64,000 nucleotides of DNA from Coleofasciculus sp. FACHB-1120 (GTDB lineage Bacteria; Cyanobacteriota; Cyanobacteriia; Cyanobacteriales; FACHB-T130): NCBI RefSeq assembly GCF_014698845.1, contig NZ_JACJTV010000004.1:62001-126000 (forward strand), in the 5' to 3' direction. Under the pieces are notes generated by a model. It had not been told where the DNA came from. It saw only the letters and a list, made by a program, of their open reading frames with translations, and made no database searches. Below are positions 1 to 64,000 of the stretch, in pieces (the stretch's first letter is position 1; the number at the start of each line of letters is the position of its first letter). The position numbers were made by a program, and so were the translations under genes.

Positions 1-437
1 GGAAGCAGAAAAAAATCTACCTGGGTAATCTCGATTCCAAGCGGGATTGGGGCTACGCAAAAGACTATGTAAGAGCAATGTGGCTAATGCTACAGCAGCA
101 GGAAGCGGATGATTACGTTGTAGCAACGGGAGAAACTTACTCCATTCGTCAATTCCTGGATATTGCCTTTGAGCACGTCAATCTAGATTGGAAAGACTAC
201 GTAGAGTTTGACGAACGCTATTTACGTCCAGCTGAAGTGGATTTGCTGATCGGCGATCCCACGAAGGCTTACCAAAAGCTGGGTTGGAAACCATCGGTTA
301 CTTTTGAAGAATTAGTTCGCTTAATGGTGGAAGCGGATATGCAAGCTTTGGGTTTGAATTGTCCGAATGGCAACGGTTTGCACTCGCCTCTGGATCTTGC
401 CACGATTCGCCAGAATGTCGGTAGTATGCACGATTAA
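1..437 (+). CDS. gmd: GDP-mannose 4,6-dehydratase, C-terminal part (cut by window start)
   Basis: The frame is open from base 3, so the gene begins before the window; 144 residues are visible. They match the C-terminal third of the short-chain dehydrogenase GMD, which turns GDP-mannose into GDP-4-keto-6-deoxymannose in the cytoplasm. Typical traits are the DWGYAKDYV segment near the start of the visible part, and the later R-P-x-E-V-D-x-L-x-G-D segment followed by the K-L-G-W-x-P ending common in this family. It lies about 130 bases upstream of fcl on the same strand, the classic GDP-L-fucose pair. The ATG at 78 is internal to the family alignment and is not the true start. Identification is secure; the N-terminal NAD-binding part is not visible. 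Confidence 0.93.
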
Positions 438-484
438 ATCGTTTTGACTTGTCGGGGCAAGGGCGATCCCCGTGCCCTACTGAG

Positions 485-529
485 TGATGAGTGATGAGTT
501 TTGCATTAACTCATCACTCATCAATTTTT
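485..529 (+). terminator. Long perfect hairpin between gmd and fcl
   Basis: A 16-bp perfect inverted repeat (485-500 with 508-523, 7-nt loop) is followed by ATTTTT. It has the form of an intrinsic terminator, but it sits between two genes of one pathway. It may therefore attenuate or protect the message rather than end it. The arms consist of repeated TGATGAG, suggesting origin from a short tandem repeat. Confidence 0.5.
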
Positions 530-566
530 GGAGATATCCTGAATCCAGTGGAGGATGGCAAGAGAT

Positions 567-1511
567 ATGGCAACTTTAGATTTGAGCGATAAGCGAATTC
601 TCGTCACTGGCGGAGCTGGTTTTTTGGGGCGTCAGGTCGTAGATCGGTTGTGTAAAGCCGGAGCCGATCAAAACAAGATTACGATACCGCGATCGCGCGA
701 GTACGATCTCCGCTCCTTAGAAGACTGTCAACGCGCCGTTGAGCAGCAGGATGTCGTGATTCACCTCGCCGCTCACGTCGGTGGCATCGGTCTGAATCTG
801 GTAAAACCCGCTGAATTATTCTATGACAACCTGATGATGGGCGCTCAACTGATTCATGCTGCCTATCAAGCAGGGGTTCAAAAATTTGTTTGTGTAGGGA
901 CTATCTGCGCTTATCCCAAGTTCACTCCAGTACCATTCAAAGAAGATGACCTCTGGAATGGTTATCCGGAAGAAACTAATGCTCCCTATGGCGTTGCTAA
1001 GAAAGCTTTACTGGTGCAACTCCAATCCTACCGGCAGCAGTATGGCTTTAACGGCATTTACCTGTTGCCAGTAAACTTGTACGGGCCGGAAGATAACTTC
1101 GATCCCAAGAGTTCCCACGTGATCCCTGCCTTAATTCGCAAAGTACATGAAGCTCAAGCTAGAGGCGATAAGCAGCTACCTGTATGGGGCGATGGGAGTC
1201 CCACTCGCGAGTTTCTCTACTCTACGGATGCCGCTTTGGGTATCGTCATGGGTACGCAGGACTACAATGGCGCAGAACCCGTCAATTTGGGAACGGGTTA
1301 TGAAATTTCTATCAAGGATTTGGTAGAACTGATTTGCGAACTGATGGGCTATCAGGGCGAAATTATCTGGGAAACCGATAAGCCGAACGGTCAACCGCGC
1401 CGCTGTTTAGATACAGAACGGGCGAAGCAAGAGTTTGGCTTCACTGCCCAAGTGGACTTCAAGGAAGGGCTGAAGAACACAATCGATTGGTATCGGCAAC
1501 ACGCTGAGTAA
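567..1511 (+). CDS. fcl: GDP-L-fucose synthase
   Basis: Extended SDR epimerase-reductase that converts GDP-4-keto-6-deoxymannose to GDP-L-fucose with NADPH. The nucleotide-binding VTGGAGFLG lies near the N-terminus. The catalytic Y-x3-K is in APYGVAKK (about residues 141-145 from this start). The upstream GTICAYPK segment corresponds to the family's Ser/Thr catalytic loop. I chose ATG 567 because GGAGG at 550-554 is well placed for it; the ATG at 555 touches that ribosome site and is less likely. Length (314 aa) is normal. Its partner gmd precedes it, and a strong terminator follows at 1536. GDP-fucose probably feeds the exopolysaccharide made by the glycosyltransferases near the window's other end, which is inference. 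Confidence 0.93.
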
Positions 1512-1535
1512 GTGTGAAAAACTTGCGATTGTGAA

Positions 1536-1564
1536 AAACCCGTTTTGCTAAACAAAACGGGTTT
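1536..1564 (+). terminator. Intrinsic terminator after fcl
   Basis: A 12-bp perfect stem (1536-1547 with 1553-1564, 5-nt loop) whose 3' arm ends in TTT, 25 bases after the fcl stop. The 5' arm begins AAA, so it could also act on the opposite strand. Confidence 0.75.
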
Positions 1565-1672
1565 CTGCGTTTTCAGGAGGGAAAATAGCGATCGCAAAAC
1601 AAGTCCGCAGGATATCGAGTCAGGATATGGACGATAGGCTCCCCTCGGCACAAACCTAATTTATTAAGACTT

Positions 1673-2245
1673 GTGAACAAAGTCAATCATCAACTGGATA
1701 AACAGCAATTGAGGCGATCGCTTCTCAAAACACGGCAATTGATGCCTGTGGAGGAATGGAGAGAAAAGAGCGATCGCATCTGCACCCACCTCGAATCTTC
1801 CTACCTATTTACCCAATCCAAAACTGTCTTAGCTTATTTCAGTTTTCGACAAGAACCTGACCTCAGCCCTCTAATTAGCGATTGTCGCCAATGGGGATTT
1901 CCTCGCTGTGTTGGCGATAGTCTTATTTGGCATCTCTGGAAACCCGGAGACTCCCTACAAAAAGGCGCTTATGGTATTCTTGAACCGCACCCAGATAGCC
2001 CCGTTTTACACTCAACCGAGGTAGATTTAATTCTTGTGCCATCTGTAGCTTGTGATGTGCGGGGATATCGTTTAGGTTATGGTGGCGGTTATTACGATCG
2101 CTTGCTCAATTCATCCGAATGGTCAACCAAATTAACTATCGGCATTGTCTTCGACCTTGCTTGCTCCCTAGAGCTGCCGATTGATAGCTGGGATAAATCT
2201 TTGCAGGGTGTCTGTACAGAAATGGGGTTGAGAATGATGCGATGA
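1673..2245 (+). CDS. 5-formyltetrahydrofolate cyclo-ligase
   Basis: MTHFS/YgfA family, ATP-dependent conversion of 5-formyl-THF to 5,10-methenyl-THF in the cytoplasm. The 190-residue length is typical. The N-terminal basic helix (DKQQLRRSLLKTR) is present, as is the diagnostic nucleotide-binding loop RLGYGGGYYDRLL near residues 142-153. The start is a GTG at 1673; no convincing ribosome site precedes it, so a few residues either way are possible. It stands alone between two hairpins and does not look part of an operon. Confidence 0.88.
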   Translation: MNKVNHQLDKQQLRRSLLKTRQLMPVEEWREKSDRICTHLESSYLFTQSKTVLAYFSFRQEPDLSPLISDCRQWGFPRCVGDSLIWHLWKPGDSLQKGAYGILEPHPDSPVLHSTEVDLILVPSVACDVRGYRLGYGGGYYDRLLNSSEWSTKLTIGIVFDLACSLELPIDSWDKSLQGVCTEMGLRMMR

Positions 2246-2280
2246 AGTCTCAAAATCTCAATTTTAAATTTTCAATTTCC

Positions 2281-2305
2281 GCGCAGAGGACATTGTCCTC
2301 TGCGC
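2281..2305. repeat. GC-rich perfect palindrome
   Basis: GCGCAGAGGACA and its reverse complement sit almost back to back about 35 bases after the cyclo-ligase stop. There is no T-run, so it is more like a repetitive extragenic palindrome than a terminator. The following bases to 2487 are AT-rich and presumably hold the promoter of the permease gene. Confidence 0.5.
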
Positions 2306-2487
2306 TCCAACCACCTACTTAGAACAAGCATTTGGTTAGACAAATATACTTACTATAATATGACTTAATTATATTAAAAGCAAGAGTTTTCTCAAAAACA
2401 AATATTATAACTTGTCGGTAAAAACAGCAATATTTATTCATTTTACATTGACAAATTTAAAGTAGAAAAAGCAGCTATTATCGCCCA

Positions 2488-3366
2488 ATGATAAATCCTA
2501 AAACTCAAAAAACAAACGCAATTTCTCGCATTTTTACCAATCAAAACTCAAAAGTTAAAACTTTTTGGATGTATGGGTTACTAGGAGCGATCGCGCTAGT
2601 GATGCTTTTTCCCCTACTTTGGCTCATCAGTACCTCCTTAAAATCTCCCACTGAAAATATTTTTCAGTTCCCACCCCAGTTAGTGCCACGAGAGCCAACA
2701 TTCCAAAACTTCATCACAGTTTGGCAAACCAATCCCTTTGGTCAGTATTTGTTCAACAGTACCCTGGTGGCAGTGCTGACGGTGGGCTTAAATCTGCTGT
2801 TCTGCTCGCTTGCCGCTTACCCGCTGGCACGGCTGGATTTCCGAGGACGAGACATGGTTTTTGCGGCTGTCGTCTCCACGATTATGATTCCGTTCCAAAT
2901 CGTGATGATTCCCCTGTACATCTTGACCGTGCAGCTAGGTTTGAGAAATACCTATTTGGGTGTTATTTTGCCAAGCATCGCCTCTGCCTTCGGGATTTTC
3001 CTGCTGCGGCAAGCATTTCAGGGCGTTCCCAAAGAACTGGAAGAAGCCGCTCGGATGGATGGCTGCTCGGAGCTGGGCTTGTGGTGGCACGTCATGCTTC
3101 CGGCAATTCGCCCAGCACTGGTGACGCTGGCAATCTTTGTGTTTATCGGTTCTTGGAGTGATTTCCTCTGGCCCTTAATTGTCCTCGACCGACCCGAATA
3201 TTACACCCTCCCCTTAGGCGTCGCCACCCTTGCCGGGGCATTATCCCTAGATTGGCGACTGGTTGCGGCGGGTTCTGTCATTTCCATTACTCCAGTGCTG
3301 CTTGTCTTCCTCTTTTTGCAGCGATATATTGTGCCGACAGATGTAGGTAGCGGCGTCAAAGGTTAA
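2488..3366 (+). CDS. Carbohydrate ABC transporter permease (MalG type)
   Basis: Inner-membrane subunit of a CUT1-type sugar importer. The 292-residue protein has about six hydrophobic segments, the first near residues 28-48. It has the cytoplasmic EAA loop that docks on the ATPase, with E-E-A-A-R-M-D-G at about 185-192 followed by LP at about 204. The RYIVPTDVGSGVKG-like C-terminus is characteristic of MalG-type permeases. No MalF-type permease, binding protein or ATPase is encoded beside it, which is common in cyanobacteria where these genes are scattered. The substrate (maltose/oligosaccharide, glucosylglycerol or other) cannot be told from this subunit. Confidence 0.9.
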   Translation: MINPKTQKTNAISRIFTNQNSKVKTFWMYGLLGAIALVMLFPLLWLISTSLKSPTENIFQFPPQLVPREPTFQNFITVWQTNPFGQYLFNSTLVAVLTVGLNLLFCSLAAYPLARLDFRGRDMVFAAVVSTIMIPFQIVMIPLYILTVQLGLRNTYLGVILPSIASAFGIFLLRQAFQGVPKELEEAARMDGCSELGLWWHVMLPAIRPALVTLAIFVFIGSWSDFLWPLIVLDRPEYYTLPLGVATLAGALSLDWRLVAAGSVISITPVLLVFLFLQRYIVPTDVGSGVKG

Positions 3367-3698
3367 TGGCGCTTCAGATCAAGGCGATCGCGCAAAGATT
3401 TATCAAACCACCCTATCCAACCAGGGATTTCCCTTAGAAACAGACACAGCGGTGCCACTGTTAGCTTGATTTTCAGTTCCAAGAGTCCTAAATTCAACGC
3501 GAAAGCGATCGCGCACGAGAGATTTAAGTGGATTCATCTCGATTTAAGTCATGCAATCGGGTGATGAAAACTCACCCAATCGGGTGAATTTTGGGGGAGC
3601 AACCTGGCTGTTTGCGAAATTTCAATGACTCAGCTGGATGTTTCAGAAGTACCGATTTAAATTCTTGCAGCGATTTCCTTCAGGAGCAGTCACTCTCT
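3367..3698. other. Intergenic region with small palindromes
   Basis: No gene seen. Two copies of CAATCGGGTGA (3554-3564, 3577-3587) and the palindrome TCACCC-AATC-GGGTGA (3572-3587) are present, plus two HIP1-like GCGATCGC sites. A reading frame open from 3591 is just an upstream extension of the next gene. Confidence 0.5.
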
Positions 3699-4175
3699 AT
3701 GATTCACCACATTTCTCTCCCCGCTGAAAATCCCCTTCACGTCGCCAATGTCTTTGCAGAGATATGGAATGGAAAGGTTGCCCCATTCCCACCAAACCCA
3801 GGCAGTTATATCGTTATTGCCGGCGATGAGTACGGGACGATGATTGAGATTTATCCGGTTGGTACCGAAATGATACCTGGTGAAGGTTACGAGCAGGCAG
3901 CATTCATTCAAAACGTTTTGTACTCACCGTTTACAGCTACCCATGCTGCCATATCTGTACCGACGAGCCAAGAACAGATTGAGAAAATTGCCACCCGTGA
4001 AGGCTGGCGTGTGCTGCGCTGTAACCGGGACTCGTTTTTTGACGTGATCGAGTTGTGGATTGAGAACAAGCTATTGATTGAACTGCTTCCCCCAGAGATT
4101 GCTCCTCAATACGTAGCATTTATGCAGCCACAAAACTTGGAGAAGTTGTTCTTTGCCACTGCTACAGCAGCGTGA
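3699..4175 (+). CDS. Conserved hypothetical, possible VOC-fold protein
   Basis: A 158-residue soluble protein with no signal peptide. The opening M-I-H-H-I-S-L and the alternating beta-strand pattern (SYIVIAGDEYGTMIEIYP) resemble glyoxalase/VOC-fold modules. However, metal-ligand positions are not clear, so no activity is assigned. Similar proteins are, as I recall, widespread in cyanobacteria as hypotheticals. ATG 3699 was chosen because CAGGAG lies at 3681-3686 and homology-like sequence starts there; the frame continues upstream to 3591 without plausible protein character. A hairpin and a strong terminator follow. Confidence 0.6.
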   Translation: MIHHISLPAENPLHVANVFAEIWNGKVAPFPPNPGSYIVIAGDEYGTMIEIYPVGTEMIPGEGYEQAAFIQNVLYSPFTATHAAISVPTSQEQIEKIATREGWRVLRCNRDSFFDVIELWIENKLLIELLPPEIAPQYVAFMQPQNLEKLFFATATAA

Positions 4176-4183
4176 AACGTCAA

Positions 4184-4216
4184 TTAGGTAGGGTAAGTAT
4201 TTCCCACCCTGCCTAA
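4184..4216. terminator. Hairpin after the VOC-like gene
   Basis: TTAGGTAGGGT (4184-4194) pairs with ACCCTGCCTAA (4206-4216), with one G-U pair, 9 bases after the stop. No strong T-run follows, so it may be a 3'-end stabiliser. Confidence 0.45.
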
Positions 4217-4363
4217 TCAGACAAAGTTGATTCGCTCGTTAATCTTTTAAATTCTGCTCGGAAGAACAACTGAAGACGTAAGAGGCATAGAAATTAGATT
4301 TCTTCCGGATATTTCTACATTGTCTATGTAAAACAAAGATTAGTTAGATGCACCCTGATATTT

Positions 4364-4395
4364 ACCCCTGGACACAAGCCAGGGGTTTTTCTTTT
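4364..4395 (+). terminator. Intrinsic terminator before the SanA-like gene
   Basis: CCCCTGG (4365-4371) pairs with CCAGGGG (4379-4385) and is followed by TTTTTCTTTT, a textbook terminator. The long spacing from the upstream stop (nearly 190 bases) leaves room for a short transcript starting after 4216, but I see no coding in it. The rest of 4176-4493 holds nothing else recognisable. Confidence 0.75.
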
Positions 4396-4493
4396 GAAGG
4401 GGTTATTTTGACCGATTGATATTTTCCGGAGTTGGGATGTAATTCCTTGAGGCTAGCTAGAACAGATTTCTGATAATCTTTGGGGGAGTTTGA

Positions 4494-5156
4494 GTGAGCG
4501 TTCGTCAATGGTTGTTGTCTAACTGGCGTCGTGTTTTTCTACTCCTCGTGTTGGGAAGTGCCGCGATCGCTCCAGCGACGATCTACTATGTGAGTGCAGT
4601 TACCAGAAGCGATCGCTACACCGATCCCGCCCAGGTTCCGGCTCAGCACGTCGCCATTGTTCTTGGTGCAGGCGTATTGCCCGACGGTAGCCCAACGCCG
4701 ATGCTAGCCGATCGGGTGGAAGCGGCTGTGCAACTTTATCAGATGGGTCGTGTTAAAAAACTCTTGATGACGGGCGATAATAGTCGCACCGACTACGATG
4801 AGGTGAGCGTGATGCAACGCTACGCAAGCGATCGCGGTGTACCTGCTGCTGATATTACTCTGGATTATGCGGGTTTCAGCACTTATGAAAGTTGCTATCG
4901 CGCACGAGAGATTTTTGGTGTGACGCAGGCGGTTGTCATCACGCAGCAGTTCCACCTGTCACGCGCCGTGTATACTTGCCGTCAATTAGGTGTGAATGCG
5001 ATCGGCTTGGGTACACCCGATTGGGGACGGTATGGAGATGAGGTAATGAAATCCTATTCGACGCGGGAAGCACTAGCGACTGTAAAAGCCGTTTTGGAGG
5101 TTAATCTTATCCGCCCTCAACCAACTTTTTTAGGACAATTTGAGGGAATAAAGTAG
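4494..5156 (+). CDS. SanA/YdcF-family (DUF218) membrane-anchored protein
   Basis: A 220-residue protein with one N-terminal membrane segment (about 12-33) and an extracytoplasmic DUF218 domain. Motifs are VLGAG (56-60), the TGD segment (93-95) with following Y-D-E, and the late ITQQFHLSRA segment with conserved His and Arg. In E. coli SanA is linked to envelope integrity and vancomycin exclusion; the biochemical role is unknown. The GTG start at 4494 is supported by GGGGGAG about 7 bases upstream. It is flanked by terminators on both sides, so it is probably monocistronic. Confidence 0.82.
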   Translation: MSVRQWLLSNWRRVFLLLVLGSAAIAPATIYYVSAVTRSDRYTDPAQVPAQHVAIVLGAGVLPDGSPTPMLADRVEAAVQLYQMGRVKKLLMTGDNSRTDYDEVSVMQRYASDRGVPAADITLDYAGFSTYESCYRAREIFGVTQAVVITQQFHLSRAVYTCRQLGVNAIGLGTPDWGRYGDEVMKSYSTREALATVKAVLEVNLIRPQPTFLGQFEGIK

Positions 5157-5182
5157 GGGTAGGCAAATATTAGTAAAGATAG

Positions 5183-5232
5183 TAGACTTCTTGCACGGAG
5201 TTTTTTATAAAACCCCAGAGGCAAGAAGTCTA
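5183..5232. terminator. Shared terminator between convergent genes
   Basis: TAGACTTCTTGC (5183-5194) pairs perfectly with GCAAGAAGTCTA (5221-5232). The loop itself contains a T-run and complementary A/T stretches, and TTTGTTTT follows on the plus strand. It lies between the convergent SanA-like and CIA30-SDR genes and could serve both. Confidence 0.65.
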
Positions 5233-5238
5233 TTTGTT

Positions 5239-6750
5239 TTACGATTTGATTGCTGCGACGCGATCGCTTTGCAAGCTAGAGAATAAACTTTCCCAGTCGG
5301 GAGAACTTTTACTCTCTTCTGCCTCTTTTACCTCAAAGGTGAGATTACACGCTTTGGGTTGTTCTAGCGAGCGCACGCACAATTCAGCAATATCTTCCCG
5401 GCTGACTTTGCCCCGAATATTGTCACCTTGCTCGAAAATTAACGCCTTGCCTCCCGGTTCTTCAGTCAACGCACAAGGTCTAATAATTGTGTAAGGAATT
5501 CCACTTTCGCGGATACTCTCTTCTCCGCGCAATTTCCAAGTCAGGATTCCTCCTAGTTGGTCGTTCATTCTCACCGCTGGTGGTTCTTCCTCTAAATTAA
5601 TGCCAGGACGACCAGGACGAGTCACACCTGCCGAACTGATCATGACAAATTGAGGCATCGCGCCGCCATAAGCTTTGATAGATTCCACCTGCAAAGCAAA
5701 GCCGCCTGGTGAAAATTTTGGATTTAGTTCTCCGTCGTATTCAAACTTGCTCAACATCAATTGGAACGAGCAAATTTTGCTGGGATTAATGGGTTCGCCA
5801 TCTTGCAAAGTTTTGGCACGAAAGACAGGAGTTAAGTCAGCGAAGGGAACGCGAACATCGATCCAGGTATTGGCTATGGTATCAAAGGAATAAGAATACG
5901 CAACGCCATCCCATCTGGATTCTGTGCGGATGAAAAATTTGTAGCGTTTTCCATCGCCTCTAACGCGCAATTCCACACCCTCGTATCCTGCCAAATTAAT
6001 CGGAGTGTCGAAGTTGCGGGTGCGAACGGAAGCAAAACCACCAGAGTTGTCGGTTGACACGTTGCCAGCAAAAAGCGCCGTGCCTTCCACCAGTTGTATC
6101 CCACTCTGGCTTACGCCACCCATCACGACATCATCCACCGCGCCCCAAGTATTCTTGATGTCATCTGAAAGGTTGCTAAAATCAAATACTACTTTTTCAG
6201 CTCCCCCCTTCGTCTGAGGGCTAAAGTAGTTGGCAGCAACTTGCACTAAGTTCTTGATGCCTTGATAATCCACGATTTCCGGGCTGTCTATGACTTCGGG
6301 CATATAAAACTTGATACCCTGATAATACTTCGCCCGATCCGGTGTATCTCCCTCAACTGGCTGCACTCGAACACCAGTGCAACAAATCACAGCACTAACG
6401 TTCGACATCATTTCCGGAGTCAACGTTTCTGGGATGGTGATATCTCCCTCAAAGAGTTCTATATTGTCGCCAAGCATTTCCCGCACTTTCTGAGTATTTC
6501 TGACAAGGGCACGCACTGGATAACCCCGTTCAACCAGTCGCCCCACGACTCGCTTACCAACACCACCCGTCGCCCCAGCAACCAATATCACTCCCACGCG
6601 CTTTTCTCCAGTAGGTTTGTCTTGATTATCCTTGGTGCGACCTTGCAGCAACCGCTGAAGGCAGTTGAAGAAAGGAATCACCTCGAAATAGGTCAGCGTT
6701 TGCAAAAATCTGCCGAAATCCCATTTAGATCGGTTATTTTGATTCGTCAT
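5239..6750 (-). CDS. NAD(P)-binding SDR with inserted CIA30 domain
   Basis: A 503-residue protein with an atypical SDR (NmrA-like) fold interrupted by a CIA30 domain. The dinucleotide loop AGATGGVGKRVVGRL is at about 58-73, followed by V-R-A-L-V-R-N. The CIA30 block runs from about 187 to 365 (F-D-F-S-N and the V-V-M-G-G-V-S-Q-S segment). The SDR fold then resumes (VMISSAGVTRPG, PYTIIRPCALTEEPGG). CIA30 proteins help assemble mitochondrial complex I in eukaryotes; the cyanobacterial fusion family is common, but its role is not established. No signal peptide is present. The gene is divergent from the HAD gene, with about 78 bases between their starts. Confidence 0.82.
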   Translation of the reverse strand: MTNQNNRSKWDFGRFLQTLTYFEVIPFFNCLQRLLQGRTKDNQDKPTGEKRVGVILVAGATGGVGKRVVGRLVERGYPVRALVRNTQKVREMLGDNIELFEGDITIPETLTPEMMSNVSAVICCTGVRVQPVEGDTPDRAKYYQGIKFYMPEVIDSPEIVDYQGIKNLVQVAANYFSPQTKGGAEKVVFDFSNLSDDIKNTWGAVDDVVMGGVSQSGIQLVEGTALFAGNVSTDNSGGFASVRTRNFDTPINLAGYEGVELRVRGDGKRYKFFIRTESRWDGVAYSYSFDTIANTWIDVRVPFADLTPVFRAKTLQDGEPINPSKICSFQLMLSKFEYDGELNPKFSPGGFALQVESIKAYGGAMPQFVMISSAGVTRPGRPGINLEEEPPAVRMNDQLGGILTWKLRGEESIRESGIPYTIIRPCALTEEPGGKALIFEQGDNIRGKVSREDIAELCVRSLEQPKACNLTFEVKEAEESKSSPDWESLFSSLQSDRVAAIKS

Positions 6751-6828
6751 TTTCTTGTAAAATTCACGTTTTTAGCTGATTCCCTTTATCTTTGTTTAAT
6801 AGCCCACTGATTTGAAAACAACTCTCTA

Positions 6829-7374
6829 ATGGAGCAAGATCCTTCAGCCGTCAATGCTGAGACGAATTTACTCATCCTCGATCTTGATGGCACGGTGCGA
6901 TCGCCACTCTCAAATCACAAGTTTATCCAGCGTCCCGGCGATCAGCAGATTATTCAAGGCGCTGAGGGAGCGATCGCTTACTTCGCCGCGTCCGGCTGGA
7001 AAATTGTCGGCGTAACCAACCAAGGGGGTGTCGCCAGTGGTAAAAAATCTCTGCAAAGTTGCATCAAAGAGCAGCAGTATACTTTGGATTTATTACCAGA
7101 GATAGAAGAAGTTTATTTCTGTCCCGACTTTGAAGGAAAAAAATGTTTTTGTGTAACCCGCAGCGATGTTGTTAACCATAGCAAGCATCCTGAATCAGGA
7201 AAGTTTCGCAAACCGAATCCAGGAATGCTGAATTTAGCGATAGAAAAGCACTTAGCAGACAAAGTTTTAATGGTAGGCGATCGCTCGGATGATAGAAATG
7301 CAGCAAAAGCCGCAGGCATCAAATTTCAGCAAGCAGAAAGCTGGAGGCAAACCTATGGCGATACTGACGTTTGA
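6829..7374 (+). CDS. HAD-IIIA family phosphatase (GmhB/PNKP-like)
   Basis: A 181-residue phosphatase of the HAD superfamily. Motif I LDLDGT is at 17-22, motif II VTNQGG at 62-67, and motif IV GDRSDDRNAA from 149, with the K-P-N-P-G-M segment typical of the histidinol-phosphatase/GmhB branch. Cysteines at 97, 105 and 107 recall the zinc loop of GmhB, but their spacing differs. The substrate could be a heptose bisphosphate, a polynucleotide 3'-phosphate or something else. The TGA stop at 7372 is followed in the same frame by 48 open codons, described separately. Confidence 0.78.
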   Translation: MEQDPSAVNAETNLLILDLDGTVRSPLSNHKFIQRPGDQQIIQGAEGAIAYFAASGWKIVGVTNQGGVASGKKSLQSCIKEQQYTLDLLPEIEEVYFCPDFEGKKCFCVTRSDVVNHSKHPESGKFRKPNPGMLNLAIEKHLADKVLMVGDRSDDRNAAKAAGIKFQQAESWRQTYGDTDV

Positions 7375-7521
7375 ATAAATGGGGATGAGGATGCGATCGC
7401 TGAAGTGCTTTCCAGCCCCGCTCCGCTGGGTGAGTTAACCATTACTGTGCCAGAATCAGTTATCGATACTTACGCAACTGTAATTGCAATTGATTTTGCT
7501 CCAGCAAATACAGATTCATAA
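7355..7521 (+). pseudogene. Broken small reading frame overlapping the HAD gene end
   Basis: An ATG at 7355 opens MAILTFE and then stops. In another frame, directly after the HAD stop, 48 codons read I-N-G-D-E-D-A-I-A-E-V-L and continue with protein-like composition to TAA at 7519. Joined by a small indel, these would give one acidic protein of about 55 residues. It may be a degraded small gene, a gene with a sequencing error, or a lost C-terminal extension of the HAD protein. The 3' part has no good start of its own. Confidence 0.35.
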
Positions 7522-7630
7522 GTTACTATTTCTTTTAGCCCAAAATTGGCTATTTTTTAACGCAAAGAGCGTAAAAGTACGAGCAAAGATACGCAAAGTA
7601 AAGATGTAAGCTTAAGGTTTGTTAGCGCCT

Positions 7631-8551
7631 ATGCTTCAGTTTCAACCGCCTGGTTTTGAGCAAAAAGCCATAGAAACCTCGCTGGGTTCGATGGTTTACT
7701 ACACCGCAGTAGAGGACTCGTGGTTAGGGCAACGACAAGCTGAATTGCCACCGTTAATCTTCCTGCATGGCTTTGGTGGCGGAGCCTCTGCCTACGAGTG
7801 GTCGAAAGTGTACCCGGCTTTTGCGACGACTCACCGCATATTCGCCCCAGATTTAATTGGTTGGGGAGAGTCGGCTCATCCAGTCCGAGATTATCAAATT
7901 TCAGACTATTTGAAGACGCTGACGGAGTTTATTGAAAAAATTGCGATTTCTAGAGGAGAGCAAAGCTTTACCCCGGTAAAAGTTGTGGCATCTTTGCTGA
8001 CGGCGGGTTTCACAATCCGTCTGGCTATTGAACGTCCGGAGTTATTCCATTCGCTGTTTTTAGTTTGTCCATCTGGGTTTGCCGATTTTGGGCAAGACGC
8101 TGGGCGCAGATTACCGCTTCAAGTAATTGGAACGCCGCTGTTAGACAAGCTAATTTATACGCTTGGGGCGACAAACGAAGTGGCGGTGCGGAGTTTTCTA
8201 GAACGGTTCCTATTTACTCAGCCAGAACGATTGTCTGAAGAGATAGTAGAGGCTTATTTGGCGTCAGCGCAGCAGCCGAATGGGGAATACGCGGCGCTGG
8301 CGTTTTTGCGGGGCGATCTTTATTTTGACCTCGCCCTGTATATCCAGCAATTGACGGTGCCGACTTTTATTCTGTGGGGTGAGGAGGCACAATTTATCAG
8401 TGTAAATCTAGGGAAGCGTTTGGCTGCACTGAATTCCAAAGCAATTCGCGGGTTTCAGCCAATTGTGGGAACGGGAGTGCTGCCTCATTTAGAGCAACCA
8501 GAAGTGGTGATTGGACTGCTTCAAGGTTATTTGTCAGCAGCGAATTGCTAA
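7631..8551 (+). CDS. Alpha/beta hydrolase-fold protein
   Basis: 306 residues with the hydrolase fold: HGFGGG oxyanion-type loop, then P-D-L-I-G-W-G-E-S. The nucleophile-elbow position reads V-V-A-S-L-L-T-A-G instead of G-x-S-x-G, so Ser is kept but the glycines are not. A late G-V-L-P-H-L-E-Q-P-E segment carries the candidate His. The acid position (WGEEAQF) is Glu. Function is unknown; it may be a specialised esterase or a weak enzyme. ATG 7631 was preferred to the TTG at 7619. It converges on the HD gene, with only about 50 bases between stops. Confidence 0.75.
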   Translation: MLQFQPPGFEQKAIETSLGSMVYYTAVEDSWLGQRQAELPPLIFLHGFGGGASAYEWSKVYPAFATTHRIFAPDLIGWGESAHPVRDYQISDYLKTLTEFIEKIAISRGEQSFTPVKVVASLLTAGFTIRLAIERPELFHSLFLVCPSGFADFGQDAGRRLPLQVIGTPLLDKLIYTLGATNEVAVRSFLERFLFTQPERLSEEIVEAYLASAQQPNGEYAALAFLRGDLYFDLALYIQQLTVPTFILWGEEAQFISVNLGKRLAALNSKAIRGFQPIVGTGVLPHLEQPEVVIGLLQGYLSAANC

Positions 8552-8601
8552 TTGTGTTTTTCTCAGTCTGCGAAATAGAACGTAGCTAAGAGAATTGCCT
8601 A

Positions 8602-11055
8602 TTAAACGGATGCTTTACATCCTTTTTCTGCGTTAACTGTGAATTTGGGATAAGCAATGCGTTGGTGATTATATTGTTGCCAGACTTGGACGAAAACTTC
8701 AGCAATGCGGGATAATTCTTCTCGCGTTAAACCAGACTCAGCTAACTGGCTGTCTTGCCAACGGGCGCGGAGAATTTTGTTAATCATGGAGAGGGCTTGT
8801 TCTGGAGTTGCATCTTTAAGCGATCGCAATGCTGCCTCACAGGAATCTGCCAACATCATTACCCCTGTTTCGCGCGACTGGGGAATCGGCCCGTCATAGC
8901 GGAAATCTTCCTCCCGCACAATTTTAGTCGGGTCTTTCTCGGCTATCTGCTGCGCTTGGTGATAAAAATAGGCAATCAACATTGTTCCCTGATGTTCTGG
9001 GATAAACCCCTGAATTGCTTTGGGCAACCGGCATCGCCGCGCCATCACCATGCCCTCAGTCACGTGTTTTTTGATAATCTCAGCACTCTTCCAGGGGTCG
9101 TTAATTTCATCATGCTTGTTAGGACCGCCCATTTGATTTTCAATAAATCCCAATGGATCGTGCATTTTCCCAATATCGTGGTACAAAGTACCGGCTCTCA
9201 CGAGTTCTACATTACAGCCCAGTTCCCGTGCTGCGGCTTCTGCTAGGGTGGAAACGAACAGCGTATGTTGAAAAGTTCCGGGTGCTTGGGCGGCTAAACG
9301 TTTCAACAAGGGACGGTTTGGGTTTGCGAGTTCTGCCAGACGAATTGGTGTCACCAAGTCAAATACGTGTTCTAGATAGGGACTCAGACCTAGTGCCACA
9401 ATACTCCAGGCTAAACCGGAAAAACCGCATAAGGCAGCTTCTTGGAGTACGGTGTACCAAATTGAACCCGTTGCGGTACTGAGAATCAGATGCACAATCA
9501 GGTAGACTGTGCCTTGAGTTAATCCGACGCCAACGCCAAGGAAAGCGAGTTCTTCGCGCGATCGCATTTTCCCCGCCAGTACGCTCATCATGATTCCACC
9601 CGCAGCACCCGCCAGCAAATAATCCCAAGCGATAGGCAGGCTAATTGATAACACGCCACTTAGCAGTCCCACCACGGTGACACCTAATGCAGAACCGTGA
9701 AAACTGCCGACTAATAAACCAACTGCTGGCAAATTCGTATAGCGAACACCTAAACTCACTAATACGGGGGTACTCAAAGTCAGCAGCAATATCAGCAAGT
9801 GATCTCGCTGCCGAATTTGAGGATGAAATCGCCGTTCCACCCGCCAGAACGTAGCTACGGCACCCGTGACCAGAATTCCAAAACCAAGCAATCCAGACCA
9901 ACTGAGGCTCCGGCGGCTTAATTGAAAATACTCTAACAGGACAAAATCCTCTTGGGAGATGGTTGCACCGCCACGGACAATCACCTCATCCTTCCGAACT
10001 GGGATTATTTGCAGTTCTACCGCTTTTGCTGCCTGTTCTGCCAGTTGTTTCGTTTGTTCTTGATCTTCTGTTAAGTTGGGGCGCAGTCCCCAGAGCAACA
10101 GTTGGGTTGCCACCGGCTCAGCTTCCGGGGGAACGAGCAAATTCATCTGTACTCGTAACGCTTCCTGCAAGATACTGTCGGGCAAGCCTGGGGGAATGCC
10201 TTGAGTGAGCATCCGTTCGGCAACTTGGGGGATGCCGGTTTTTGTTTGCTCCCAAGTTTCATTTGACAAGTCAAGTAGAGAGGCATCGTAGCGCCTTTCT
10301 GGATTGCTATCTAAGAAGGCGGCGGCAGCTTTGGCGTATTGTTCGCGGGCTTTGTTGATGGTGTCAATCAGGGCTGAAAATTCTTGGGGGCTTGCAACCT
10401 GATAGTAAGCTTGGAGTTCGGCGACCGCAGGTGTTGCGGAACTATTCGATTGACCGTTAGCATTTGGAAATGAACCCGACGGGGATTGATTTACTTGAAT
10501 GTCGGTGTCAACCGCTGCCAATATGGAGCGCCACTCCCACTCCGCGCACTTGCGGAGGTCAATCTGAGTGGCAGGAGACAATACGGTAGTCGAAACTATT
10601 GGAAAAGAACCAGCTCGTTGTCGGAGGTCTTCGGCAATACGAAGCGATCGCTCCAAATCCTCGTAAACTTGTTCAGTTACGTCCTGCTGGATTGTCAAGA
10701 CGGGTACGGCACCTGTGCGGGCTGCTTTCCGTTTTTCTTCTGTGGTGAGAGTATCTACCACATTAGCGTCAAACGGTGCCCGAATCGTCTGCGGTGCTAT
10801 CTTGCCTACGGCAAGCTTCGGCGCATTGTAGTAGCGTTCTCCCATCGTTCCGGTAAGGGACACCACTGCCAGCACCCAGACAATCCGGGGACGGTTTCTG
10901 CGGTTTTGAAGAGTAGCACTAAGACCTAATCCTAGACCTTGCGCCGGTATAGCGGCAGGCGAATCAAAAAATCGGGATGGTAAAAGACTGCGAAGGGGCT
11001 TGTACGTTTGCCGCCATTGAGCAAGCTGGTTTGTCAATGACTGAAGCGTCTTCAT
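8602..11055 (-). CDS. 7TM-HD phosphohydrolase (PgpH-like)
   Basis: An 817-residue membrane protein built as an N-terminal TM, a large extracytoplasmic 7TMR-HDED region (about 70-370), a bundle of about seven TM helices (about 375-580) and a C-terminal cytoplasmic HD domain. The HD metal motif L-Y-H-D-I-G-K is at about 624-630. Further ligands follow in NKHDE and I-P-E-H-Q-G-T. Listeria PgpH, of the same architecture, hydrolyses c-di-AMP; that substrate is inferred here. Start ATG at 11055. It stands alone on its strand, converging with the hydrolase. Confidence 0.88.
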   Translation of the reverse strand: MKTLQSLTNQLAQWRQTYKPLRSLLPSRFFDSPAAIPAQGLGLGLSATLQNRRNRPRIVWVLAVVSLTGTMGERYYNAPKLAVGKIAPQTIRAPFDANVVDTLTTEEKRKAARTGAVPVLTIQQDVTEQVYEDLERSLRIAEDLRQRAGSFPIVSTTVLSPATQIDLRKCAEWEWRSILAAVDTDIQVNQSPSGSFPNANGQSNSSATPAVAELQAYYQVASPQEFSALIDTINKAREQYAKAAAAFLDSNPERRYDASLLDLSNETWEQTKTGIPQVAERMLTQGIPPGLPDSILQEALRVQMNLLVPPEAEPVATQLLLWGLRPNLTEDQEQTKQLAEQAAKAVELQIIPVRKDEVIVRGGATISQEDFVLLEYFQLSRRSLSWSGLLGFGILVTGAVATFWRVERRFHPQIRQRDHLLILLLTLSTPVLVSLGVRYTNLPAVGLLVGSFHGSALGVTVVGLLSGVLSISLPIAWDYLLAGAAGGIMMSVLAGKMRSREELAFLGVGVGLTQGTVYLIVHLILSTATGSIWYTVLQEAALCGFSGLAWSIVALGLSPYLEHVFDLVTPIRLAELANPNRPLLKRLAAQAPGTFQHTLFVSTLAEAAARELGCNVELVRAGTLYHDIGKMHDPLGFIENQMGGPNKHDEINDPWKSAEIIKKHVTEGMVMARRCRLPKAIQGFIPEHQGTMLIAYFYHQAQQIAEKDPTKIVREEDFRYDGPIPQSRETGVMMLADSCEAALRSLKDATPEQALSMINKILRARWQDSQLAESGLTREELSRIAEVFVQVWQQYNHQRIAYPKFTVNAEKGCKASV

Positions 11056-11300
11056 GTTTATAGTATGCCTGTCGTTTTAGGCGACAGGAGTAATAGGAGC
11101 GAAAAGTAGATTGGCATTGATAAAAGGCACCTTACAGCAATCTTTATCCGTGGCGGCACCCGATTGTTAGCTTCATCCTACCTTACAAAACACTTTCAAA
11201 AATGCCTATCCCCCAAGGGGGATTTATCCGATTAGATTTAATTTTCTTTGACCAGCTTAGCTTGCAGGGAGTAGCCATTGCTGGCGTTTAAAAATAAAGA

Positions 11301-12194
11301 TTAACGCGGTTGAATGACACGGGGCGCTGCGATCGCGCTCATTTGCTGGACTTGCTTTGCTGTTGAGGCATCATAAACACCAGACCAGACAGCGAAGAGA
11401 TTGTCTGCTAGTTGAAACAAGTGGGAATCTGAGGTGATTCCCCACCTAGGTTGATTCCAAGATAGCCGCCATCCCGCAGGAATGCCTACTGTACTGTTGT
11501 ACGCTCCTGACAAAGCACCTGTGATGGTGCAGGTAATGGGGGCTTGGTAGCCGCTACGGGCAGCGCGGGCGACACTCAGGCGAAAATCTTCTAGAGTACT
11601 CAGAAAGCAGTAAAAACTGAGAGCGATGGGGGTACTCTGAGGCTGGGCATTCCGACATAGCTGAGTACGAGCCAATTCTAAGCTCGCATTTTCTTCTAAT
11701 AAAATTTGGACTTGCTGTAATTGTTGCACCAGAGGCGTCTGAGAATCTGCTAAGAAGGCAAGGGTTTTGGGAATCAGAGTCGCCCGATTGAGTTTTTCTC
11801 GAAGGCATTGGGCGATCGCGTATCCCACTGCTAACGCCCCATCTCTTAACTCTGGCTCATCTTGCCAGATGCTGACAACTTGTTCTAAATTTTGCCGCAG
11901 TTTGGCTTTATATTCATGGGAGAACAGCACAATTGGCAGCGTAGCAATAATGGCTCCTGGCGTAGGCGCGTTAGCACTGTTGGCGTCTAACTCTAAAAAT
12001 TTTTCCGTGAGGTGACGCCAATCTGCCAAATCAAACTTACCCTGCTCAATTAAGCTTTCTGTTCCCCAAACCGCCATTTTGCCCCAGCTCGTAGGCTGCT
12101 GAGACTGTTTTTTACTCAAAGGGGTGAAATCTAAATCTCCCAATGCAGCCCCCCATAAGGTGCCACGAAACCGATTTAAAAGAGAGTAGCGCAT
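11301..12194 (-). CDS. ADP-ribosylglycohydrolase-like protein, probably non-catalytic
   Basis: 297 residues, all helical in character. The opening R-F-R-G-T-L-W-G-A-A-L-G-D and a late I-T-G-A-L-S-G-A-Y-N-S segment match the two ends of the ADP-ribosylglycohydrolase (DraG) fold. The metal-binding acidic motifs normally found after the first helix (S/T-D-D) and before the last glycine-rich helix (D-x-D-T) are not visible; the latter reads P-I-T-C-T-I-T. It may be a binding protein rather than an enzyme. Start ATG 12194. Confidence 0.6.
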   Translation of the reverse strand: MRYSLLNRFRGTLWGAALGDLDFTPLSKKQSQQPTSWGKMAVWGTESLIEQGKFDLADWRHLTEKFLELDANSANAPTPGAIIATLPIVLFSHEYKAKLRQNLEQVVSIWQDEPELRDGALAVGYAIAQCLREKLNRATLIPKTLAFLADSQTPLVQQLQQVQILLEENASLELARTQLCRNAQPQSTPIALSFYCFLSTLEDFRLSVARAARSGYQAPITCTITGALSGAYNSTVGIPAGWRLSWNQPRWGITSDSHLFQLADNLFAVWSGVYDASTAKQVQQMSAIAAPRVIQPR

Positions 12195-12286
12195 GATTTC
12201 TATCGTAGAGGCGATCGCGCCTTAGATGGCGTTCTCTCCACATCTGCCGTGCTAGAGCCTACCATGTCCCCAGTACAATTGCCTCT

Positions 12287-12973
12287 TTACTCAAGATTTT
12301 CCCTTGTAATGACTTCTCCTGTTTGGATATTTTTCAAAAAGGGAATTCCTATTCCAACTTCTATCAAAAAATTATAAGATGAATTGTAATCATCGACGAT
12401 ATAACATCCATTAAAGCTGCGAGTTTTCTTGAGGGAAATATTCCAACTTGGTGGAGATACACTCCAATATTTAGCTTTGTCACTAATTTCGTTTTGTAAA
12501 TTTGTTCTACTAATTTTATAGGGGGATTCAACAATATCGATTAGCTCATAACTGTATTCATATTTGTCCAAAACTCTTAGAATATCTTCCCAATTTTGAA
12601 CTTTTATTTTCTTGTCAAAAATTTTTGAATTCAACCAGGAGTCCCCAATTTCAACCAGTTGTTTGGCGATTGATTCTACCCGCAGCTTGTCTTGCTTGAG
12701 AAACTCTAAATCTTCTGGAAGTAATACCCTGTTGGGTAGGATAGTCCAAACTTCAAAGGAAGTCTCTGTATCCAGTGAAAAGGTAGATTTTTTTATACCT
12801 GGTATATCTTCAAAAACTTGCACAGCACTAATGGGTGCTAAGGAATCTAAATATTTAGATTTCGTAGAGCCTGTTTCAACCTCCGGTAAATCCTTAGGAT
12901 AATTCTCAGCTAAATGATAATCTGGAGCCTTACATAGCTCTTCTGGAAGATAGGATTTAGTTGAAGTTTGCAC
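12287..12973 (-). CDS. Hypothetical protein, AT-rich orphan
   Basis: 228 residues with no domain I recognise and no signal peptide or TM segment. It is rich in Lys, Glu, Asn and Tyr, and clearly more AT-rich than its neighbours, which suggests recent acquisition. The start is GTG (12971-12973), backed by GAGGAG about 9 bases upstream on the minus strand, so it is probably translated. The centre contains W-E-D-I-L-R-V-L-D-K-Y-E-Y-S-Y-E-L-I. It is a single gene with no obvious partner; a toxin, immunity or phage-derived role cannot be supported. Confidence 0.55.
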   Translation of the reverse strand: MQTSTKSYLPEELCKAPDYHLAENYPKDLPEVETGSTKSKYLDSLAPISAVQVFEDIPGIKKSTFSLDTETSFEVWTILPNRVLLPEDLEFLKQDKLRVESIAKQLVEIGDSWLNSKIFDKKIKVQNWEDILRVLDKYEYSYELIDIVESPYKISRTNLQNEISDKAKYWSVSPPSWNISLKKTRSFNGCYIVDDYNSSYNFLIEVGIGIPFLKNIQTGEVITRENLE

Positions 12974-13318
12974 TGCGCTTCTCCTCTGTTAGCTGGGGGT
13001 TAAAACCCAATCGGGTCATGCAACTGGTGGAAAATGTGAGTTTAAATAGAGTAGCAGAGCGGGTAAGAGCATTCCGTGTTGCAGTTTACTAAAAATAAAT
13101 AATTTTTAATCAATCATGTTTTTCATCTGTCCAAAGACAGATAAAGGATAAATAACCAACGCCGAGCGATCGCTCATCAAATTTTATAGAGGGAAAACAA
13201 GTCAAGCATGGGGAAGAGAAATGCCACAACTGAAATTTAGGGTAAGGTTCCCTATCTCTAGTAATAAGAATTCAGATGCAAAATGCACGAATTATGCTGG
13301 GTCTGGTTGTCCTTGAGA
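12974..13318. other. Divergent promoter region
   Basis: Non-coding space between the AT-rich orphan and the MscS gene. It contains an ACCCAATCGGGT palindrome-like motif near 13006, an AT-rich block (13080-13120) and a CTGTCCAAAGACAG hairpin near 13127. No gene is visible; the upstream extension of the MscS frame (13283-13318) lacks protein character. Confidence 0.45.
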
Positions 13319-14692
13319 ATGGATATGAAAACCCTTTTTCATCGTTGTACTTGGCAGCAAGGCTCACAGCGGCTTCAGATTTTTATAGTCATCACTAGCA
13401 TTTTCTTGATTACCATTCCATCTGGACTTGCCCAGGAGACTACCTCGCCAAAACCTTCACCCGTAAGGATTTCAACAGAAGAACAATATTTTGCTGATGT
13501 TGTTGTCAGAGGACGTCCAGTTTTTCAAGTAGGTAGTTTATCGGGAATCACTGCCCAAGAGCGATCGCAAATTATCAATCGACGGATTGCCAGCATATTG
13601 TTGCAATCGGAAGCTTTGGGGTCAGTCACCGTTAAACCGGACGATCCACGGAAGATAGCCACCTTACAACTCAATAACCGTGTCTTAATGACCGTTACTC
13701 AACAGGACGCCCGCGACTTTGGGGCGTCTGTAGAGGTACTTGGCGAGAAATGGGCGAATCAATTAAATCAAGCTTTCAAAAAACCGCCCCTAGCGATTGA
13801 TGTCGGACAGCGACTTTATATTCCTGTACGCGATATGGTGCAGGACGCCATCCGCAGCTTGCCCTCAATTTTAGGAGCGTTGGTCGTCGTTGGCATCACC
13901 TGGGTAGGCGCTAGAGGCGTGCGTTACATTGCCTTGAAATGGGCGCAGAAAGAGACAGAAGGCGATCGCAGCACTGAAATTCTAATGGGGCGAGTGGGAT
14001 ACGGCGGAGTCTGCGTAATTGGCTCAGTCGTCGCTCTAGGTGTCTTGGGGCTTGACATTGGGGCCTTACTGGGGGCGTTGGGACTCACTAGCGTCGCGAT
14101 TGGTTTCGCCCTCAAAGAAGTTTTCAGTAACTACATTTCTGGGATGATTTTACTTGCCGCCCGACCTTTTCGGTTAGGCGATCAAGTGACGATCAAGGAA
14201 TTTGAGGGAACCGTTACCCAAATCCAACTGCGGGCAACTACTCTAAATACCTATGATGGGCGGAAGGTGTACATCCCGAATCAAGAAGTTTTCCTCGCCA
14301 GCATTATTAATAACACCGCTTTCAAGCATCGCCGCAGTTCGGTTACGGTTGGCATTGCCTATGGTGCCAATATTTCTACAGCTAAACAAGTGATTACTGA
14401 TGCGGTTCTTAAAGTCAAAGGCGTGCAGTCAAAACCAGTACCAGAAGTCCTTGTTCGGGAACTGGATTCTGGAAAGGTGAATTTGGAAATCCGCTTTTGG
14501 GTGGATTCTCGGCGTCTGGAGTTTTTAGAAACCACTTCTAAAGCAAATGAGGCGATTAAAGAAGCCTTGCACAAAGCAGAGATTGAAATACCTACCGAAA
14601 TTTATACATTGCTGGTACGCAAATCGCAGACTGAGGTTGATGTCTATCCTAACGACTGGGATTCCCAGAAGCGGCTTCCGAATGGCAAGTAA
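13319..14692 (+). CDS. MscS-family mechanosensitive channel
   Basis: A 457-residue protein with a signal peptide ending near GLAQ, an extracytoplasmic region of about 150 residues, about three TM helices and an MscS beta/alpha-beta domain. The pore-lining helix is glycine/alanine rich (D-I-G-A-L-L-G-A-L-G-L) and runs into the conserved F-A-L-K-E-V-F-S-N-Y segment. The beta domain shows R-P-F-R-L-G-D-Q-V and P-N-Q-E-V-F. It likely releases solutes on hypo-osmotic shock or modulates ion fluxes. I chose ATG 13319 because the signal peptide follows at once; an ATG at 13283 would add 12 unconvincing residues. Confidence 0.88.
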   Translation: MDMKTLFHRCTWQQGSQRLQIFIVITSIFLITIPSGLAQETTSPKPSPVRISTEEQYFADVVVRGRPVFQVGSLSGITAQERSQIINRRIASILLQSEALGSVTVKPDDPRKIATLQLNNRVLMTVTQQDARDFGASVEVLGEKWANQLNQAFKKPPLAIDVGQRLYIPVRDMVQDAIRSLPSILGALVVVGITWVGARGVRYIALKWAQKETEGDRSTEILMGRVGYGGVCVIGSVVALGVLGLDIGALLGALGLTSVAIGFALKEVFSNYISGMILLAARPFRLGDQVTIKEFEGTVTQIQLRATTLNTYDGRKVYIPNQEVFLASIINNTAFKHRRSSVTVGIAYGANISTAKQVITDAVLKVKGVQSKPVPEVLVRELDSGKVNLEIRFWVDSRRLEFLETTSKANEAIKEALHKAEIEIPTEIYTLLVRKSQTEVDVYPNDWDSQKRLPNGK

Positions 14693-14731
14693 GCTGTTCT
14701 AGATTCCCAGCCTGTTAGGACCATCACTTTT

Positions 14732-15559
14732 CTACTGTACTTGTGGCACGGATGGGGGTGCAGAACTAATACCGCTTCCCTTACCTCGGTTGTATTTCAA
14801 ATAAAACCCTGCGACTACTAACAAGATAATCGCGAGGGTACCAATACCGAGGGGACTGGGAAGCCAGAATACCGCCTCAAGATGGTTCACCTCACCGGGT
14901 TTGAGCGTCCAAACTAACAGATGTCCTTTCTCCGAGACAACCGGGTTTATAGCATTCTCCGCCTTCTCAACACTCCGCGCGCCCCAAGGGGTTCTCAAGC
15001 TAAAGTCCAAATCGAACAGCGAACCGGGACTAACGATAACGTTACCGTTAGTAGAAAGAACGCCGAGCGATCGCAAATCCAAATCGTAGCTTAAGCGATT
15101 CCGTATCCAGAACAGGAAATTCCCCTGTCTCAGAGTCAGGTGGGAATTAATATTTGGTAAATCTGTATCTGTCGCCGCCTGAAAACCTTTCTTTGCAGGA
15201 GGATTAAAAAACTGGTTAAACTTCTCCTCCAGTTCCGCGCCGGTAGCGAACGGAATTGTCACCACAACTTCCTGGTTTGAGATGCGCTTCGTTTTCCCTT
15301 GCAATTGTCGCGCCCGACGCTGAAGGCTATCTAACCATTCCTGTGCCTGATCGCTGCTTAATGCCGTCAGCTGTTCACCCAACTTGATATGCTGGACAAT
15401 CTCACCACGGTTCGGATTCTCGAACCTCACCCCAGCATCATACTGAACGCAGCCCGACAGCAATACGACCGCTAACAGCATCGCCCAGAGAACCCGCATT
15501 TTCGGCAACACTTTACCGAAAGCATCCCTCACACTCCGACTCAAAACAGCTAACTTCAC
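14732..15559 (-). CDS. DUF3153 lipoprotein
   Basis: A 275-residue cyanobacterial membrane protein. The N-terminal hydrophobic segment ends in a lipobox LLSGC (Cys 37), so it is probably a lipoprotein. A second hydrophobic segment near 235-255 precedes a short Lys/Arg/Gly/Ser-rich tail. The central part (NPNRGEIVQHIKLGEQL and following) matches DUF3153, of unknown function. The Met at residue 21 (start 15499) lies right before the signal hydrophobic core and is an alternative start. It lies 72 bases downstream of the TldE gene on the same strand and may share its transcript. Confidence 0.78.
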   Translation of the reverse strand: MKLAVLSRSVRDAFGKVLPKMRVLWAMLLAVVLLSGCVQYDAGVRFENPNRGEIVQHIKLGEQLTALSSDQAQEWLDSLQRRARQLQGKTKRISNQEVVVTIPFATGAELEEKFNQFFNPPAKKGFQAATDTDLPNINSHLTLRQGNFLFWIRNRLSYDLDLRSLGVLSTNGNVIVSPGSLFDLDFSLRTPWGARSVEKAENAINPVVSEKGHLLVWTLKPGEVNHLEAVFWLPSPLGIGTLAIILLVVAGFYLKYNRGKGSGISSAPPSVPQVQ

Positions 15560-15631
15560 GCCTTTCTCTCCTCCTTACTCCTCTGATTGCCTTTTCTCGT
15601 GCCTGAATCTACTCTTGCCTGAAGTCGTTCC

Positions 15632-16972
15632 TTACCCTTGTCTCGCCGCTACACCCAACTGCTGGAACAACAAACACGGCAAGAAACTACCCCCGCCTAC
15701 CCATTCCGGCTTATCGCCCAAATCCACCAGATTTTTAAACGCCTCAAAAATACTACCAGCCACCATCGTATTCTTGACTCGACCGACAATCTGACCTTTT
15801 TCTACCTTGTAGCCTAAATCCAGATTGACAGAAAACTCTCCAGCCATTTGATTCGACTGTCCAGCACCGAGAACCTGATCCACAATCACCCCCTCATCCA
15901 TGCTGGCAATTAAATCCGCTGTCGATGTCTTCCCAGGCGCAAAGCAGAGATTTACCAACTCCGGGTTAGGACGAGACAAACCACCCCGAAAGCCGTTTCC
16001 TGTAGACTCACAGCCAGCCCTGGCTGCCCAGCGCCGATCCCAGTAGAATTCTTTGACTGTGCCATTGTCGATAAACACTTTGCGACGGGTAGGCGTCCCT
16101 TCATCGTCAAAAGCACAGGCAGATGGTCCGATGCTGGGGTCTTCAAATAAATTTAAGCGTTCGTCAAATAGGGTTTCGCCCAGTTTCCCGACGAGAGGAG
16201 AGGCTTTTTGGACGACACTTTGACCGGAGAGAACTGTCTTAAATAAGCGTCCGATGGCACTAGCGGCGGCTCTAGGATTAAAGAGAACGGGGAAAGATCC
16301 GCTCTTGATGGTCGCTGGCTGCTCTGCTAGAGCGTATTTTCGTAACAAATCTTCCAGGAGACGGTTAAAATCTGGGACGCCTTCACGGGCAATATCAGAG
16401 CTATAAACCTGAAGAAAATCTTCACCCCGTACCAAATTCCCCGAAAGGCTGGCACTGACAACCTGGCTGGTGCGCGAGGCGTAGACATCCTCACTGGTTG
16501 CAATCTTTACGTTATTTGCCCGGACGTGAAATCCCACATCTACCAGAATATCGGGGTTATAGTCGTGGATTTGGGAAATTAAGCGATCGCCCACTTCCAC
16601 TAATTCCTGAGTTGTTGGTGGCGTATATGTTTTTTCGGGTTCCGTCACCTGTACAGCCGCAGCAAATTCAAACTCAGCTTTGTCGCCAATTTCTGAAGTT
16701 TGTACGGCAGCATCCACCAAATCTTCCAACCGCGTCAAGTCACTAGAACTGGCAAAACCCAGCCTCCCCTCATGTCGCACCCGCAGCGCAACTCCTTGCA
16801 GCGCTTTGGTTTGCAGGGATTTTAAGCGATTATTTTCAAACTCAACTGGTGTGTCTTGGCTTGATAGATAGTAAACCTCAGCGGAGTCGGTTCGTCCCTT
16901 CGCCAATTTCAGAATCTGCTCCAGCGTCCCATCAGTCACCATCTCAGGTTCTCCCGCTTCAACCATCCTCAT
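15632..16972 (-). CDS. TldE/PmbA-family metalloprotease subunit
   Basis: 446 residues of the TldD/PmbA family, more like TldE (PmbA). The N-terminal half has V-E-F-E-N-N-R-L-K and G-V-A-L-R-V-R. The C-terminal half has the family's G-N-G-F-R-G-G and T-S-T-A-D-L-I segments and the late M-A-G-E-F-S-V-N-L-D-L-G-Y. TldD/TldE heterodimers degrade unfolded peptides and mature some ribosomal peptides; in TldE the metal motif is normally absent, as here. No tldD lies in the window. The start could be Met 1 or Met 3. Confidence 0.85.
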   Translation of the reverse strand: MRMVEAGEPEMVTDGTLEQILKLAKGRTDSAEVYYLSSQDTPVEFENNRLKSLQTKALQGVALRVRHEGRLGFASSSDLTRLEDLVDAAVQTSEIGDKAEFEFAAAVQVTEPEKTYTPPTTQELVEVGDRLISQIHDYNPDILVDVGFHVRANNVKIATSEDVYASRTSQVVSASLSGNLVRGEDFLQVYSSDIAREGVPDFNRLLEDLLRKYALAEQPATIKSGSFPVLFNPRAAASAIGRLFKTVLSGQSVVQKASPLVGKLGETLFDERLNLFEDPSIGPSACAFDDEGTPTRRKVFIDNGTVKEFYWDRRWAARAGCESTGNGFRGGLSRPNPELVNLCFAPGKTSTADLIASMDEGVIVDQVLGAGQSNQMAGEFSVNLDLGYKVEKGQIVGRVKNTMVAGSIFEAFKNLVDLGDKPEWVGGGSFLPCLLFQQLGVAARQG

Positions 16973-17230
16973 CTTAAAGCTACCAGAGGAACTCGTTGCA
17001 CTACCGCTGTAAATGCTGTAAATACAGATAGGAATTTTACCGACTGCTGCTAATTGTTCTACGACTTTTGATTAGAGAGAAATCTCCTCAAAAACTTAAA
17101 CAGAAGCTGGATTTGCGATTAGATGAATTTTATCAACTCAGGAAAGCCCACCCAGTCACGCCATATTAGGCATGAAAAAAAGGCTTGCAAGAAGCCAAAC
17201 AAGAACCCAATCACCGATAAAATTAGGCGT

Positions 17231-17755
17231 TCAAAAACTAAACCAAGCCAATCCGCCGAGTGTCAAACCAATAGCAATCAAGGCAACCCAAATAAACAAA
17301 TTGTCCTTGGTATTTACTTGGCTGAGATCGATAGGTTCCGGTTCTGGACGCTTTTGAGGAGTTTTCGTAGCACCCTTAAGATTGCTCCCCCGGCGAAATT
17401 CCGCTTCGCTGTCAGCGAGAGTTGTGAGATCGGGAATCTCAGTCAGCCATTCTGGACGCCTGCTGAGTTGTGGGGCTTCCATAATGTAGAGTAAGCGACG
17501 GCTTTGCTTGCTAGTTTGTGGATCGGGATGATGTCGCAGCTGTTTGCACAGAGCGATCGCTTCTGTAGTTTGTCCTGCTGCTTCATAAGCCGTCACTAGC
17601 CAAATCTGGATTTCTCCTCCCAATTGGGAGTTCCGCGTCACCAAGCTACTCGCCTTCTCTAAATGCTGCACTGACTGGCGGTAACTTCCTCGCTCAAATG
17701 CCGCTGTGCCAGCCTGGTACTCGGTTTTAATAATGTCCTGGGTTTCTGAATTCAC
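17231..17755 (-). CDS. TPR-like protein with C-terminal membrane anchor
   Basis: 174 residues. The first 100 form helical pairs of tetratricopeptide type (A-G-T-A-A-F-E-R-G-S-Y and the following W-L-V-T-A-Y-E-A-A-G). Then comes a Pro/Lys/Thr-rich linker and a single C-terminal TM helix (about 151-172), giving a tail-anchored topology. The start is a GTG at 17753-17755 without a clear ribosome site. It probably acts as an adaptor, but the partner is unknown. Confidence 0.65.
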   Translation of the reverse strand: MNSETQDIIKTEYQAGTAAFERGSYRQSVQHLEKASSLVTRNSQLGGEIQIWLVTAYEAAGQTTEAIALCKQLRHHPDPQTSKQSRRLLYIMEAPQLSRRPEWLTEIPDLTTLADSEAEFRRGSNLKGATKTPQKRPEPEPIDLSQVNTKDNLFIWVALIAIGLTLGGLAWFSF

Positions 17756-18092
17756 TGTGCCAATCGAATTTAAAGAGAACTTTTTTCCGGTTTGTACGTC
17801 ATCATCGATAGCCCCTTTAAATTTTAGCGAAGCAGATTATCCTGTAATCAAGACGGCTAAAATAAATTGCCTTTGCCAGGGTTTTCGAGAGCATCCCAGA
17901 ACAGACAGAAGTTGCCAGCCGCCAGATCGGAATCTTTGGCGTCCGGAAGAGGTGGTTTCGGTTTCGTTGTTTTAACATCACCCGTTCAGGTGAATCAATG
18001 AGGGGAATTTTCCTCACCTTGCCAGGGTTTATCTTAAGAAGTCATTCAAAATTTCATAATTAGTCCCATCCAAAATCTTAGGATGTAAAACC
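17756..18092. other. Divergent promoter region
   Basis: No gene seen. Near 17978-17994 is a TCACC...GGTGA hairpin followed by AATCAATG, and a G/C-rich hairpin around 18001-18018 (GAGGGGAATTTTCCTC). Promoters for both flanking genes should lie here. Confidence 0.4.
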
Positions 18093-18656
18093 ATGCTCAA
18101 AACACTCCCTCTGCCGCCGCATCGTTTTCATTGGTTTTGTGCCACTGCCTTAGCACCCCTGACGCTGGGCATTACAGTACTAACCGGGGCAATTTCCCCA
18201 GCCAAGGCACAATTAATCATTCAGCAAGGCGTGCCTACTTATGGATTTCCCCAACATGGAGTTCCTCAGCAGTCATCAGGTAGCTTTGTCTATGGCAGTC
18301 CGATTCCCAGTCCGATTCCGATAAACCCAACGACGGGGATGAGCGATCGCGGATCGAGTAATTACTATCGAGTCAATCCCAACTCCTATCCGAGTTATCC
18401 CGACTATTCCCAGGGTTATCCTGACGGCTATTACCAAGGTTATCCTGACAGCTATTACCGGGGTTATCCCAACTCCTATCCAAGTTATCCCAGCTACCCG
18501 GTGGGATCGAACAGGAGAGTCAACAATTCGACACTAATCAACCCCACCCTGATCAATCCCCAGATTCGGGATTCCATCCTGATTAATCCAGTGATTGTGA
18601 GACCGAGAGGGAATCGCAGACACTTCAACCGACCCAGGCAGATTATTATTCGCTAA
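18093..18656 (+). CDS. Secreted Tyr/Pro/Gly-repeat protein
   Basis: 187 residues. A long signal peptide ends near A-K-A-Q (about 39). The middle (about 90-150) is a low-complexity array of G-Y-P-D-x-Y-Y and Y-P-S-Y-P units. The end holds three near copies of L-I-N-P followed by a basic tail (R-P-R-G-N-R-R). Such proteins are usually envelope or extracellular-matrix components; no enzymatic domain is visible. Its stop codon overlaps the argB stop by 4 bases in convergent orientation. Confidence 0.6.
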
Positions 18657-19558
18657 CGGCGCGACCCTACGTCATATTCGGAGGCGATAATCATCGAGCC
18701 GATACCAGCGTCGGTGAAAATCTCTAATAGCAGTGCATGGGGAATGCGACCGTCAATAATATGAGTAGCCTGAACGCCTTGGGCAAGCGATCGCACGCAA
18801 CATTTCACCTTGGGAATCATCCCACCGCCCACGACACCCTTTTCAATCAAACGCCTCGCTTCTGCGATATCAACCTTGGCAATCAGAGTGGAGGGATCTT
18901 TGTAATCCTGCAAGATCCCTGCTGTATCCGTCAGCAAAATCAACTTTTCTGCCCCCAACGCCGCCGCCAGTTCCCCAGCTACGGTATCCGCATTGATGTT
19001 ATAGGCTTGTCCACTGTCATCAGTTGCCACGCTAGACACTACAGGGATATATCCGCTATTGACCAGCGACTGCAAAAGCTTGATATCGATACTGTTGACT
19101 TCTCCCACAAAACCAATGCCCTCTGCCCCTTCTGGGCGGGCTTTGATTAAATTGCCGTCCGTACCGGAAAGCCCAACGGCGGAACCGCCTGCACGGTTAA
19201 TTAAGGAGACAATTTCTTTATTGACCCGACCCACTAAAACCATTTCCACCACTTCCATCGTGGCGGCATCGGTCACGCGCAAGCCGTTTTTAAATTGGGG
19301 TTCGATTCCCAGTTTAGCCAGCCAAGAGTTAATTTCTGGGCCACCACCATGTACCACGATGGGACGCAAGCCTACGCAGGATAAGAATACAATGTCGCGC
19401 ATTACCTTATCTTTGAGCGAAGCGTCTTTCATCGCCGCGCCGCCGTATTTGACGACAACGGTGCGACCGGCAAATTGCTGGATGTAGGGAAGTGCTTCGC
19501 TTAGCACTCGAACACGAGTCGCTTCAGCTTTCTTGAGGTATTCGCTATCGTTAAGCAT
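18653..19558 (-). CDS. argB: Acetylglutamate kinase
   Basis: A 301-residue amino-acid kinase that phosphorylates N-acetylglutamate, the committed step of arginine synthesis. The phosphate-binding V-V-K-Y-G-G-A-A-M (35-43), H-G-G-G-P-E (70-75), and the lysine/aspartate-bearing late segments (T-D-T-A-G-I, G-G-M-I-P-K) are present. The extra N-terminal helix of arginine-sensitive hexameric enzymes is there (residues 1-30), and cyanobacterial enzymes of this kind bind the PII protein GlnB. Start ATG 19558. aroK lies 90 bases upstream on the same strand. Confidence 0.95.
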
Positions 19559-19647
19559 TACTTAGCAGGATGATGCCAGTTATCGTTTTCTAGAAGTTTA
19601 GTGCATACTGGCGTCTGCGGCACGATGGGAGGCGGCTGTTTCCAGAT

Positions 19648-20223
19648 TTACTGACTGTTATTCTCTTGCTTTGGCTTGAGAACTGAGGGAATGGCTTCGA
19701 TGACTTGCGTAGCAATTTGTTCGGGAGTTTGCCCCTCGCCAATGGTGATGTGCAGATCGGCTTGGGCATAGAGTGGTTTCCGTTGCTCAAAACGCTTTGG
19801 CAATTCGCTCGCTATGTCAGCATTTTTTAACAGAGGTCGGGTGGTATCGTGTTGCAAACGGGCGACTAAAAGTTCCACAGGCACATCCAGCCATACAACT
19901 AGACCGTGTTGAAGATAGCTCCAATTTTCTCGCTTCAGGATAATACCGCCGCCAGTTGCGATCGCTAACTTCGTATAAGCCGATAATTCCGACAGCACTT
20001 GGCTTTCCAATGTCCGAAAGCTTTCTTCGCCGTCACTGGCAAAAATCTCATTAATCGATTTTTTGGCAACTTGCTCAACTACAGCGTCAGTATCGAAAAA
20101 GCGATAATCCAAATGCTTCGCCAATAAGCGACCCACGCTAGTCTTCCCAGCACCCATCATGCCAATCAGATAGACATTAATGCCCTTCAGTCGGTCGCGC
20201 ACGTTCTGATTGCTATTTTCCAT
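19648..20223 (-). CDS. aroK: Shikimate kinase
   Basis: A 191-residue P-loop kinase of the shikimate pathway. The Walker A loop GMMGAGKTS is at 21-29, the shikimate-binding D-T-D at 44-46, F-R-T-L-E-S (Arg 72) and the G-G-G triplet at 93-95. The lid R-P-L-L segment follows. Length is normal. Start ATG 20223; the next gene upstream (STAND ATPase) ends 65 bases away, so read-through from it is possible. Confidence 0.94.
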   Translation of the reverse strand: MENSNQNVRDRLKGINVYLIGMMGAGKTSVGRLLAKHLDYRFFDTDAVVEQVAKKSINEIFASDGEESFRTLESQVLSELSAYTKLAIATGGGIILKRENWSYLQHGLVVWLDVPVELLVARLQHDTTRPLLKNADIASELPKRFEQRKPLYAQADLHITIGEGQTPEQIATQVIEAIPSVLKPKQENNSQ

Positions 20224-20288
20224 ATTTACAATTGCAGGAGCGATCGCTGTCCTAGTTTAGCCATCAACTGAAAAAATTGACTCTTTAC

Positions 20289-21788
20289 CTATATATCAAA
20301 TTTCCAGGTAGCTATCTTTTCCAGGTCTTCAAGCGACGATTGCCACTTCTCCACCAATCCCCCGCGCACGCTGCTTCTCACCCAAGGATGCAGATCGTAG
20401 CGTGGATTCCCTAGCTCATCTTGTACATCTTCAATCAAATACCATCGTCTCAGATCTGCCAGTGCTGCATCCAACTCTGAATCCAGCAATTCCCCAACTT
20501 GAGACAACTCAGCTCTATTAACCGTTGCATCCATCCCACCCATGTAACGCAGTACACTTTGTGCTGCCATATCGATTCGCTGCCATGCTGCCTCCAGACA
20601 GAAGCGGTAGAATGTTTCTACTTGTCGGCTGGCAAACTTTAATTCCGACAAAATTGGCTCAAGTGCTTGATCGTGGAATACCCGTCCAGCCAGAAAATGC
20701 AATGCTAAGGGTGCGCCGCGAGACAATTGATGCAGTTGATAGAGCTGTTCGTTGCTTGCCTGCTTGAGTATCGAAATGTTGTTGTACTTTGCCTCGTCCT
20801 CCAGCAATTTAGAAGACCATCTTGCCTCAAGTCCTGGGATTTCAATTAATCTCACATAGGGAGGTTTGGTGCGGTGTCGGCTAGTAATCAGTACCCGGCT
20901 GGGGTTAAGCATTTTGACAAGGTTCGCCAGAATCTCTTCAACTTGTGCAGTTTCGGCATTGTCCAAGACGACGAGTAGTTTTTCCGCTCTCAAACGCTGG
21001 TGAACTCGCTCAGGCGAGCAATCCAATTGATGGGCGATTTCATTTAAAAATTTCTTCCACGTCAGCGCCTCATCATGCTTGTCCTGGCTGATGTAACCAT
21101 CCACCCACTCGCTTTGCCTCGCTGTCACCCACACTACATCCGCGAACAGATTTCTATTGAGCGCTTCTTTGGCAATTTGGCTTGCAGCTTCGGATTTCCC
21201 ATACCCCGGACTGCCGCTGAGGGAAAAAATAGAGAGTTCAGCGGGATCGTCTAGACGGTTCAATACTTCTTGGATGAAGCTTTCTCGCCCCCACACCATC
21301 CGACAGCGAGGGTTGGGGATAAACAAGCCCTGATGGCGTTCTTTGTCTCGCTCTAGTGGCGCGTCGGCTGGGGCGTTGGGGGTTGCATTCTCCTCCCAGC
21401 ATCCGACAATAGGAGTGGAAGACAAGGTGTCTTGAGTAATGTCTTCCCCGATTGGACAGGACTTGCTGTCCTGAGAATTGTCTGGAGCATTCTTGGAAAA
21501 CTCGCTCCATTCATCATAGGAACAGTTCAATAACAGATGACATAAGCCATTGGCAATCCGATACTCGCAGGTTTGGCGGCTATCCGAGTTCAAAATCGCT
21601 TGTAAAGCTTGGCGAGAGGGTTCGAGCGTATTGAGTTGTTTCCGCCACGCACTCAAAAAGTCTTGCATTAGGGCACGTTTGCCTTCAGGCTTGTACTTTC
21701 TGTTGAATTCTTCGTGTAGCTTTTTCTTTAAGCTTGCGGGCAAGAAAACGTTACTGTTATCTCTTCTGAGGTCAAATCCACCAGCCAT
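20289..21788 (-). CDS. STAND (NB-ARC-like) ATPase, module 1
   Basis: A 499-residue signal-transduction ATPase. Residues 1-120 form a helical domain I do not recognise. The NTPase has Walker A G-S-P-G-Y-G-K-S (192-199), Walker B L-L-V-V-L-D (271-276) and the sensor R-V-L-I-T-S-R (298-304). It is followed by a helical/winged-helix region with G-A-P-L-A-L (NB-ARC GxP motif). There are no WD40, TPR or LRR repeats after the winged helix, so the usual sensor is missing or sits in another protein. It is divergent from a small-protein gene at 22015. STAND ATPases act as switches in regulation, cell death and phage defence; the role here is unknown. Confidence 0.78.
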   Translation of the reverse strand: MAGGFDLRRDNSNVFLPASLKKKLHEEFNRKYKPEGKRALMQDFLSAWRKQLNTLEPSRQALQAILNSDSRQTCEYRIANGLCHLLLNCSYDEWSEFSKNAPDNSQDSKSCPIGEDITQDTLSSTPIVGCWEENATPNAPADAPLERDKERHQGLFIPNPRCRMVWGRESFIQEVLNRLDDPAELSIFSLSGSPGYGKSEAASQIAKEALNRNLFADVVWVTARQSEWVDGYISQDKHDEALTWKKFLNEIAHQLDCSPERVHQRLRAEKLLVVLDNAETAQVEEILANLVKMLNPSRVLITSRHRTKPPYVRLIEIPGLEARWSSKLLEDEAKYNNISILKQASNEQLYQLHQLSRGAPLALHFLAGRVFHDQALEPILSELKFASRQVETFYRFCLEAAWQRIDMAAQSVLRYMGGMDATVNRAELSQVGELLDSELDAALADLRRWYLIEDVQDELGNPRYDLHPWVRSSVRGGLVEKWQSSLEDLEKIATWKFDI

Positions 21789-21878
21789 ATAGATACCGAT
21801 AGACCTTATTTAGTATTTCCGACCAAATTCCGAGTTTTGTGGTAATCAGTTCATGCAAACTGCTGATTTGAGCAACCA

Positions 21879-21922
21879 ACTTAGCTTTAAATTACTTTGA
21901 AATTACCTTATAATTGCTTTGT
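21879..21922. promoter_or_regulatory. Four 11-nt-phased direct repeats in divergent promoter region 1
   Basis: Four consecutive 11-mers ACTTAGCTTTA, AATTACTTTGA, AATTACCTTAT and AATTGCTTTGT share TTRSYTT at the same offset. They lie about 90 bases before the STAND start and about 93 before the small gene. An 11-nt direct-repeat period is typical of OmpR/PhoB-family operators, including the cyanobacterial Pho box. AT-rich chance similarity is possible. Confidence 0.4.
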
Positions 21923-22014
21923 TTCAATTTCAGTAATGTTACGGTTGCCTAATAAGGTTAAATTGTGAAGTACGGGTAATCTCACTTAGGTTCATCAAGA
22001 TTGGGTGTTCTACC

Positions 22015-22242
22015 ATGAAAAATAACCTCAGCAATATCCGCGAAGTTGTCCAACACGCCTTGAGTACAGGCTACCTAACTGTTGCAGCAGAAGAGCATCT
22101 ACGGGGACTTTTAACAACTAAGTATGGACTGGAAGACTTCAACGCTTTTATGCAATTGCAGCAAGCTGCGATGCTGGGTCAAGTAAGGCAAGAGTCTCGC
22201 GAAATCGCCCTTTCTCAGCGGCTTTCCTGTGGGAGTTTCTAG
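22015..22242 (+). CDS. Small helical protein, STAND-linked family (copy 1)
   Basis: 75 residues, no signal peptide or TM. It aligns without gaps with the product at 24250: about 38 of 56 residues from I-R-E to S-R-E are identical, including G-Y-L-T-V, A-E-E, K-Y and E-D-F-N-A-F-M. The pattern suggests three amphipathic helices. ATG 22015 gives the alignment's natural beginning. It is divergent from STAND gene 1 (226 bases apart). Real coding is strongly supported by the paralogue. Its role could be an antitoxin-like partner, adaptor or regulator of the ATPase; none is shown. Confidence 0.72.
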   Translation: MKNNLSNIREVVQHALSTGYLTVAAEEHLRGLLTTKYGLEDFNAFMQLQQAAMLGQVRQESREIALSQRLSCGSF

Positions 22243-22356
22243 TTCTCTATCAGATCGCTGCCTACCCCGGACAGGGATGGGCAAAGCCGTGATACTACAG
22301 GTTATAGCCAAAAGTAAGCCAAGAGTTGGCAAAAGCCGTCCTTTCCAGCCCCCCTG

Positions 22357-23865
22357 TTAACCCGGTAAACTCAGACGACGGCTGGTTTCATATCTCCCAG
22401 ACGGAGCGTTAATTAGCCCCAAGCTTAATAAAAGAGCCACATCTTTGGTTGTCATTTCTTCACAAATCTGCTCAACTAATTTGTCAGCGAGATACGCCCT
22501 GACGACAGGCGGTAGGGTGAAATTACTCGAGGTTTTTTCAATAAGCGATCGCCGTCGCAAAGATTCCATTGCTTCTAGCTGCTGCCGCTTCGATACGCCT
22601 GGTACCCCCTCGTCTCGCAAGGAACGGATAGGAACTAACTTGTGACGAATTGCCAGCCAGTACATGACTTTTTTTTCTAAATCCGAGAGGCGGTTGAATT
22701 GCCGATCTAATAGGTCGCGAATATCCCCGAAAACAACCAGACCTTCTGCTAAAAAGTCGGTAATATTCCCATCAAAGACATCTTGAATCGTTGTTGCTAC
22801 GATTTTCAAGACTAATGGATTTCCCGCATAGCGGTTGATCAGGACTCTACATTCTTCGGCTGAGCCAACTAAACCTTTGAGTTGCAGTAACTCTTGCCCA
22901 TCGGATGCTGACATTCCCCTCAGTTCTAGGGAACGAATCGGTAAGTTTTCTCCTTCCAGGGATGCAATTTCTTTCGGTTTCTCCCGACTGGTGAGAACCA
23001 GGCAACTGGGATGGCGTTCTTCTCCCAGACGCCGGAACAGTTCCGCATATCCCTCATGTTCGGGACGATAGTAGCCCGCGTATTGGATCGGGGACAAAAT
23101 TTCCTCAGCTCGATCTAGGATGATCAGACAGCGGTGCGATCGCAGATAAGCCATCAGCAGGGAAATTCCCTCATCTGCGGTTGCGTCACCAATGATTTCC
23201 TGCCCTTGAGACAGAAATTGGAGCAAGCTTGCAACCAAATCTTGAACTGATGGAGCATGACGTAGCGATCGCCAAATGACAAACTCAAAATCTTGCTGAA
23301 TCTGTTCTGCTAGTTTCACAGCGAGAGCGGTTTTCCCGATTCCCCCCATCCCCAACAATGCCACTAAGCGGCAGCTGTCGTGGACAATCCACTGCTCTAA
23401 GGTTGCCAATTCTTCTTCGCAGCCGTAGAAAGCGGCTACATCAATCACTTCTTCCCAGTCTTGGTTCTCGATTGCCGTCCCGATCGCAGATGTCTCAGCT
23501 TGACTCTGTTCGGGTAAGTTAGCGGAATCTGTTTTATATCCAGCTTTTGAGAGCAAATTGGTGACGCGGCTCCAGTTCTTTATTTTGATTACGTCACCCG
23601 TCTGGCGAATCAGGAGTTCTTGAATGTATTTGTACAGCCCATTCGATAAATAAACTCTAACAGCACTGCTAGTGCGACTTTTGTAGACAGTATCTGCTAT
23701 TTCTGCTGGACTGTACCCACACAGCAATCCTCTTAAGAATTTCTTCTCAACAGGGGTCAGACCCCTTCCCTTGGCAGAAGCTAAATCTATGTATAGCTTT
23801 TCTAAATGCCAATTATTTGCCGCTTCTGTAAACTCGTCATCCTGCCGCTCAACAGTTGATGCCAT
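22357..23865 (-). CDS. STAND (NB-ARC) ATPase with N-terminal HTH, module 2
   Basis: A 502-residue protein. Residues about 20-90 form a LuxR-like or vMAP-type helix-turn-helix (L-T-P-V-E-K-K-F-L with Y-S-P-A-E-I-A). This domain is common at the front of cyanobacterial NB-ARC/WD40 proteins. The NB-ARC domain has Walker A G-M-G-G-I-G-K-T (172-179), Walker B C-L-I-I-L-D (246-251) and sensor C-L-V-L-T-S-R. The G-N-P-L-V-L motif and a winged helix ending near F-T-L-P-P-V-V-R-A-Y-L follow. As in module 1, no repeat sensor follows. It belongs to a different STAND subfamily from module 1, yet has the same kind of divergent small partner. Confidence 0.82.
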   Translation of the reverse strand: MASTVERQDDEFTEAANNWHLEKLYIDLASAKGRGLTPVEKKFLRGLLCGYSPAEIADTVYKSRTSSAVRVYLSNGLYKYIQELLIRQTGDVIKIKNWSRVTNLLSKAGYKTDSANLPEQSQAETSAIGTAIENQDWEEVIDVAAFYGCEEELATLEQWIVHDSCRLVALLGMGGIGKTALAVKLAEQIQQDFEFVIWRSLRHAPSVQDLVASLLQFLSQGQEIIGDATADEGISLLMAYLRSHRCLIILDRAEEILSPIQYAGYYRPEHEGYAELFRRLGEERHPSCLVLTSREKPKEIASLEGENLPIRSLELRGMSASDGQELLQLKGLVGSAEECRVLINRYAGNPLVLKIVATTIQDVFDGNITDFLAEGLVVFGDIRDLLDRQFNRLSDLEKKVMYWLAIRHKLVPIRSLRDEGVPGVSKRQQLEAMESLRRRSLIEKTSSNFTLPPVVRAYLADKLVEQICEEMTTKDVALLLSLGLINAPSGRYETSRRLSLPG

Positions 23866-23910
23866 TCCTTCGCATTGCTACCCCGATATAAAGGCTGTCA
23901 ACGGCTGATT

Positions 23911-23976
23911 CTAACGGATTAATTATGAAATCCTAACGAAGTTAGAGTGAAGTTCTAACGAATTTAATAACGCTTG
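23911..23976. promoter_or_regulatory. 22-nt (2 x 11) direct repeats upstream of STAND gene 2
   Basis: CTAACG recurs at 23911, 23933 and 23955, exactly 22 bases apart. The first two units also share TGAA at offset 15. On the minus strand, towards the ATPase, the same region reads as ACTTCACCTAA/ACTTCGTTAG-type 11-mers. A candidate tandem operator. Confidence 0.45.
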
Positions 23977-24024
23977 TTAGGTGAAGTTTTCTTAATATTT
24001 TGGCTATCCTTGAATTCTAGGAGA

Positions 24025-24057
24025 ACTTCATCTAACTTTCATCTAAATTTCATTATA
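24025..24057 (+). promoter_or_regulatory. Three perfect-phase 11-nt direct repeats upstream of the small genes
   Basis: ACTTCATCTAA, CTTTCATCTAA and ATTTCATTATA follow one another without gaps. The form (about 7 bases TTTCAT plus 4 AT-rich bases) is that of OmpR/PhoB-type operators. The motif matches, in opposite orientation, the repeats on the ATPase side. Confidence 0.5.
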
Positions 24058-24080
24058 TTTTTATAGTTTTTTTAGAGGAT

Positions 24081-24091
24081 AAAGGAGGTGA
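24081..24091 (+). promoter_or_regulatory. Perfect extended Shine-Dalgarno
   Basis: AAAGGAGGTGA is an 11-base complement of the standard bacterial 16S rRNA 3' end, 4 bases before an ATG at 24096. No other gene in this window has a site this strong, so it implies high translation of the 26-codon frame that follows. Confidence 0.6.
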
Positions 24092-24095
24092 AGCA

Positions 24096-24176
24096 ATGAT
24101 TTTACTAGGGTTTGACGGCATCTGCCTAGTGTGCGGCTTAATTATATTGCCTTGCCCGCAGAGCAGGCATCCGTAA
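24096..24176 (+). CDS. 26-residue hydrophobic Cys-containing peptide
   Basis: A very short frame directly behind the perfect Shine-Dalgarno. The product begins MILLGFDGICLVCG, has a hydrophobic core, Cys at 10, 13 and 20 (a C-x2-C pair), and ends P-Q-S-R-H-P. It could be a leader peptide controlling the downstream small gene (73 bases on), a membrane-active small toxin, or translated noise. It lies in the divergent region of STAND module 2. No homologue is known to me. Confidence 0.4.
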   Translation: MILLGFDGICLVCGLIILPCPQSRHP

Positions 24177-24249
24177 ATTGACTGACGTAATTTCCGCATT
24201 TTAAAACCCTATGGTTTCTCCTGCTGTTGATTGAGTTGATGAAAAATAT

Positions 24250-24441
24250 ATGATGCTAATCCGCGAACTTGTTGAACAAGCACTGAATATCGGATATTTG
24301 ACAGTTGAAGCTGAAGAGCAACTGCGACAGTTATTAAGAAAGAAGTATGACCACGAGGATTTTAATGCCTTCATGACCTTGCAGAAAGCCGCAATGGCAG
24401 GTCGTGTTAAGCAGCAATCGCGCGAACTGATGCGGTTATAA
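24250..24441 (+). CDS. Small helical protein, STAND-linked family (copy 2)
   Basis: 63 residues, paralogue of the product at 22015 with the shared G-Y-L-T-V-x-A-E-E and E-D-F-N-A-F-M cores. Basic and acidic residues alternate with hydrophobics in a helical pattern, with no membrane segment. There are ATGs at 24250 and 24253; the ribosome site is weak, unlike the strong one of the short frame upstream, which hints at coupling or regulation. It is divergent from STAND gene 2. Confidence 0.7.
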   Translation: MMLIRELVEQALNIGYLTVEAEEQLRQLLRKKYDHEDFNAFMTLQKAAMAGRVKQQSRELMRL

Positions 24442-24582
24442 GCTGGGGTTATAAGCAGTATGGGGTTAATTTTTAGGCGTCAAGGACTTGAGCATTCAGG
24501 AATCAACACAATTAAGAGTGCAAATGCTTCCCCGGAGTGGGGTTGAGGAAAATCCTAGTAAAAAAGTTACGCTGTAGGCTTG

Positions 24583-25299
24583 TCACTCTTTCCAATCATT
24601 GTCAAACTCGTCTTCGTCTTCAAATCCCCAGTCTTCCTCATCCTGATTGGTTTTCCGTACAGGTTGAGGTTCCTGATAGGGGGGTGTAATCACCCGGTAA
24701 TTGGCATCATAAACAGCTTCAGTTTTTCCTACCCCAGAATTGCGCGGTTCCCGATAGCTGTAAGAATAGACGGAACCCGATCGAGAGGCGCTTTTCGGTT
24801 CTTGCTGACGCTCGTAGGTTGTACGCTCTCTTTCTTCTACAAATTCTTTTGCAAATGGTTGGGGACTGGGAGTGCGATCGCGGGGTTCCTCCGATTCATC
24901 CCAGTCATCATCATCTGCAACCTCGTCTTCCCAGTCATCTCCATCCGTATCGGGATTGCTTTCTTGCGGCGGCGGGGGAGGCGTGTAACTGGTTTGTTGA
25001 GTGCTAGAGGTAGATTGGGCAGTTTCACGCCGTGGCTGGCTAGGACGAGGAGTTTCTGCGGCTTCTAGTGTGCGGATGCGTGTTTGCAAGGGACGCCTTT
25101 GTAGATAGCTCAACAATTGTAAGAAACTGCCAGTCAGGGCACCCAGTGCGATCGCTGCCAAAATCCAAACCCCTACAGGTAGTGCTTGCGTCTTCGCACC
25201 CAAAAATACCAGCGCTAGCACCGGCGACAAATTTTGTAAAGCAAGTAGTGCTAAGGAGCCTAGCACCAACATCAGCAGTAAAATCCGAATCGCAGGCAT
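24583..25299 (-). CDS. LapA-domain (DUF1049) membrane protein with acidic tail
   Basis: 238 residues. Two TM helices (about 4-24 and 42-62) form the lipopolysaccharide-assembly-protein-A-like (LapA) module. They are followed by a long disordered cytoplasmic tail rich in Pro, Ser and Arg, then acidic, ending in E-E-D-W-G-F-E-D-E-D-E-F. The role is unknown; LapA-domain proteins organise envelope-assembly complexes. It is the third of three same-strand genes, each 79 bases apart (RNB protein, ubiX, this). Confidence 0.75.
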   Translation of the reverse strand: MPAIRILLLMLVLGSLALLALQNLSPVLALVFLGAKTQALPVGVWILAAIALGALTGSFLQLLSYLQRRPLQTRIRTLEAAETPRPSQPRRETAQSTSSTQQTSYTPPPPPQESNPDTDGDDWEDEVADDDDWDESEEPRDRTPSPQPFAKEFVEERERTTYERQQEPKSASRSGSVYSYSYREPRNSGVGKTEAVYDANYRVITPPYQEPQPVRKTNQDEEDWGFEDEDEFDNDWKE

Positions 25300-25378
25300 A
25301 ATCTATTAAAAATTAAAAATTAAAGCTTAAAAATGCCAGAATTTCTTCTTGTATTTTCAATTTTACATTTTTAATTTT

Positions 25379-25999
25379 TCATTTTCCTTCCCATCGGTTA
25401 ATTGGGATACAGTCAATATCCAGCTGATCTAAGGCACGCGCCACCACAAAGTCTACTAAGTCTTCAATTTTTTGGGGATTGTGATACCAAGCAGGAATTG
25501 CTGGGACAATTCTGGCACCCGCTTCTGCCAAAGCGGTCAGGTTACGCAGGTGAATCAAGCTAAAGGGTGTCTCGCGGGGCACGAGAATCAGTTTCCGTCC
25601 TTCCTTGAGTTGGACATCTGCTGCTCGCTCCAAAAGGTCAGAGCTTAAGCCAGCTGCTAGCTTCGCCACGGTACTCATACTACACGGCATAATCACCATC
25701 CCTAGGGTGCGGAAGGAACCACTGGCAATATTGGCTCCGACATCGCCCCAAGGGTGGCAATTAAGTTTCCCCTTTGATTCGACTCCAGATTCGACTCCAG
25801 CTTGCTGTCGCCAAAATAGTTCCTGTGCCACTGGTTCTACAGGCATCCGGATATTTTGCTCTGCCTGCCAAACCATATAAGTAGATTTGGAAGCAACGAG
25901 TTCGACGCTGTACTCAGCTTGGAGCAGAAATTTTAAGGCACGCACGGCATAAATTAAGCCGGAAGCACCTGTGATGCCGAGGATAAGGGGTTTGGTCAT
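25379..25999 (-). CDS. ubiX: UbiX-like flavin prenyltransferase
   Basis: 206 residues. The FMN-binding opening G-I-T-G-A-S-G-L is at 8-15. M-P-C-S-M-S-T-V-A-K-L-A-A-G and the later L-V-P-R-E-T-P-F-S segment are diagnostic of UbiX/Pad1. The enzyme attaches a dimethylallyl group to FMN to make the prenylated cofactor of UbiD decarboxylases, here probably for plastoquinone synthesis. Start ATG 25999. The gap to the gene upstream holds short ATGG-rich hairpins. Confidence 0.9.
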   Translation of the reverse strand: MTKPLILGITGASGLIYAVRALKFLLQAEYSVELVASKSTYMVWQAEQNIRMPVEPVAQELFWRQQAGVESGVESKGKLNCHPWGDVGANIASGSFRTLGMVIMPCSMSTVAKLAAGLSSDLLERAADVQLKEGRKLILVPRETPFSLIHLRNLTALAEAGARIVPAIPAWYHNPQKIEDLVDFVVARALDQLDIDCIPINRWEGK

Positions 26000-26078
26000 T
26001 GGTAATGGGTAATGGGTAATTGGCTAAACAGCTAATGGCTCATGGTTCTTGAACACACCATGAACCATTAACGATTAG

Positions 26079-28382
26079 CTAGTCATCCAATTCAGGATCG
26101 ACAGAAGGATCTGCTTCTATATCCTCATTGCTGGCTTCGCTACCGCCGCCGACAATGACCAAGTCAATTTGCTGACGATAGTAATCAACGCTCTTAACTT
26201 GGACTTCCACGCGATCGCCTAGACGATAAGAAACGCGGCTTTTCCGCCCCACCAGGCAAGCATGACGAGAGCGAAACTCGTACCAGTCATCTTTAAGAGA
26301 GCTGACGTGTACCAGTCCTTCCACCAGCAAGTCTTCAATTTCCACAAAGAAACCGTAAGACTGGACGCCGGTAATTAAGCCCTGAAAGACTTCTCCCGTA
26401 CGTTCCTTCATTAGCTCGGCTTTTTTGAGTCCTTCCAGATCCGCTTGTGCATCTGAGGTCAGCTTTTCACGCTCGTTGAGATGCACAACGATACCCTGTA
26501 GCTGGCTTTCTAAATCTTCTTGCACGTCTGGTGGCAAGACATTCCAGTTGATATTGCCGTGGGCAGAACTATGACGCAGATTCACGCTTTCTTTGGCGCG
26601 AGTGGTTCGGCGATCGCGTCCTTTCTCGAACACAGCAAGCAATACCCGCGACATCAGCAAATCTGCGTAGCGTCGCAGCGGTGAGAGACAGTGGGTGTAG
26701 GGGCTTTCGTCCTCGCCGATTCCCAAAGCCAAACCAAAGTGAGAGCCGGGAGCTGTACTGTACCCACAGGGTCTCAGGGTGGACTGCAACAGATACATCA
26801 AGACTCGCTCTGACTGGGATTGAGCGAACATTTGAGTAAAACGTTGATAATCCCGTGATGTCACCGCTTCTTCCTGCTCTAGGCGCAGTTCCATGCCCAG
26901 ATTACTCGCCAACTTCATCAATTCCTGCACATCCTCCGGGTCTGGAGAAGGCTGAATGCGATACGTTGCAGGCAGAAAGAGTGCTTGCAAATGGGTAGCG
27001 ATCGCTTGATTTGCCAGGAGCATCAACTCTACGACGAGAGAACGCACTCCTCCCGAATATACAATTGCTCCTAGGATGCCTTCATCGTTGTAGTGCAATT
27101 GAGTACCGGGCAGATTCAGTTCAAATCCTCCCCTCCCTAGGCGCTGTGCTTTCACCGCTGGACTCAGCTCGTAAAACAACTGACTGAGCATTTCAAACAC
27201 TGGCGGTTCGGCATCTTGATGACGCTCTAAAATTGCCGTTGCTTCGTCGTAACTCAGTTGGCGATCTACTTGAATCACCGTGGGTTGAATCTCATACTCC
27301 ACCATTTGTCCGGTGGCGGAATCGAGAGTTAACAGTACCGAAATCGCTAAGCGAGCTTCGCCGGGTACCAAGGAGCAGCGACTTGCAACGGCATCCGGTA
27401 GCATCGGTAGCACCATGTCTCCCAGATAGACGGTGTTTCCGCGCTTTCGAGCTTCCCGATCCAGCGCCTCTGAAGGCTCGATGTAGTGGGCAACATCGGT
27501 GATGTGAACGCCCAACTGCCACAGTCCAGCCTCTGTTTTGTTAAGAGTCAGAGCGTTTTCTGTGACGTGCTGAGCGGTTTCGTTCTCACTTCTCGCTCCT
27601 GAAGGCTCAGGAATAAAGGCAAGCGTTAACAAATTCCGCAAATCCTGCCGCTGCTTGAAATCTTTTTGACTCGGCTGTTTGGGCAATTCCTCTGCGGCTC
27701 TCAGAACCTCAGCCGGAAAGTTGCGGGGTAAGTCGTGCTTGCAACAGACAATATCGGTGTCTGCAGCTGCTTCTGCATTGCTGCCGAGAATACGAGCGAC
27801 TTTGCCAATCGGTGGCTGCGATGCCAGGGGATAGCGCAAAACTTCGACGTGAACCAGGTAATCGACGGCTTCCGCCAAGTTTTGACCGTTCGGATGCAGA
27901 TTCAGTTCAAATAGCAGCCGATCGTCTAGGGGAACGGCTCTAAAGCCGGTTTCGACTTGCTTGACTCGTGCCAAGACCGAGGGATTGGCTCGTTCTAGAA
28001 TCAGCCGCACTTCCCCTTCGGGAGAGCGTTTGCGGTTTCCTTCTTTGGTGACTTTGACCAGAACGCGATCGCCATTCCAAGCGGTACTCAGATGGCTCTC
28101 TCGGACGTATATATCCTCCGCTCCTTCTACCTCCTGAATGGCAAAGCAAAACCCTTTACTCGAACAGCGCAGTTTGGCTTCGACGACATCTTCTTCTTGG
28201 ACACGCCGATACTTACCGCGATCTTTGACCAAAATGCCAATTTTTTCTAGGGCATCCAAGGCAATTTGTAGTTTAGCTAAGCTCTCTTCATCCTGGCAAC
28301 GCAGTTTTTTTTCCAGAACCTTAGGAGCGACTAATTTGTCATCTGTGAAATTAGAAAGTAGTGTAGCGATTGAAAATTCCAT
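26079..28382 (-). CDS. RNB-domain protein, RNase R/Zam-like, catalytic Asp cluster altered
   Basis: 767 residues from ATG 28382: N-terminal cold-shock-like domains, a central RNB domain and a C-terminal S1 domain (G-L-I-T-G-V-Q-S-Y-G-F-F-V). The RNB segments H-I-T-D-V-A-H-Y-I, D-R-E-A-R-K-R-G and L-S-P-L-R-R-Y-A-D-L are normal. The four-Asp active-site motif expected just before W-Q-L-G-V-H-I (D-x5-D-x-D-D) is replaced by a longer polar stretch ending T-E-N-A. As I recall, the cyanobacterial Zam branch shares this. It may bind rather than cut RNA, or cut with other residues. An upstream Met at 28415 is unlikely as start. Confidence 0.78.
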   Translation of the reverse strand: MEFSIATLLSNFTDDKLVAPKVLEKKLRCQDEESLAKLQIALDALEKIGILVKDRGKYRRVQEEDVVEAKLRCSSKGFCFAIQEVEGAEDIYVRESHLSTAWNGDRVLVKVTKEGNRKRSPEGEVRLILERANPSVLARVKQVETGFRAVPLDDRLLFELNLHPNGQNLAEAVDYLVHVEVLRYPLASQPPIGKVARILGSNAEAAADTDIVCCKHDLPRNFPAEVLRAAEELPKQPSQKDFKQRQDLRNLLTLAFIPEPSGARSENETAQHVTENALTLNKTEAGLWQLGVHITDVAHYIEPSEALDREARKRGNTVYLGDMVLPMLPDAVASRCSLVPGEARLAISVLLTLDSATGQMVEYEIQPTVIQVDRQLSYDEATAILERHQDAEPPVFEMLSQLFYELSPAVKAQRLGRGGFELNLPGTQLHYNDEGILGAIVYSGGVRSLVVELMLLANQAIATHLQALFLPATYRIQPSPDPEDVQELMKLASNLGMELRLEQEEAVTSRDYQRFTQMFAQSQSERVLMYLLQSTLRPCGYSTAPGSHFGLALGIGEDESPYTHCLSPLRRYADLLMSRVLLAVFEKGRDRRTTRAKESVNLRHSSAHGNINWNVLPPDVQEDLESQLQGIVVHLNEREKLTSDAQADLEGLKKAELMKERTGEVFQGLITGVQSYGFFVEIEDLLVEGLVHVSSLKDDWYEFRSRHACLVGRKSRVSYRLGDRVEVQVKSVDYYRQQIDLVIVGGGSEASNEDIEADPSVDPELDD

Positions 28383-29329
28383 GCAGCTATGAGTTTGCCT
28401 CCACCATAAAAACAATTCTGTTTGTCTAAATTTGTCAGTTGATAAAGACGAGATAACCTTGTCTCTACGACAGTTGCTTCTTTCTTGCTACTGACTGCTG
28501 ACCACTGACTGCTAACCACTGACTGCTGACTATTGACGCCTGAAAGCGATTTTTCTCCTTGTTATCCTGACGCCATGCCCGGAAAGCATGAGTATTTTTA
28601 CCCTGATGTGGCAGCGCCAAATTCGCCGCGTTTTTAAGAGCTGCCCCGCTGCTACGTTGGTGGCGCGTTTCTCACCCTACAGTAAGGAAAACATTGTCAT
28701 CGTCACCGAACGCAATGCTCTAGCCTTCTTAGCGCTACACGAGGAGATGCATATCGCGATATACGCTATGCGAGGAGTCGCAGATAATCGCGGCATACAC
28801 TACGCGAGCAGAAGATTTTGGACTATCGATTTTAGACTTTGTAAACAGGCAAAATTTTGACTCTTTACAGATTTTGGACAACAGACGGTTGCGTTTGGTA
28901 GTCTCTAGCCCACGGTTGTTCGTCTTTAATCTACAGTCCACAGTTGAGCGTCAAGGGAACATCGTCAGGCAACCAATCTCTCCTTCACCCCGCCTTTGCT
29001 AGTATCAAGCAAATGTCCTGAACTAGAACTCCGGATGCAACCAGCGACTGGCAGCAACCAGTGCTTTCTCTGTTCAGGTGCTTGACGACAAAAGCGACGA
29101 CAAGCAATTTGTCTGACTGCCTTTTCTCAAGCTAACCACTGTGAAACGGACTCGGTCACTTGCGAGCGTAGCGGGCAGTAGCGAATGGTTTTATACCATA
29201 CCGATGAACAGTCTCTAATTATTTTAGTTTCTTGCGGTACCTTCTCTAAAATCGTTTTTCAGGGGGCGTACTATACTTAACGTTGATGGGAGCCAAAAAA
29301 TCCCACTAGGTTTAGGGGGTGGGAGTATT
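28383..29329. other. Long gene-poor region
   Basis: About 950 bases with no convincing gene. It contains 14-nt tandem repeats (28490-28531), a palindrome ATATCGCGATAT (28751-28762) flanked by GAGGAG copies, and TAGCG-rich short repeats near 29165-29185. A 90-codon plus frame (28588-28860) lacks a ribosome site and protein-like composition; it could be a decayed gene. The last 100 bases before 29330 probably hold the promoter of the next gene. Confidence 0.45.
28490..28531. repeat. Three 14-nt tandem repeats
   Basis: ACTGACTGCTGACC, ACTGACTGCTAACC and ACTGACTGCTGACT follow directly. The exact first unit recurs at 38097-38110. This is a dispersed short tandem repeat of unknown role. Confidence 0.7.
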
Positions 29330-30190
29330 ATGTTTTCTGAATTCCGAGTTCGTTATCCCTTAGGTAGCCTGACCACCGAGTTACTAACCATTCATGAAGG
29401 AAAGTACGTGGTCAAGGCAGCGGTTCAAGTCGAAGGGGTGATCCTGGCGACAGGTTTGGCAGCAGCTGGTGAGATTGAGCTGGCAGAAGACAAGGCAACA
29501 GCCAGAGCGTTGAACTGTTTGGGAATTCCGGCTGGAAGTTCTACCCAAAACAACACTCCGGTTACGCAGTCTGATGCTCAGAATACACAGACTTTTACGG
29601 TTGAGGTGCCAGTGGGGGCGATCGCGAACCCCAAACGCGAAAGTGTCATTTCGTCAGAAAGCCCCTCGCAGCCAAGCCCAAATCGGATGTTTTCCGATCC
29701 AGTCAGCTTCAATGACATGGCTGGAATGTCCTTTTCAGATCGGGGGCAAAAAGAAGCCGCTTCACCACCTCCCGTCGTACTATCGAATCAGGATGTCCCA
29801 TTTGCGGAAGAGTATTCCCCTGCCCATACTGAGCTTTATGGGGATGATGCTGCAAGCGAGGCACCCGAAGAAATATCGGGAGGTTTGTTTGGCAGTCAGC
29901 ATAATCAGTCAATGACCACATCGTCTGGTTATCACGCTAGCGAAGAAGTCATGCAACCCAGCCCGATAGATATGACTATCGGTAGCACGAGTTCTGCTGC
30001 TGAGGAGATGGACTTGTCGGAAGCGATGGCTAGAACGACAGTAGAAATTAAGCGCTTGCGCTGGACTGCTGAGCAAGGAAAAGATTATCTGAAGCGAACT
30101 TACGGTAAGCGAGGTCGTTCGGAGCTGAATCAGGAACAATTGCTGGATTTCCTACGTTATCTCGAATCTCTACCAACACCGGAAAAGTAA
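29330..30190 (+). CDS. Conserved hypothetical with basic C-terminal motif
   Basis: 286 residues in three parts. An N-terminal alpha/beta region (1-70: F-R-V-R-Y-P-L-G-S-L, then G-V-I-L-A-T-G-L-A-A-A) resembles small nucleic-acid-binding folds. A long Ser/Pro/Gln-rich disordered linker runs from about 70 to 230. A helical C-terminus follows, with R-L-R-W-T-A-E-Q-G-K-D-Y-L, K-R-G-R-S and L-L-D-F-L-R-Y-L-E-S-L. I believe the two ends are conserved in cyanobacteria, but no function is known to me. GGTGGGAG precedes the ATG and a terminator follows. Confidence 0.65.
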   Translation: MFSEFRVRYPLGSLTTELLTIHEGKYVVKAAVQVEGVILATGLAAAGEIELAEDKATARALNCLGIPAGSSTQNNTPVTQSDAQNTQTFTVEVPVGAIANPKRESVISSESPSQPSPNRMFSDPVSFNDMAGMSFSDRGQKEAASPPPVVLSNQDVPFAEEYSPAHTELYGDDAASEAPEEISGGLFGSQHNQSMTTSSGYHASEEVMQPSPIDMTIGSTSSAAEEMDLSEAMARTTVEIKRLRWTAEQGKDYLKRTYGKRGRSELNQEQLLDFLRYLESLPTPEK

Positions 30191-30216
30191 CTGAGCAACT
30201 TTAGTCAATAGTCAAT

Positions 30217-30242
30217 AAAAAATGGGGCATCCCCCATTTTTT
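30217..30242 (+). terminator. Intrinsic terminator
   Basis: AAAAAATGGGG pairs with CCCCATTTTTT (30217-30227 with 30232-30242). The A and T tails make it usable from both strands; it lies between the convergent hypothetical and clpP. Confidence 0.8.
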
Positions 30243-30330
30243 ATTTATGGGGTATGTAACTTTCTGTATTTCTCTCCCAATTGATCGGAGGGTTAACAAA
30301 AAGTTGCACATCCCGTTAATTTTTAATTCT

Positions 30331-30939
30331 CTATACAGCGGTGACGGGGGTGAGGCTTGCGGAGGGAGTCCGTTTAATCACCTGATCGATCAAGCCGTAG
30401 TCTTTGGCTTCCTCTGACGACATGAAGAAATCGCGCTCGGTATCGTCCTGAATCCGCTCAATGGGCTGACCTGTATGTTTAGCCAGGTATTCATTCAGCT
30501 GTTTTTTGTGGTACAGGATTTCCTTCGCTTGGATCTCAATATCGGTGGCTTGACCTTGAGCGCCGCCGAGAGGCTGGTGGATCATGATCCGGGAATGGGG
30601 CAGACTCATCCGCTTGCCTTTGGCACCCGCGCTGAGTAGGAAAGCGCCCATACTAGCGGCTAATCCGACACAGATGGTGCAGACATCCGGGCGGATTTGA
30701 TTCATGGTGTCAAAAATGCCCATCCCTGCGGTGACAGACCCACCAGGAGAGTTTACATACAGGTAAATGTCTTTCTCCGGGTCTTCGGCGTCTAAAAACA
30801 GCAGCTGAGCCACGATTAAGTTGGCAAGGTCGGAATCAACTTGTTGTCCCAGGAAGATGATGCGCTCCCGCAGGAGCCGGGAGTAGATATCAAAGGCACG
30901 TTCGCCACGACCTGATTGTTCGATAACGGTAGGAATCAT
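30331..30939 (-). CDS. clpP: ATP-dependent Clp protease proteolytic subunit
   Basis: A 202-residue serine peptidase that forms the tetradecameric barrel fed by ClpC/ClpX. The catalytic triad is complete: Ser 96 in A-A-S-M-G-A-F, His 121 in I-H-Q-P-L-G-G, Asp 170 in D-T-E-R-D-F-F-M. The Y-V-N-S-P-G-G-S-V oxyanion loop is at 61-69. The short N-terminus (I-P-T-V-I-E) fits the active ClpP type. No partner clpX or second clp subunit lies beside it, so which of the several cyanobacterial ClpP paralogues this is cannot be said. Confidence 0.95.
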
Positions 30940-31290
30940 GGGGTCTGCTTTTTCGGGTGATTTTTCTTAATTTTAGCGATTGTAGGAGAAAGTACCGGGT
31001 GCTGGAAATACTACCGATACGACCCTAGCGGAAAGGTTGGCTTGCAGGGGGCTAGTTGGGCTTGTTGGCTGGAATGTAGAACCTCTGGGAAAATCCGTCT
31101 GTAGCACTGAAATGGTAGGCGTATTTTATCGTTGTGACCTCGGGAGTTCGGTTTTGCAACAGCGGCACGCATCTTGCTGGTTGTCCTTGTCAGGAAACAA
31201 TCGCCCAACTGGGTGAATCAATGGGACGAAGTGCGATCGCTCGATCAAATCGTACTGTTAAAACTATCCTGGGATGGAGGGAGCCGAGTC
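30940..31290. other. Divergent intergenic region upstream of clpP
   Basis: No gene seen. It holds a CCCAACTGGG hairpin followed by TGAATCAATG (31204-31223), matching a motif at 17989-18000. clpP promoter elements are expected in 30945-31100 but cannot be named. The frame open from 31174 is only an extension of the next gene. Confidence 0.4.
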
Positions 31291-31464
31291 ATGCCCATAC
31301 CTAAAAGATTTCTGCAAGCCGCCACGATCACCTTTTTGCTCAATGTAATCGCCGCACTGAGTGTACCGACAGCAATTCAGACGCCACAATCGCTCCCAAT
31401 TGCTAAATCCAACACCAATAGCGAGTTGGCTGAATCGACTTCTGCACAACTGCATCCTTATTAA
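31291..31464 (+). CDS. Small secreted hypothetical protein
   Basis: 57 residues. Positively charged start (M-P-I-P-K-R-F), a hydrophobic stretch to about residue 25 and a short polar Ser/Thr/Asn/Gln tail suggest a signal peptide with a small mature peptide, or a single-pass membrane peptide. GGATGGAGGGAG upstream (31271-31282) supports the ATG at 31291. It lies 17 bases before the next small gene and is probably cotranscribed with it. No family recognised. Confidence 0.45.
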   Translation: MPIPKRFLQAATITFLLNVIAALSVPTAIQTPQSLPIAKSNTNSELAESTSAQLHPY

Positions 31465-31481
31465 CAAAGGAGTTGCCCGCG

Positions 31482-31787
31482 ATGACCGTACAATTTAAAG
31501 ATTTAGAAGCGATCGCTCAACAGAAGATTGACTTAACGCCAGATGCCGCACTGGCTGCACAGGCACGGCAATATCAGGGTGTACCTTCAGAAGAAATCTA
31601 CGATTTACTCGAAAGTGTTGCAGAACCTTTTACTGTGTTGGCTGACTCTCTCCCTATAGCACTGCAACAAAGCGCCAGACAAGAAATTGAGTTTTTTGTC
31701 TGTTTATACCAACAGCACGCGATCACTCCTAGCGCCCCAGTTGATCGCTTGGACAGGAGCGGCGTCTATAATCTACACAAGCTATAG
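31482..31787 (+). CDS. Hypothetical protein, 101 aa
   Basis: A soluble, helical, acidic protein. AAAGGAG at 31466-31472 is ideally spaced for ATG 31482, whereas an in-frame TTG at 31473 abuts it and is rejected. The N-terminal 60 residues (F-K-D-L-E-A-I-A-Q-Q-K-I-D-L-T-P) read as helices. The end of the gene is followed by a T-rich stretch (GGGGGGCTTTTTTC) that may be part of a terminator. Function unknown; partner of the small secreted product upstream by position only. Confidence 0.55.
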   Translation: MTVQFKDLEAIAQQKIDLTPDAALAAQARQYQGVPSEEIYDLLESVAEPFTVLADSLPIALQQSARQEIEFFVCLYQQHAITPSAPVDRLDRSGVYNLHKL

Positions 31788-31962
31788 CAGTTGGGGGGCT
31801 TTTTTCTTTCTCTTTCCTCTGCTTCCTGCGAAGCAGGCAATGTTATTGAACTCTAAACAGATGAAGAACACCAATGAACTAAAAAATAGATTTTTTCATC
31901 AAGGAGAATAAAATCTCTAGACATCAATATCATATTTTGTGCCAAAGGAAGTTGAGTCAAAC

Positions 31963-32784
31963 ATGAAAAAAAGTATTTTTTTATTCTCGTTATTAGCATT
32001 CGGTTCTTTTGCAGTAGTTTATTATTACTGGAAACAGGCGACCCAACTTCCTGAGTGGTATATTAGCAAAGAAAAAACGACAACTGCTCAAGCTGCTCAA
32101 ATTGACTTTCGTAATGAAGCTGAAGTTAAAACAGTTAAGGCGAGGTTGCAAAGAAATGTTGACGCCAAAATAGAAAATAGTATTGAGGCTCGGCAAGGCT
32201 TGCAATCAGAATTAAGCAGGCGGGATGGTGGAGGTGATGAGAAAGCTGAGACTAATAGAATTTCCAATAATAATCCTCAAGCCGAATTAGGTAATCAAAA
32301 TATAGAAATCGATTTGAGCGAAAAGGAAGTAAACGATTTAGTAATTTCAACAATTGCTAAAGATGAAAATAGTAGTAAATTCCTGGCGTCTACCAAGGCT
32401 CTCAATACAACTATCAAGAATGGTCAGTTAGAAAGCGGAGTTGTCTTTAATGTCTCAGAGGTTCCCAAAGAAGAACTGAATCAACAAGAGAAACAATTGT
32501 TAGAAAAGGTAGTAAAAACCTTCCCCTTCTTAGAAGAAAAGGAAGTTTACATTGGTGTAGAAGGTAAGCCAAAGGTAGAAGACGGTCAATTAAAACTTGA
32601 CGGGCAAACAAAAATAAAAGTGGGGAATTTGAGTTTTACGACCGCAGAACTTTCCCAGCGGCTGGGCATTCCTCAAGAGAAGATTGAACAAAGATTAAAA
32701 CTGGAACTGGAACTGGGACGCTTAAAAATAAACGATATCGAAATTAAGGAAAATAACGCTTCAATCAAAGGGTCGGTGAACTGA
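31963..32784 (+). CDS. Membrane-anchored hypothetical protein
   Basis: 273 residues. An N-terminal TM or signal anchor (residues 4-22) follows M-K-K-S. Then come a charged helical region (to about 100) and an extracytoplasmic domain with alternating strands (E-V-Y-I-G-V-E-G-K-P-K, K-L-D-G-Q-T-K-I-K-V). It ends in a Leu/Glu/Lys helix and a strand I-K-G-S-V-N. The repeated beta pattern resembles lipid- or envelope-binding barrels, but I make no assignment. ATG 31963 has AAAGGAAG 12-20 bases upstream. AT-rich relative to its neighbours. Confidence 0.6.
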   Translation: MKKSIFLFSLLAFGSFAVVYYYWKQATQLPEWYISKEKTTTAQAAQIDFRNEAEVKTVKARLQRNVDAKIENSIEARQGLQSELSRRDGGGDEKAETNRISNNNPQAELGNQNIEIDLSEKEVNDLVISTIAKDENSSKFLASTKALNTTIKNGQLESGVVFNVSEVPKEELNQQEKQLLEKVVKTFPFLEEKEVYIGVEGKPKVEDGQLKLDGQTKIKVGNLSFTTAELSQRLGIPQEKIEQRLKLELELGRLKINDIEIKENNASIKGSVN

Positions 32785-32902
32785 TGCACTCGCCCGGTCA
32801 CGATTGAGCAGAATCTAGCGTGGGGTGGAGCGATCGCTAGATTCATCACGTTAAACTGCTAGGGGTGAAAACGTACTCATATCGAGTTCTGCTATTAGCC
32901 CC

Positions 32903-34966
32903 ATGACCAATCGCCTCAATCAAGCTGAAAGCCTGTACCTCCGCAAACACGCTGAAAATCCCATCGACTGGTGGCCTTGGTGTGAAGAAGCCCTAGAAAC
33001 CGCTAAGCGGGACAATAAGCCAATTTTCCTATCAATTGGCTATTCTAGCTGCCACTGGTGCACGGTGATGGAAGGAGAAGCATTTTCCGACCAGGCGATC
33101 GCAGAGTACATGAATGCCAACTTTATCCCGATCAAGGTAGACCGGGAAGAACGACCTGACATTGATAGTATTTATATGCAGGCGTTACAGATGATGGTGG
33201 GTCAAGGCGGTTGGCCCTTGAATGTCTTTCTCTCTCCTGAGGATCGGGTGCCATTTTATGGCGGCACATATTTTCCGGTAGAACCGCGCTATGGGCGTCC
33301 CGGATTTTTACAAGTGCTGCAAGCGATTCGTGGTTACTACGATACAGACAAGGCGAAGTTGCACGCTGTCAAAGAAGAACTTCTCGGTCATCTCCAGCAA
33401 GCAGCCATTCTCCAAACCAGCATCGGGACGGATATAAAACCGGCGCTGACAAACAAGGATTTGCTACAGCAGGGATTAGAAACGAATACCGGAATCGTGA
33501 GTTCTAGCGAACATGGCGCTAGTTTCCCGATGATGCCTTATGCTGAGTTGGCGCTGCGAGCAATTCGATTTAATTTTGCCAAATACGATGCCAAGCAGGC
33601 TTGTACCCAGCGCGGTTTAGATTTGGCACTGGGCGGGATTTACGACCATGTGGGCGGCGGCTTTCACCGCTATACGGTCGATCCCACTTGGACGGTGCCG
33701 CATTTTGAAAAAATGCTCTATGACAATGGACAGATTGTCGAATATCTGGCTGATTTGTGGAGTGCGGGGATACAAGAACCAACATTTGAAAGAGCGATCG
33801 CAGGCACATTTCAATGGCTAAAGCGGGAAATGACGGCACCTCAGGGTTATTTCTATGCTGCCCAAGATGCGGATAATTTTACCCATCCAGAGGAAGCAGA
33901 ACCAGAGGAAGGGGCATTTTATGTCTGGACATACCCTGAAGTTGTCGAATTGCTGACTCCAGAGGAGTTAGAGGAAATTCAACTGCAATTTACCGTAACC
34001 CCAGGAGGCAACTTTGAAGGCCTCAACGTCTTGCAGCGCCGCCATCCGGGTATTTTGAGCGAAACAGTAGAAAGGGCACTCGGAAAGCTATTTGAAGCCC
34101 GTTACGGTACGTCTCCCGTTGCCCTAGAAACCTTTCCTCCCGCCCGCAATAACCACGAGGCAAAAACTGGCAACTGGTCGGGTCGAATTCCGCCAGTGAC
34201 AGATACTAAAATGATTGTGGCTTGGAATAGCCTGATGATTTCAGGTTTAGCCAGAGCTTACGGAGTATTTGCCAAGGAAGAATATCTGTCTTTAGCTGGA
34301 AAAGCAGCTAATTTCATTTTGGATTGTCAGTGGGTGGAGGGGCGCTTCCACCGTCTCAACTACGACGGAAAACCTTCGATACTGGCGCAGTCGGAAGATT
34401 ACGCTTTGTTTATTAAAGCGCTGCTAGATTTGCACCAAGTAACTCACGCTAGTTTCTGGATGGAGAAAGCGATCGCCCTCCAAGAAGAATTTGACGAATT
34501 CCTCTGGAGTGTGGAACTGGGTGGATACTATAACACCGCCAGCGATGCCAGTAGCGATCTGTTAGTGCGAGAACGCAGCTATGTGGATAATGCCACACCA
34601 TCAGCAAATGGAATCGCGATCGCTAACTTAGTGCGTCTGGCTTTACTCACCGAAAATCTTACCTATCTCGACCGCAGCGAACAAGCTTTGCAAGCCTTCA
34701 GCAGTGTGATGCATCAGTCACCTCAAGCTTGTCCCAGTTTGTTTACTGCCCTAGATTGGTATCATCACTGTACGTTGGTTCGCACTACTGTTAACCACCT
34801 GACTTCTTTGGTTGGGCAATATCTGCCTACAACGGTATCGATAGCAGAGTCGAATTTGCCATCAGGTGCGGTGGGATTAGTTTGCCAAGGACTAACTTGC
34901 CTGGAACCGCCCCAAAGTCGCGACCAAATGTGGGAACAAGTGCAGCGAAGTCAAATTCGCAACTAA
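32903..34966 (+). CDS. YyaL/DUF255 thioredoxin-domain protein (SPATA20 family)
   Basis: 687 residues. The N-terminal thioredoxin-like domain has [11 protein letters not shown] and the redox-type C-H-W-C at 50-53. The remainder is an (alpha/alpha)6 glycan-epimerase-like barrel ([30 protein letters not shown]). The family is found from bacteria to human SPATA20; its reaction is unknown. The length and all family landmarks are intact. It stands alone. Confidence 0.9.
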
Positions 34967-35136
34967 AAGTGCCAAGTTAGAAATTAAAGAGGTAAGATTC
35001 AGTTCTTCTTTTTTAATTTCACCTTCGGAATTCGCTTTAGCGATTAGCCACAATTTCTCTTAGGGTGGTACTTCACAATTCATTTAGGACTGCGATAGCA
35101 ATCCTGTTTTAATTGTGAGATGCCAGATGTTCAGAC

Positions 35137-35161
35137 CCCCGACTTCCGCGAGAAGTCGGGG
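35137..35161. repeat. CCCCGACTTC hairpin (repetitive palindrome type)
   Basis: 10-bp perfect stem 35137-35146 with 35152-35161 and a 5-nt loop. Hairpins of this CCCCGACTTC...GAAGTCGGGG type are, as I recall, frequent between cyanobacterial genes. No T-run follows. Confidence 0.6.
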
Positions 35162-35378
35162 ATATTGACTCTACAATTTTTGGGGGCGGCTATATAGACT
35201 TTCCTACTTTATTTCTGTTAGAATAAAACCGATAAGGAAGAAATAAGCTTTAATATTTAAATCCGACAGATTTGTATTATCTAAGTATACCTTGTGCAGC
35301 TCAAATAAGAAATTCATATTGAATAAAAATTTTGCGCGATCGCTTGTACGCACTTGTCCTCATCTCTAAGTTAAAAAG

Positions 35379-35423
35379 GCAACTACCTGTTAGATTTGCC
35401 GAACTAATTTAACAGGTAGTTGC
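35379..35423 (-). terminator. Terminator of the ftsL-ftsI transcript
   Basis: GCAACTACCTGTTA and its complement (35379-35392, 35410-35423) form a perfect 14-bp stem. Read on the minus strand, the stem is followed by CTTTTTAAC. It lies about 75 bases after the ftsI stop. Confidence 0.75.
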
Positions 35424-35499
35424 GATTAGTGAATTAACCCTGAACGATTGCCAATTAACGAATGGAAACCTTAACAGCGGTTTCTTTCCGCTCACCTAC

Positions 35500-37485
35500 T
35501 TAATTTTTAACTTCAGAAGGTGGAATTTTCTCAAGGCTAATTAAGGCTTCCATTACTGATTTCACGACAGGTGCGGCTACGGTGGAACCATAGACCTTGC
35601 CCTTCGGTTCATCGACAACAGCTAGAACCACATAACGGGGAGCATCCACCGGAAAAATGCCCACAAAGCTAGTGATTCTGGCAGAGCTAGAATATCCCCC
35701 TGTAGAACTGGCTTTCTGGGAAGTGCCCGTTTTCCCTCCGATTCGATAGCCTGGGATTTGTGCCGCTTTCCCCGTCCCCTTCGTGACAACAGATTCCATC
35801 ATTTCTAACACCGTCTGAGTCGTCGTTGGAGAGAAGACGGGGCGCGGCGTGGGTAGTGTTGGCTGCCAGTACATCTGACCTTGGGAGTCGATGAGTCCCC
35901 GGACGAGATGGGGAGTCACCAGTTTGCCGCCATTGGCGAGAGCAGCGTGCAATTGAGCCAGATGGATGGGAGTAAGGGAAAAGCCCTGACCAAAGGAGGT
36001 GGTAGCAGGTTCAATCCGAGAGGACGTAAACTGCTCTTGGCTTTTCATTTGTCCGGGTGATTCAAAGGGCAGATCGATGCCAACCGCTTGTCCCAGCCCC
36101 AGCCGTTCCAGCCAACCGTAGTAGATACTCGGCTTGAGTTGTTGTATGACCTGCACCATGCCGACGTTGCTCGACTGTTGCAGAATCTGAGAAATCGACA
36201 GGGCACCGTGACTGCCCTCTTCAGCATTTTTGATCTGCCAGCCAGCAACCTGAATCTGACCTCGATCGTAGAATACAGTGTCGGGTTTAATGGCTCCAGC
36301 TTCTAGAGCGATCGCGATATTGAGCGGCTTAAACGTCGAACCCGGTTCATAAAGGTCTGCCAGCGCCCAGTTCTTAAACAAACCCACGTCCGATGTAGAA
36401 TACTCATTCGGGTTGTACGTCGGCTCTGCAACCAGCGAAAGCACCGCACCATCCCGCGCATCCATCACGATCACAGTGCCCCGTTTGGCACTAAACAACT
36501 CCATCTGTTGCTTGAGGGCAGAACGAGCCGCACGTTGCAGGCGACTATCAATTGTCAGTTGGAGTTGCAGCTCATCAAAATGCAGCAATCCTTCGGGCAG
36601 GTGATCCGGCATCAACGTTCCGTTACCAGCGCGGCTAAGCCGGACGGTGCGGACAGCCCGAGTGAGTAAATTTTCTTGGCTATATTCCACACCCGCCTGA
36701 CCCCGATGATCGACATCCACGTAGCCCACTACGTCTGCGGCTAGATCCTGCTGGGGATAGAGGCGAGCGTAATGTTGAATCAGCTCTAAGCCGTCGGTTC
36801 GCAAATTGGAAATATCGTCAGCTTCTTCTTCCGTCAGGGCGTAAGCAACCCGAACTCCACTTTCCTGCTTGTTGAACTGCTTAACCAAATTGTCAACAGA
36901 AACTCCCAAAATCACCGCCAATTTCGTCGCAATTGCCTGCTTAGATTGTTTAAACAGCTTTGGGTGGGCGTATAGCGTATAGGCGGGACGGTCAGTTGCT
37001 AAAACGTTCCCACTGCGATCCACAATCGAGCGGCGGGGAATAAAGGGGCGCAGATAGACCATCTGCTGCTGTCGGGCTTTTTGCAGCAGGTTCGGTGCCT
37101 GCACCACTTGTAGGCGATACAAATTGATCGCCAGTCCTAACCCGCTCAGAGACATGATTAGCCAAACAAACAGCAGCCGTAAGGATGAAGTACCCAGCAA
37201 CAAGGACGGAGACCGCAATAGGCTCCAATCAAAAGACTTCTGAGGTAAGGACTTCTGTGGCAAAGACTTCTGCGGTGATGTCTTCTCCTCTTGCCGATTG
37301 TCGTCGCCTTGCTTTGGTTCTAATGACTGACGACTTTTGCCGTTCCGAGTGGGTTTTCGAGGCAGTTTTTTCACTGACTCTGGGATTCCACTTCGATTCT
37401 GGTTCACCTCGCCCGTTCCTTTGGCTGTTCCAGAAACCTTTTGCCTAGGCAGCGACCTACGATTGCTGACTCCTGACTTTTCCAT
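35500..37485 (-). CDS. ftsI: Penicillin-binding protein 2/3, FtsI type
   Basis: A 661-residue septal peptidoglycan transpeptidase. A long basic cytoplasmic N-tail (1-95) precedes one TM helix (about 100-122), the pedestal domain and the transpeptidase. The transpeptidase has S-T-F-K (Ser 383, Lys 386), S-S-N (438-440) and K-T-G (585-587). R-R-S-I-V-D-R-S-G is the class B PBP signature. The N-tail contains a short tandem repeat of Q-K-S-L-P (residues 72-83). It lies 6 bases after the FtsL-like gene, so the two are translated from one message, as in classical division clusters. Confidence 0.92.
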   Translation of the reverse strand: MEKSGVSNRRSLPRQKVSGTAKGTGEVNQNRSGIPESVKKLPRKPTRNGKSRQSLEPKQGDDNRQEEKTSPQKSLPQKSLPQKSFDWSLLRSPSLLLGTSSLRLLFVWLIMSLSGLGLAINLYRLQVVQAPNLLQKARQQQMVYLRPFIPRRSIVDRSGNVLATDRPAYTLYAHPKLFKQSKQAIATKLAVILGVSVDNLVKQFNKQESGVRVAYALTEEEADDISNLRTDGLELIQHYARLYPQQDLAADVVGYVDVDHRGQAGVEYSQENLLTRAVRTVRLSRAGNGTLMPDHLPEGLLHFDELQLQLTIDSRLQRAARSALKQQMELFSAKRGTVIVMDARDGAVLSLVAEPTYNPNEYSTSDVGLFKNWALADLYEPGSTFKPLNIAIALEAGAIKPDTVFYDRGQIQVAGWQIKNAEEGSHGALSISQILQQSSNVGMVQVIQQLKPSIYYGWLERLGLGQAVGIDLPFESPGQMKSQEQFTSSRIEPATTSFGQGFSLTPIHLAQLHAALANGGKLVTPHLVRGLIDSQGQMYWQPTLPTPRPVFSPTTTQTVLEMMESVVTKGTGKAAQIPGYRIGGKTGTSQKASSTGGYSSSARITSFVGIFPVDAPRYVVLAVVDEPKGKVYGSTVAAPVVKSVMEALISLEKIPPSEVKN

Positions 37486-37491
37486 TCCTGG

Positions 37492-38016
37492 TTAATAGCC
37501 CAGCGGCGTAGTTGGGGATGTTTCTAAGTTAGGAGCGGCTACGGGTTTGGGCAGTGACTGGCGTTGGGGTGCTGGCGGCAGAAAGATGGTGTTGGCTGGA
37601 TTGGGAGCCACTAAACCCGTACCTGGAAGCTCAGCTTCTTGAGCTAGCTGGTTTTTCAGCGCTTCATTTGCCGCTGTCATTTGCCGCTCGTGACGTTGCA
37701 AAGTTTCCAACTTACGGTACTCCTGGCTCCACATCTGCTGAGTATAGACCGTCCAGGCATAAGCTCCCAGGGTGCTGGCAATGAGGAAGAAGCACAACAG
37801 GTTGGAGGTGCGCTGCAATGTCATCAGCGATCGCAGCCATGCGGGTGTTTGTGCCTGAAATTCCCGCTGTTGGGAGCTTCTGCTACGGGTTCTGGATGAT
37901 GAATGGCTTTCGGAACGCGAGGGCATCACGTTCCCTCTAGGTCGCCGAGAGGAAACAGCGCTTCTTCTATCCGGACGGTGACGATCTGGAATCAGGGAGT
38001 GAGGGGCAGCAGCCAT
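37492..38016 (-). CDS. ftsL: FtsL-like cell-division protein
   Basis: A 174-residue bitopic protein. It has an Arg/Ser-rich cytoplasmic N-terminus (1-65), a TM helix (about 72-90), a coiled-coil segment (about 95-128: Y-R-K-L-E-T-L-Q-R-H-E-R-Q) and a Pro-rich tail. Topology, coiled coil and the 6-base gap to ftsI make FtsL the best reading, although FtsL sequences are poorly conserved. Start ATG 38016; the N-terminal region is longer than in most FtsL proteins. Confidence 0.7.
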   Translation of the reverse strand: MAAAPHSLIPDRHRPDRRSAVSSRRPRGNVMPSRSESHSSSRTRSRSSQQREFQAQTPAWLRSLMTLQRTSNLLCFFLIASTLGAYAWTVYTQQMWSQEYRKLETLQRHERQMTAANEALKNQLAQEAELPGTGLVAPNPANTIFLPPAPQRQSLPKPVAAPNLETSPTTPLGY

Positions 38017-38096
38017 AAGTAGTTCTTGTTATTTAGTTATCAGTTGTCAGTTGCTAGGGACGAGTTTTTCGCCGCTCAAGGTCAGATTGCTTTGCC

Positions 38097-38116
38097 ACTG
38101 ACTGCTGACCACTGAC
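38097..38116. repeat. Copy of the 14-nt tandem repeat unit
   Basis: ACTGACTGCTGACC followed by ACTGAC, the same unit as at 28490-28531. It lies in the leader of the ftsL gene with other CAGTT/TCAGTTG repeats (38041-38054). Confidence 0.6.
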
Positions 38117-38264
38117 AAAGGACAATAAACCAATCAATTTAAACTCTAGACACAAGAGCTGTCCATAGTCCATATTTTCTCGCATCGATGCAGCATTCTA
38201 GTCAAGATGGTTAATTAATCGCGAACGTGTACCTAGTCGCTACCTTCGATGCAACCACAGCTTA

Positions 38265-40652
38265 TCACTCTCCCATTGAGTCTTTTGGCAAAGTCGTCGC
38301 GATTGCTTTGAGATGAACGGGCGAAGGTTCGGCAGGATGAAGGATGTAGGGCGTTGGGATGTTTAGGGAAGCGGCTGGGGAGCAGCTTGCATGATCCAGG
38401 GGATAGGATGAGGGATGATTTTCTTCTTCCGAGTTTTTGGCGGCTGATTCCTGAATACTAGCTTCCTTCTCCTCACCCCGCGCTAACAAAGGTTGAGGGG
38501 GAATTAGAGGAATTTCAACGATAAACTCTGCACCTTGACCGAGTTGGGAGTCGCATTCTAGCTTACCTTTGTGTTGAGTAACGATGATTTGATAACTCAC
38601 TGCTAAGCCCAATCCAGTGCCCTGGCCCACGTCTTTCGTGGTAAAGAACGGATCAAAGATTTTCGACTGAATTTCTGGAGGAATTCCTGGCCCGTTGTCA
38701 GCGATCGCAATCCGCACGCCAGCGACGCCTAGAAATCCGTCCGGCACTAATTCGGTACGCAAGGCGATTTTTTTATCCTCTGATGACTCCCGATTGAGCG
38801 CTTCTATCGCATTCATCAGAATACTCAGAAAGACTTGATTGAGTTGCTTCGGGTAACACTCCACTAAAGGCAAGTCACTATAGTTTCTCTCTATCTGGAT
38901 TTCATTGCCTAGCTGACTGTGCAGCAAAAACAGCGTATTTTCCAGCCCTACGTGAATATCTACTGGTTTTAGAGACGCTTGATTGTGGCGCGAGAAGTTT
39001 TGCAATGATTTAACAATTTCGTGAATTCGCTGGGCACCTGCCTGCATCGAATTCAAAATGCGCGGTAAATCTCTTAGAAGGAAATCTAGCTCTACCTCCT
39101 CAGCGAGCTTCTGTAATTCAGCATTTGGATTGAGATAGAGAGTTTGATAGCCCCGCACTAACCGAATTAGGTCATTTGCATACCTTTCCACATAAGGAAT
39201 ATTGCCGTAGATAAAATTCACTGGATTATTAATTTCGTGAGCAACGCCAGCTACTATCCGACCCAGACTTGACATTTTTTCACTTTGAATCAATTGGGAT
39301 TGGGTTAACCGCAGTTCGATCAGCGTTTGGGCGAGTTGCTTAGCTTGAGCGGCGCTTTCTGCTGCCTGGTGCTGAGTTTTGGCGTATAAGTTAGCTTGTC
39401 GGATAGAAATCGCCAGTTGATCGGCAACCGCTTGGGCGAGTGTCCGGTCATTTTTTGACCAATACCGAATCTGCGAACACTGATTGAGATAAAGAATTGC
39501 GTTGAGGGTTCCGTTTGCCTGCACTGGCACGACCAGGGAAGATTTTATCTGAGCTTTTTGATACTCTTCGTTTGCTTCCCCAATTCGGGCATCCTGCTTG
39601 ATGTCGGGAATGCTGACTTGTTGACGATGCTGAATTGCCCATTGGGTCAGTGGCCCGTGGGTATCAAAGTCATCAATGCTCGGGGGAAAAGGCTCCCGAC
39701 ACACCTCAAACAGGTATTTCCGCCTAAAAGCGGCACCATCAGCGGGCAAGGGTTGCAATAAGAAAGTTTTATCTGTTTGCGCCTCTGCTTCTTGCTCCCC
39801 GGCTTCACAAGCGATCGCTCTTGTCTCTACAAGCTGCTTCCCTGCTCCCTGGCTTCTGTTCTCCTCTTCCAACGTGTCGCTATGTTCCACCAGATGAACC
39901 AGACACCGATCTGCTGAAAGCGCCTGCATCAGATGCGCGATCGCTTCGGTCAGAATTGTTTCCAAGTTAAAACTCTGCCGGGTTTGACTGGTAATCTGAT
40001 TCACCAGTTGCTCTCTTTGGGCTTGTTTCTGAGTTTGCTCGTAAAGCTGAGCTTGACAAATCGCAATTTCTAGCTGCTGGGCGATCGCTTGCAGAAATTC
40101 AATTTCGGAGTTTAACCAGGTGCGGGGTTGCTCTGAAATACAGACAATAAAGCCAACCCATCCTTCTTGTCGTTTAACCGGAACGAATAAGTTAGCCCTG
40201 TCCCACGGGAAAGAACCTTGGGGATACCCACTGGTGTCCATTTGTTGGCGATCTCGCTTTAGCCAGGAAAGCCATCGATTGATCATTCCTCCTGTCGGTG
40301 GGTGAGAACCTGCTGTTTGGTTGTTGATGATTAATTTCCCGGCAGCGATCGCACTCTCCACTGCACCAAAAGTTTCTAATAGATGGTATCCCAGTTGAGA
40401 ATTCTTTTGCTCTCCATTGATCCGCTCGCAGACAACTTGTACCCGCTTGGTATCCTCGAAATACCACAAAAAACAACACCTATCTAGGTGTAGCAACGTG
40501 GCAATTTCGTCCACCGCAGTTTGCAGCACCACTTGCAACTCTAACGAGTTGCGGATGCGATCCACGATTTTCTGTAGCAGCGCCCAATGCTTTTGCGGGT
40601 GCTGAATCCAGGCTGGAAATAATTTGCTGAGATAAGCCACAAGAGAAAACAC
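38265..40652 (-). CDS. Double-GAF sensor histidine kinase
   Basis: 795 residues without TM helices, so cytosolic. There are two GAF domains (about 35-200 and 225-425), a dimerisation domain with phospho-acceptor His 472 in V-A-G-V-A-H-E-I-N-N-P-V-N, and an ATPase domain. The ATPase has the N box (L-M-N-A-I-E-A-L), D-N-G-P-G-I-P and G-T-G-L-G-L-A. A 100-residue tail after the kinase is low complexity. The first GAF has Cys 59-Cys 60 in L-D-R-C-C; the second has A-D-R-C. Whether either binds a bilin cannot be judged. No response regulator is adjacent. Confidence 0.88.
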   Translation of the reverse strand: MFSLVAYLSKLFPAWIQHPQKHWALLQKIVDRIRNSLELQVVLQTAVDEIATLLHLDRCCFLWYFEDTKRVQVVCERINGEQKNSQLGYHLLETFGAVESAIAAGKLIINNQTAGSHPPTGGMINRWLSWLKRDRQQMDTSGYPQGSFPWDRANLFVPVKRQEGWVGFIVCISEQPRTWLNSEIEFLQAIAQQLEIAICQAQLYEQTQKQAQREQLVNQITSQTRQSFNLETILTEAIAHLMQALSADRCLVHLVEHSDTLEEENRSQGAGKQLVETRAIACEAGEQEAEAQTDKTFLLQPLPADGAAFRRKYLFEVCREPFPPSIDDFDTHGPLTQWAIQHRQQVSIPDIKQDARIGEANEEYQKAQIKSSLVVPVQANGTLNAILYLNQCSQIRYWSKNDRTLAQAVADQLAISIRQANLYAKTQHQAAESAAQAKQLAQTLIELRLTQSQLIQSEKMSSLGRIVAGVAHEINNPVNFIYGNIPYVERYANDLIRLVRGYQTLYLNPNAELQKLAEEVELDFLLRDLPRILNSMQAGAQRIHEIVKSLQNFSRHNQASLKPVDIHVGLENTLFLLHSQLGNEIQIERNYSDLPLVECYPKQLNQVFLSILMNAIEALNRESSEDKKIALRTELVPDGFLGVAGVRIAIADNGPGIPPEIQSKIFDPFFTTKDVGQGTGLGLAVSYQIIVTQHKGKLECDSQLGQGAEFIVEIPLIPPQPLLARGEEKEASIQESAAKNSEEENHPSSYPLDHASCSPAASLNIPTPYILHPAEPSPVHLKAIATTLPKDSMGE

Positions 40653-41266
40653 GCCGCCTCCCTTAAACTCTTCTTGCGCGTCTAGTTTGGTGAAAAATTT
40701 AGGCAGCAGTCAATCGTCCTGTTGTCAAGTCATTAGCAAATGGTTAAGCCTCGTTAGCTTATCAGTCACTTTGGTTATGAATTGTATTCAGAATAACTGA
40801 TACTGAGCTTTTACATCTCCATAAAGGTTGATTTTCTAGCTTCATTAGGTTGCTTTGACTGAAAAAAACTGAATTGGCTTTCCAATATGGAAATCATCAA
40901 AAATTTTATCTAGACAGAATCCCCTTAGGTCGGTATAATTCAGGCGCGTTTTCCTCATGGAGTTCTGCTAAAAAAGAAATTCAGAAACCCTCAAAGCAAT
41001 ATCACTCTCAGGAGTGAGTGTGAATCTAGTAGCGCAAGAGTATCCTTGCGTAAGTACGAAACCCGAAGAATCCGGTGGGACGCACCGGAATTCAGGCTAA
41101 GGGAGAAAAGAACCTCTAGTCTTGGGGAACAACCCAAAACAGGCTAAGGGCAACTGGTGGAACCAAGAATCCTTGATTCACCTGCGGAAGCGTCTAAGCA
41201 AAAACCGCAATATTGTGATTAAATAGCAAACGATTCCTTTGATTGCAATCTCTTAAAGAGGAGTGT
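40653..41266 (+). other. Leader region with clustered hairpins; candidate structured RNA
   Basis: No protein gene. Between about 41000 and 41150 four perfect short stems lie close together: 41002-41007/41012-41017, 41033-41038/41045-41050, 41071-41077/41083-41089 and 41122-41126/41133-41137. An 11-mer CAGGCTAAGGG occurs twice, at 41093 and 41140. They precede the small lipoprotein gene on the plus strand. This may be a riboswitch or an independent small RNA. I compared it in memory with c-di-AMP, c-di-GMP, cobalamin and TPP elements and found no firm match. 40653-40990 is AT-rich and holds the kinase promoter. Confidence 0.4.
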
Positions 41267-41416
41267 ATGAACAAAAAAATAGTGAGTCTGCTTTTAGTTC
41301 TCGGCTTAGCTACCACCTTGGCAGCTTGTCAAGAAGGAACGGGCGATGGTGGAACAACTACCAGCCCTTCGCCTGCTGCTACTTCTCCCAGCCCTTCTCC
41401 CACTACATCCCCTTAG
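41267..41416 (+). CDS. Small lipoprotein, 49 aa
   Basis: The start is ATG 41267, with AAAGAGGAG about 4 bases upstream. A signal peptide M-N-K-K-I-V-S-L-L-L-V-L-G-L ends in the lipobox L-A-A-C (Cys 21). The mature part is 29 residues of Gly, Thr, Ser and Pro repeats (S-P-S-P). A lipid-anchored, unstructured tail is all that is visible. It follows the hairpin-rich leader and may be controlled by it. Clear ribosome site and lipobox make it credible despite its size. Confidence 0.7.
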   Translation: MNKKIVSLLLVLGLATTLAACQEGTGDGGTTTSPSPAATSPSPSPTTSP

Positions 41417-41708
41417 GAATCTAGTTTTCGAGCCTGACCTCTCATTAAGGGAATTCATCCCTGAATGGGAATAAAAGCTGGGATGGGGTTCTGACGCAGA
41501 TGAACCGCCGATCTGGTAATTGCTCCTCACACATTCACTCGGTATCTACATACCACCTGAATATTGAAACCCAAGACAACTGTTATGTTGGCAGCAACTG
41601 ACTGGGTAAGACAACTGGCGTCAAAAGCATTAGTTGCCTGCCCTAAAGTCTGGGTAAAGTCTGACTATGTTTCTATCATGTTGTTGCGGTAGGCGGCTTT
41701 GGCATTAA

Positions 41709-42428
41709 ATGCGACTACTGCAATTTAGTACTTCTCACTATTGTCGGAAAGCCAGACTGGGGTTAGGTTACAAGCAAATTGCTTATCAAGTTGAGAATTT
41801 AACCCCAGGGCTACATATCCTCAAACTCAAGCCACTCACCGGGCTAACCACAGTTCCGGTGCTGTTGCCACAAGTAGAAGATACTCAGGGAGTCAGCAGT
41901 GAAGCTACGCCCTTAGAGAAACGAAATGAACTACAAGCGATCGCTGACTCGACGCAGATTTTACAATTTCTCGATCGCTATTGCCCAGAACCAGCGCTAG
42001 CATTACCCGATCGCCAGCTACAGGCAGAAGCCTTGATGCTGGAAGATTGGTTAGATGAAAGTATCGGCACGGCAACTCGCTTTGTATACTATGATTTTCG
42101 TGCCGGGGCTGGTAAGCAAATCGACCCTTCACCGTTTAGTCAGCTGGTGATCCAGGTAGTGCGGCGGCAATATGGCATTAACCAGGCAACAGTGGAACTG
42201 GCAACAAATCGGCTGAAGGGAGCAATGGAAGTGTTGTCCAGCCGGTGGCAGAATAGCCTCTACCTGGTGGGTAATCGCCTCAGTGTTGCAGACATCGCCG
42301 CAGCAGCTTTACTCAGTCCTCTGGCGCTGATTCCTCAATACCGCGAAGGTTATCCCTGGTTGTTTGAGCGGATTGAGCAGATTCACCTTCTTTGTCGGGA
42401 ACCACTACCCCCCGGACTGGGAAATTAA
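41709..42428 (+). CDS. Glutathione S-transferase family protein
   Basis: 239 residues. The N-terminal thioredoxin-like half shows S-H-Y-C-R-K-A-R-L (a Cys at the position used by omega/beta-type GSTs), the cis-Pro T-V-P-V-L-L, and D-S-T-Q-I-L-Q-F-L-D for glutathione binding. The helical C-terminal half ends in L-S-V-A-D-I-A-A-A-A. An insertion follows the cis-Pro strand. Detoxification or dehydroascorbate/disulfide reduction is possible. It is probably cotranscribed with the small gene 33 bases downstream. Confidence 0.82.
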   Translation: MRLLQFSTSHYCRKARLGLGYKQIAYQVENLTPGLHILKLKPLTGLTTVPVLLPQVEDTQGVSSEATPLEKRNELQAIADSTQILQFLDRYCPEPALALPDRQLQAEALMLEDWLDESIGTATRFVYYDFRAGAGKQIDPSPFSQLVIQVVRRQYGINQATVELATNRLKGAMEVLSSRWQNSLYLVGNRLSVADIAAAALLSPLALIPQYREGYPWLFERIEQIHLLCREPLPPGLGN

Positions 42429-42461
42429 AAATTAAAAATACACTAAATATTAAACATAGAA

Positions 42462-42770
42462 ATGAAAAAACCCATTTTTTCACTATGTCTATTGCAATTT
42501 TCATCTCAACTACTGGGGGTGATGCCTGCTAAGAGCCTGCCACCACCAGAGGATATCCCTGAAGAAGTATTGCGAACAGAGATTATTACCGAGGCGCGAT
42601 CGCCTATAGATGGCAAGCAACTCACGGCTGCTGAGTATGCCCAATTGCAGAACGCTCTGCAAACTCGTCCTGCTGCAACATCCCAGGTGAATCCCAAACT
42701 GCGAGAATTAGTTTTTCTGCTCCGAGTGCGGCGACTGCTGCGTACCTTTGGTGTCCCCACGCCCAAGTAA
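42462..42770 (+). CDS. Small secreted conserved hypothetical
   Basis: 102 residues with a signal peptide (M-K-K-P-I-F-S-L-C..., cleavage likely near A-K-S-L). The mature part has R-T-E-I-I-T-E-A-R-S-P-I-D-G and L-T-A-A-E-Y-A-Q-L, then a basic helix V-R-R-L-L-R-T-F-G. The I-D-G-x-x-L-T-A-x-E-Y segment recalls a family of periplasmic cyanobacterial hypotheticals. Function unknown. It follows the GST gene closely. Confidence 0.6.
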   Translation: MKKPIFSLCLLQFSSQLLGVMPAKSLPPPEDIPEEVLRTEIITEARSPIDGKQLTAAEYAQLQNALQTRPAATSQVNPKLRELVFLLRVRRLLRTFGVPTPK

Positions 42771-43327
42771 ATGCGGCAACTACTATAGATATTCTCGTTT
42801 ATTTGCGTTTTCTGTGAGGGTAGGTAATGGCAACGAGAAAAGCGTTTGCCTAAGTTTTTGCCTAAGCTAAGTAAGTCGCTATCATAAACTGCGTACACCC
42901 CACTTGAAAATATGCCTTTGTTTGCTATATCTACTTGCTTGCTCTTACGCTTAACTCAGTACTCAGATTCAGATAAAGACGTAGATTGGGGTAATTCTAA
43001 AAGTTATCAGTTTTAGCCTAAATAACAATGCACTTTTATATACATTGTCCTACGTAGAAGAAATAACTGTGTCCTGCTACCGATGACAAAATATACAAAA
43101 ATCAAAAAATGTATATAAATATTAAAGTGCTGTTAACCCGAGGGAGATTTTGTTTCTTCTACCGCTAGCTGCTATAGCCCTAACATATGGGAAGCCTTTC
43201 CGGCTCAGGGCAGACGCTACGCGATCGCCCTAAACCAACGATAAGAGCGATCGCACTCCCCACGTGCGCGTTCAAAAAAGCCTTATCGAGAACCCATTCA
43301 TTCAAGACCTTTAGGATCAGTAAGTTT
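42771..43327. other. Leader/promoter region of glgB
   Basis: No gene seen. It contains two near copies of TTTGCCTAAG (42845-42870), an AT-rich block with ATATATAAA-like sequence (43020-43130) and several HIP1 sites (43200-43260). The glgB frame stays open upstream to 43187, but that stretch lacks family similarity. Confidence 0.45.
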
Positions 43328-45634
43328 ATGTCCATGACCATCGCCCCCGAACAGATTGAGCGGATTGTTTGGAATCAACATCAAGACCCATTTGAAATCC
43401 TGGGTGCCCATCCTATTGAGCAAAATGGCAAAACTGTCTGGGCAGTGCGAGCCTACCTACCCAATGCCAACGCCGCCTGGGTAGTTTGCCCCCAAGAACG
43501 GACAGAATATCCTATGCAAGCAGTGCATCACCCTCATTTTTTTGAATGCACTATTGAGATGCCAGAACTGGCAAACTATCAGCTGCGGATTCAAGAAGGG
43601 GAACACGAGCGTGTTATCTACGACCCCTACGCCTTCCGTTCTCCCCACCTGACAGAATTTGACCTGCACCTGTTTGCAGAAGGGAATCATCATCGCATCT
43701 ATGAGAAACTAGGTGCCCATGCGACGGAAATTGATGGGGTGACAGGAGTTTATTTTGCAGTTTGGGCACCTAATGCCCGCAACGCCTCTGTATTGGGGGA
43801 TTTTAACAACTGGGATGGTCGTAAACATCAAATGCGTAAAGGTTCCACCGGCATCTGGGAAATGTTCATCCCAGGTTTGGGTGTTGGGGAACACTATAAA
43901 TATGAAATCAAAAACGCCGACGGTCACATTTACGAAAAATCCGATCCCTACGGCTTCCAACATGAAGTGCGTCCTAAAACAGCATCGATTGTCACTGACT
44001 TAGATTCCTACCAATGGAATGACCAAGATTGGATGGAAAAGCGCCGCCACACCGACCCGCTCACCCATCCTATCTCCGTCTATGAAGTACATCTAGGGTC
44101 TTGGCTGCACGCTTCCTCCGCTGAACCGGCGCGGTTGCCAAATGGAGAGACAGAGCCAGTGGTAGTCGTCTCTGACTACAAACCAGGGGCGCGTTTCCTC
44201 ACCTACCGGGAACTAGCAGAACGGCTAATTCCTTATGTTAAAGAGCTGGGATTTACTCATATTGAATTATTGCCAGTCGCTGAGCATCCTTATGATGGCT
44301 CTTGGGGGTATCAGGTAACAGGGTACTATGCCTGCACTTCCCGTTTTGGGACACCTGAGGACTTGATGTATTTTATTGACCAGTGCCACCAGAACGAGAT
44401 TGGGGTGCTAGTGGACTGGGTTCCGGGTCATTTCCCCAAAGATGGTCACGGTCTCGCCTTTTTCGATGGCACCCACCTTTACGAACACGCCGACCCCCGC
44501 AAAGGCGAACACAAAGAGTGGGGCACTCTGGTATTTAACTACAACCGCAATGAAGTGCGGAACTTCCTGGTTGCCAATGCCCTGTTCTGGTTTGACAAGT
44601 ACCACATTGATGGGATTCGTGTGGATGCTGTAGCGTCGATGCTTTACTTAGACTATTGCCGTGAGCATGGGGAATGGTTGCCGAACCAGTACGGCGGCAG
44701 AGAAAACATTGAGGCGGCTGATTTTCTGCGTCAGGCAAATCATACGATTTTCAGCTATTACCCTGGCACCCTGTCAATTGCAGAAGAGTCAACTTCCTGG
44801 CCTATGGTGTCTTGGCCTACCTACGTAGGAGGATTGGGCTTTAATTTGAAGTGGAACATGGGCTGGATGCACGACATGCTGGACTATTTCCACATGGACC
44901 CCTGGTTCCGCCAGTTTCACCAGAACAATATTACTTTTAGTATGTGGTACAACCACAGCGAAAACTTCATGCTGGCCCTATCTCACGATGAGATAGTCCA
45001 CGGCAAGAGTAATATCATTGGCAAGATGCCAGGAGATGAGTGGCAGAAGTGCGCGAATGTCCGCTGCTTATTCGCCTTTATGTTTACTCACCCTGGCAAG
45101 AAAACTCTGTTTATGAGCATGGAGTTTGGGCAGTGGAGTGAGTGGAATGTCTGGGGTGACTTAGAGTGGCATTTGTTACAGCATGAGCCGCATCAAAAAC
45201 TAAAGCGGTTTATGAGTGAACTTAACCATATCTACCGCAGCGAATCGGCTCTTTTTACTCAGGATTTTGCTCAAGAAGGTTTTGAGTGGATTGATTGCAG
45301 CGACAACCGGCATAGTGTGGTGGCGTTTATTCGCAGGGCGAAGGATTCGGAGGAGTTTATTGTCACTGTGTGCAATTTTACTCCTCAGCCGCATAGTCAC
45401 TACCGTGTAGGCGTCCCCGAGCCAGGATTCTACACGGAACTGTTTAACAGTGACGCCCGCGAGTACGGCGGAAGTAACATGGGCAATTTAGGCGGTAAGT
45501 GGACAGATGAGTGGTCATTCCACAATCGTCCTTACTCTCTGGATTTGTGTTTGCCACCGCTGGGAGTGCTGATTTTGAAGCTTGACCGGCAGAAGACAGC
45601 TGCCGCAATGCAGTCTTGGTTGTCTCAGGGATAG
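43328..45634 (+). CDS. glgB: 1,4-alpha-glucan branching enzyme
   Basis: A 768-residue GH13 enzyme that makes alpha-1,6 branches in glycogen. There is an N-terminal branching-enzyme domain and a CBM48 ([16 protein letters not shown]). The catalytic barrel has nucleophile Asp in [11 protein letters not shown], acid Glu in A-E-E-S-T and L-S-H-D-E-I-V-H, and an all-beta C-terminal domain follows. ATG 43328 (M-S-M-T-I-A-P-E-Q) matches the usual start; upstream residues to 43187 are dismissed. It is monocistronic, ending at a hairpin. Confidence 0.95.
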
Positions 45635-45645
45635 TCGGGTTTCTT

Positions 45646-45670
45646 GTTCCCAGACAACGGTTCTGGGAAC
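45646..45670. terminator. Hairpin between convergent glgB and pilin genes
   Basis: GTTCCCAGA (45646-45654) pairs with TCTGGGAAC (45662-45670), 12 bases after the glgB stop. It is GC-rich with no strong T-run. Confidence 0.5.
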
Positions 45671-45727
45671 GGAAATCTAGACGCGATCGCATTCTCTACT
45701 ACCGAGCGATAATCGCGATCGCATAGA

Positions 45728-46264
45728 TTACACTTTGCAACTTTTATCTTGCGCTGTTCGCATCGCTCCCAGAAGAGTGGAAATAAATACACACCGTTTA
45801 ACTTCCCCACCATTCTTAACGTTCAGCGTTAGCCTTGCCAGATATAAGTTCTCTTGCGGATTCATAATTACGCAACCTCTGTAGTCAAACCGGACTCGGC
45901 GCGGACTACCTAATGACTGTGAAGCTAAGGTGGTATTAGGAGCATCTATTTGAATATTTTGCTCAAAATTCTGCCATTGTCCGGGGCTAGGGTTAATACC
46001 GGCACGATTAACTGCCCACTGAACGACCCCATTTTGTTCTTGAAAACTGGCTTCCCAAGCAACTTTGTCACGCTTAGCATTGCTTTGAGCTTCTCGCATC
46101 GCTCGGTAAACTTGGTTTTGGGCGACTCCGAGACGTTGGGCATTGAGAAATCCTAACCAACTGGGGGCAGCGATCGCGCTCAAGCTCCCTATTATCAAAA
46201 TTACGACTAAACTCTCTATCAGCGTGAACCCACCGCTGGAGCAATTAGATAACTTTTTACGCAT
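45728..46264 (-). CDS. Type IV pilin-like protein (GspH/FimT family)
   Basis: A 178-residue pseudopilin. It has a short leader, then the prepilin cleavage site G12|F13-T-L-I-E17 and a hydrophobic helix with L-S-A-I-A-A-P-S-W-L. The C-terminus (R-C-V-F-I-S-T-L-L-G) matches that of the gene at 46569 (R-C-V-K-V-R-T-L-L-G), so the two are paralogues. A cysteine pair near the C-terminus probably forms a disulfide loop. It is the last gene of the hps pseudopilin run, after a pilin remnant. Confidence 0.8.
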   Translation of the reverse strand: MRKKLSNCSSGGFTLIESLVVILIIGSLSAIAAPSWLGFLNAQRLGVAQNQVYRAMREAQSNAKRDKVAWEASFQEQNGVVQWAVNRAGINPSPGQWQNFEQNIQIDAPNTTLASQSLGSPRRVRFDYRGCVIMNPQENLYLARLTLNVKNGGEVKRCVFISTLLGAMRTAQDKSCKV

Positions 46265-46357
46265 TAGCTAGATACTAAAAAGACACACCCAATTTCTCAA
46301 GTTTCCTTGTTTGATGTATCTTTTGAGTTCCGTATCCTCGCTGATTTTTGCAATTGA

Positions 46358-46483
46358 CTATTGGTTGTAGTCAGTATTTTTTCCAATAGCGATCGCGCTT
46401 AAGATCCCAATAATTACAACTAAGGCTAAATCTAAAAACCTGAACCCACTGTTGGAGCAAACAGATAATCTATTTTGAATTAT
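46358..46483 (-). pseudogene. Remnant of a pilin N-terminus
   Basis: Read on the minus strand, this stretch gives R-L-S-V-C-S-N-S-G-F-R-F-L-D-L-A-L-V-V-I-I-G-I-L-S-A-I-A, clearly like the neighbouring pseudopilin leaders and helix. There is no start codon (ATA at that place), the consensus T-L-I-E reads R-F-L-D, and the frame stops at 46358. A third GspH-type copy that has decayed. Confidence 0.7.
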
Positions 46484-46568
46484 TTAGATCCAAAAAACGC
46501 GCCTATCTTCTCTAGGTGCGTCTTTCTTACTTAGTGTCTTAACTAAATTAAAAGATTAACTTAATTTT

Positions 46569-47240
46569 TTAACTAGCATTGCATTCATCATCTTGCGATG
46601 TCTGGATGGAACCTAAAAGAGTTCTCACTTTGACGCACCGCTTCATAGCATTGTTAGTGAATCCAGTTAACTTTAATGTCACGCCAACAATTAAACCTTT
46701 ATTCCCCAAGTTTGGCGCGGTAGGTTGAGTTGATAGAAGTCCTTGATAATCGAAGGTAATCGTTGGTGGCGTTGTTGACAGCGCTGTTGCAGATGTAACT
46801 ACCGGGGCAGCGTTTAAGGTAGTACCAGCAGTATTCGGAGTATTAGTAAGGTTTGTCCCAAGCAGAACTATCCCTTTAATGTCTTGATTCTCGGCTAAGT
46901 TCTTCCAGTTAGGGGTACTTCCCTGCGGGTAAACAGCAACCTGTGGAACTGCATTTGAGGGACTTGAGACTGTTTCAAGGGTTCTGAAACTGACGCTGTA
47001 ACTGAGTTTTGTTCTTTTAGCTTCTCTTTGGGCTTCCCGAAGCGCATTCAAAGCACCATCGTTAACAGCATTCACTCGTTGTCGGTTTGTAAAAGACAGC
47101 CAACCAGGAGCTGCGATCGCGCTTAAAACTCCGATAATTATAATTACTACCAGTAACTCGATCATCGTGAATCCAGAGGTAGATTGATCACGCGATCTCT
47201 TCAATTCCTGTATCTTTTTTAACAGCTCTAAGTTTTCCAT
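46569..47240 (-). CDS. hpsD: Hps-locus pseudopilin, GspH type (HpsD-like)
   Basis: 223 residues with a prepilin site G23|F24-T-M-I-E28 and helix V-V-I-I-I-I-G-V-L-S-A-I-A-A-P-G-W-L. A beta-rich Thr/Asn-rich head domain and a C-terminal Cys-bounded segment follow. Processing by the prepilin peptidase and insertion into a type IV pilus-like machine is expected. The name follows order in the hps locus (A, B, C, then a GspH-like gene); the letter is inferred. Confidence 0.72.
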   Translation of the reverse strand: MENLELLKKIQELKRSRDQSTSGFTMIELLVVIIIIGVLSAIAAPGWLSFTNRQRVNAVNDGALNALREAQREAKRTKLSYSVSFRTLETVSSPSNAVPQVAVYPQGSTPNWKNLAENQDIKGIVLLGTNLTNTPNTAGTTLNAAPVVTSATALSTTPPTITFDYQGLLSTQPTAPNLGNKGLIVGVTLKLTGFTNNAMKRCVKVRTLLGSIQTSQDDECNAS

Positions 47241-47285
47241 ACTTTTTTACCCTATTTAATTTAATGCTTTTTCTACCTATGGGGG

Positions 47286-48338
47286 TCATTTATTATATAG
47301 AAAACCACGCCCCTTTACCTGGATACTTGCGCTTGGAAAATAAATTGAGCTGCTAGGAGAGTAATCAGGAGGATTATCAGCAGGGCTAATCCGCGCCAAA
47401 GCATTTCCTCTGATAAACACTTGTGCCGAAAGCTGGCTTGGATCGGAATTGATGCAAGCATAGAACCCACCTGTTAAATTAGCCGGAACCTTCTGCGGAT
47501 TCGTAGTTGCTCCTGATGGATTCGGACAATTGTGTGTTAGCCCATTTGTACTTTGGTCAATATAATCTACCAATACTTGAATTTTAGGACTGGTTGCAGT
47601 GTAAGCACCTGAGTTTGTCCACGAATTCATGGCCAGGTTAAGACTACTTGCTGCTTTTAAGTCAAACATCTTAAACCCTGAACTTGGCTGTTCATTGGGA
47701 TTTGTAATATAAGCAGATGGATTATTAGGATTTCTGACTCCATCTCTAATTTCAAATCTACCAATTCGGGCAGCTTTAGACCAAGTATTGTTACTAGGAG
47801 TAAGGTCTTTAATCAAATAGTAGGCAACTAGTGAATAAACATTGGCATCATTACAGTTATCAACTCCATTTGAAGGAGGCGGACAGGTAGCTCCAGCAAT
47901 AGTTGGTAAGGCTTTTGGTCGTGCCAAGCGCTTCCATAAAACAAGAATCGGTACGCATTGAGTTGTTGCAGGAGCGCAACCCACTGCTGCTGAACCTGTA
48001 GCAAAAGGTGGAATTTGGTTTTTAATGCCAGAAGTAGCTGGATTAGTTGTTGAGTTATTTTTCAATCCATCATTATCGTAGATATAGACTGCTTGTGCTA
48101 AATCTTGTGAAATGTAATCAAGGGCATCTTTAATTTCTTGCTCTGAAGCAGATTTGGCTTGTTCTTTGCGGTCGTTGTCTAGAATGTTAACCATGAACCC
48201 TAACAAAGGCGCAATGACAAGAGCAGCTAATATCATAGCTACTAGCACTTCGATGAGGGTAAAGCCGCCATCCTTTTTGTGAGTTAACTCAGAGCGTTTT
48301 AGCTGACTGAGTAACATAAATTTAATTGAATTCATCAT
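47286..48338 (-). CDS. hpsC: Hps-locus pseudopilin, PilW type (HpsC-like)
   Basis: 350 residues with prepilin site G25|F26-T-L-I-E30, helix V-L-V-A-M-I-L-A-A-L-V-I-A-P-L-L-G, then D-R-K-E-Q-A-K and a large head rich in Asn, Pro and Ser with several Cys. The large size and following helix (E-Q-E-I-K-D-A-L-D-Y-I-S-Q-D-L) fit minor pilin PilW. It lies 45 bases upstream of the GspH-type gene and 51 bases downstream of the PilV-type gene, all one strand. Confidence 0.75.
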   Translation of the reverse strand: MMNSIKFMLLSQLKRSELTHKKDGGFTLIEVLVAMILAALVIAPLLGFMVNILDNDRKEQAKSASEQEIKDALDYISQDLAQAVYIYDNDGLKNNSTTNPATSGIKNQIPPFATGSAAVGCAPATTQCVPILVLWKRLARPKALPTIAGATCPPPSNGVDNCNDANVYSLVAYYLIKDLTPSNNTWSKAARIGRFEIRDGVRNPNNPSAYITNPNEQPSSGFKMFDLKAASSLNLAMNSWTNSGAYTATSPKIQVLVDYIDQSTNGLTHNCPNPSGATTNPQKVPANLTGGFYACINSDPSQLSAQVFIRGNALARISPADNPPDYSPSSSIYFPSASIQVKGRGFLYNK

Positions 48339-48389
48339 GCTAAGGTTCCCTCTTCTTTCACAAATATTTAGCAGTCAGAACTGAGGCTG

Positions 48390-49181
48390 CTAGGAGCAAC
48401 TATTAGTATTACTAGTGTTTTTCAAGCGACTGCACAACGTTTTCAGTGAAGTGTCACTGCCAGCAATCTCTGTCGTTGTTTCAAACAGCGGGGCTTTGCG
48501 ATCGCCTAGCCCCCCACTATAAGTTGATTGCGTGACTTTCGCTGGATTATTCTTCTTCAAAGAGCCGGGAAAGTTAGGGCTAAAAGCATCTGCCCTGTAA
48601 ACTCGCACTCCTAGGCGGTAGCCCTCTTTACCATCAGTAGATGTAGTAGCTGTGCGAAAACCTTGAACGACCAAATCGCTAATACTATTCGGGCTACAGC
48701 CTACTGTTTCATCAAGATTTATACAGTAGGTACTAGCTGGCGACGAGCAGTAAGTTGCATTCGTAGTGCAGGTCAAATTTCCTGAAGGAGCATCAGCATT
48801 AAGAACACTTGTGCTACCAGATGTAGCTGTGGGAGCGGTACCAACTGTGGTCGTAGGAGAGGTAATTGCTCCTGAGCGAACACCATCAATGTATGCTCTT
48901 GCAGCATCCGTCCCCCTTTCTACCCGCTTTGCCTGAACCCGCGTTGCCACTGAGAGAACGATCACGGGTGCTACCCCCACCATCAAAATAGTTACGACGA
49001 TAATTGCCAGCAAAGACTCAATGATCGTGAAGCCGGATTGACTTGACTGGGAGTTATACTTCTTGATTTTGTCACTACACGGGCGCTCTCTCCTTGCCCC
49101 CCTTGTTAAGGGGGGTTGGGGGAATCTCTTGTCTGACAATCGGGAGACGGTATTAGATTGCTGCTGTTTGAGTTTGATCAT
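48390..49181 (-). CDS. hpsB: Hps-locus pseudopilin, PilV type (HpsB-like), long leader
   Basis: 263 residues. The prepilin site is G50|F51-T-I-I-E55, followed by a helix S-L-L-A-I-I-V-V-T-I-L-M-V-G-V-A-P and a Ser/Thr/Cys-rich head. The leader of 50 residues is two to four times longer than in its neighbours because an extragenic-type palindrome (49097-49115) lies inside the coding sequence, read as P-P-L-T-R-G. No good internal start lies between the palindrome and the pilin motif. Whether the long leader is processed is open. Confidence 0.74.
   Translation of the reverse strand: MIKLKQQQSNTVSRLSDKRFPQPPLTRGARRERPCSDKIKKYNSQSSQSGFTIIESLLAIIVVTILMVGVAPVIVLSVATRVQAKRVERGTDAARAYIDGVRSGAITSPTTTVGTAPTATSGSTSVLNADAPSGNLTCTTNATYCSSPASTYCINLDETVGCSPNSISDLVVQGFRTATTSTDGKEGYRLGVRVYRADAFSPNFPGSLKKNNPAKVTQSTYSGGLGDRKAPLFETTTEIAGSDTSLKTLCSRLKNTSNTNSCS
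49097..49115. repeat. Repetitive palindrome inside the hpsB leader
   Basis: CCCCCCTT (49097-49104) and AAGGGGGG (49108-49115) form a perfect stem, flanked by GGTTGGGGGAATC. Elements of this kind are widely dispersed between cyanobacterial genes; here the copy lies in frame inside a gene. Confidence 0.75.
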
Positions 49182-49252
49182 GGCTGGGTCTAACCCAATC
49201 TAAAGTTTTGCGGGTGGGGTTTGTAGAATTTTTTGCCTACGGCTGCTAGAAA

Positions 49253-52200
49253 TTAACCGCCTGTCTTCTGCGTGCAGAAACTAGTCGGACGCTGATCTGT
49301 ATCAACGGCATTAGTAGCAGTATTTGACAACTTAGCGCACAGTAAAGCTTGCACCCACGGGTCATCCCGACCGACTTCCCTGTAAAACTCGTTGGGATCG
49401 CCCGCCGATGGTGTTGTAAACCGTTGAGAGAACAAGTCAGGCATCTGAGACAGCAGGGCTACATCAAAGCCCCAGTAACGCTTTGGTTCTACATAGAAAG
49501 CTGTGCTACCCCCAAAAATTTGAGAGCTGTACAAGCTCGTATAGCCAAAAGGACTGGTAGTTGAGGTTGCTGTTAGAACAGGCCTGAACGGGGCTGTGGC
49601 GTAGGCACTGCGCTTGAACTGAATGAACGAACCGCTGATGCGAGCAGGAGTGGTAGTTGCCCAGTTCTCTATGAATCGTACAAAGTTTTGCAGACCGCCA
49701 TTAGATTCATTCCTGGCACCATTGGCAGGACTATCGCCTCCAGCGATCGCTAGATTGAAGATCGTGCCGGTAGCCGGTTTTTGCAGCCACAGTGATTTGT
49801 TGGCGATATACTCACTAGGAGCAGTAGTGACATTGGCATAATCAATTGTTGTCAAGTTCTGAAATTGCAAAGCAGGCGCTAAAAGCGGCTGACCCGTTGC
49901 GGCTGCTGGCATTTCGTGGATAAACAGTTTCTTGCCACCGCTGTAAGAATTTCCTACAGTTGCATCTGTATTATTACTAACGGTTTTAAACACTAAAGCG
50001 TTAGGTTTAGCCGTTGGTAGTGTACCTGCACCGTATGGAATCTTGGTTATCGTGCCGCTGGCTATTCCTAAAGGAACTAGTTGGTTTGCGGCTGTAGCTG
50101 TTGTAGTACCATCATTAGCCACTAGGGTGTTGCCACTTTTTCTTAAGAAAGCAACCCGCCGAGCATAACGTTGATATTTTGGAACGGCAGGTACAGCTGT
50201 TGTACCTGCTTTATGTAAGGTGATATCGAAAATGCTACCAACGACACTTGATGCTTTCTTAGATGTATCTGGATCGACAAACCAATCATCATCTCCACAT
50301 AGAGAGACGGGTAGCTTTATGCAGACTTCCATCAAATACTCTGGGAAATTCCCCCGTCGTTGAATCGGCGTGACGAAGTTGTTGAAGTAAGAACTGGGGA
50401 CGTAATCAGTATCAGGAGTATCGCTAGCGTAGGTCGCATCTACAGGTTTTTTGGATGTTGTACCAGCGGCGGCACTACCACTACCTGTCGCATTAATCGT
50501 GGCACCGCTATTAAGACCATTCGTGACGAAGTTGTTGCTCAAGAAACCTTGTTTTTTGAGCGTATCAACTGAGGTTTTATATCCCTGATTGTTTCTCAGG
50601 TCATAGTCTCCCTCATTGCGGAAACCGAACCTGAAGTTATCAGAAAGGAGAGTAACCGAATCTGCAAGCACAGTTGCAGGTCGCCAGAAGTCACCGCCAG
50701 GGCAGTTGCCACTAATGCCCGGTTGCCCACTGCGACAGGCAAATTTGTTTTCGGGAGTTTGACGACTATAGAACGATCCCGGAGTATAGTCACTGGTTCC
50801 TAACAGTTCCGTAAACTCTTCCAGCTCATCCGTTCCTCCGTTTGTTTGGTGCTTGTTAAAGCCATTAGTTGTATCAGCTTTAATATAAGCTGGCAAGTTT
50901 GTTGCCAATATCAAGCCTTTTTCAGCGCCTGGAGGATTTACCAAAGTGTAGGTGTTAGCGGGCGTAGCACCCCCACGAGCTAGAATGCTGCCGTTAACTA
51001 ACATAATCGCGTTCGGTCGCCGGGTGGGGTCGAGCTTATAGTCAACTGGACTTTTGCTCTTCCTTTCTGCCATCAGATTACCTGTTGACGGTGCAGGTTC
51101 GCTCAAATCCGGCAAAGCATCATCACGGGTAGCATAGATAATGCCGCTGTCTGGCAGCAGGTACTCTGGTGAGGGGCCGCTTGGTGCCACCGTCCCCCCA
51201 ATTGCTTTTTGTCGCAGCCGATTTAAATCCAACACTGTTGCACGAATTTCCAGCGGCTGACGCTCTTCTAAAGGAAGGTTATAATCTCCTGCCGGTTTGG
51301 AAAGTCCTCCCGCTGTGGCGATGGTAGATTTATTATCCTTGTTGACAGCTCGGAAGGTTGCCAAACCCCCATCAGCATCAGCATCGTCCGTTTGATACTC
51401 ATCTTGCTCAATTGCTTTAATTTCTCGTGCATCGAGAAAACTGGTTTCGTAAATGGCTCCGTCGGGTATGACAGTAGCATTCCGAACTAATGTGCCATCT
51501 GCAATTTTTAAGGAGCAAATCGTGGAATCAATTGCCGATTGCTGCGCTATGGTGAGAGCTGAGCTACCAGATAGAGCGGTGAGCGCATCGCGGAGTGGTT
51601 GATTCACAAAGCGACCGTTGGGGAAGATTAGGTTCGCTTGATAGTAGAGTCGATCCAATATTGAAACACCACTATTTGCTGGGTTCTCAGCTCCCGCTCC
51701 TAGTGTACCTGGTGCTGTATAGGGAAATAGACCTGTAGAGGCGTTTGGCACTGCTGAAGTAGTAGGCAGTGCAGCATCTACAGGTCCTGCATCGTAACTG
51801 ATGCCATTGTTAGACCTGCCTGTAGTTCCACCACCAGTAACCCCTGGCGGGCCGCCGAACCCCCAATTGTTTAGCAGTGGAGGTGGGTTTTTAGCCGTAA
51901 TACTGGTGCTGGGGTCGTAGTAGCTGCTGACACAGGCAATTGGCTTTTGACGCTGTGTAAGGGTATTAGCAGCGCTGCTCTTATAGTGATACACAGCCGT
52001 GGCTCGCATCACTAAATCCCCTCTTCTATCCCCGCCAACATCAGGAAGATCGGAAGCGCCATTTCGATTGGTGTCTTGCCACATAGGCATAGAGTCAGGC
52101 CAAACACTTTTAAACTGTGATTCGTCTATATTGAGGGTTGATAAATCGTTGGGAACAGATGGTGGACTGGGCAGGAAAGAGGCGCTGAGACTTGCAGCAC

Positions 52201-54187
52201 CGATAGGGGGGTATGGATATACGTTAGGGTCAGGAACACGATAATCCGTGTAAACTCCTGCACCAGTGACGACGCGCAGACCGCCAACGGCATCAAGCGG
52301 TTGATTAGGTGGTTTTGCAGCATTCTCTTCCCAGAAGCCGTCCCGATCGGTATTTCCTAAATCAGATAGAGGTACTACCTGGGTGTTGCGGTAGCGCCAC
52401 TTCGTATCTGGCTTACTGCCGTCAAAGGAATTCCACTGTGTATCCGGTTTAACTTGCTGCTTTCCTTGCTCACTCACAAAAGCCCCTGGAGGTTGCGAGT
52501 TGTCCCACCAGGTAGCGGGTAAACCGTTACCAACAAGGATGCGATCGCCCACAAGTGTCTCTTTGGCATCCTTTTTCTGTTTGGTCGGTTCTGTTGCAGG
52601 TGGTTTAGCTGTCTGTAACGTAATACTATTATTAGTTGCTCCAGAAGATGGAACGACTGGATATATCCATTCATCAGGCGGACGCAGTGTGTCCCCACTT
52701 CCTACATAAGTTTTAGAAGCATCACCAGCGGTACTTTCCGCATAAGGAACGCGACGCATCCGATCTTTGAAGTAATTCTCTAGTGCGGTTCGGCGAATTT
52801 CTTGTTGTTTTAGTACCGAGGCACCCGTTGGAATTTTCTCTTTAACTTCCGTTGGGTCGTTGGCCGAAGTAGTATTGGCATTTGTCCACTTCGTTACCAA
52901 TTGATTGATTCTGCTAGTAAATGCTTGGCTATTGTATGCTGCCTGACTAGGCAGACTACCACTGACAGATTGATCGGCTCCTCCTAAGTTTTTACCCGAA
53001 TGGCTGTTTGGCTGGAATAGATCGACCCTGACTGCGCTAACACCACCCCCATTGATGCTACCAAGAAGTAAATTACCGCCAACGGTAATTTTGGCGTTTT
53101 CTTCTTGAAAGAAGCAAGACTCATAGCTGCTGACCTGGTAGTATTCAACGTTTCCAGCACCCACTTTTCCAGTGATGAAGTTGCCGTTAGTTTGAATGCG
53201 TCCATTGAGTTTAATGCCAGAACCAGGAGTAATTTCTAAGTCATCTTCATACACAACCGCATTGTTGCTTAGAGGAATCTGCGCCCGGTCTTGCTGGTAC
53301 TCTATAGCAGAAAAGGCTCTATTTCTATTAGTACCTGGCGGGAAAATCTGAACTCCCAATGGGGTAGTAGGCTTACCAGTGGTAGTGGTAAATGGAACAG
53401 TTGCAGCAAAAACATAGAAGCTTTTCTTTAAAGTTGGCCCCGATCTATACCAACCCGAATTGCCGACTAAGCCAGCAAAGGTACCCTGTGCTGCTTGGCA
53501 TCCCGGATTAGCCACACTGTCATCCATCGGTGCAGTTCTCGACTCGATAGGCGTTCTGGCTCTATTATTTGTTGCAGTTGGATTGGGAGTGCGAAAGTAA
53601 ATGCCGTAAAGGGTATAGCTATCAAACTTACCGTCGTTATCTGTATCGACGGGAAATCTCCAGGCAGTGGTTATTTTTTCGTCATTGTCTAGTGGTGTTG
53701 GAGTCGCAGGAGCATTTGTTTGAATACTGTTGCTACTATTAATGTCATATCGAATGTCTAGCTGTTGCTCATCGCCCAAAGTATATTTACTAAGGTTCCC
53801 AGAAATAGCCTGATATAAAGCGACATCTGTAGGAGTGGCTCGTGGTAGTGTCGGATCTTCAAGTAAAGCTGCTATCTTTGCCTTAGCTCGGTCAAGGGCG
53901 GGAGTTGCTGCTGCCAATACTTCCTGACTCACCCTCACGTTACTGGCATTTTTGGAACGATCGAACGACCGGAACACCATCGCTGTCGTCAGCAAGATGA
54001 CGACCAGGATCACCATTGTCACCGTTGGCAAGATAAATCCCGACTTGGCAAGCTTTGAGCTTCGACCAATAACCATTAAGCTCCGCAAGAGCCAATTCAT
54101 GAGTGTTTTGGTAATTACTCTGGCTAGCTGCATCATTTGTCGGAATAGGTTCTGCATAGCTTTAACTAGCTTGTTGCGGGATGACAT
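49253..54187 (-). CDS. hpsA: Hormogonium polysaccharide biosynthesis protein HpsA
   Basis: 1,644 residues. After a basic N-terminus comes a prepilin-like segment S-G50-F51-I-L-P-T followed by a hydrophobic helix (to about 72), in PilX style. A very long Asn/Thr/Pro/Gly-rich extracytoplasmic region follows. It contains D-T-D-N-D-G-K-F-D-S, a calcium-loop-like segment, and several scattered Cys. HpsA in Nostoc punctiforme is required for the motility polysaccharide and gliding of hormogonia. It heads a run hpsA-B-C-D on the minus strand. Its own leader (54188-54795) is long, suggesting regulated expression. Confidence 0.82.
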   Translation of the reverse strand: MSSRNKLVKAMQNLFRQMMQLARVITKTLMNWLLRSLMVIGRSSKLAKSGFILPTVTMVILVVILLTTAMVFRSFDRSKNASNVRVSQEVLAAATPALDRAKAKIAALLEDPTLPRATPTDVALYQAISGNLSKYTLGDEQQLDIRYDINSSNSIQTNAPATPTPLDNDEKITTAWRFPVDTDNDGKFDSYTLYGIYFRTPNPTATNNRARTPIESRTAPMDDSVANPGCQAAQGTFAGLVGNSGWYRSGPTLKKSFYVFAATVPFTTTTGKPTTPLGVQIFPPGTNRNRAFSAIEYQQDRAQIPLSNNAVVYEDDLEITPGSGIKLNGRIQTNGNFITGKVGAGNVEYYQVSSYESCFFQEENAKITVGGNLLLGSINGGGVSAVRVDLFQPNSHSGKNLGGADQSVSGSLPSQAAYNSQAFTSRINQLVTKWTNANTTSANDPTEVKEKIPTGASVLKQQEIRRTALENYFKDRMRRVPYAESTAGDASKTYVGSGDTLRPPDEWIYPVVPSSGATNNSITLQTAKPPATEPTKQKKDAKETLVGDRILVGNGLPATWWDNSQPPGAFVSEQGKQQVKPDTQWNSFDGSKPDTKWRYRNTQVVPLSDLGNTDRDGFWEENAAKPPNQPLDAVGGLRVVTGAGVYTDYRVPDPNVYPYPPIGAASLSASFLPSPPSVPNDLSTLNIDESQFKSVWPDSMPMWQDTNRNGASDLPDVGGDRRGDLVMRATAVYHYKSSAANTLTQRQKPIACVSSYYDPSTSITAKNPPPLLNNWGFGGPPGVTGGGTTGRSNNGISYDAGPVDAALPTTSAVPNASTGLFPYTAPGTLGAGAENPANSGVSILDRLYYQANLIFPNGRFVNQPLRDALTALSGSSALTIAQQSAIDSTICSLKIADGTLVRNATVIPDGAIYETSFLDAREIKAIEQDEYQTDDADADGGLATFRAVNKDNKSTIATAGGLSKPAGDYNLPLEERQPLEIRATVLDLNRLRQKAIGGTVAPSGPSPEYLLPDSGIIYATRDDALPDLSEPAPSTGNLMAERKSKSPVDYKLDPTRRPNAIMLVNGSILARGGATPANTYTLVNPPGAEKGLILATNLPAYIKADTTNGFNKHQTNGGTDELEEFTELLGTSDYTPGSFYSRQTPENKFACRSGQPGISGNCPGGDFWRPATVLADSVTLLSDNFRFGFRNEGDYDLRNNQGYKTSVDTLKKQGFLSNNFVTNGLNSGATINATGSGSAAAGTTSKKPVDATYASDTPDTDYVPSSYFNNFVTPIQRRGNFPEYLMEVCIKLPVSLCGDDDWFVDPDTSKKASSVVGSIFDITLHKAGTTAVPAVPKYQRYARRVAFLRKSGNTLVANDGTTTATAANQLVPLGIASGTITKIPYGAGTLPTAKPNALVFKTVSNNTDATVGNSYSGGKKLFIHEMPAAATGQPLLAPALQFQNLTTIDYANVTTAPSEYIANKSLWLQKPATGTIFNLAIAGGDSPANGARNESNGGLQNFVRFIENWATTTPARISGSFIQFKRSAYATAPFRPVLTATSTTSPFGYTSLYSSQIFGGSTAFYVEPKRYWGFDVALLSQMPDLFSQRFTTPSAGDPNEFYREVGRDDPWVQALLCAKLSNTATNAVDTDQRPTSFCTQKTGG

Positions 54188-54795
54188 GGCTGCTTTCCTG
54201 TCAAAGGTGAGAGATTGGTGGAATAAAGAGTGTAAAACTGAAAAAATTAATAACTGGCGTCGAAAGGCTTTAAAAAAGGCTGTTTGCCTAAAATTTTGCT
54301 TTTTATGAGGTGAAGGGAAACTTCATCAAAAATTTATAGTTCAACATTTCTCCTCTGTCTTAACAACCGAAGTTCTGTTGGGCAACCGGGAAACTACGCA
54401 CTCAGATGTTCAACGGCTGTTTAACGGCTTGTTAAATCTTTCAGTACCTTTCCGGAGCAGAGATGTCCGTTCCGTATTGTGAAACAAAGGCTAGGTGTGC
54501 GCTTCCCTCAAGGGATAGATTTAAGAGTCTCTACAAACCATTTTTGCAAACATAGCCTTTAGCTTTAACACAACTTAACGAAAAATCGGGGTAGATTCAC
54601 TGTAGTTAAGATACCCAGATATTATGGAAAAACTATCACCTGTAGTAAAAAAATAAAGAAACTGCCCAATACCCACTAGAAGTGGGGTATCAGGCAGCAC
54701 ATAAATCATAAAGTGTAGAGACATTGCAGGCTAACGCCTCTACTAGAAGCCATAAGCACTTAGGGATTCTCTAGAGGCTGTACTAATAGTGTGTA
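54188..54795. other. Long region between rpmB and hpsA
   Basis: About 600 bases on the upstream side of hpsA. No gene is supported; a plus-strand frame ending at 54308 is antisense to the hpsA start. Besides the rpmB terminator (54662-54697) there is a GTAGAG...CTCTAC hairpin (54717-54745) of the same kind as at 61573-61605. The hpsA promoter should lie in 54200-54600; I cannot name a sigma-factor box with confidence. Confidence 0.45.
54662..54697 (-). terminator. Terminator of rpmB
   Basis: CTGCC-ATACCCACT pairs with AGTGGGGTAT-GGCAG (54662-54697, one bulge). On the minus strand it is followed by TTTCTTTATTTTTTT. It lies about 100 bases after the rpmB stop. Confidence 0.75.
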
Positions 54796-55032
54796 CTAAT
54801 AGTGATTCAGGTTAAGTCCCGCTTCTTTAGCCATCGTTTGCAGACCCTTTAGCTCTAGAGTCTTGATTGCCTTCGTAGAAAGCCTTAGCTTCACCCAGCG
54901 ATTCCCTTGAGGCCACCAAACCCGCTTCCATTGCAGATTTGCTTCCTGTAGCTTTTTGGTACGCCGATGAGAGTGAGAAACTGCATAGGCATTATTCGCC
55001 TTTTTGCCGGTCAGCTGACATTTGCGCGACAT
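54796..55032 (-). CDS. rpmB: 50S ribosomal protein L28
   Basis: A 78-residue basic ribosomal protein. The start [11 protein letters not shown] and the segments [20 protein letters not shown] and [11 protein letters not shown] match L28. Length is normal. It lies 94 bases downstream of htpG on the same strand, and ends with its own terminator. It is a core gene placed between the two blocks of the polysaccharide locus. Confidence 0.95.
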
Positions 55033-55126
55033 AGTCTAGTCTCCAGATTTTCGGTCGTTATTTAGATATAGCTTTTAGATTGTACCCAAGCTATTGCTTG
55101 GGTGGGCACTGCCCACCCATACTCGC

Positions 55127-57124
55127 CTAGCGTTCTGTCAGACGAGTTAGCACTTGATTCGACCGTTCCACAAAGGATTTCATCCCTTCAGCGTCAAATC
55201 CTTTCTGAGCCATTAGTGCCAAATCATAGATATGCTGGCACATCAGATTAGCCAAATCGCCAGTGGGTGATTGACCTTCACCTTGGATAATACTGCCTTG
55301 GCTCAACTGAACTAGATTTTGGATCAGCGGGTGCGCGGTATTTACCACCAAGGTGTGCTCTTCAGGAAATTCAACGTTTTGCTGCTGCATCAATGCGTTC
55401 ATCTCCCGCAGACGCCGCAGAACTTCTGGCAAGAGTACCATTGCTGGTGGGGTTCCCTGCGGATCATCTGACTTGAGCGCCTCGGTGCGGATGTTTAATT
55501 TGGGCTTGTTGAGAGCTTTCTGAAATAACTCTTTGATCTGTTCTGAGCGAGTTTTGTTGGTTTTGGGATCAACAATGTCTCCTGCTTTATCCTGGTCAAG
55601 CAGGGTCTTGTCGAGATCAGAGTCTACGCGGGAGAACTTAACGTTCGGATGCTCCTGCTCTAAGAAACTGATGAAGTGGGAGTCTATGAAGGAGTCCATA
55701 AACAGGACTTCTAACCCCTGCTTTTTGTGTAGTTCGACGTAGGTTGCCTGAGTAACTTCATCAGTACAGTAAAAGACTCGATTTTCTTGGCGGTCTTGAT
55801 TACGCTCTAAGTAATCTTTGAGGGTGGTGTAGTGAGTGCTAAGGAGTGTAGGAGCTTCGCCGGGGGTTTGGCTGGGGGTAACTTCTTGCCAGACATCGCC
55901 CTCTTGAGATTGCACTTCAACGGCTGGGATATCGGGTTGGGGAGTTTCTGGAGCCGCTGGTGTAAGGTTCGCAGTGGTGCGATAAATCAGTATGTCTTCG
56001 ACTTGCTTTTTGAATTTGTCGTCGTTGAGGGAGCCGAATTTGACGAAAGTGCCTACGTCTTGCCAGCAGCGGATGTACTCGTCGCGATTTTCGCGGTAAA
56101 GTTCTTTCAAGCGATCGCCCACTTTCTTGGCAATATAATCGGCAATTCTCCGCACTGTCCGGTCGTTGGTCAAGGAACTGCGGGAGACGTTTAAGGGGAT
56201 GTCAGTGCTATCAATGACGCCTCGCAGCGGCAGCAGGAACTTGGGAATGACTTCTTCGCAGTGGTCGCTGACAAATACCTGATTGCAGAACAGCTTAATT
56301 TGTCCCTTGGTGGTGTCCACATCCGGCTTGAGCTTCGGGAAGTAAAGAATCCCGTTCAGGATGAAGGGATAGTCGGTGTTAAGATGCACCCACAGCAGCG
56401 GCTCTTCTTGGAAGGGGTAGAGGTAGCGGTAGAATTCTAGATAATCTTCTTTGGTCAGGTTTTGGGGCGATTCCTTCCACGGTGCTTTTTGCCGGTTGAT
56501 TGTCTCCCCGTCCAGTTGGATAGCTACTGGCATGAAGTCGCAGTAAGTTTTTACCAACTGCCGAATCCGCATTGGTTCCAGGTATTCCACCTCCTCATCC
56601 TGAAGCGTGAGGGTGATGGTGGTGCCGCGTTCAGTTGTTGGTGAGTCTTCTAACTGAAATACGGGTGAACCATCACAAGACCAGTGAACGGCAGAAGCTC
56701 CTTGCTGGTAGGAGAGGGTATCAATCTCGACTTTTTGCGCCACCATGAAGGAGGAGTAGAAGCCAAGACCGAAGTGACCGATAATCTGTTGATCTGCGTT
56801 GGCTTTGTATTTTTGGATAAATTCTTCGGCGCTAGAGAAGGCAACTTGGTTGATGTATTTCTTGACCTCCTCTGCGGTCATGCCGATACCATTATCCGAG
56901 ATGGAGAGGGTTTTTCTGTCTTTGTCAATTGCAATTTTAATTTCTGGTTCGCCCAGTTCGCCGGTGAATTCGCCTGCGAAGGAAACCATCTTGAGTTTCT
57001 GGATGGCATCCACGGCGTTTGAAACCAGTTCCCGCAAGAATATCTCGTGGTCTGTGTAGAGAGATTTCTTGATAATCGGGAAAATATTCTCGGTATGAAT
57101 CGTGATTGTGCCTTGTTCCAGCAT
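55127..57124 (-). CDS. htpG: Molecular chaperone HtpG (Hsp90)
   Basis: 665 residues, full length. The GHKL ATPase domain shows E-L-V-S-N-A-V-D-A, D-N-G-I-G-M-T and G-H-F-G-L-G-F-Y-S-S. The middle domain has V-F-V-S-D-H-C-E-E-V-I-P and N-V-S-R-S-S-L. A C-terminal dimerisation domain follows. ATP-driven chaperone for heat and light-stress clients; in cyanobacteria it is important for thermotolerance. Start ATG 57124. Confidence 0.96.
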   Translation of the reverse strand: MLEQGTITIHTENIFPIIKKSLYTDHEIFLRELVSNAVDAIQKLKMVSFAGEFTGELGEPEIKIAIDKDRKTLSISDNGIGMTAEEVKKYINQVAFSSAEEFIQKYKANADQQIIGHFGLGFYSSFMVAQKVEIDTLSYQQGASAVHWSCDGSPVFQLEDSPTTERGTTITLTLQDEEVEYLEPMRIRQLVKTYCDFMPVAIQLDGETINRQKAPWKESPQNLTKEDYLEFYRYLYPFQEEPLLWVHLNTDYPFILNGILYFPKLKPDVDTTKGQIKLFCNQVFVSDHCEEVIPKFLLPLRGVIDSTDIPLNVSRSSLTNDRTVRRIADYIAKKVGDRLKELYRENRDEYIRCWQDVGTFVKFGSLNDDKFKKQVEDILIYRTTANLTPAAPETPQPDIPAVEVQSQEGDVWQEVTPSQTPGEAPTLLSTHYTTLKDYLERNQDRQENRVFYCTDEVTQATYVELHKKQGLEVLFMDSFIDSHFISFLEQEHPNVKFSRVDSDLDKTLLDQDKAGDIVDPKTNKTRSEQIKELFQKALNKPKLNIRTEALKSDDPQGTPPAMVLLPEVLRRLREMNALMQQQNVEFPEEHTLVVNTAHPLIQNLVQLSQGSIIQGEGQSPTGDLANLMCQHIYDLALMAQKGFDAEGMKSFVERSNQVLTRLTER

Positions 57125-57318
57125 AGTTAGGGGTCTCTAGTTCGCTTACTTCGAGTATCTTAAATATTGATTGTGAGCGATCGCTGTTAGTTCTGAGTAG
57201 AGGGCAGAGCTGCTTAACCCTATGGGATTCCCACCCATCGAGATGCGGATTTCCCTACTTTCTAGTTTAGTAAGGGAAATTGTAACTGGACGCGATCGCT
57301 CAATCCCCGCCTAGAATG

Positions 57319-57957
57319 CTAATTATTCATGTTTTTTTCCAGTACGAAAAAGTAGTGATAGGGGTTTAAAGGATCGATAAATTCCCTATTAATTCTAAGA
57401 CCTGCTTTTTCAATTGAGTTAACTAGACGTTTTTTCGGATAGCCTTTGAGTCCCATCTCCCAGTAGTGCTCATCAGTCAAAGGCTTTTGACTCCAAAAGA
57501 GTGGAATCCGAACAAAAAAATACTTGGGTCTTAATGACAAAGAAAATTTAAATTGAACTGACAAAAATCTACTTCTATATGGAACCGAAATTACTAAGAA
57601 TTTTTTAGTTGCATCTGCCAGCTTTTTAAGGGCTTTTTCTGCATCATCGTATGGGATATGCTCTAATACTTGAAAAATAGCGATTGCATCGAATTTATCT
57701 TCTGGCAGTGTAAAATCACTTGCTAGATCCAGAACCATGTCCGGCTTTAATTCTACGTCAAAATCAGCGGTTGTGACGTTGTATCCACCCCGCTTGAGCA
57801 TTTCTGTAAAAAGCGAATTAAAAATCCCGATTTCAAGGATGTTGTTAACTTGCTGTCCTAGCCCTCGGATGAGACGCGCCTGGTTATAGTAACTAATGAG
57901 CCGGTCTTTTGATATATATTCTTCGCTCGAAATTTTAGGTTTGTTTATGCTCGTCAT
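57319..57957 (-). CDS. Class I SAM-dependent methyltransferase
   Basis: 212 residues. SAM-binding motif I I-L-E-I-G-I-F-N is near residue 41, an acidic end of strand 2 (T-T-A-D-F-D) follows, and F-D-A-I-A-I-F-Q-V-L-E-H-I-P (about 86-99) is the methyltransf_11-type post-motif. AT-rich like the two glycosyltransferases before it, with 184 bases between. It probably methylates a sugar in the polysaccharide made by the cluster; this is inferred from position. Start ATG 57957. Confidence 0.78.
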   Translation of the reverse strand: MTSINKPKISSEEYISKDRLISYYNQARLIRGLGQQVNNILEIGIFNSLFTEMLKRGGYNVTTADFDVELKPDMVLDLASDFTLPEDKFDAIAIFQVLEHIPYDDAEKALKKLADATKKFLVISVPYRSRFLSVQFKFSLSLRPKYFFVRIPLFWSQKPLTDEHYWEMGLKGYPKKRLVNSIEKAGLRINREFIDPLNPYHYFFVLEKNMNN

Positions 57958-58141
57958 AAAAATATCTCCTTGGTTGGTTAAAAAATTAGTATTATTAACT
58001 TTTCTATTTTGGTAAAGACTTAACTTTAAGCTATTGAAGACTAGAAAGCTCTACAAGTTTTTTTTAATAAATTTCTAAAAGCTAGCTTCCCTACTCATAG
58101 GAGTATAACTTTCCAAAAAGTCAGAAAAATAGAATATATTT

Positions 58142-59311
58142 CTATGTTCTTAACTCAGTTAATAGTTTTTTTACGGCTTGAGCAGCAATATTCCAATTAA
58201 GTCTATCTTGATACTCGTTGAATGATGATACAGCTAACCTTTCATAGGCGCTATAATTTTCTAGTTTAGATACAATATAGTTACAATAATCAGCAATATT
58301 AGTATTTACTGCAAAAGTTTTCCCGTTGAAATCATTTTTAATGATAGTTGGTATACCACCAATATTTGTGGTTAAACAAGGTATTCCAAACGAATTTGCT
58401 TCAATTAAAACGTGGGGTGAACAGTCTGCTAAAGTAGGCAAAATTAGAAAGTGGGATTCAGCCATTAGTCTATTAAATTCATTTAAACCCTCATTCGTTG
58501 ATTTATCAATAAATCCTTTAATCCTAACAAAACTTAGTTCGGACTCATTAATCTTCGGCTGACATCCAACTACTTGAAGTTGAGTTTTTAGACCCATTTG
58601 ATTTAGTTTTCTAGCAACTTCCAGCGCAACATTTCCTCCTTTTCTAAGCCACTCCACACCAATAAATAATAATTTACAAGGAGTTGTACTTCTTGCTGTT
58701 ATAGCGTTGTTGATATCATCAATTGTTCTATTACATTTTATATTAGCTCCCCAAGGCACTACTTTTACTTTAGAAGGATTAATTCCATAGATATCAATGG
58801 CTGTTTGAGCAGCCCATTCCGACGAGAGAATTACTAATTCGCATTTATTCAATGCAGCTTGTTCCATTAAATATATATTTCCTTTGGTTTCCTTGCACAA
58901 GTTGCTCAAATAAGGATAGAAATCAATCAAACCTGTCAGTGTTGAGTCTGTCCACAGAACGACTGGCTGTTTACATTCCAGATAAGCAATCGGCACTGCA
59001 TTTTCAGGACAAAGCACTATGTCTGAGTTGAATTCAGATAATTTTTCAGATATCTGATATGCATAATCCTTAAGGACTAATGGCTCTGCCCAGCGGTAGT
59101 AATCTTTTTTAAAAAAGTTTCGATATAAACTCCACTTAGCTTTAGTAATTATCGATTTTTTCTTATTTAAAGGTCCAACGTATTCCAGGTCAATAGATTG
59201 ATTTTTCAAAGCTTTTGCTATGCTGGCCCCAGCACCACATAGTCCTAATTGAGACTTAGTCCAGGTCAAGCTATTAAAGACATCATAAGTTGTAGCATAA
59301 GCAATCTTCAT
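58142..59311 (-). CDS. GT4 family glycosyltransferase (paralogue a)
   Basis: 389 residues of GT-B fold. The C-terminal nucleotide-sugar domain has L-L-F-I-G-V-E-W-L-R-K-G-G and G-C-Q-P. The family's E-x7-E position reads D-C-S-P-H-V-L-I-E, so the first Glu is Asp. It aligns throughout with the next gene (shared M-K-I-A-Y-A-T, W-A-E-P, S-S-x-W-A-A-Q-T), so the pair is a tandem duplication. AT-rich. Likely adds one sugar during polysaccharide assembly; donor unknown. Confidence 0.82.
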   Translation of the reverse strand: MKIAYATTYDVFNSLTWTKSQLGLCGAGASIAKALKNQSIDLEYVGPLNKKKSIITKAKWSLYRNFFKKDYYRWAEPLVLKDYAYQISEKLSEFNSDIVLCPENAVPIAYLECKQPVVLWTDSTLTGLIDFYPYLSNLCKETKGNIYLMEQAALNKCELVILSSEWAAQTAIDIYGINPSKVKVVPWGANIKCNRTIDDINNAITARSTTPCKLLFIGVEWLRKGGNVALEVARKLNQMGLKTQLQVVGCQPKINESELSFVRIKGFIDKSTNEGLNEFNRLMAESHFLILPTLADCSPHVLIEANSFGIPCLTTNIGGIPTIIKNDFNGKTFAVNTNIADYCNYIVSKLENYSAYERLAVSSFNEYQDRLNWNIAAQAVKKLLTELRT

Positions 59312-59331
59312 AATGAGTAATTATGCTTAAT

Positions 59332-60507
59332 TTAAATTAAGTCCATAAATAACTTTTGTGCTGACTGGGCACTTACTGACCAGTTTAAACGAGTTTGATA
59401 CTCATTAAATGAAGATAAAGCTAACTTTTTATAAGCGCCATAATCGCTAAACAAATCATAAATATAGGTGCAATATTCAAGAATATTGCTGGTTATTGAA
59501 AAAAGCTTTCCATTTACATTATCTTTGATTACTGTTGGTATGCCGCCTACCTTGGTAGATATACAGGGAACTCCATAGGAGTTCGCCTCACAGAAGACGT
59601 TTCCATAAGCTTCTGCTTGTGAAGGCACAATTAATAGATGAGATTCAGCTATCAACTTACTAATTTTATTTAATCCCGCCGCTGTTGATTTACTAATAAA
59701 ACCAATATTAACAACAAAATCAGGAAGAGAACTATCCCTAAAAGGCTGGCATCCAACTATTGTTAATTCAACATTTAATCCGCTCTTATTCAATTCTCTG
59801 GCTACTTCTAAAGCTATCTTTCCACCTTTTCTAAACCAATCCACGCCTAAAAAGAGGAGCTTGCATTTATCCGAGGGTCGATCTTCAATAATCTCCTTAA
59901 TATCGTCTAACGTCCTATCACACTCAACATTTGCTCCTGACGGAATCACTTTGACTTTCGAGGCGTCAACTTGATAAGTATCAATTACAGTTTGAGCTGC
60001 CCAGTCGGAGGAGAATATAGCTAAACTGCATTTATCTAAAGTAAGTTTATCCATAGTAGTTAATTGCTGGATGGTCTCACTACACAGGTTACTAAACTCA
60101 GTATAAAAGTTCATCAATCCAGCGTAAGAAGCATCTGTCCAGACTACAGTGGGTTGCTTACAGTCAAGATAAGAAATTAAATTGATGTCTGGACATAAGA
60201 CGATTTTGGGATTAGTTCGGAGAATTTTTTGGGCAATTTGGGATGCATAGCCTTGATTAACAACGGGTTCTGCCCAAGGATAATAGGTTTGTTTAGATAT
60301 ATGCTTATGCCAGCGATTCTTTGCCTTAGATAATAATTTTGAAATAGGGGGATAGCTTTCCTGAAGAGGACCAATATATTCGATAGTTCCCAACTGTCTT
60401 TCAAGAGCTTTCGCTTTGTAGTAGTTAGTGCCACAGTGCCCAATTAAGTTTCGAGGCCAAGTACGGCTATTGAAAAGGTCATAGTGAGTAGCGTATGCTA
60501 TCTTCAT
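59332..60507 (-). CDS. GT4 family glycosyltransferase (paralogue b)
   Basis: 391 residues, paralogue of the gene 20 bases downstream. The intact motif E-A-Y-G-N-V-F-C-E and L-F-L-G-V-D-W-F-R-K-G-G mark an active GT-B retaining enzyme. W-T-D-A-S and S-S-D-W-A-A-Q-T-V are shared with paralogue a. It starts 9 bases after the HpsE-like gene ends, indicating one operon: GT2, GT4b, GT4a, perhaps the methyltransferase. Confidence 0.84.
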   Translation of the reverse strand: MKIAYATHYDLFNSRTWPRNLIGHCGTNYYKAKALERQLGTIEYIGPLQESYPPISKLLSKAKNRWHKHISKQTYYPWAEPVVNQGYASQIAQKILRTNPKIVLCPDINLISYLDCKQPTVVWTDASYAGLMNFYTEFSNLCSETIQQLTTMDKLTLDKCSLAIFSSDWAAQTVIDTYQVDASKVKVIPSGANVECDRTLDDIKEIIEDRPSDKCKLLFLGVDWFRKGGKIALEVARELNKSGLNVELTIVGCQPFRDSSLPDFVVNIGFISKSTAAGLNKISKLIAESHLLIVPSQAEAYGNVFCEANSYGVPCISTKVGGIPTVIKDNVNGKLFSITSNILEYCTYIYDLFSDYGAYKKLALSSFNEYQTRLNWSVSAQSAQKLFMDLI

Positions 60508-60516
60508 TGACTTTGT

Positions 60517-61515
60517 TCAAATTTTTTTTTTTACGTTAATGAAACCTTTAACTGGCAATTTTTTATATATTCCTAAAAAAGGACTATAAAATCGACCCAA
60601 TTGAGACTGAAACTCACAAGCTTTAATAAAATTCTTGGAAAGAAAATCTTCATTTTGTCGGTAGTAAACCAATAGCTTAAAACCATCTCGTAATGTAAAA
60701 AATGGTATCAAAAAAGGTAGGAAGGGGCGCTGCCATCGATAAAACCGAGTAACTCGTGTCAAATGGTTAGAGAGACCATATCCACGAGCTAGTCTAAGTA
60801 AATAGGCTTCTTCTAAACGATGGGGGGGAATGTGGTGCCAAATCTCCAGTTTGGGATTGTGCCAAACTTCCCACTTACTATTTTGAATATAGAACATTAT
60901 TTCTGCGTCTTCCCCGGCAGCCATTGTTTTCTCGTCTCTGCCGGGTATTAGGAGTTTTTCTGGAGGAGGAACGGCGTCTTGCCATGCCTGTTTCCGGATG
61001 ACTGAACCGGGTGCAGCAGGAATTCGGCGTGGTTTATCAGAACGCTTGTATTGAAAAGGCGTTGCACCTCGGTTATAGATAGTAAGATACCCTTTTATTT
61101 GCTCAAAGTAGGGCGGTGGTGGTTCATCGAGTTTGGCATGAATAATGCCGCCATAGGCCCCCACTTGAGGGCGATCGCAACCAAAGCGATAAGCTTCGGC
61201 TACCCAGTTGTCTGCTGGTAGATTATCATCATCCAAAAATCCAATCAAGTCGCTGCTTTTAGCTTCTTGTACGGCTCGATATCGAGCATAGGTAGCGCCT
61301 TGTTTGGCTTCAAAAACATATCTTAACTGGCTACCTTGACGCCAGTTTGTCGCATAGTGAGCAACAATACCAGCCGTGTCGTCATTGCTATTGTTGTCAA
61401 CAACCAGCACTTCCCAGTCAATATCCTCTGTTCCAACTTGATGAAGCAGTTGATCTAGAACTTCGGGCAGACGTTCTGCACCGTTATATGTGCAAATTGC
61501 TACAGTAAAGTCCAC
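60517..61515 (-). CDS. hpsE: GT2 glycosyltransferase, HpsE-like
   Basis: 332 residues. The GT-A start F-T-V-A-I-C-T-Y-N-G-A is followed by V-D-N-N-S-N-D-D-T, and the D-x-D-type F-L-D-D-D-N-L-P at about 93-100. A late G-E-D-A-E-I segment is the catalytic-acid region. A C-terminal hydrophobic segment (P-F-L-P-F-L-I-P-F-F) may dock on the membrane. It resembles the hormogonium polysaccharide glycosyltransferase HpsE as I recall it. The start ATG at 61515 has no close upstream gene; it heads the GT operon. Confidence 0.76.
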   Translation of the reverse strand: MDFTVAICTYNGAERLPEVLDQLLHQVGTEDIDWEVLVVDNNSNDDTAGIVAHYATNWRQGSQLRYVFEAKQGATYARYRAVQEAKSSDLIGFLDDDNLPADNWVAEAYRFGCDRPQVGAYGGIIHAKLDEPPPPYFEQIKGYLTIYNRGATPFQYKRSDKPRRIPAAPGSVIRKQAWQDAVPPPEKLLIPGRDEKTMAAGEDAEIMFYIQNSKWEVWHNPKLEIWHHIPPHRLEEAYLLRLARGYGLSNHLTRVTRFYRWQRPFLPFLIPFFTLRDGFKLLVYYRQNEDFLSKNFIKACEFQSQLGRFYSPFLGIYKKLPVKGFINVKKKI

Positions 61516-61572
61516 GGATATGTTCTTGGCGTTGTCGCCTCCATTTTGGATTTTGTCTTGCTTTTAGACTAA

Positions 61573-61605
61573 CAGTAGAGACGTTTAGAGGCAATGTCTC
61601 TACTG
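61573..61605 (-). terminator. Hairpin after clpB
   Basis: CAGTAGAGAC (61573-61582) pairs with GTCTCTACTG (61596-61605), 8 bases after the clpB stop on the minus strand. No T-run is obvious. It resembles the GTAGAG hairpin at 54717-54745 and may be a dispersed palindrome. Confidence 0.5.
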
Positions 61606-61612
61606 ATAATTG

Positions 61613-64000
61613 TTAAATGATTTGAGCTTCGAGGAGGCTGAGGGACTGTTTTTTGCTGAAAGTCAGCGTATCGTCAACACAATCAACCAAGATGGTATCG
61701 CCACTCACGAAGGTGTTTTCTAGCAGCGCTGTGGCAAGGGTATTTTGCAATTCACGCTGAATGGCGCGTTTCAGAGGACGGGCACCATAGATCGGATCGT
61801 AGCCAACTTCTGCCAGGTGGTCTTGGGCAGATCCCGAGAGTTCGATGGTGATTTTTTGATCGGCTAGTAGCTTCTCAATCTGCTTGATTTGAATGCTGAC
61901 AATCTGGCGCAGTTCCGAGCGTTCCAGCCTGTGGAAGAGAATAATGTCGTCCACGCGGTTGAGAAATTCGGGGCGGAAATGCGATCGCAAAGCATCCGTC
62001 ACCTTCTTCTGCATCAATTCATACTGGTCTTCGTTGCCTGAAAGATCGAGAATATACTCGCTGCCGATGTTGCTTGTCATTACAATCACCGTATTCCGGA
62101 AATCCACCGTCCTGCCTTGGGAATCGGTAATTCTTCCATCATCCAGCACTTGCAGCAAGATGTTGAACACATCGCGGTGGGCTTTCTCCACTTCATCCAG
62201 CAGCACGACCGAGTAGGGGCGACGGCGAATTGCCTCAGACAGTTGACCGCCTTCTTCGTAACCGACGTACCCTGGTGGGGCACCTACGAGGCGCGAGACA
62301 GCGTGTTTTTCCATGTACTCGGACATATCAATCCGTACCAGGGCGTCCTCGCTGTCAAACAGGAACTGAGCTAAGGCACGGGCTAGCTCAGTTTTACCCA
62401 CTCCTGTTGGCCCCATGAACAGGAAAGAACCAATCGGACGACTGGGATCTTTCATCCCCGCACGGGTGCGACGGATGGCAGCAGAAACGGCGGCAACGGC
62501 TTCTTGCTGACCGATCACCCGTTCGTGGAGATGAGATTCAAGCTGGAGTAGTTTTTGCCGTTCCGACTCTAGCAGTCGGTTGACTGGGATGCCCGTCCAC
62601 TTGGCGACAATTTCGGCAATATCGTCTTCGCGTACCTCTTCGCGCAACAAGGCAGCACCGCGAGATTGCAGTTCCAACAATTGGGCTTCTTTGGCTTCCC
62701 GGTCGCGTCCTAAAACCTCCAACCGTCCATACTTCAGCTGAGCAGCTTTGTTAAGGTCGTAGGCGCGTTCTGCCTGCTCTATTTGTACCCGGAGTTTATC
62801 TTCTTCCTCCTTCACCGCGTTAATGTCTTCTAAGAGCTGTTTTTCTGATTGCCACTGAGAACTTAGTTGAACTTGTTTTTCACTCAGGGAGGCAATTTCT
62901 TGTTCGATGCGCTCTAAACGCTCCTGAGAAGAACGGAAGGCACCCACAACGGTTGTTAAACCCGTCCGTTGACCTTCTCCTTGCAGGGAGAGCTTTTCCA
63001 TCTCCAGCTGCATCACCCGGCGGTCAATTGCCTCTAGTTCTACCGGCTTGGAAGTAATCTCCATTTTCAGCTTGGCAGCGGCTTCATCGACCAAATCAAT
63101 TGCTTTATCTGGCAAAAACCGCTCGGTGATGTAGCGATCGCTCAAGCTGGCGGCGGCAACTAAGGCAGAATCGGTAATCTTCACACCGTGGTGGACTTCG
63201 TAGCGTTCTTTCAGCCCCCGGAGAATCGAAACTGTATCTTCGACGCTGGGCTGATTGACATAGACTTGTTGAAACCGGCGTTCGAGTGCCGCATCTTTTT
63301 CAATGTGCTTGCGGTACTCGTCTAGGGTCGTCGCCCCAATGCAGCGCAGTTCTCCCCGCGCCAGCATTGGTTTGAGCAAGTTACTGGCATCCATTGCCCC
63401 TTGCGTGGCACCAGCGCCCACCACCGTGTGCATCTCATCAATAAATAGGACAATCTGACCGACTGAATCGATGACTTCTTTTAACACCGATCTGAGGCGG
63501 TCTTCAAATTCTCCCCGATATTTGGCTCCCGCAATCAGACTCCCCATATCCAGGGCAATTAAGCGGCGGTTCTTCAAAGATTCAGGTACGTCGCCGTTGA
63601 CGATGCGCTGGGCTAAACCTTCTGCGATCGCTGTCTTCCCGACACCGGGTTCCCCAATCAGCACCGGGTTGTTCTTACTCCGGCGGGATAGTACCTGCAC
63701 CACGCGGCGGATTTCCTCATCTCGCCCAATCACCGGGTCAAGCTTCCCGGATTTGGCTCGTTCTGTCAGGTCGCGTCCGTACCGTTCCAAGGCTTCATAG
63801 CGTGCCTCTGGATTTTGGTCTTTGACTTTCTGGGTACCCCGAACCTCTTTTATCGTGACTTCCAGCTTTTGGCGATCGAAGTTGAAGCTTTTGAGCAACC
63901 GGCGTCCGATGCGGTCATCTTCAGCGAAGCCGACTAATAGATGTTCTACGGAGATGAACTCATCCTGCAAGCTAGTTCTTGAGGCTTCAGCCTTGTCTAG
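61613..64000 (-). CDS. clpB: ATP-dependent disaggregase ClpB, cut by window end
   Basis: 795 codons are visible and the frame is open to base 64000, so the N-terminus lies outside. Present are the end of the N-domain ([10 protein letters not shown]), AAA1 with G-E-P-G-V-G-K-T and L-F-I-D-E-M-H, the long coiled-coil M-domain that separates ClpB from ClpC, and AAA2 with G-P-T-G-V-G-K-T and Y-G-A-R-P-L-K-R. It extracts proteins from aggregates together with DnaK. A TTG at 63968-63970 is internal, not the start. Confidence 0.95.

Follow-up and report, generated by a model that had tools for sequence, protein, structure and literature searches.

What controls a pair of divergent genes, one encoding a STAND ATPase and the other a small protein, when the DNA between them carries two opposed sets of short, evenly spaced direct repeats? 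The pair lies in a 64-kb window (the whole stretch of DNA analysed) on contig C4 of the cyanobacterial genome G000, and the two genes are separated by 384 nt (Table 1). Domain searches matched the STAND product to NB-ARC (E 7.4e-12) and NACHT (E 2e-11). The small protein belongs to a family that was found in 38 of 60 relatives and in seven copies in its own genome, and for which searches gave no Pfam match at E 0.001 (marginal matches up to E 10) and no NCBIfam match at E 0.1. A second pair of like arrangement is present in the window, with a paralogous small gene at 22015–22242 (plus strand) before another STAND gene at 20289–21788 (minus strand).

Two further observations concern the genes themselves. 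In-frame stops occur inside the matched stretch of STAND orthologues L003 and L004 (genomes G002 and G005; three TAG each) and L169 (G215; one TAA). The first such stop leaves 469 and 482 aa, so the C-terminus of these orthologues is shorter or decayed. In the leader of the small-gene transcript, a possible ORF of 26 codons (MILLGF..., window 24096–24176) follows a strong GGAGG; it was rejected as a leader ORF, as its reading frame, inspected by eye, is lost in relatives.

Two opposed repeat arrays lie between the genes

The original prediction, that CTAACG recurs at exact 22-base steps and that three related 11-mers adjoin one another closer to the small gene, was borne out: CTAACG starts at 23911, 23933 and 23955, and ACTTCATCTAA, CTTTCATCTAA and ATTTCATTATA follow without a gap at 24025–24057. 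Among 3,000 dinucleotide shuffles of the 384-nt intergenic region, none had a 6-mer triple at a step of 11 or 22, and 3 had one at any constant step from 8 to 40; such repeats were therefore rare in shuffled sequence, where their frequent appearance would have spoken against the prediction. Lags 11 and 22 were prominent among lags 6–44 in the intergenic region, with a lag-11 score of 17/22 (equalled in 0 of 2,000 shuffles) and a lag-22 score of 27/44 (P 0.0005, 2,000 shuffles). Elsewhere in the 64-kb window, 6-mer triples were found at four further places (plus-strand letters, steps 8–40).

Each set had been proposed to face its own gene, and this held for the orientation of the small-gene array and for both direction and step on the STAND side. 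The proposal that the two sets are related in reverse complement stood only in part. An inverted repeat links 23976–23999 with 24013–24036 (79% complementary), and ACTTCACCTAA and ATTTCATAATT units are present on the minus strand, but TTCATCTAA is not the reverse complement of the CTAACG units (CGTTAG in the direction of the STAND gene), which instead alternate with TTCATCTAA-type units.

Table 1 Features of the divergent region and of the paralogous small gene, in window coordinates
Feature	Position	Strand	Basis or remark
STAND ATPase gene (NB-ARC/NACHT) with N-terminal helix-turn-helix (HTH)-like region	22357–23865	−	Domain and fold matches
STAND-side array: CGTTAG units at 22-nt steps, alternating with ACTTCA/ATTTCA-type units	23907–23987	−	Repeats, conservation
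Core of 26 nt, deeply conserved, ahead of the STAND gene: CCTAACAAGCGTTATTAAATTCGTTA	23956–23981	−	Orthologue alignment
Block lying between the arrays, conserved: GGATAGCCAA (in relatives GATAnCTAA)	24000–24009	−	71% identity in the same 10 orthologues as the core
Small-gene-side array: three 11-nt units ACTTCATCTAA CTTTCATCTAA ATTTCATTATA	24025–24057	+	Repeats, Pho-box matrix, conservation
Candidate −10 box TATATT, 9 nt past the 8+3+8 box at 24026–24044	24054–24059	+	By eye; putative
Small gene, 63 aa	24250–24441	+	Family without assigned function
Second Pho-box-like 11-nt array CTTTAAATTAC TTTGAAATTAC CTTATAATTGC, upstream of the paralogous small gene	21885–21914	+	Pho matrix rank 8 of 127,942

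The 11-nt step is kept in orthologous regions

We compared 27 orthologues of the STAND gene in which the N-terminal region is present (from L001–L010, L169–L184 and L186; L011–L030, L185 and L187–L189 were omitted). A divergent small gene lies alongside 23 of them, and these represent five families, the members of which are related within each. Across the 23 intergenic regions the mean z was 3.19 at lag 11 and 2.29 at lag 22, with the next best of the 24 lags at 0.90; averaged by family, the values were 2.82 and 2.51, with the next at 1.02. Direct repeats of about 11 nt, as sought for an OmpR/PhoB-family array, were thus found in the mean of the 23 regions and individually in 16 of them, where 11 or 22 was the top lag. 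Neither lag was on top in the remaining seven (L009, L176, L177, L179, L180, L181 and L184), which include all three regions of family f17. The alignment of relatives that had been suggested as a check therefore showed the repeat step kept in orthologous regions. The letters of family f32 depart considerably from those of the window, but the 11-nt step is retained (for example, ACTTCATGAAA AGTTCATGAAA AATTTATGAAT in L171), which argues that the 11-nt period is under selection.

A scan of named genomes yielded 11 relatives at 41–51% identity, none of them matching from the N-terminus, and these were not added. The search for genes with a like N-terminal HTH yielded 28 upstream regions, all already among the loci set aside as orthologues, leaving no arrays of STAND paralogues to compare.

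The small-gene array resembles a Pho box

We built a Pho-box matrix from published boxes of the cyanobacterial regulator SphR (PMC1906773 Table 1; 27 of 30 rows, with three PCC7942 rows omitted, the boxes of which are those of PCC6301). Applied as three 8-mers with 3-nt linkers, it placed 24026–24055 third among 127,942 window positions, and the L003 and L004 counterpart of the array before the paralogous small gene scored 22.2, above the median of 18.1 for the known boxes. Towards the small gene, a box spacing of 3 gave a mean z of 1.55 versus at most 0.50 for spacings 0–2 and 4–6 in the 23 regions, and 0.94 versus at most 0.42 for other spacings in 53 small-gene upstream regions, a preference that may partly restate the 11-nt period. 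The matrix alone reached P ≤ 0.05 towards the small gene in 9 of the 23 regions, in three of which (L008, L171 and L173) the best match lies off the array. Boxes of 8 bp with 3-bp linkers were accordingly found on the small-gene side, most strongly in family f1 and weakly in f17 and f33.

An 11-mer model, seeded with the window and fitted to those same 23 regions, returned the unit ACTT(C/T)ATNNAA, with scores of 22 to 31 in f1, f14 and f32 versus 9 to 17 in f17 and f33. When the model was applied to 44 small-gene upstream regions outside its fit, 11 had P ≤ 0.05 (2.2 expected) and three had P ≤ 0.01. A search of genome G000 with TTCATCTAANTTTCATCTAA at up to three mismatches gave six matches, two of them at this locus, versus two control matches, and no regulon was seen.

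The E. coli PhoB box has the 11-nt half-site CTGTCATAWAW; the TTCAT-NN-AA of our array is like its TGTCAT-A-AA, and a two-unit match has 6 mismatches in 22, with only three window positions as good, but here T or C stands in place of the G in TGTCA and there are three units. The HLR1 element of RpaB consists of two (G/T)TTACA(T/A)(T/A) units. Its likeness to our arrays lies in direct repeats containing GTTA, and RpaB is encoded in the genome (L205, above its model's cut-off), whereas two consensus units were not found on either side: the two-unit consensus has at least 4 mismatches, with 5 on the STAND side, a fit equalled at 761 window positions, and 4 on the small-gene side, equalled at 149.

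Compared with the cyanobacterial SphR boxes as presented in PMC1906773, the small-gene array is alike in its tandem 8-bp boxes with 3-bp linkers (an 11-nt period), its direction towards the gene and its high score; it is unlike them in its consensus (TTCATCTAA rather than CTTAACCT) and in preceding a gene without a known phosphate role, and the STAND side does not fit. According to that paper, PhoB-family regulators bind 8-bp boxes with linkers of 3 bp, and some 10 bp separate these from the −10 box downstream; the gap of 9 nt before the TATATT at our locus is close to this distance. A promoter scan returned four sigma-70-like pairs versus 1.3 ± 1.1 in shuffles, with this candidate −10 box not among them; one pair overlaps the STAND array (minus strand, 23951–23922) and another the start of the small gene (24227–24254). 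Our literature search for cyanobacterial Pho boxes together with direct repeats of 11 bp found no paper combining all these terms, and the TAACTGA heptamer repeats described in PMC4679880 are a different element.

Conservation on the STAND side centres on a distinct core

With the Pho matrix, the STAND side ranked 24th in the window and had a mean z of 0.55 in orthologues. The small-side 11-mer model gave z values of 2.2 to 3.4 there (three 11-nt steps, four f1 regions) and 0.4 in G018; the half-sites are modest, and a pair step of 20 scored equal to 22. At L175, which is outside the model fit and has no small gene alongside in the stretch examined, ACTTCATGTTA ACTTCACAGAA run towards the STAND gene (0 of 500 shuffles), and the opposite strand also gave P 0.014. 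Among other STAND upstream regions, L169 had P 0.028, and L183 and L010 gave no signal.

The most conserved part of the STAND side is a different element, the 26-nt core, which is not Pho-box-like. Its mean identity is 85% in 10 orthologues (f14, f33 and f17) versus 43% over the 300 nt aligned, and 15 of its 26 columns are identical in all 10; the figures for both core and block exclude f32 (seven regions) and L176. At up to two mismatches the core occurs in 6 of 60 genomes, every match lying just upstream of a STAND orthologue. Relaxing the search to three mismatches gave 12 matches versus 18 control matches in the 60 genomes, which is at noise level and defines no regulon. CTAACG-N16-CTAACG at up to two mismatches gave 236 matches versus 1,177 control matches, with only two exact ones, both at this locus.

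What might bind the two arrays

Our leading reading, held with moderate confidence, is that the region is a divergent promoter in which the small-gene array is bound by an OmpR/PhoB-family regulator and the STAND array by the same or a related one, together with a second factor at the core. Each gene would have its own array of half-sites phased at 11 nt and read in the direction of that gene. On the small-gene array, the binder would most likely be a winged-helix response regulator of the OmpR/PhoB family, arranged as tandem head-to-tail monomers of about 11 bp each. Bound just upstream of the putative −10 box, it would take over the role of a −35 box in recruiting RNA polymerase, and so act as an activator, not a repressor. 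On the STAND side, the ACTTCA/ATTTCA units, which are weaker, would probably be read by the same or a related regulator, and the core by the separate factor. On this reading the element would be of a known and fairly ordinary kind, a divergent promoter with tandem sites for a response regulator. Regulators of the required family are encoded in the genome: 16 loci exceed the cut-off for the OmpR/PhoB DNA-binding domain (PF00486), and among the 10 of these run against NCBIfam the assignments were RpaB, NblR, two RppA and one PhoB-like protein below its model's cut-off. The OmpR/PhoB-type binding that the original prediction had assigned to both arrays is thus supported on the small-gene side by the repeats, the matrix rank, the preferred spacing, the kept step and these loci. 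It fares less well on the STAND side, with its low matrix rank, inconsistent signal in orthologues, modest half-sites, equally good step of 20 and a core of another kind.

A narrower possibility is a true SphR Pho box at the small-gene array, with both genes in the phosphate-starvation regulon. The ranks and scores obtained with the SphR matrix, including those at the paralogous small gene, would suit this, as would a PhoB-like regulator (L200; best match TIGR02154, E 2.8e-72, below the model's cut-off) whose gene lies about 8 kb away from a PstS-like one. However, ahead of the best PstS-like gene (L217) the Pho-box match reads CTTAACCT/GATTACCA/GCTTACCT, to which the small-side 11-mer model gives 1.9 at most, whereas the window array has TTCATCTAA; this comparison covers a single PstS-like locus out of four, and the remaining three gave no clear match in the direction of the gene. 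Because the pst match has a different consensus, a relative of SphR appears likelier than SphR itself, the small-gene array is probably not an SphR site, and we regard membership in the phosphate regulon as improbable. We give very little credence to the idea that the inverted arrangement of 23976–23999 with 24013–24036 forms an RNA hairpin or cruciform to which the direct repeats are incidental. Its arms are 24 nt long, and 6 of 36 predicted pairs show two-sided change in five aligned regions, yet the covariation term is unfavourable (+2.76 kcal/mol), many pairs are broken, Rfam returned no family above its gathering score (one sub-threshold, chance-like match), and the promoter scan contained no terminator-like site. 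Inverted repeats arise in any case from opposed arrays of like units.

The STAND protein could instead bind its own promoter in the manner of MalT, its N-terminal HTH reading the core and the 22-nt CGTTAG repeats and its ATPase assembling on the array, regulating both itself and the small gene. MalT also has a STAND ATPase, and at our locus such an ATPase, whose core matches MalT (8bob_C, Z 14.3), is encoded beside direct-repeat arrays in a divergent promoter region; the HTH, C-terminal in MalT, is N-terminal here, and DNA binding by it is putative. The core is kept upstream of STAND orthologues that have the HTH, its matches at up to two mismatches all fall before such genes, column identity averages 67% over the highly conserved HTH region (A3), and the N-terminus weakly resembles LuxR-type regulators (3clo, E 0.019; 4zmr, Foldseek probability 0.95 but E 0.24), with no Pfam match for residues 1–112. 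Against this, the HTH match is weak, the N-terminal model is of moderate quality (pLDDT 69.6), and the ATPase core is closer to apoptosome and resistosome ATPases (Z up to 24.6) than to MalT. The core, moreover, defines no regulon at three mismatches, G018 has the STAND orthologue without a core match, L169 and L175 have the HTH without any such core discernible by eye, and 11-nt arrays also occur upstream of small genes that lack a STAND partner. We therefore consider self-regulation of this kind unlikely. It is likewise doubtful that this NLR/apoptosome-like ATPase acts through its N-terminal HTH as a self-regulating DNA-binding switch, which would oligomerise on the core and the 11/22-nt array in its own divergent promoter and control itself and its small partner.

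RTCAC arrays before small genes

Small-gene upstream regions also yielded arrays of another kind. Three or more RTCAC units occur in 13 of 53 such regions, and from one unit to the next the step is 22 or 23 nt in 42 of 47 cases, a spacing that was not imposed. The pattern TCACN{17,18}RTCACN{17,18}RTCAC, with overlapping matches counted, had 343 matches in the 60 genomes (34 of which have it) versus 28 for the reversed control. Of 80 arrays collected with the RTCAC pattern, 43 start with a CRP-like GTGA-N6-TCAC, and in 27 a −10-like ATAYT follows at a distance of 27 nt, counted from the start of the final TCAC. They are dispersed across G000–G059, mostly before small genes of about 60–90 aa (for example, L132, L137, L141, L146, L043, L046 and L047), and lay inside long reading frames in 3 of 44 cases examined. 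The genes that follow recur across genomes and encode small proteins with the pattern ...ADRYGLMAALLD...EE...DRLL...GRL..V.E.S, short ones that end in SQGAGTR, and a PAS-containing protein (L130, L132, L133, L141, L150, L152, L154, L160 and others). The regulator of these arrays is possibly a CRP/FNR protein with extra half-sites. PMC2633013 gives the cyanobacterial CRP site as TGTGAN6TCACA; from its main text the terms 'tandem', 'half-site' and 'direct repeat' are all absent.

Implications

Were the STAND protein the binder, an apoptosome-like ATPase would, unusually, be serving as a transcription factor, and a self-regulating switch would link STAND assembly directly to transcription. The observations connect a small, so far undescribed cyanobacterial protein family with an NLR-like STAND gene through a shared regulatory region that has two sides and is kept over several families, and the short consensus ACTTYATNNAA at 11-nt steps, together with the 26-nt core, offers handles for finding the regulator.
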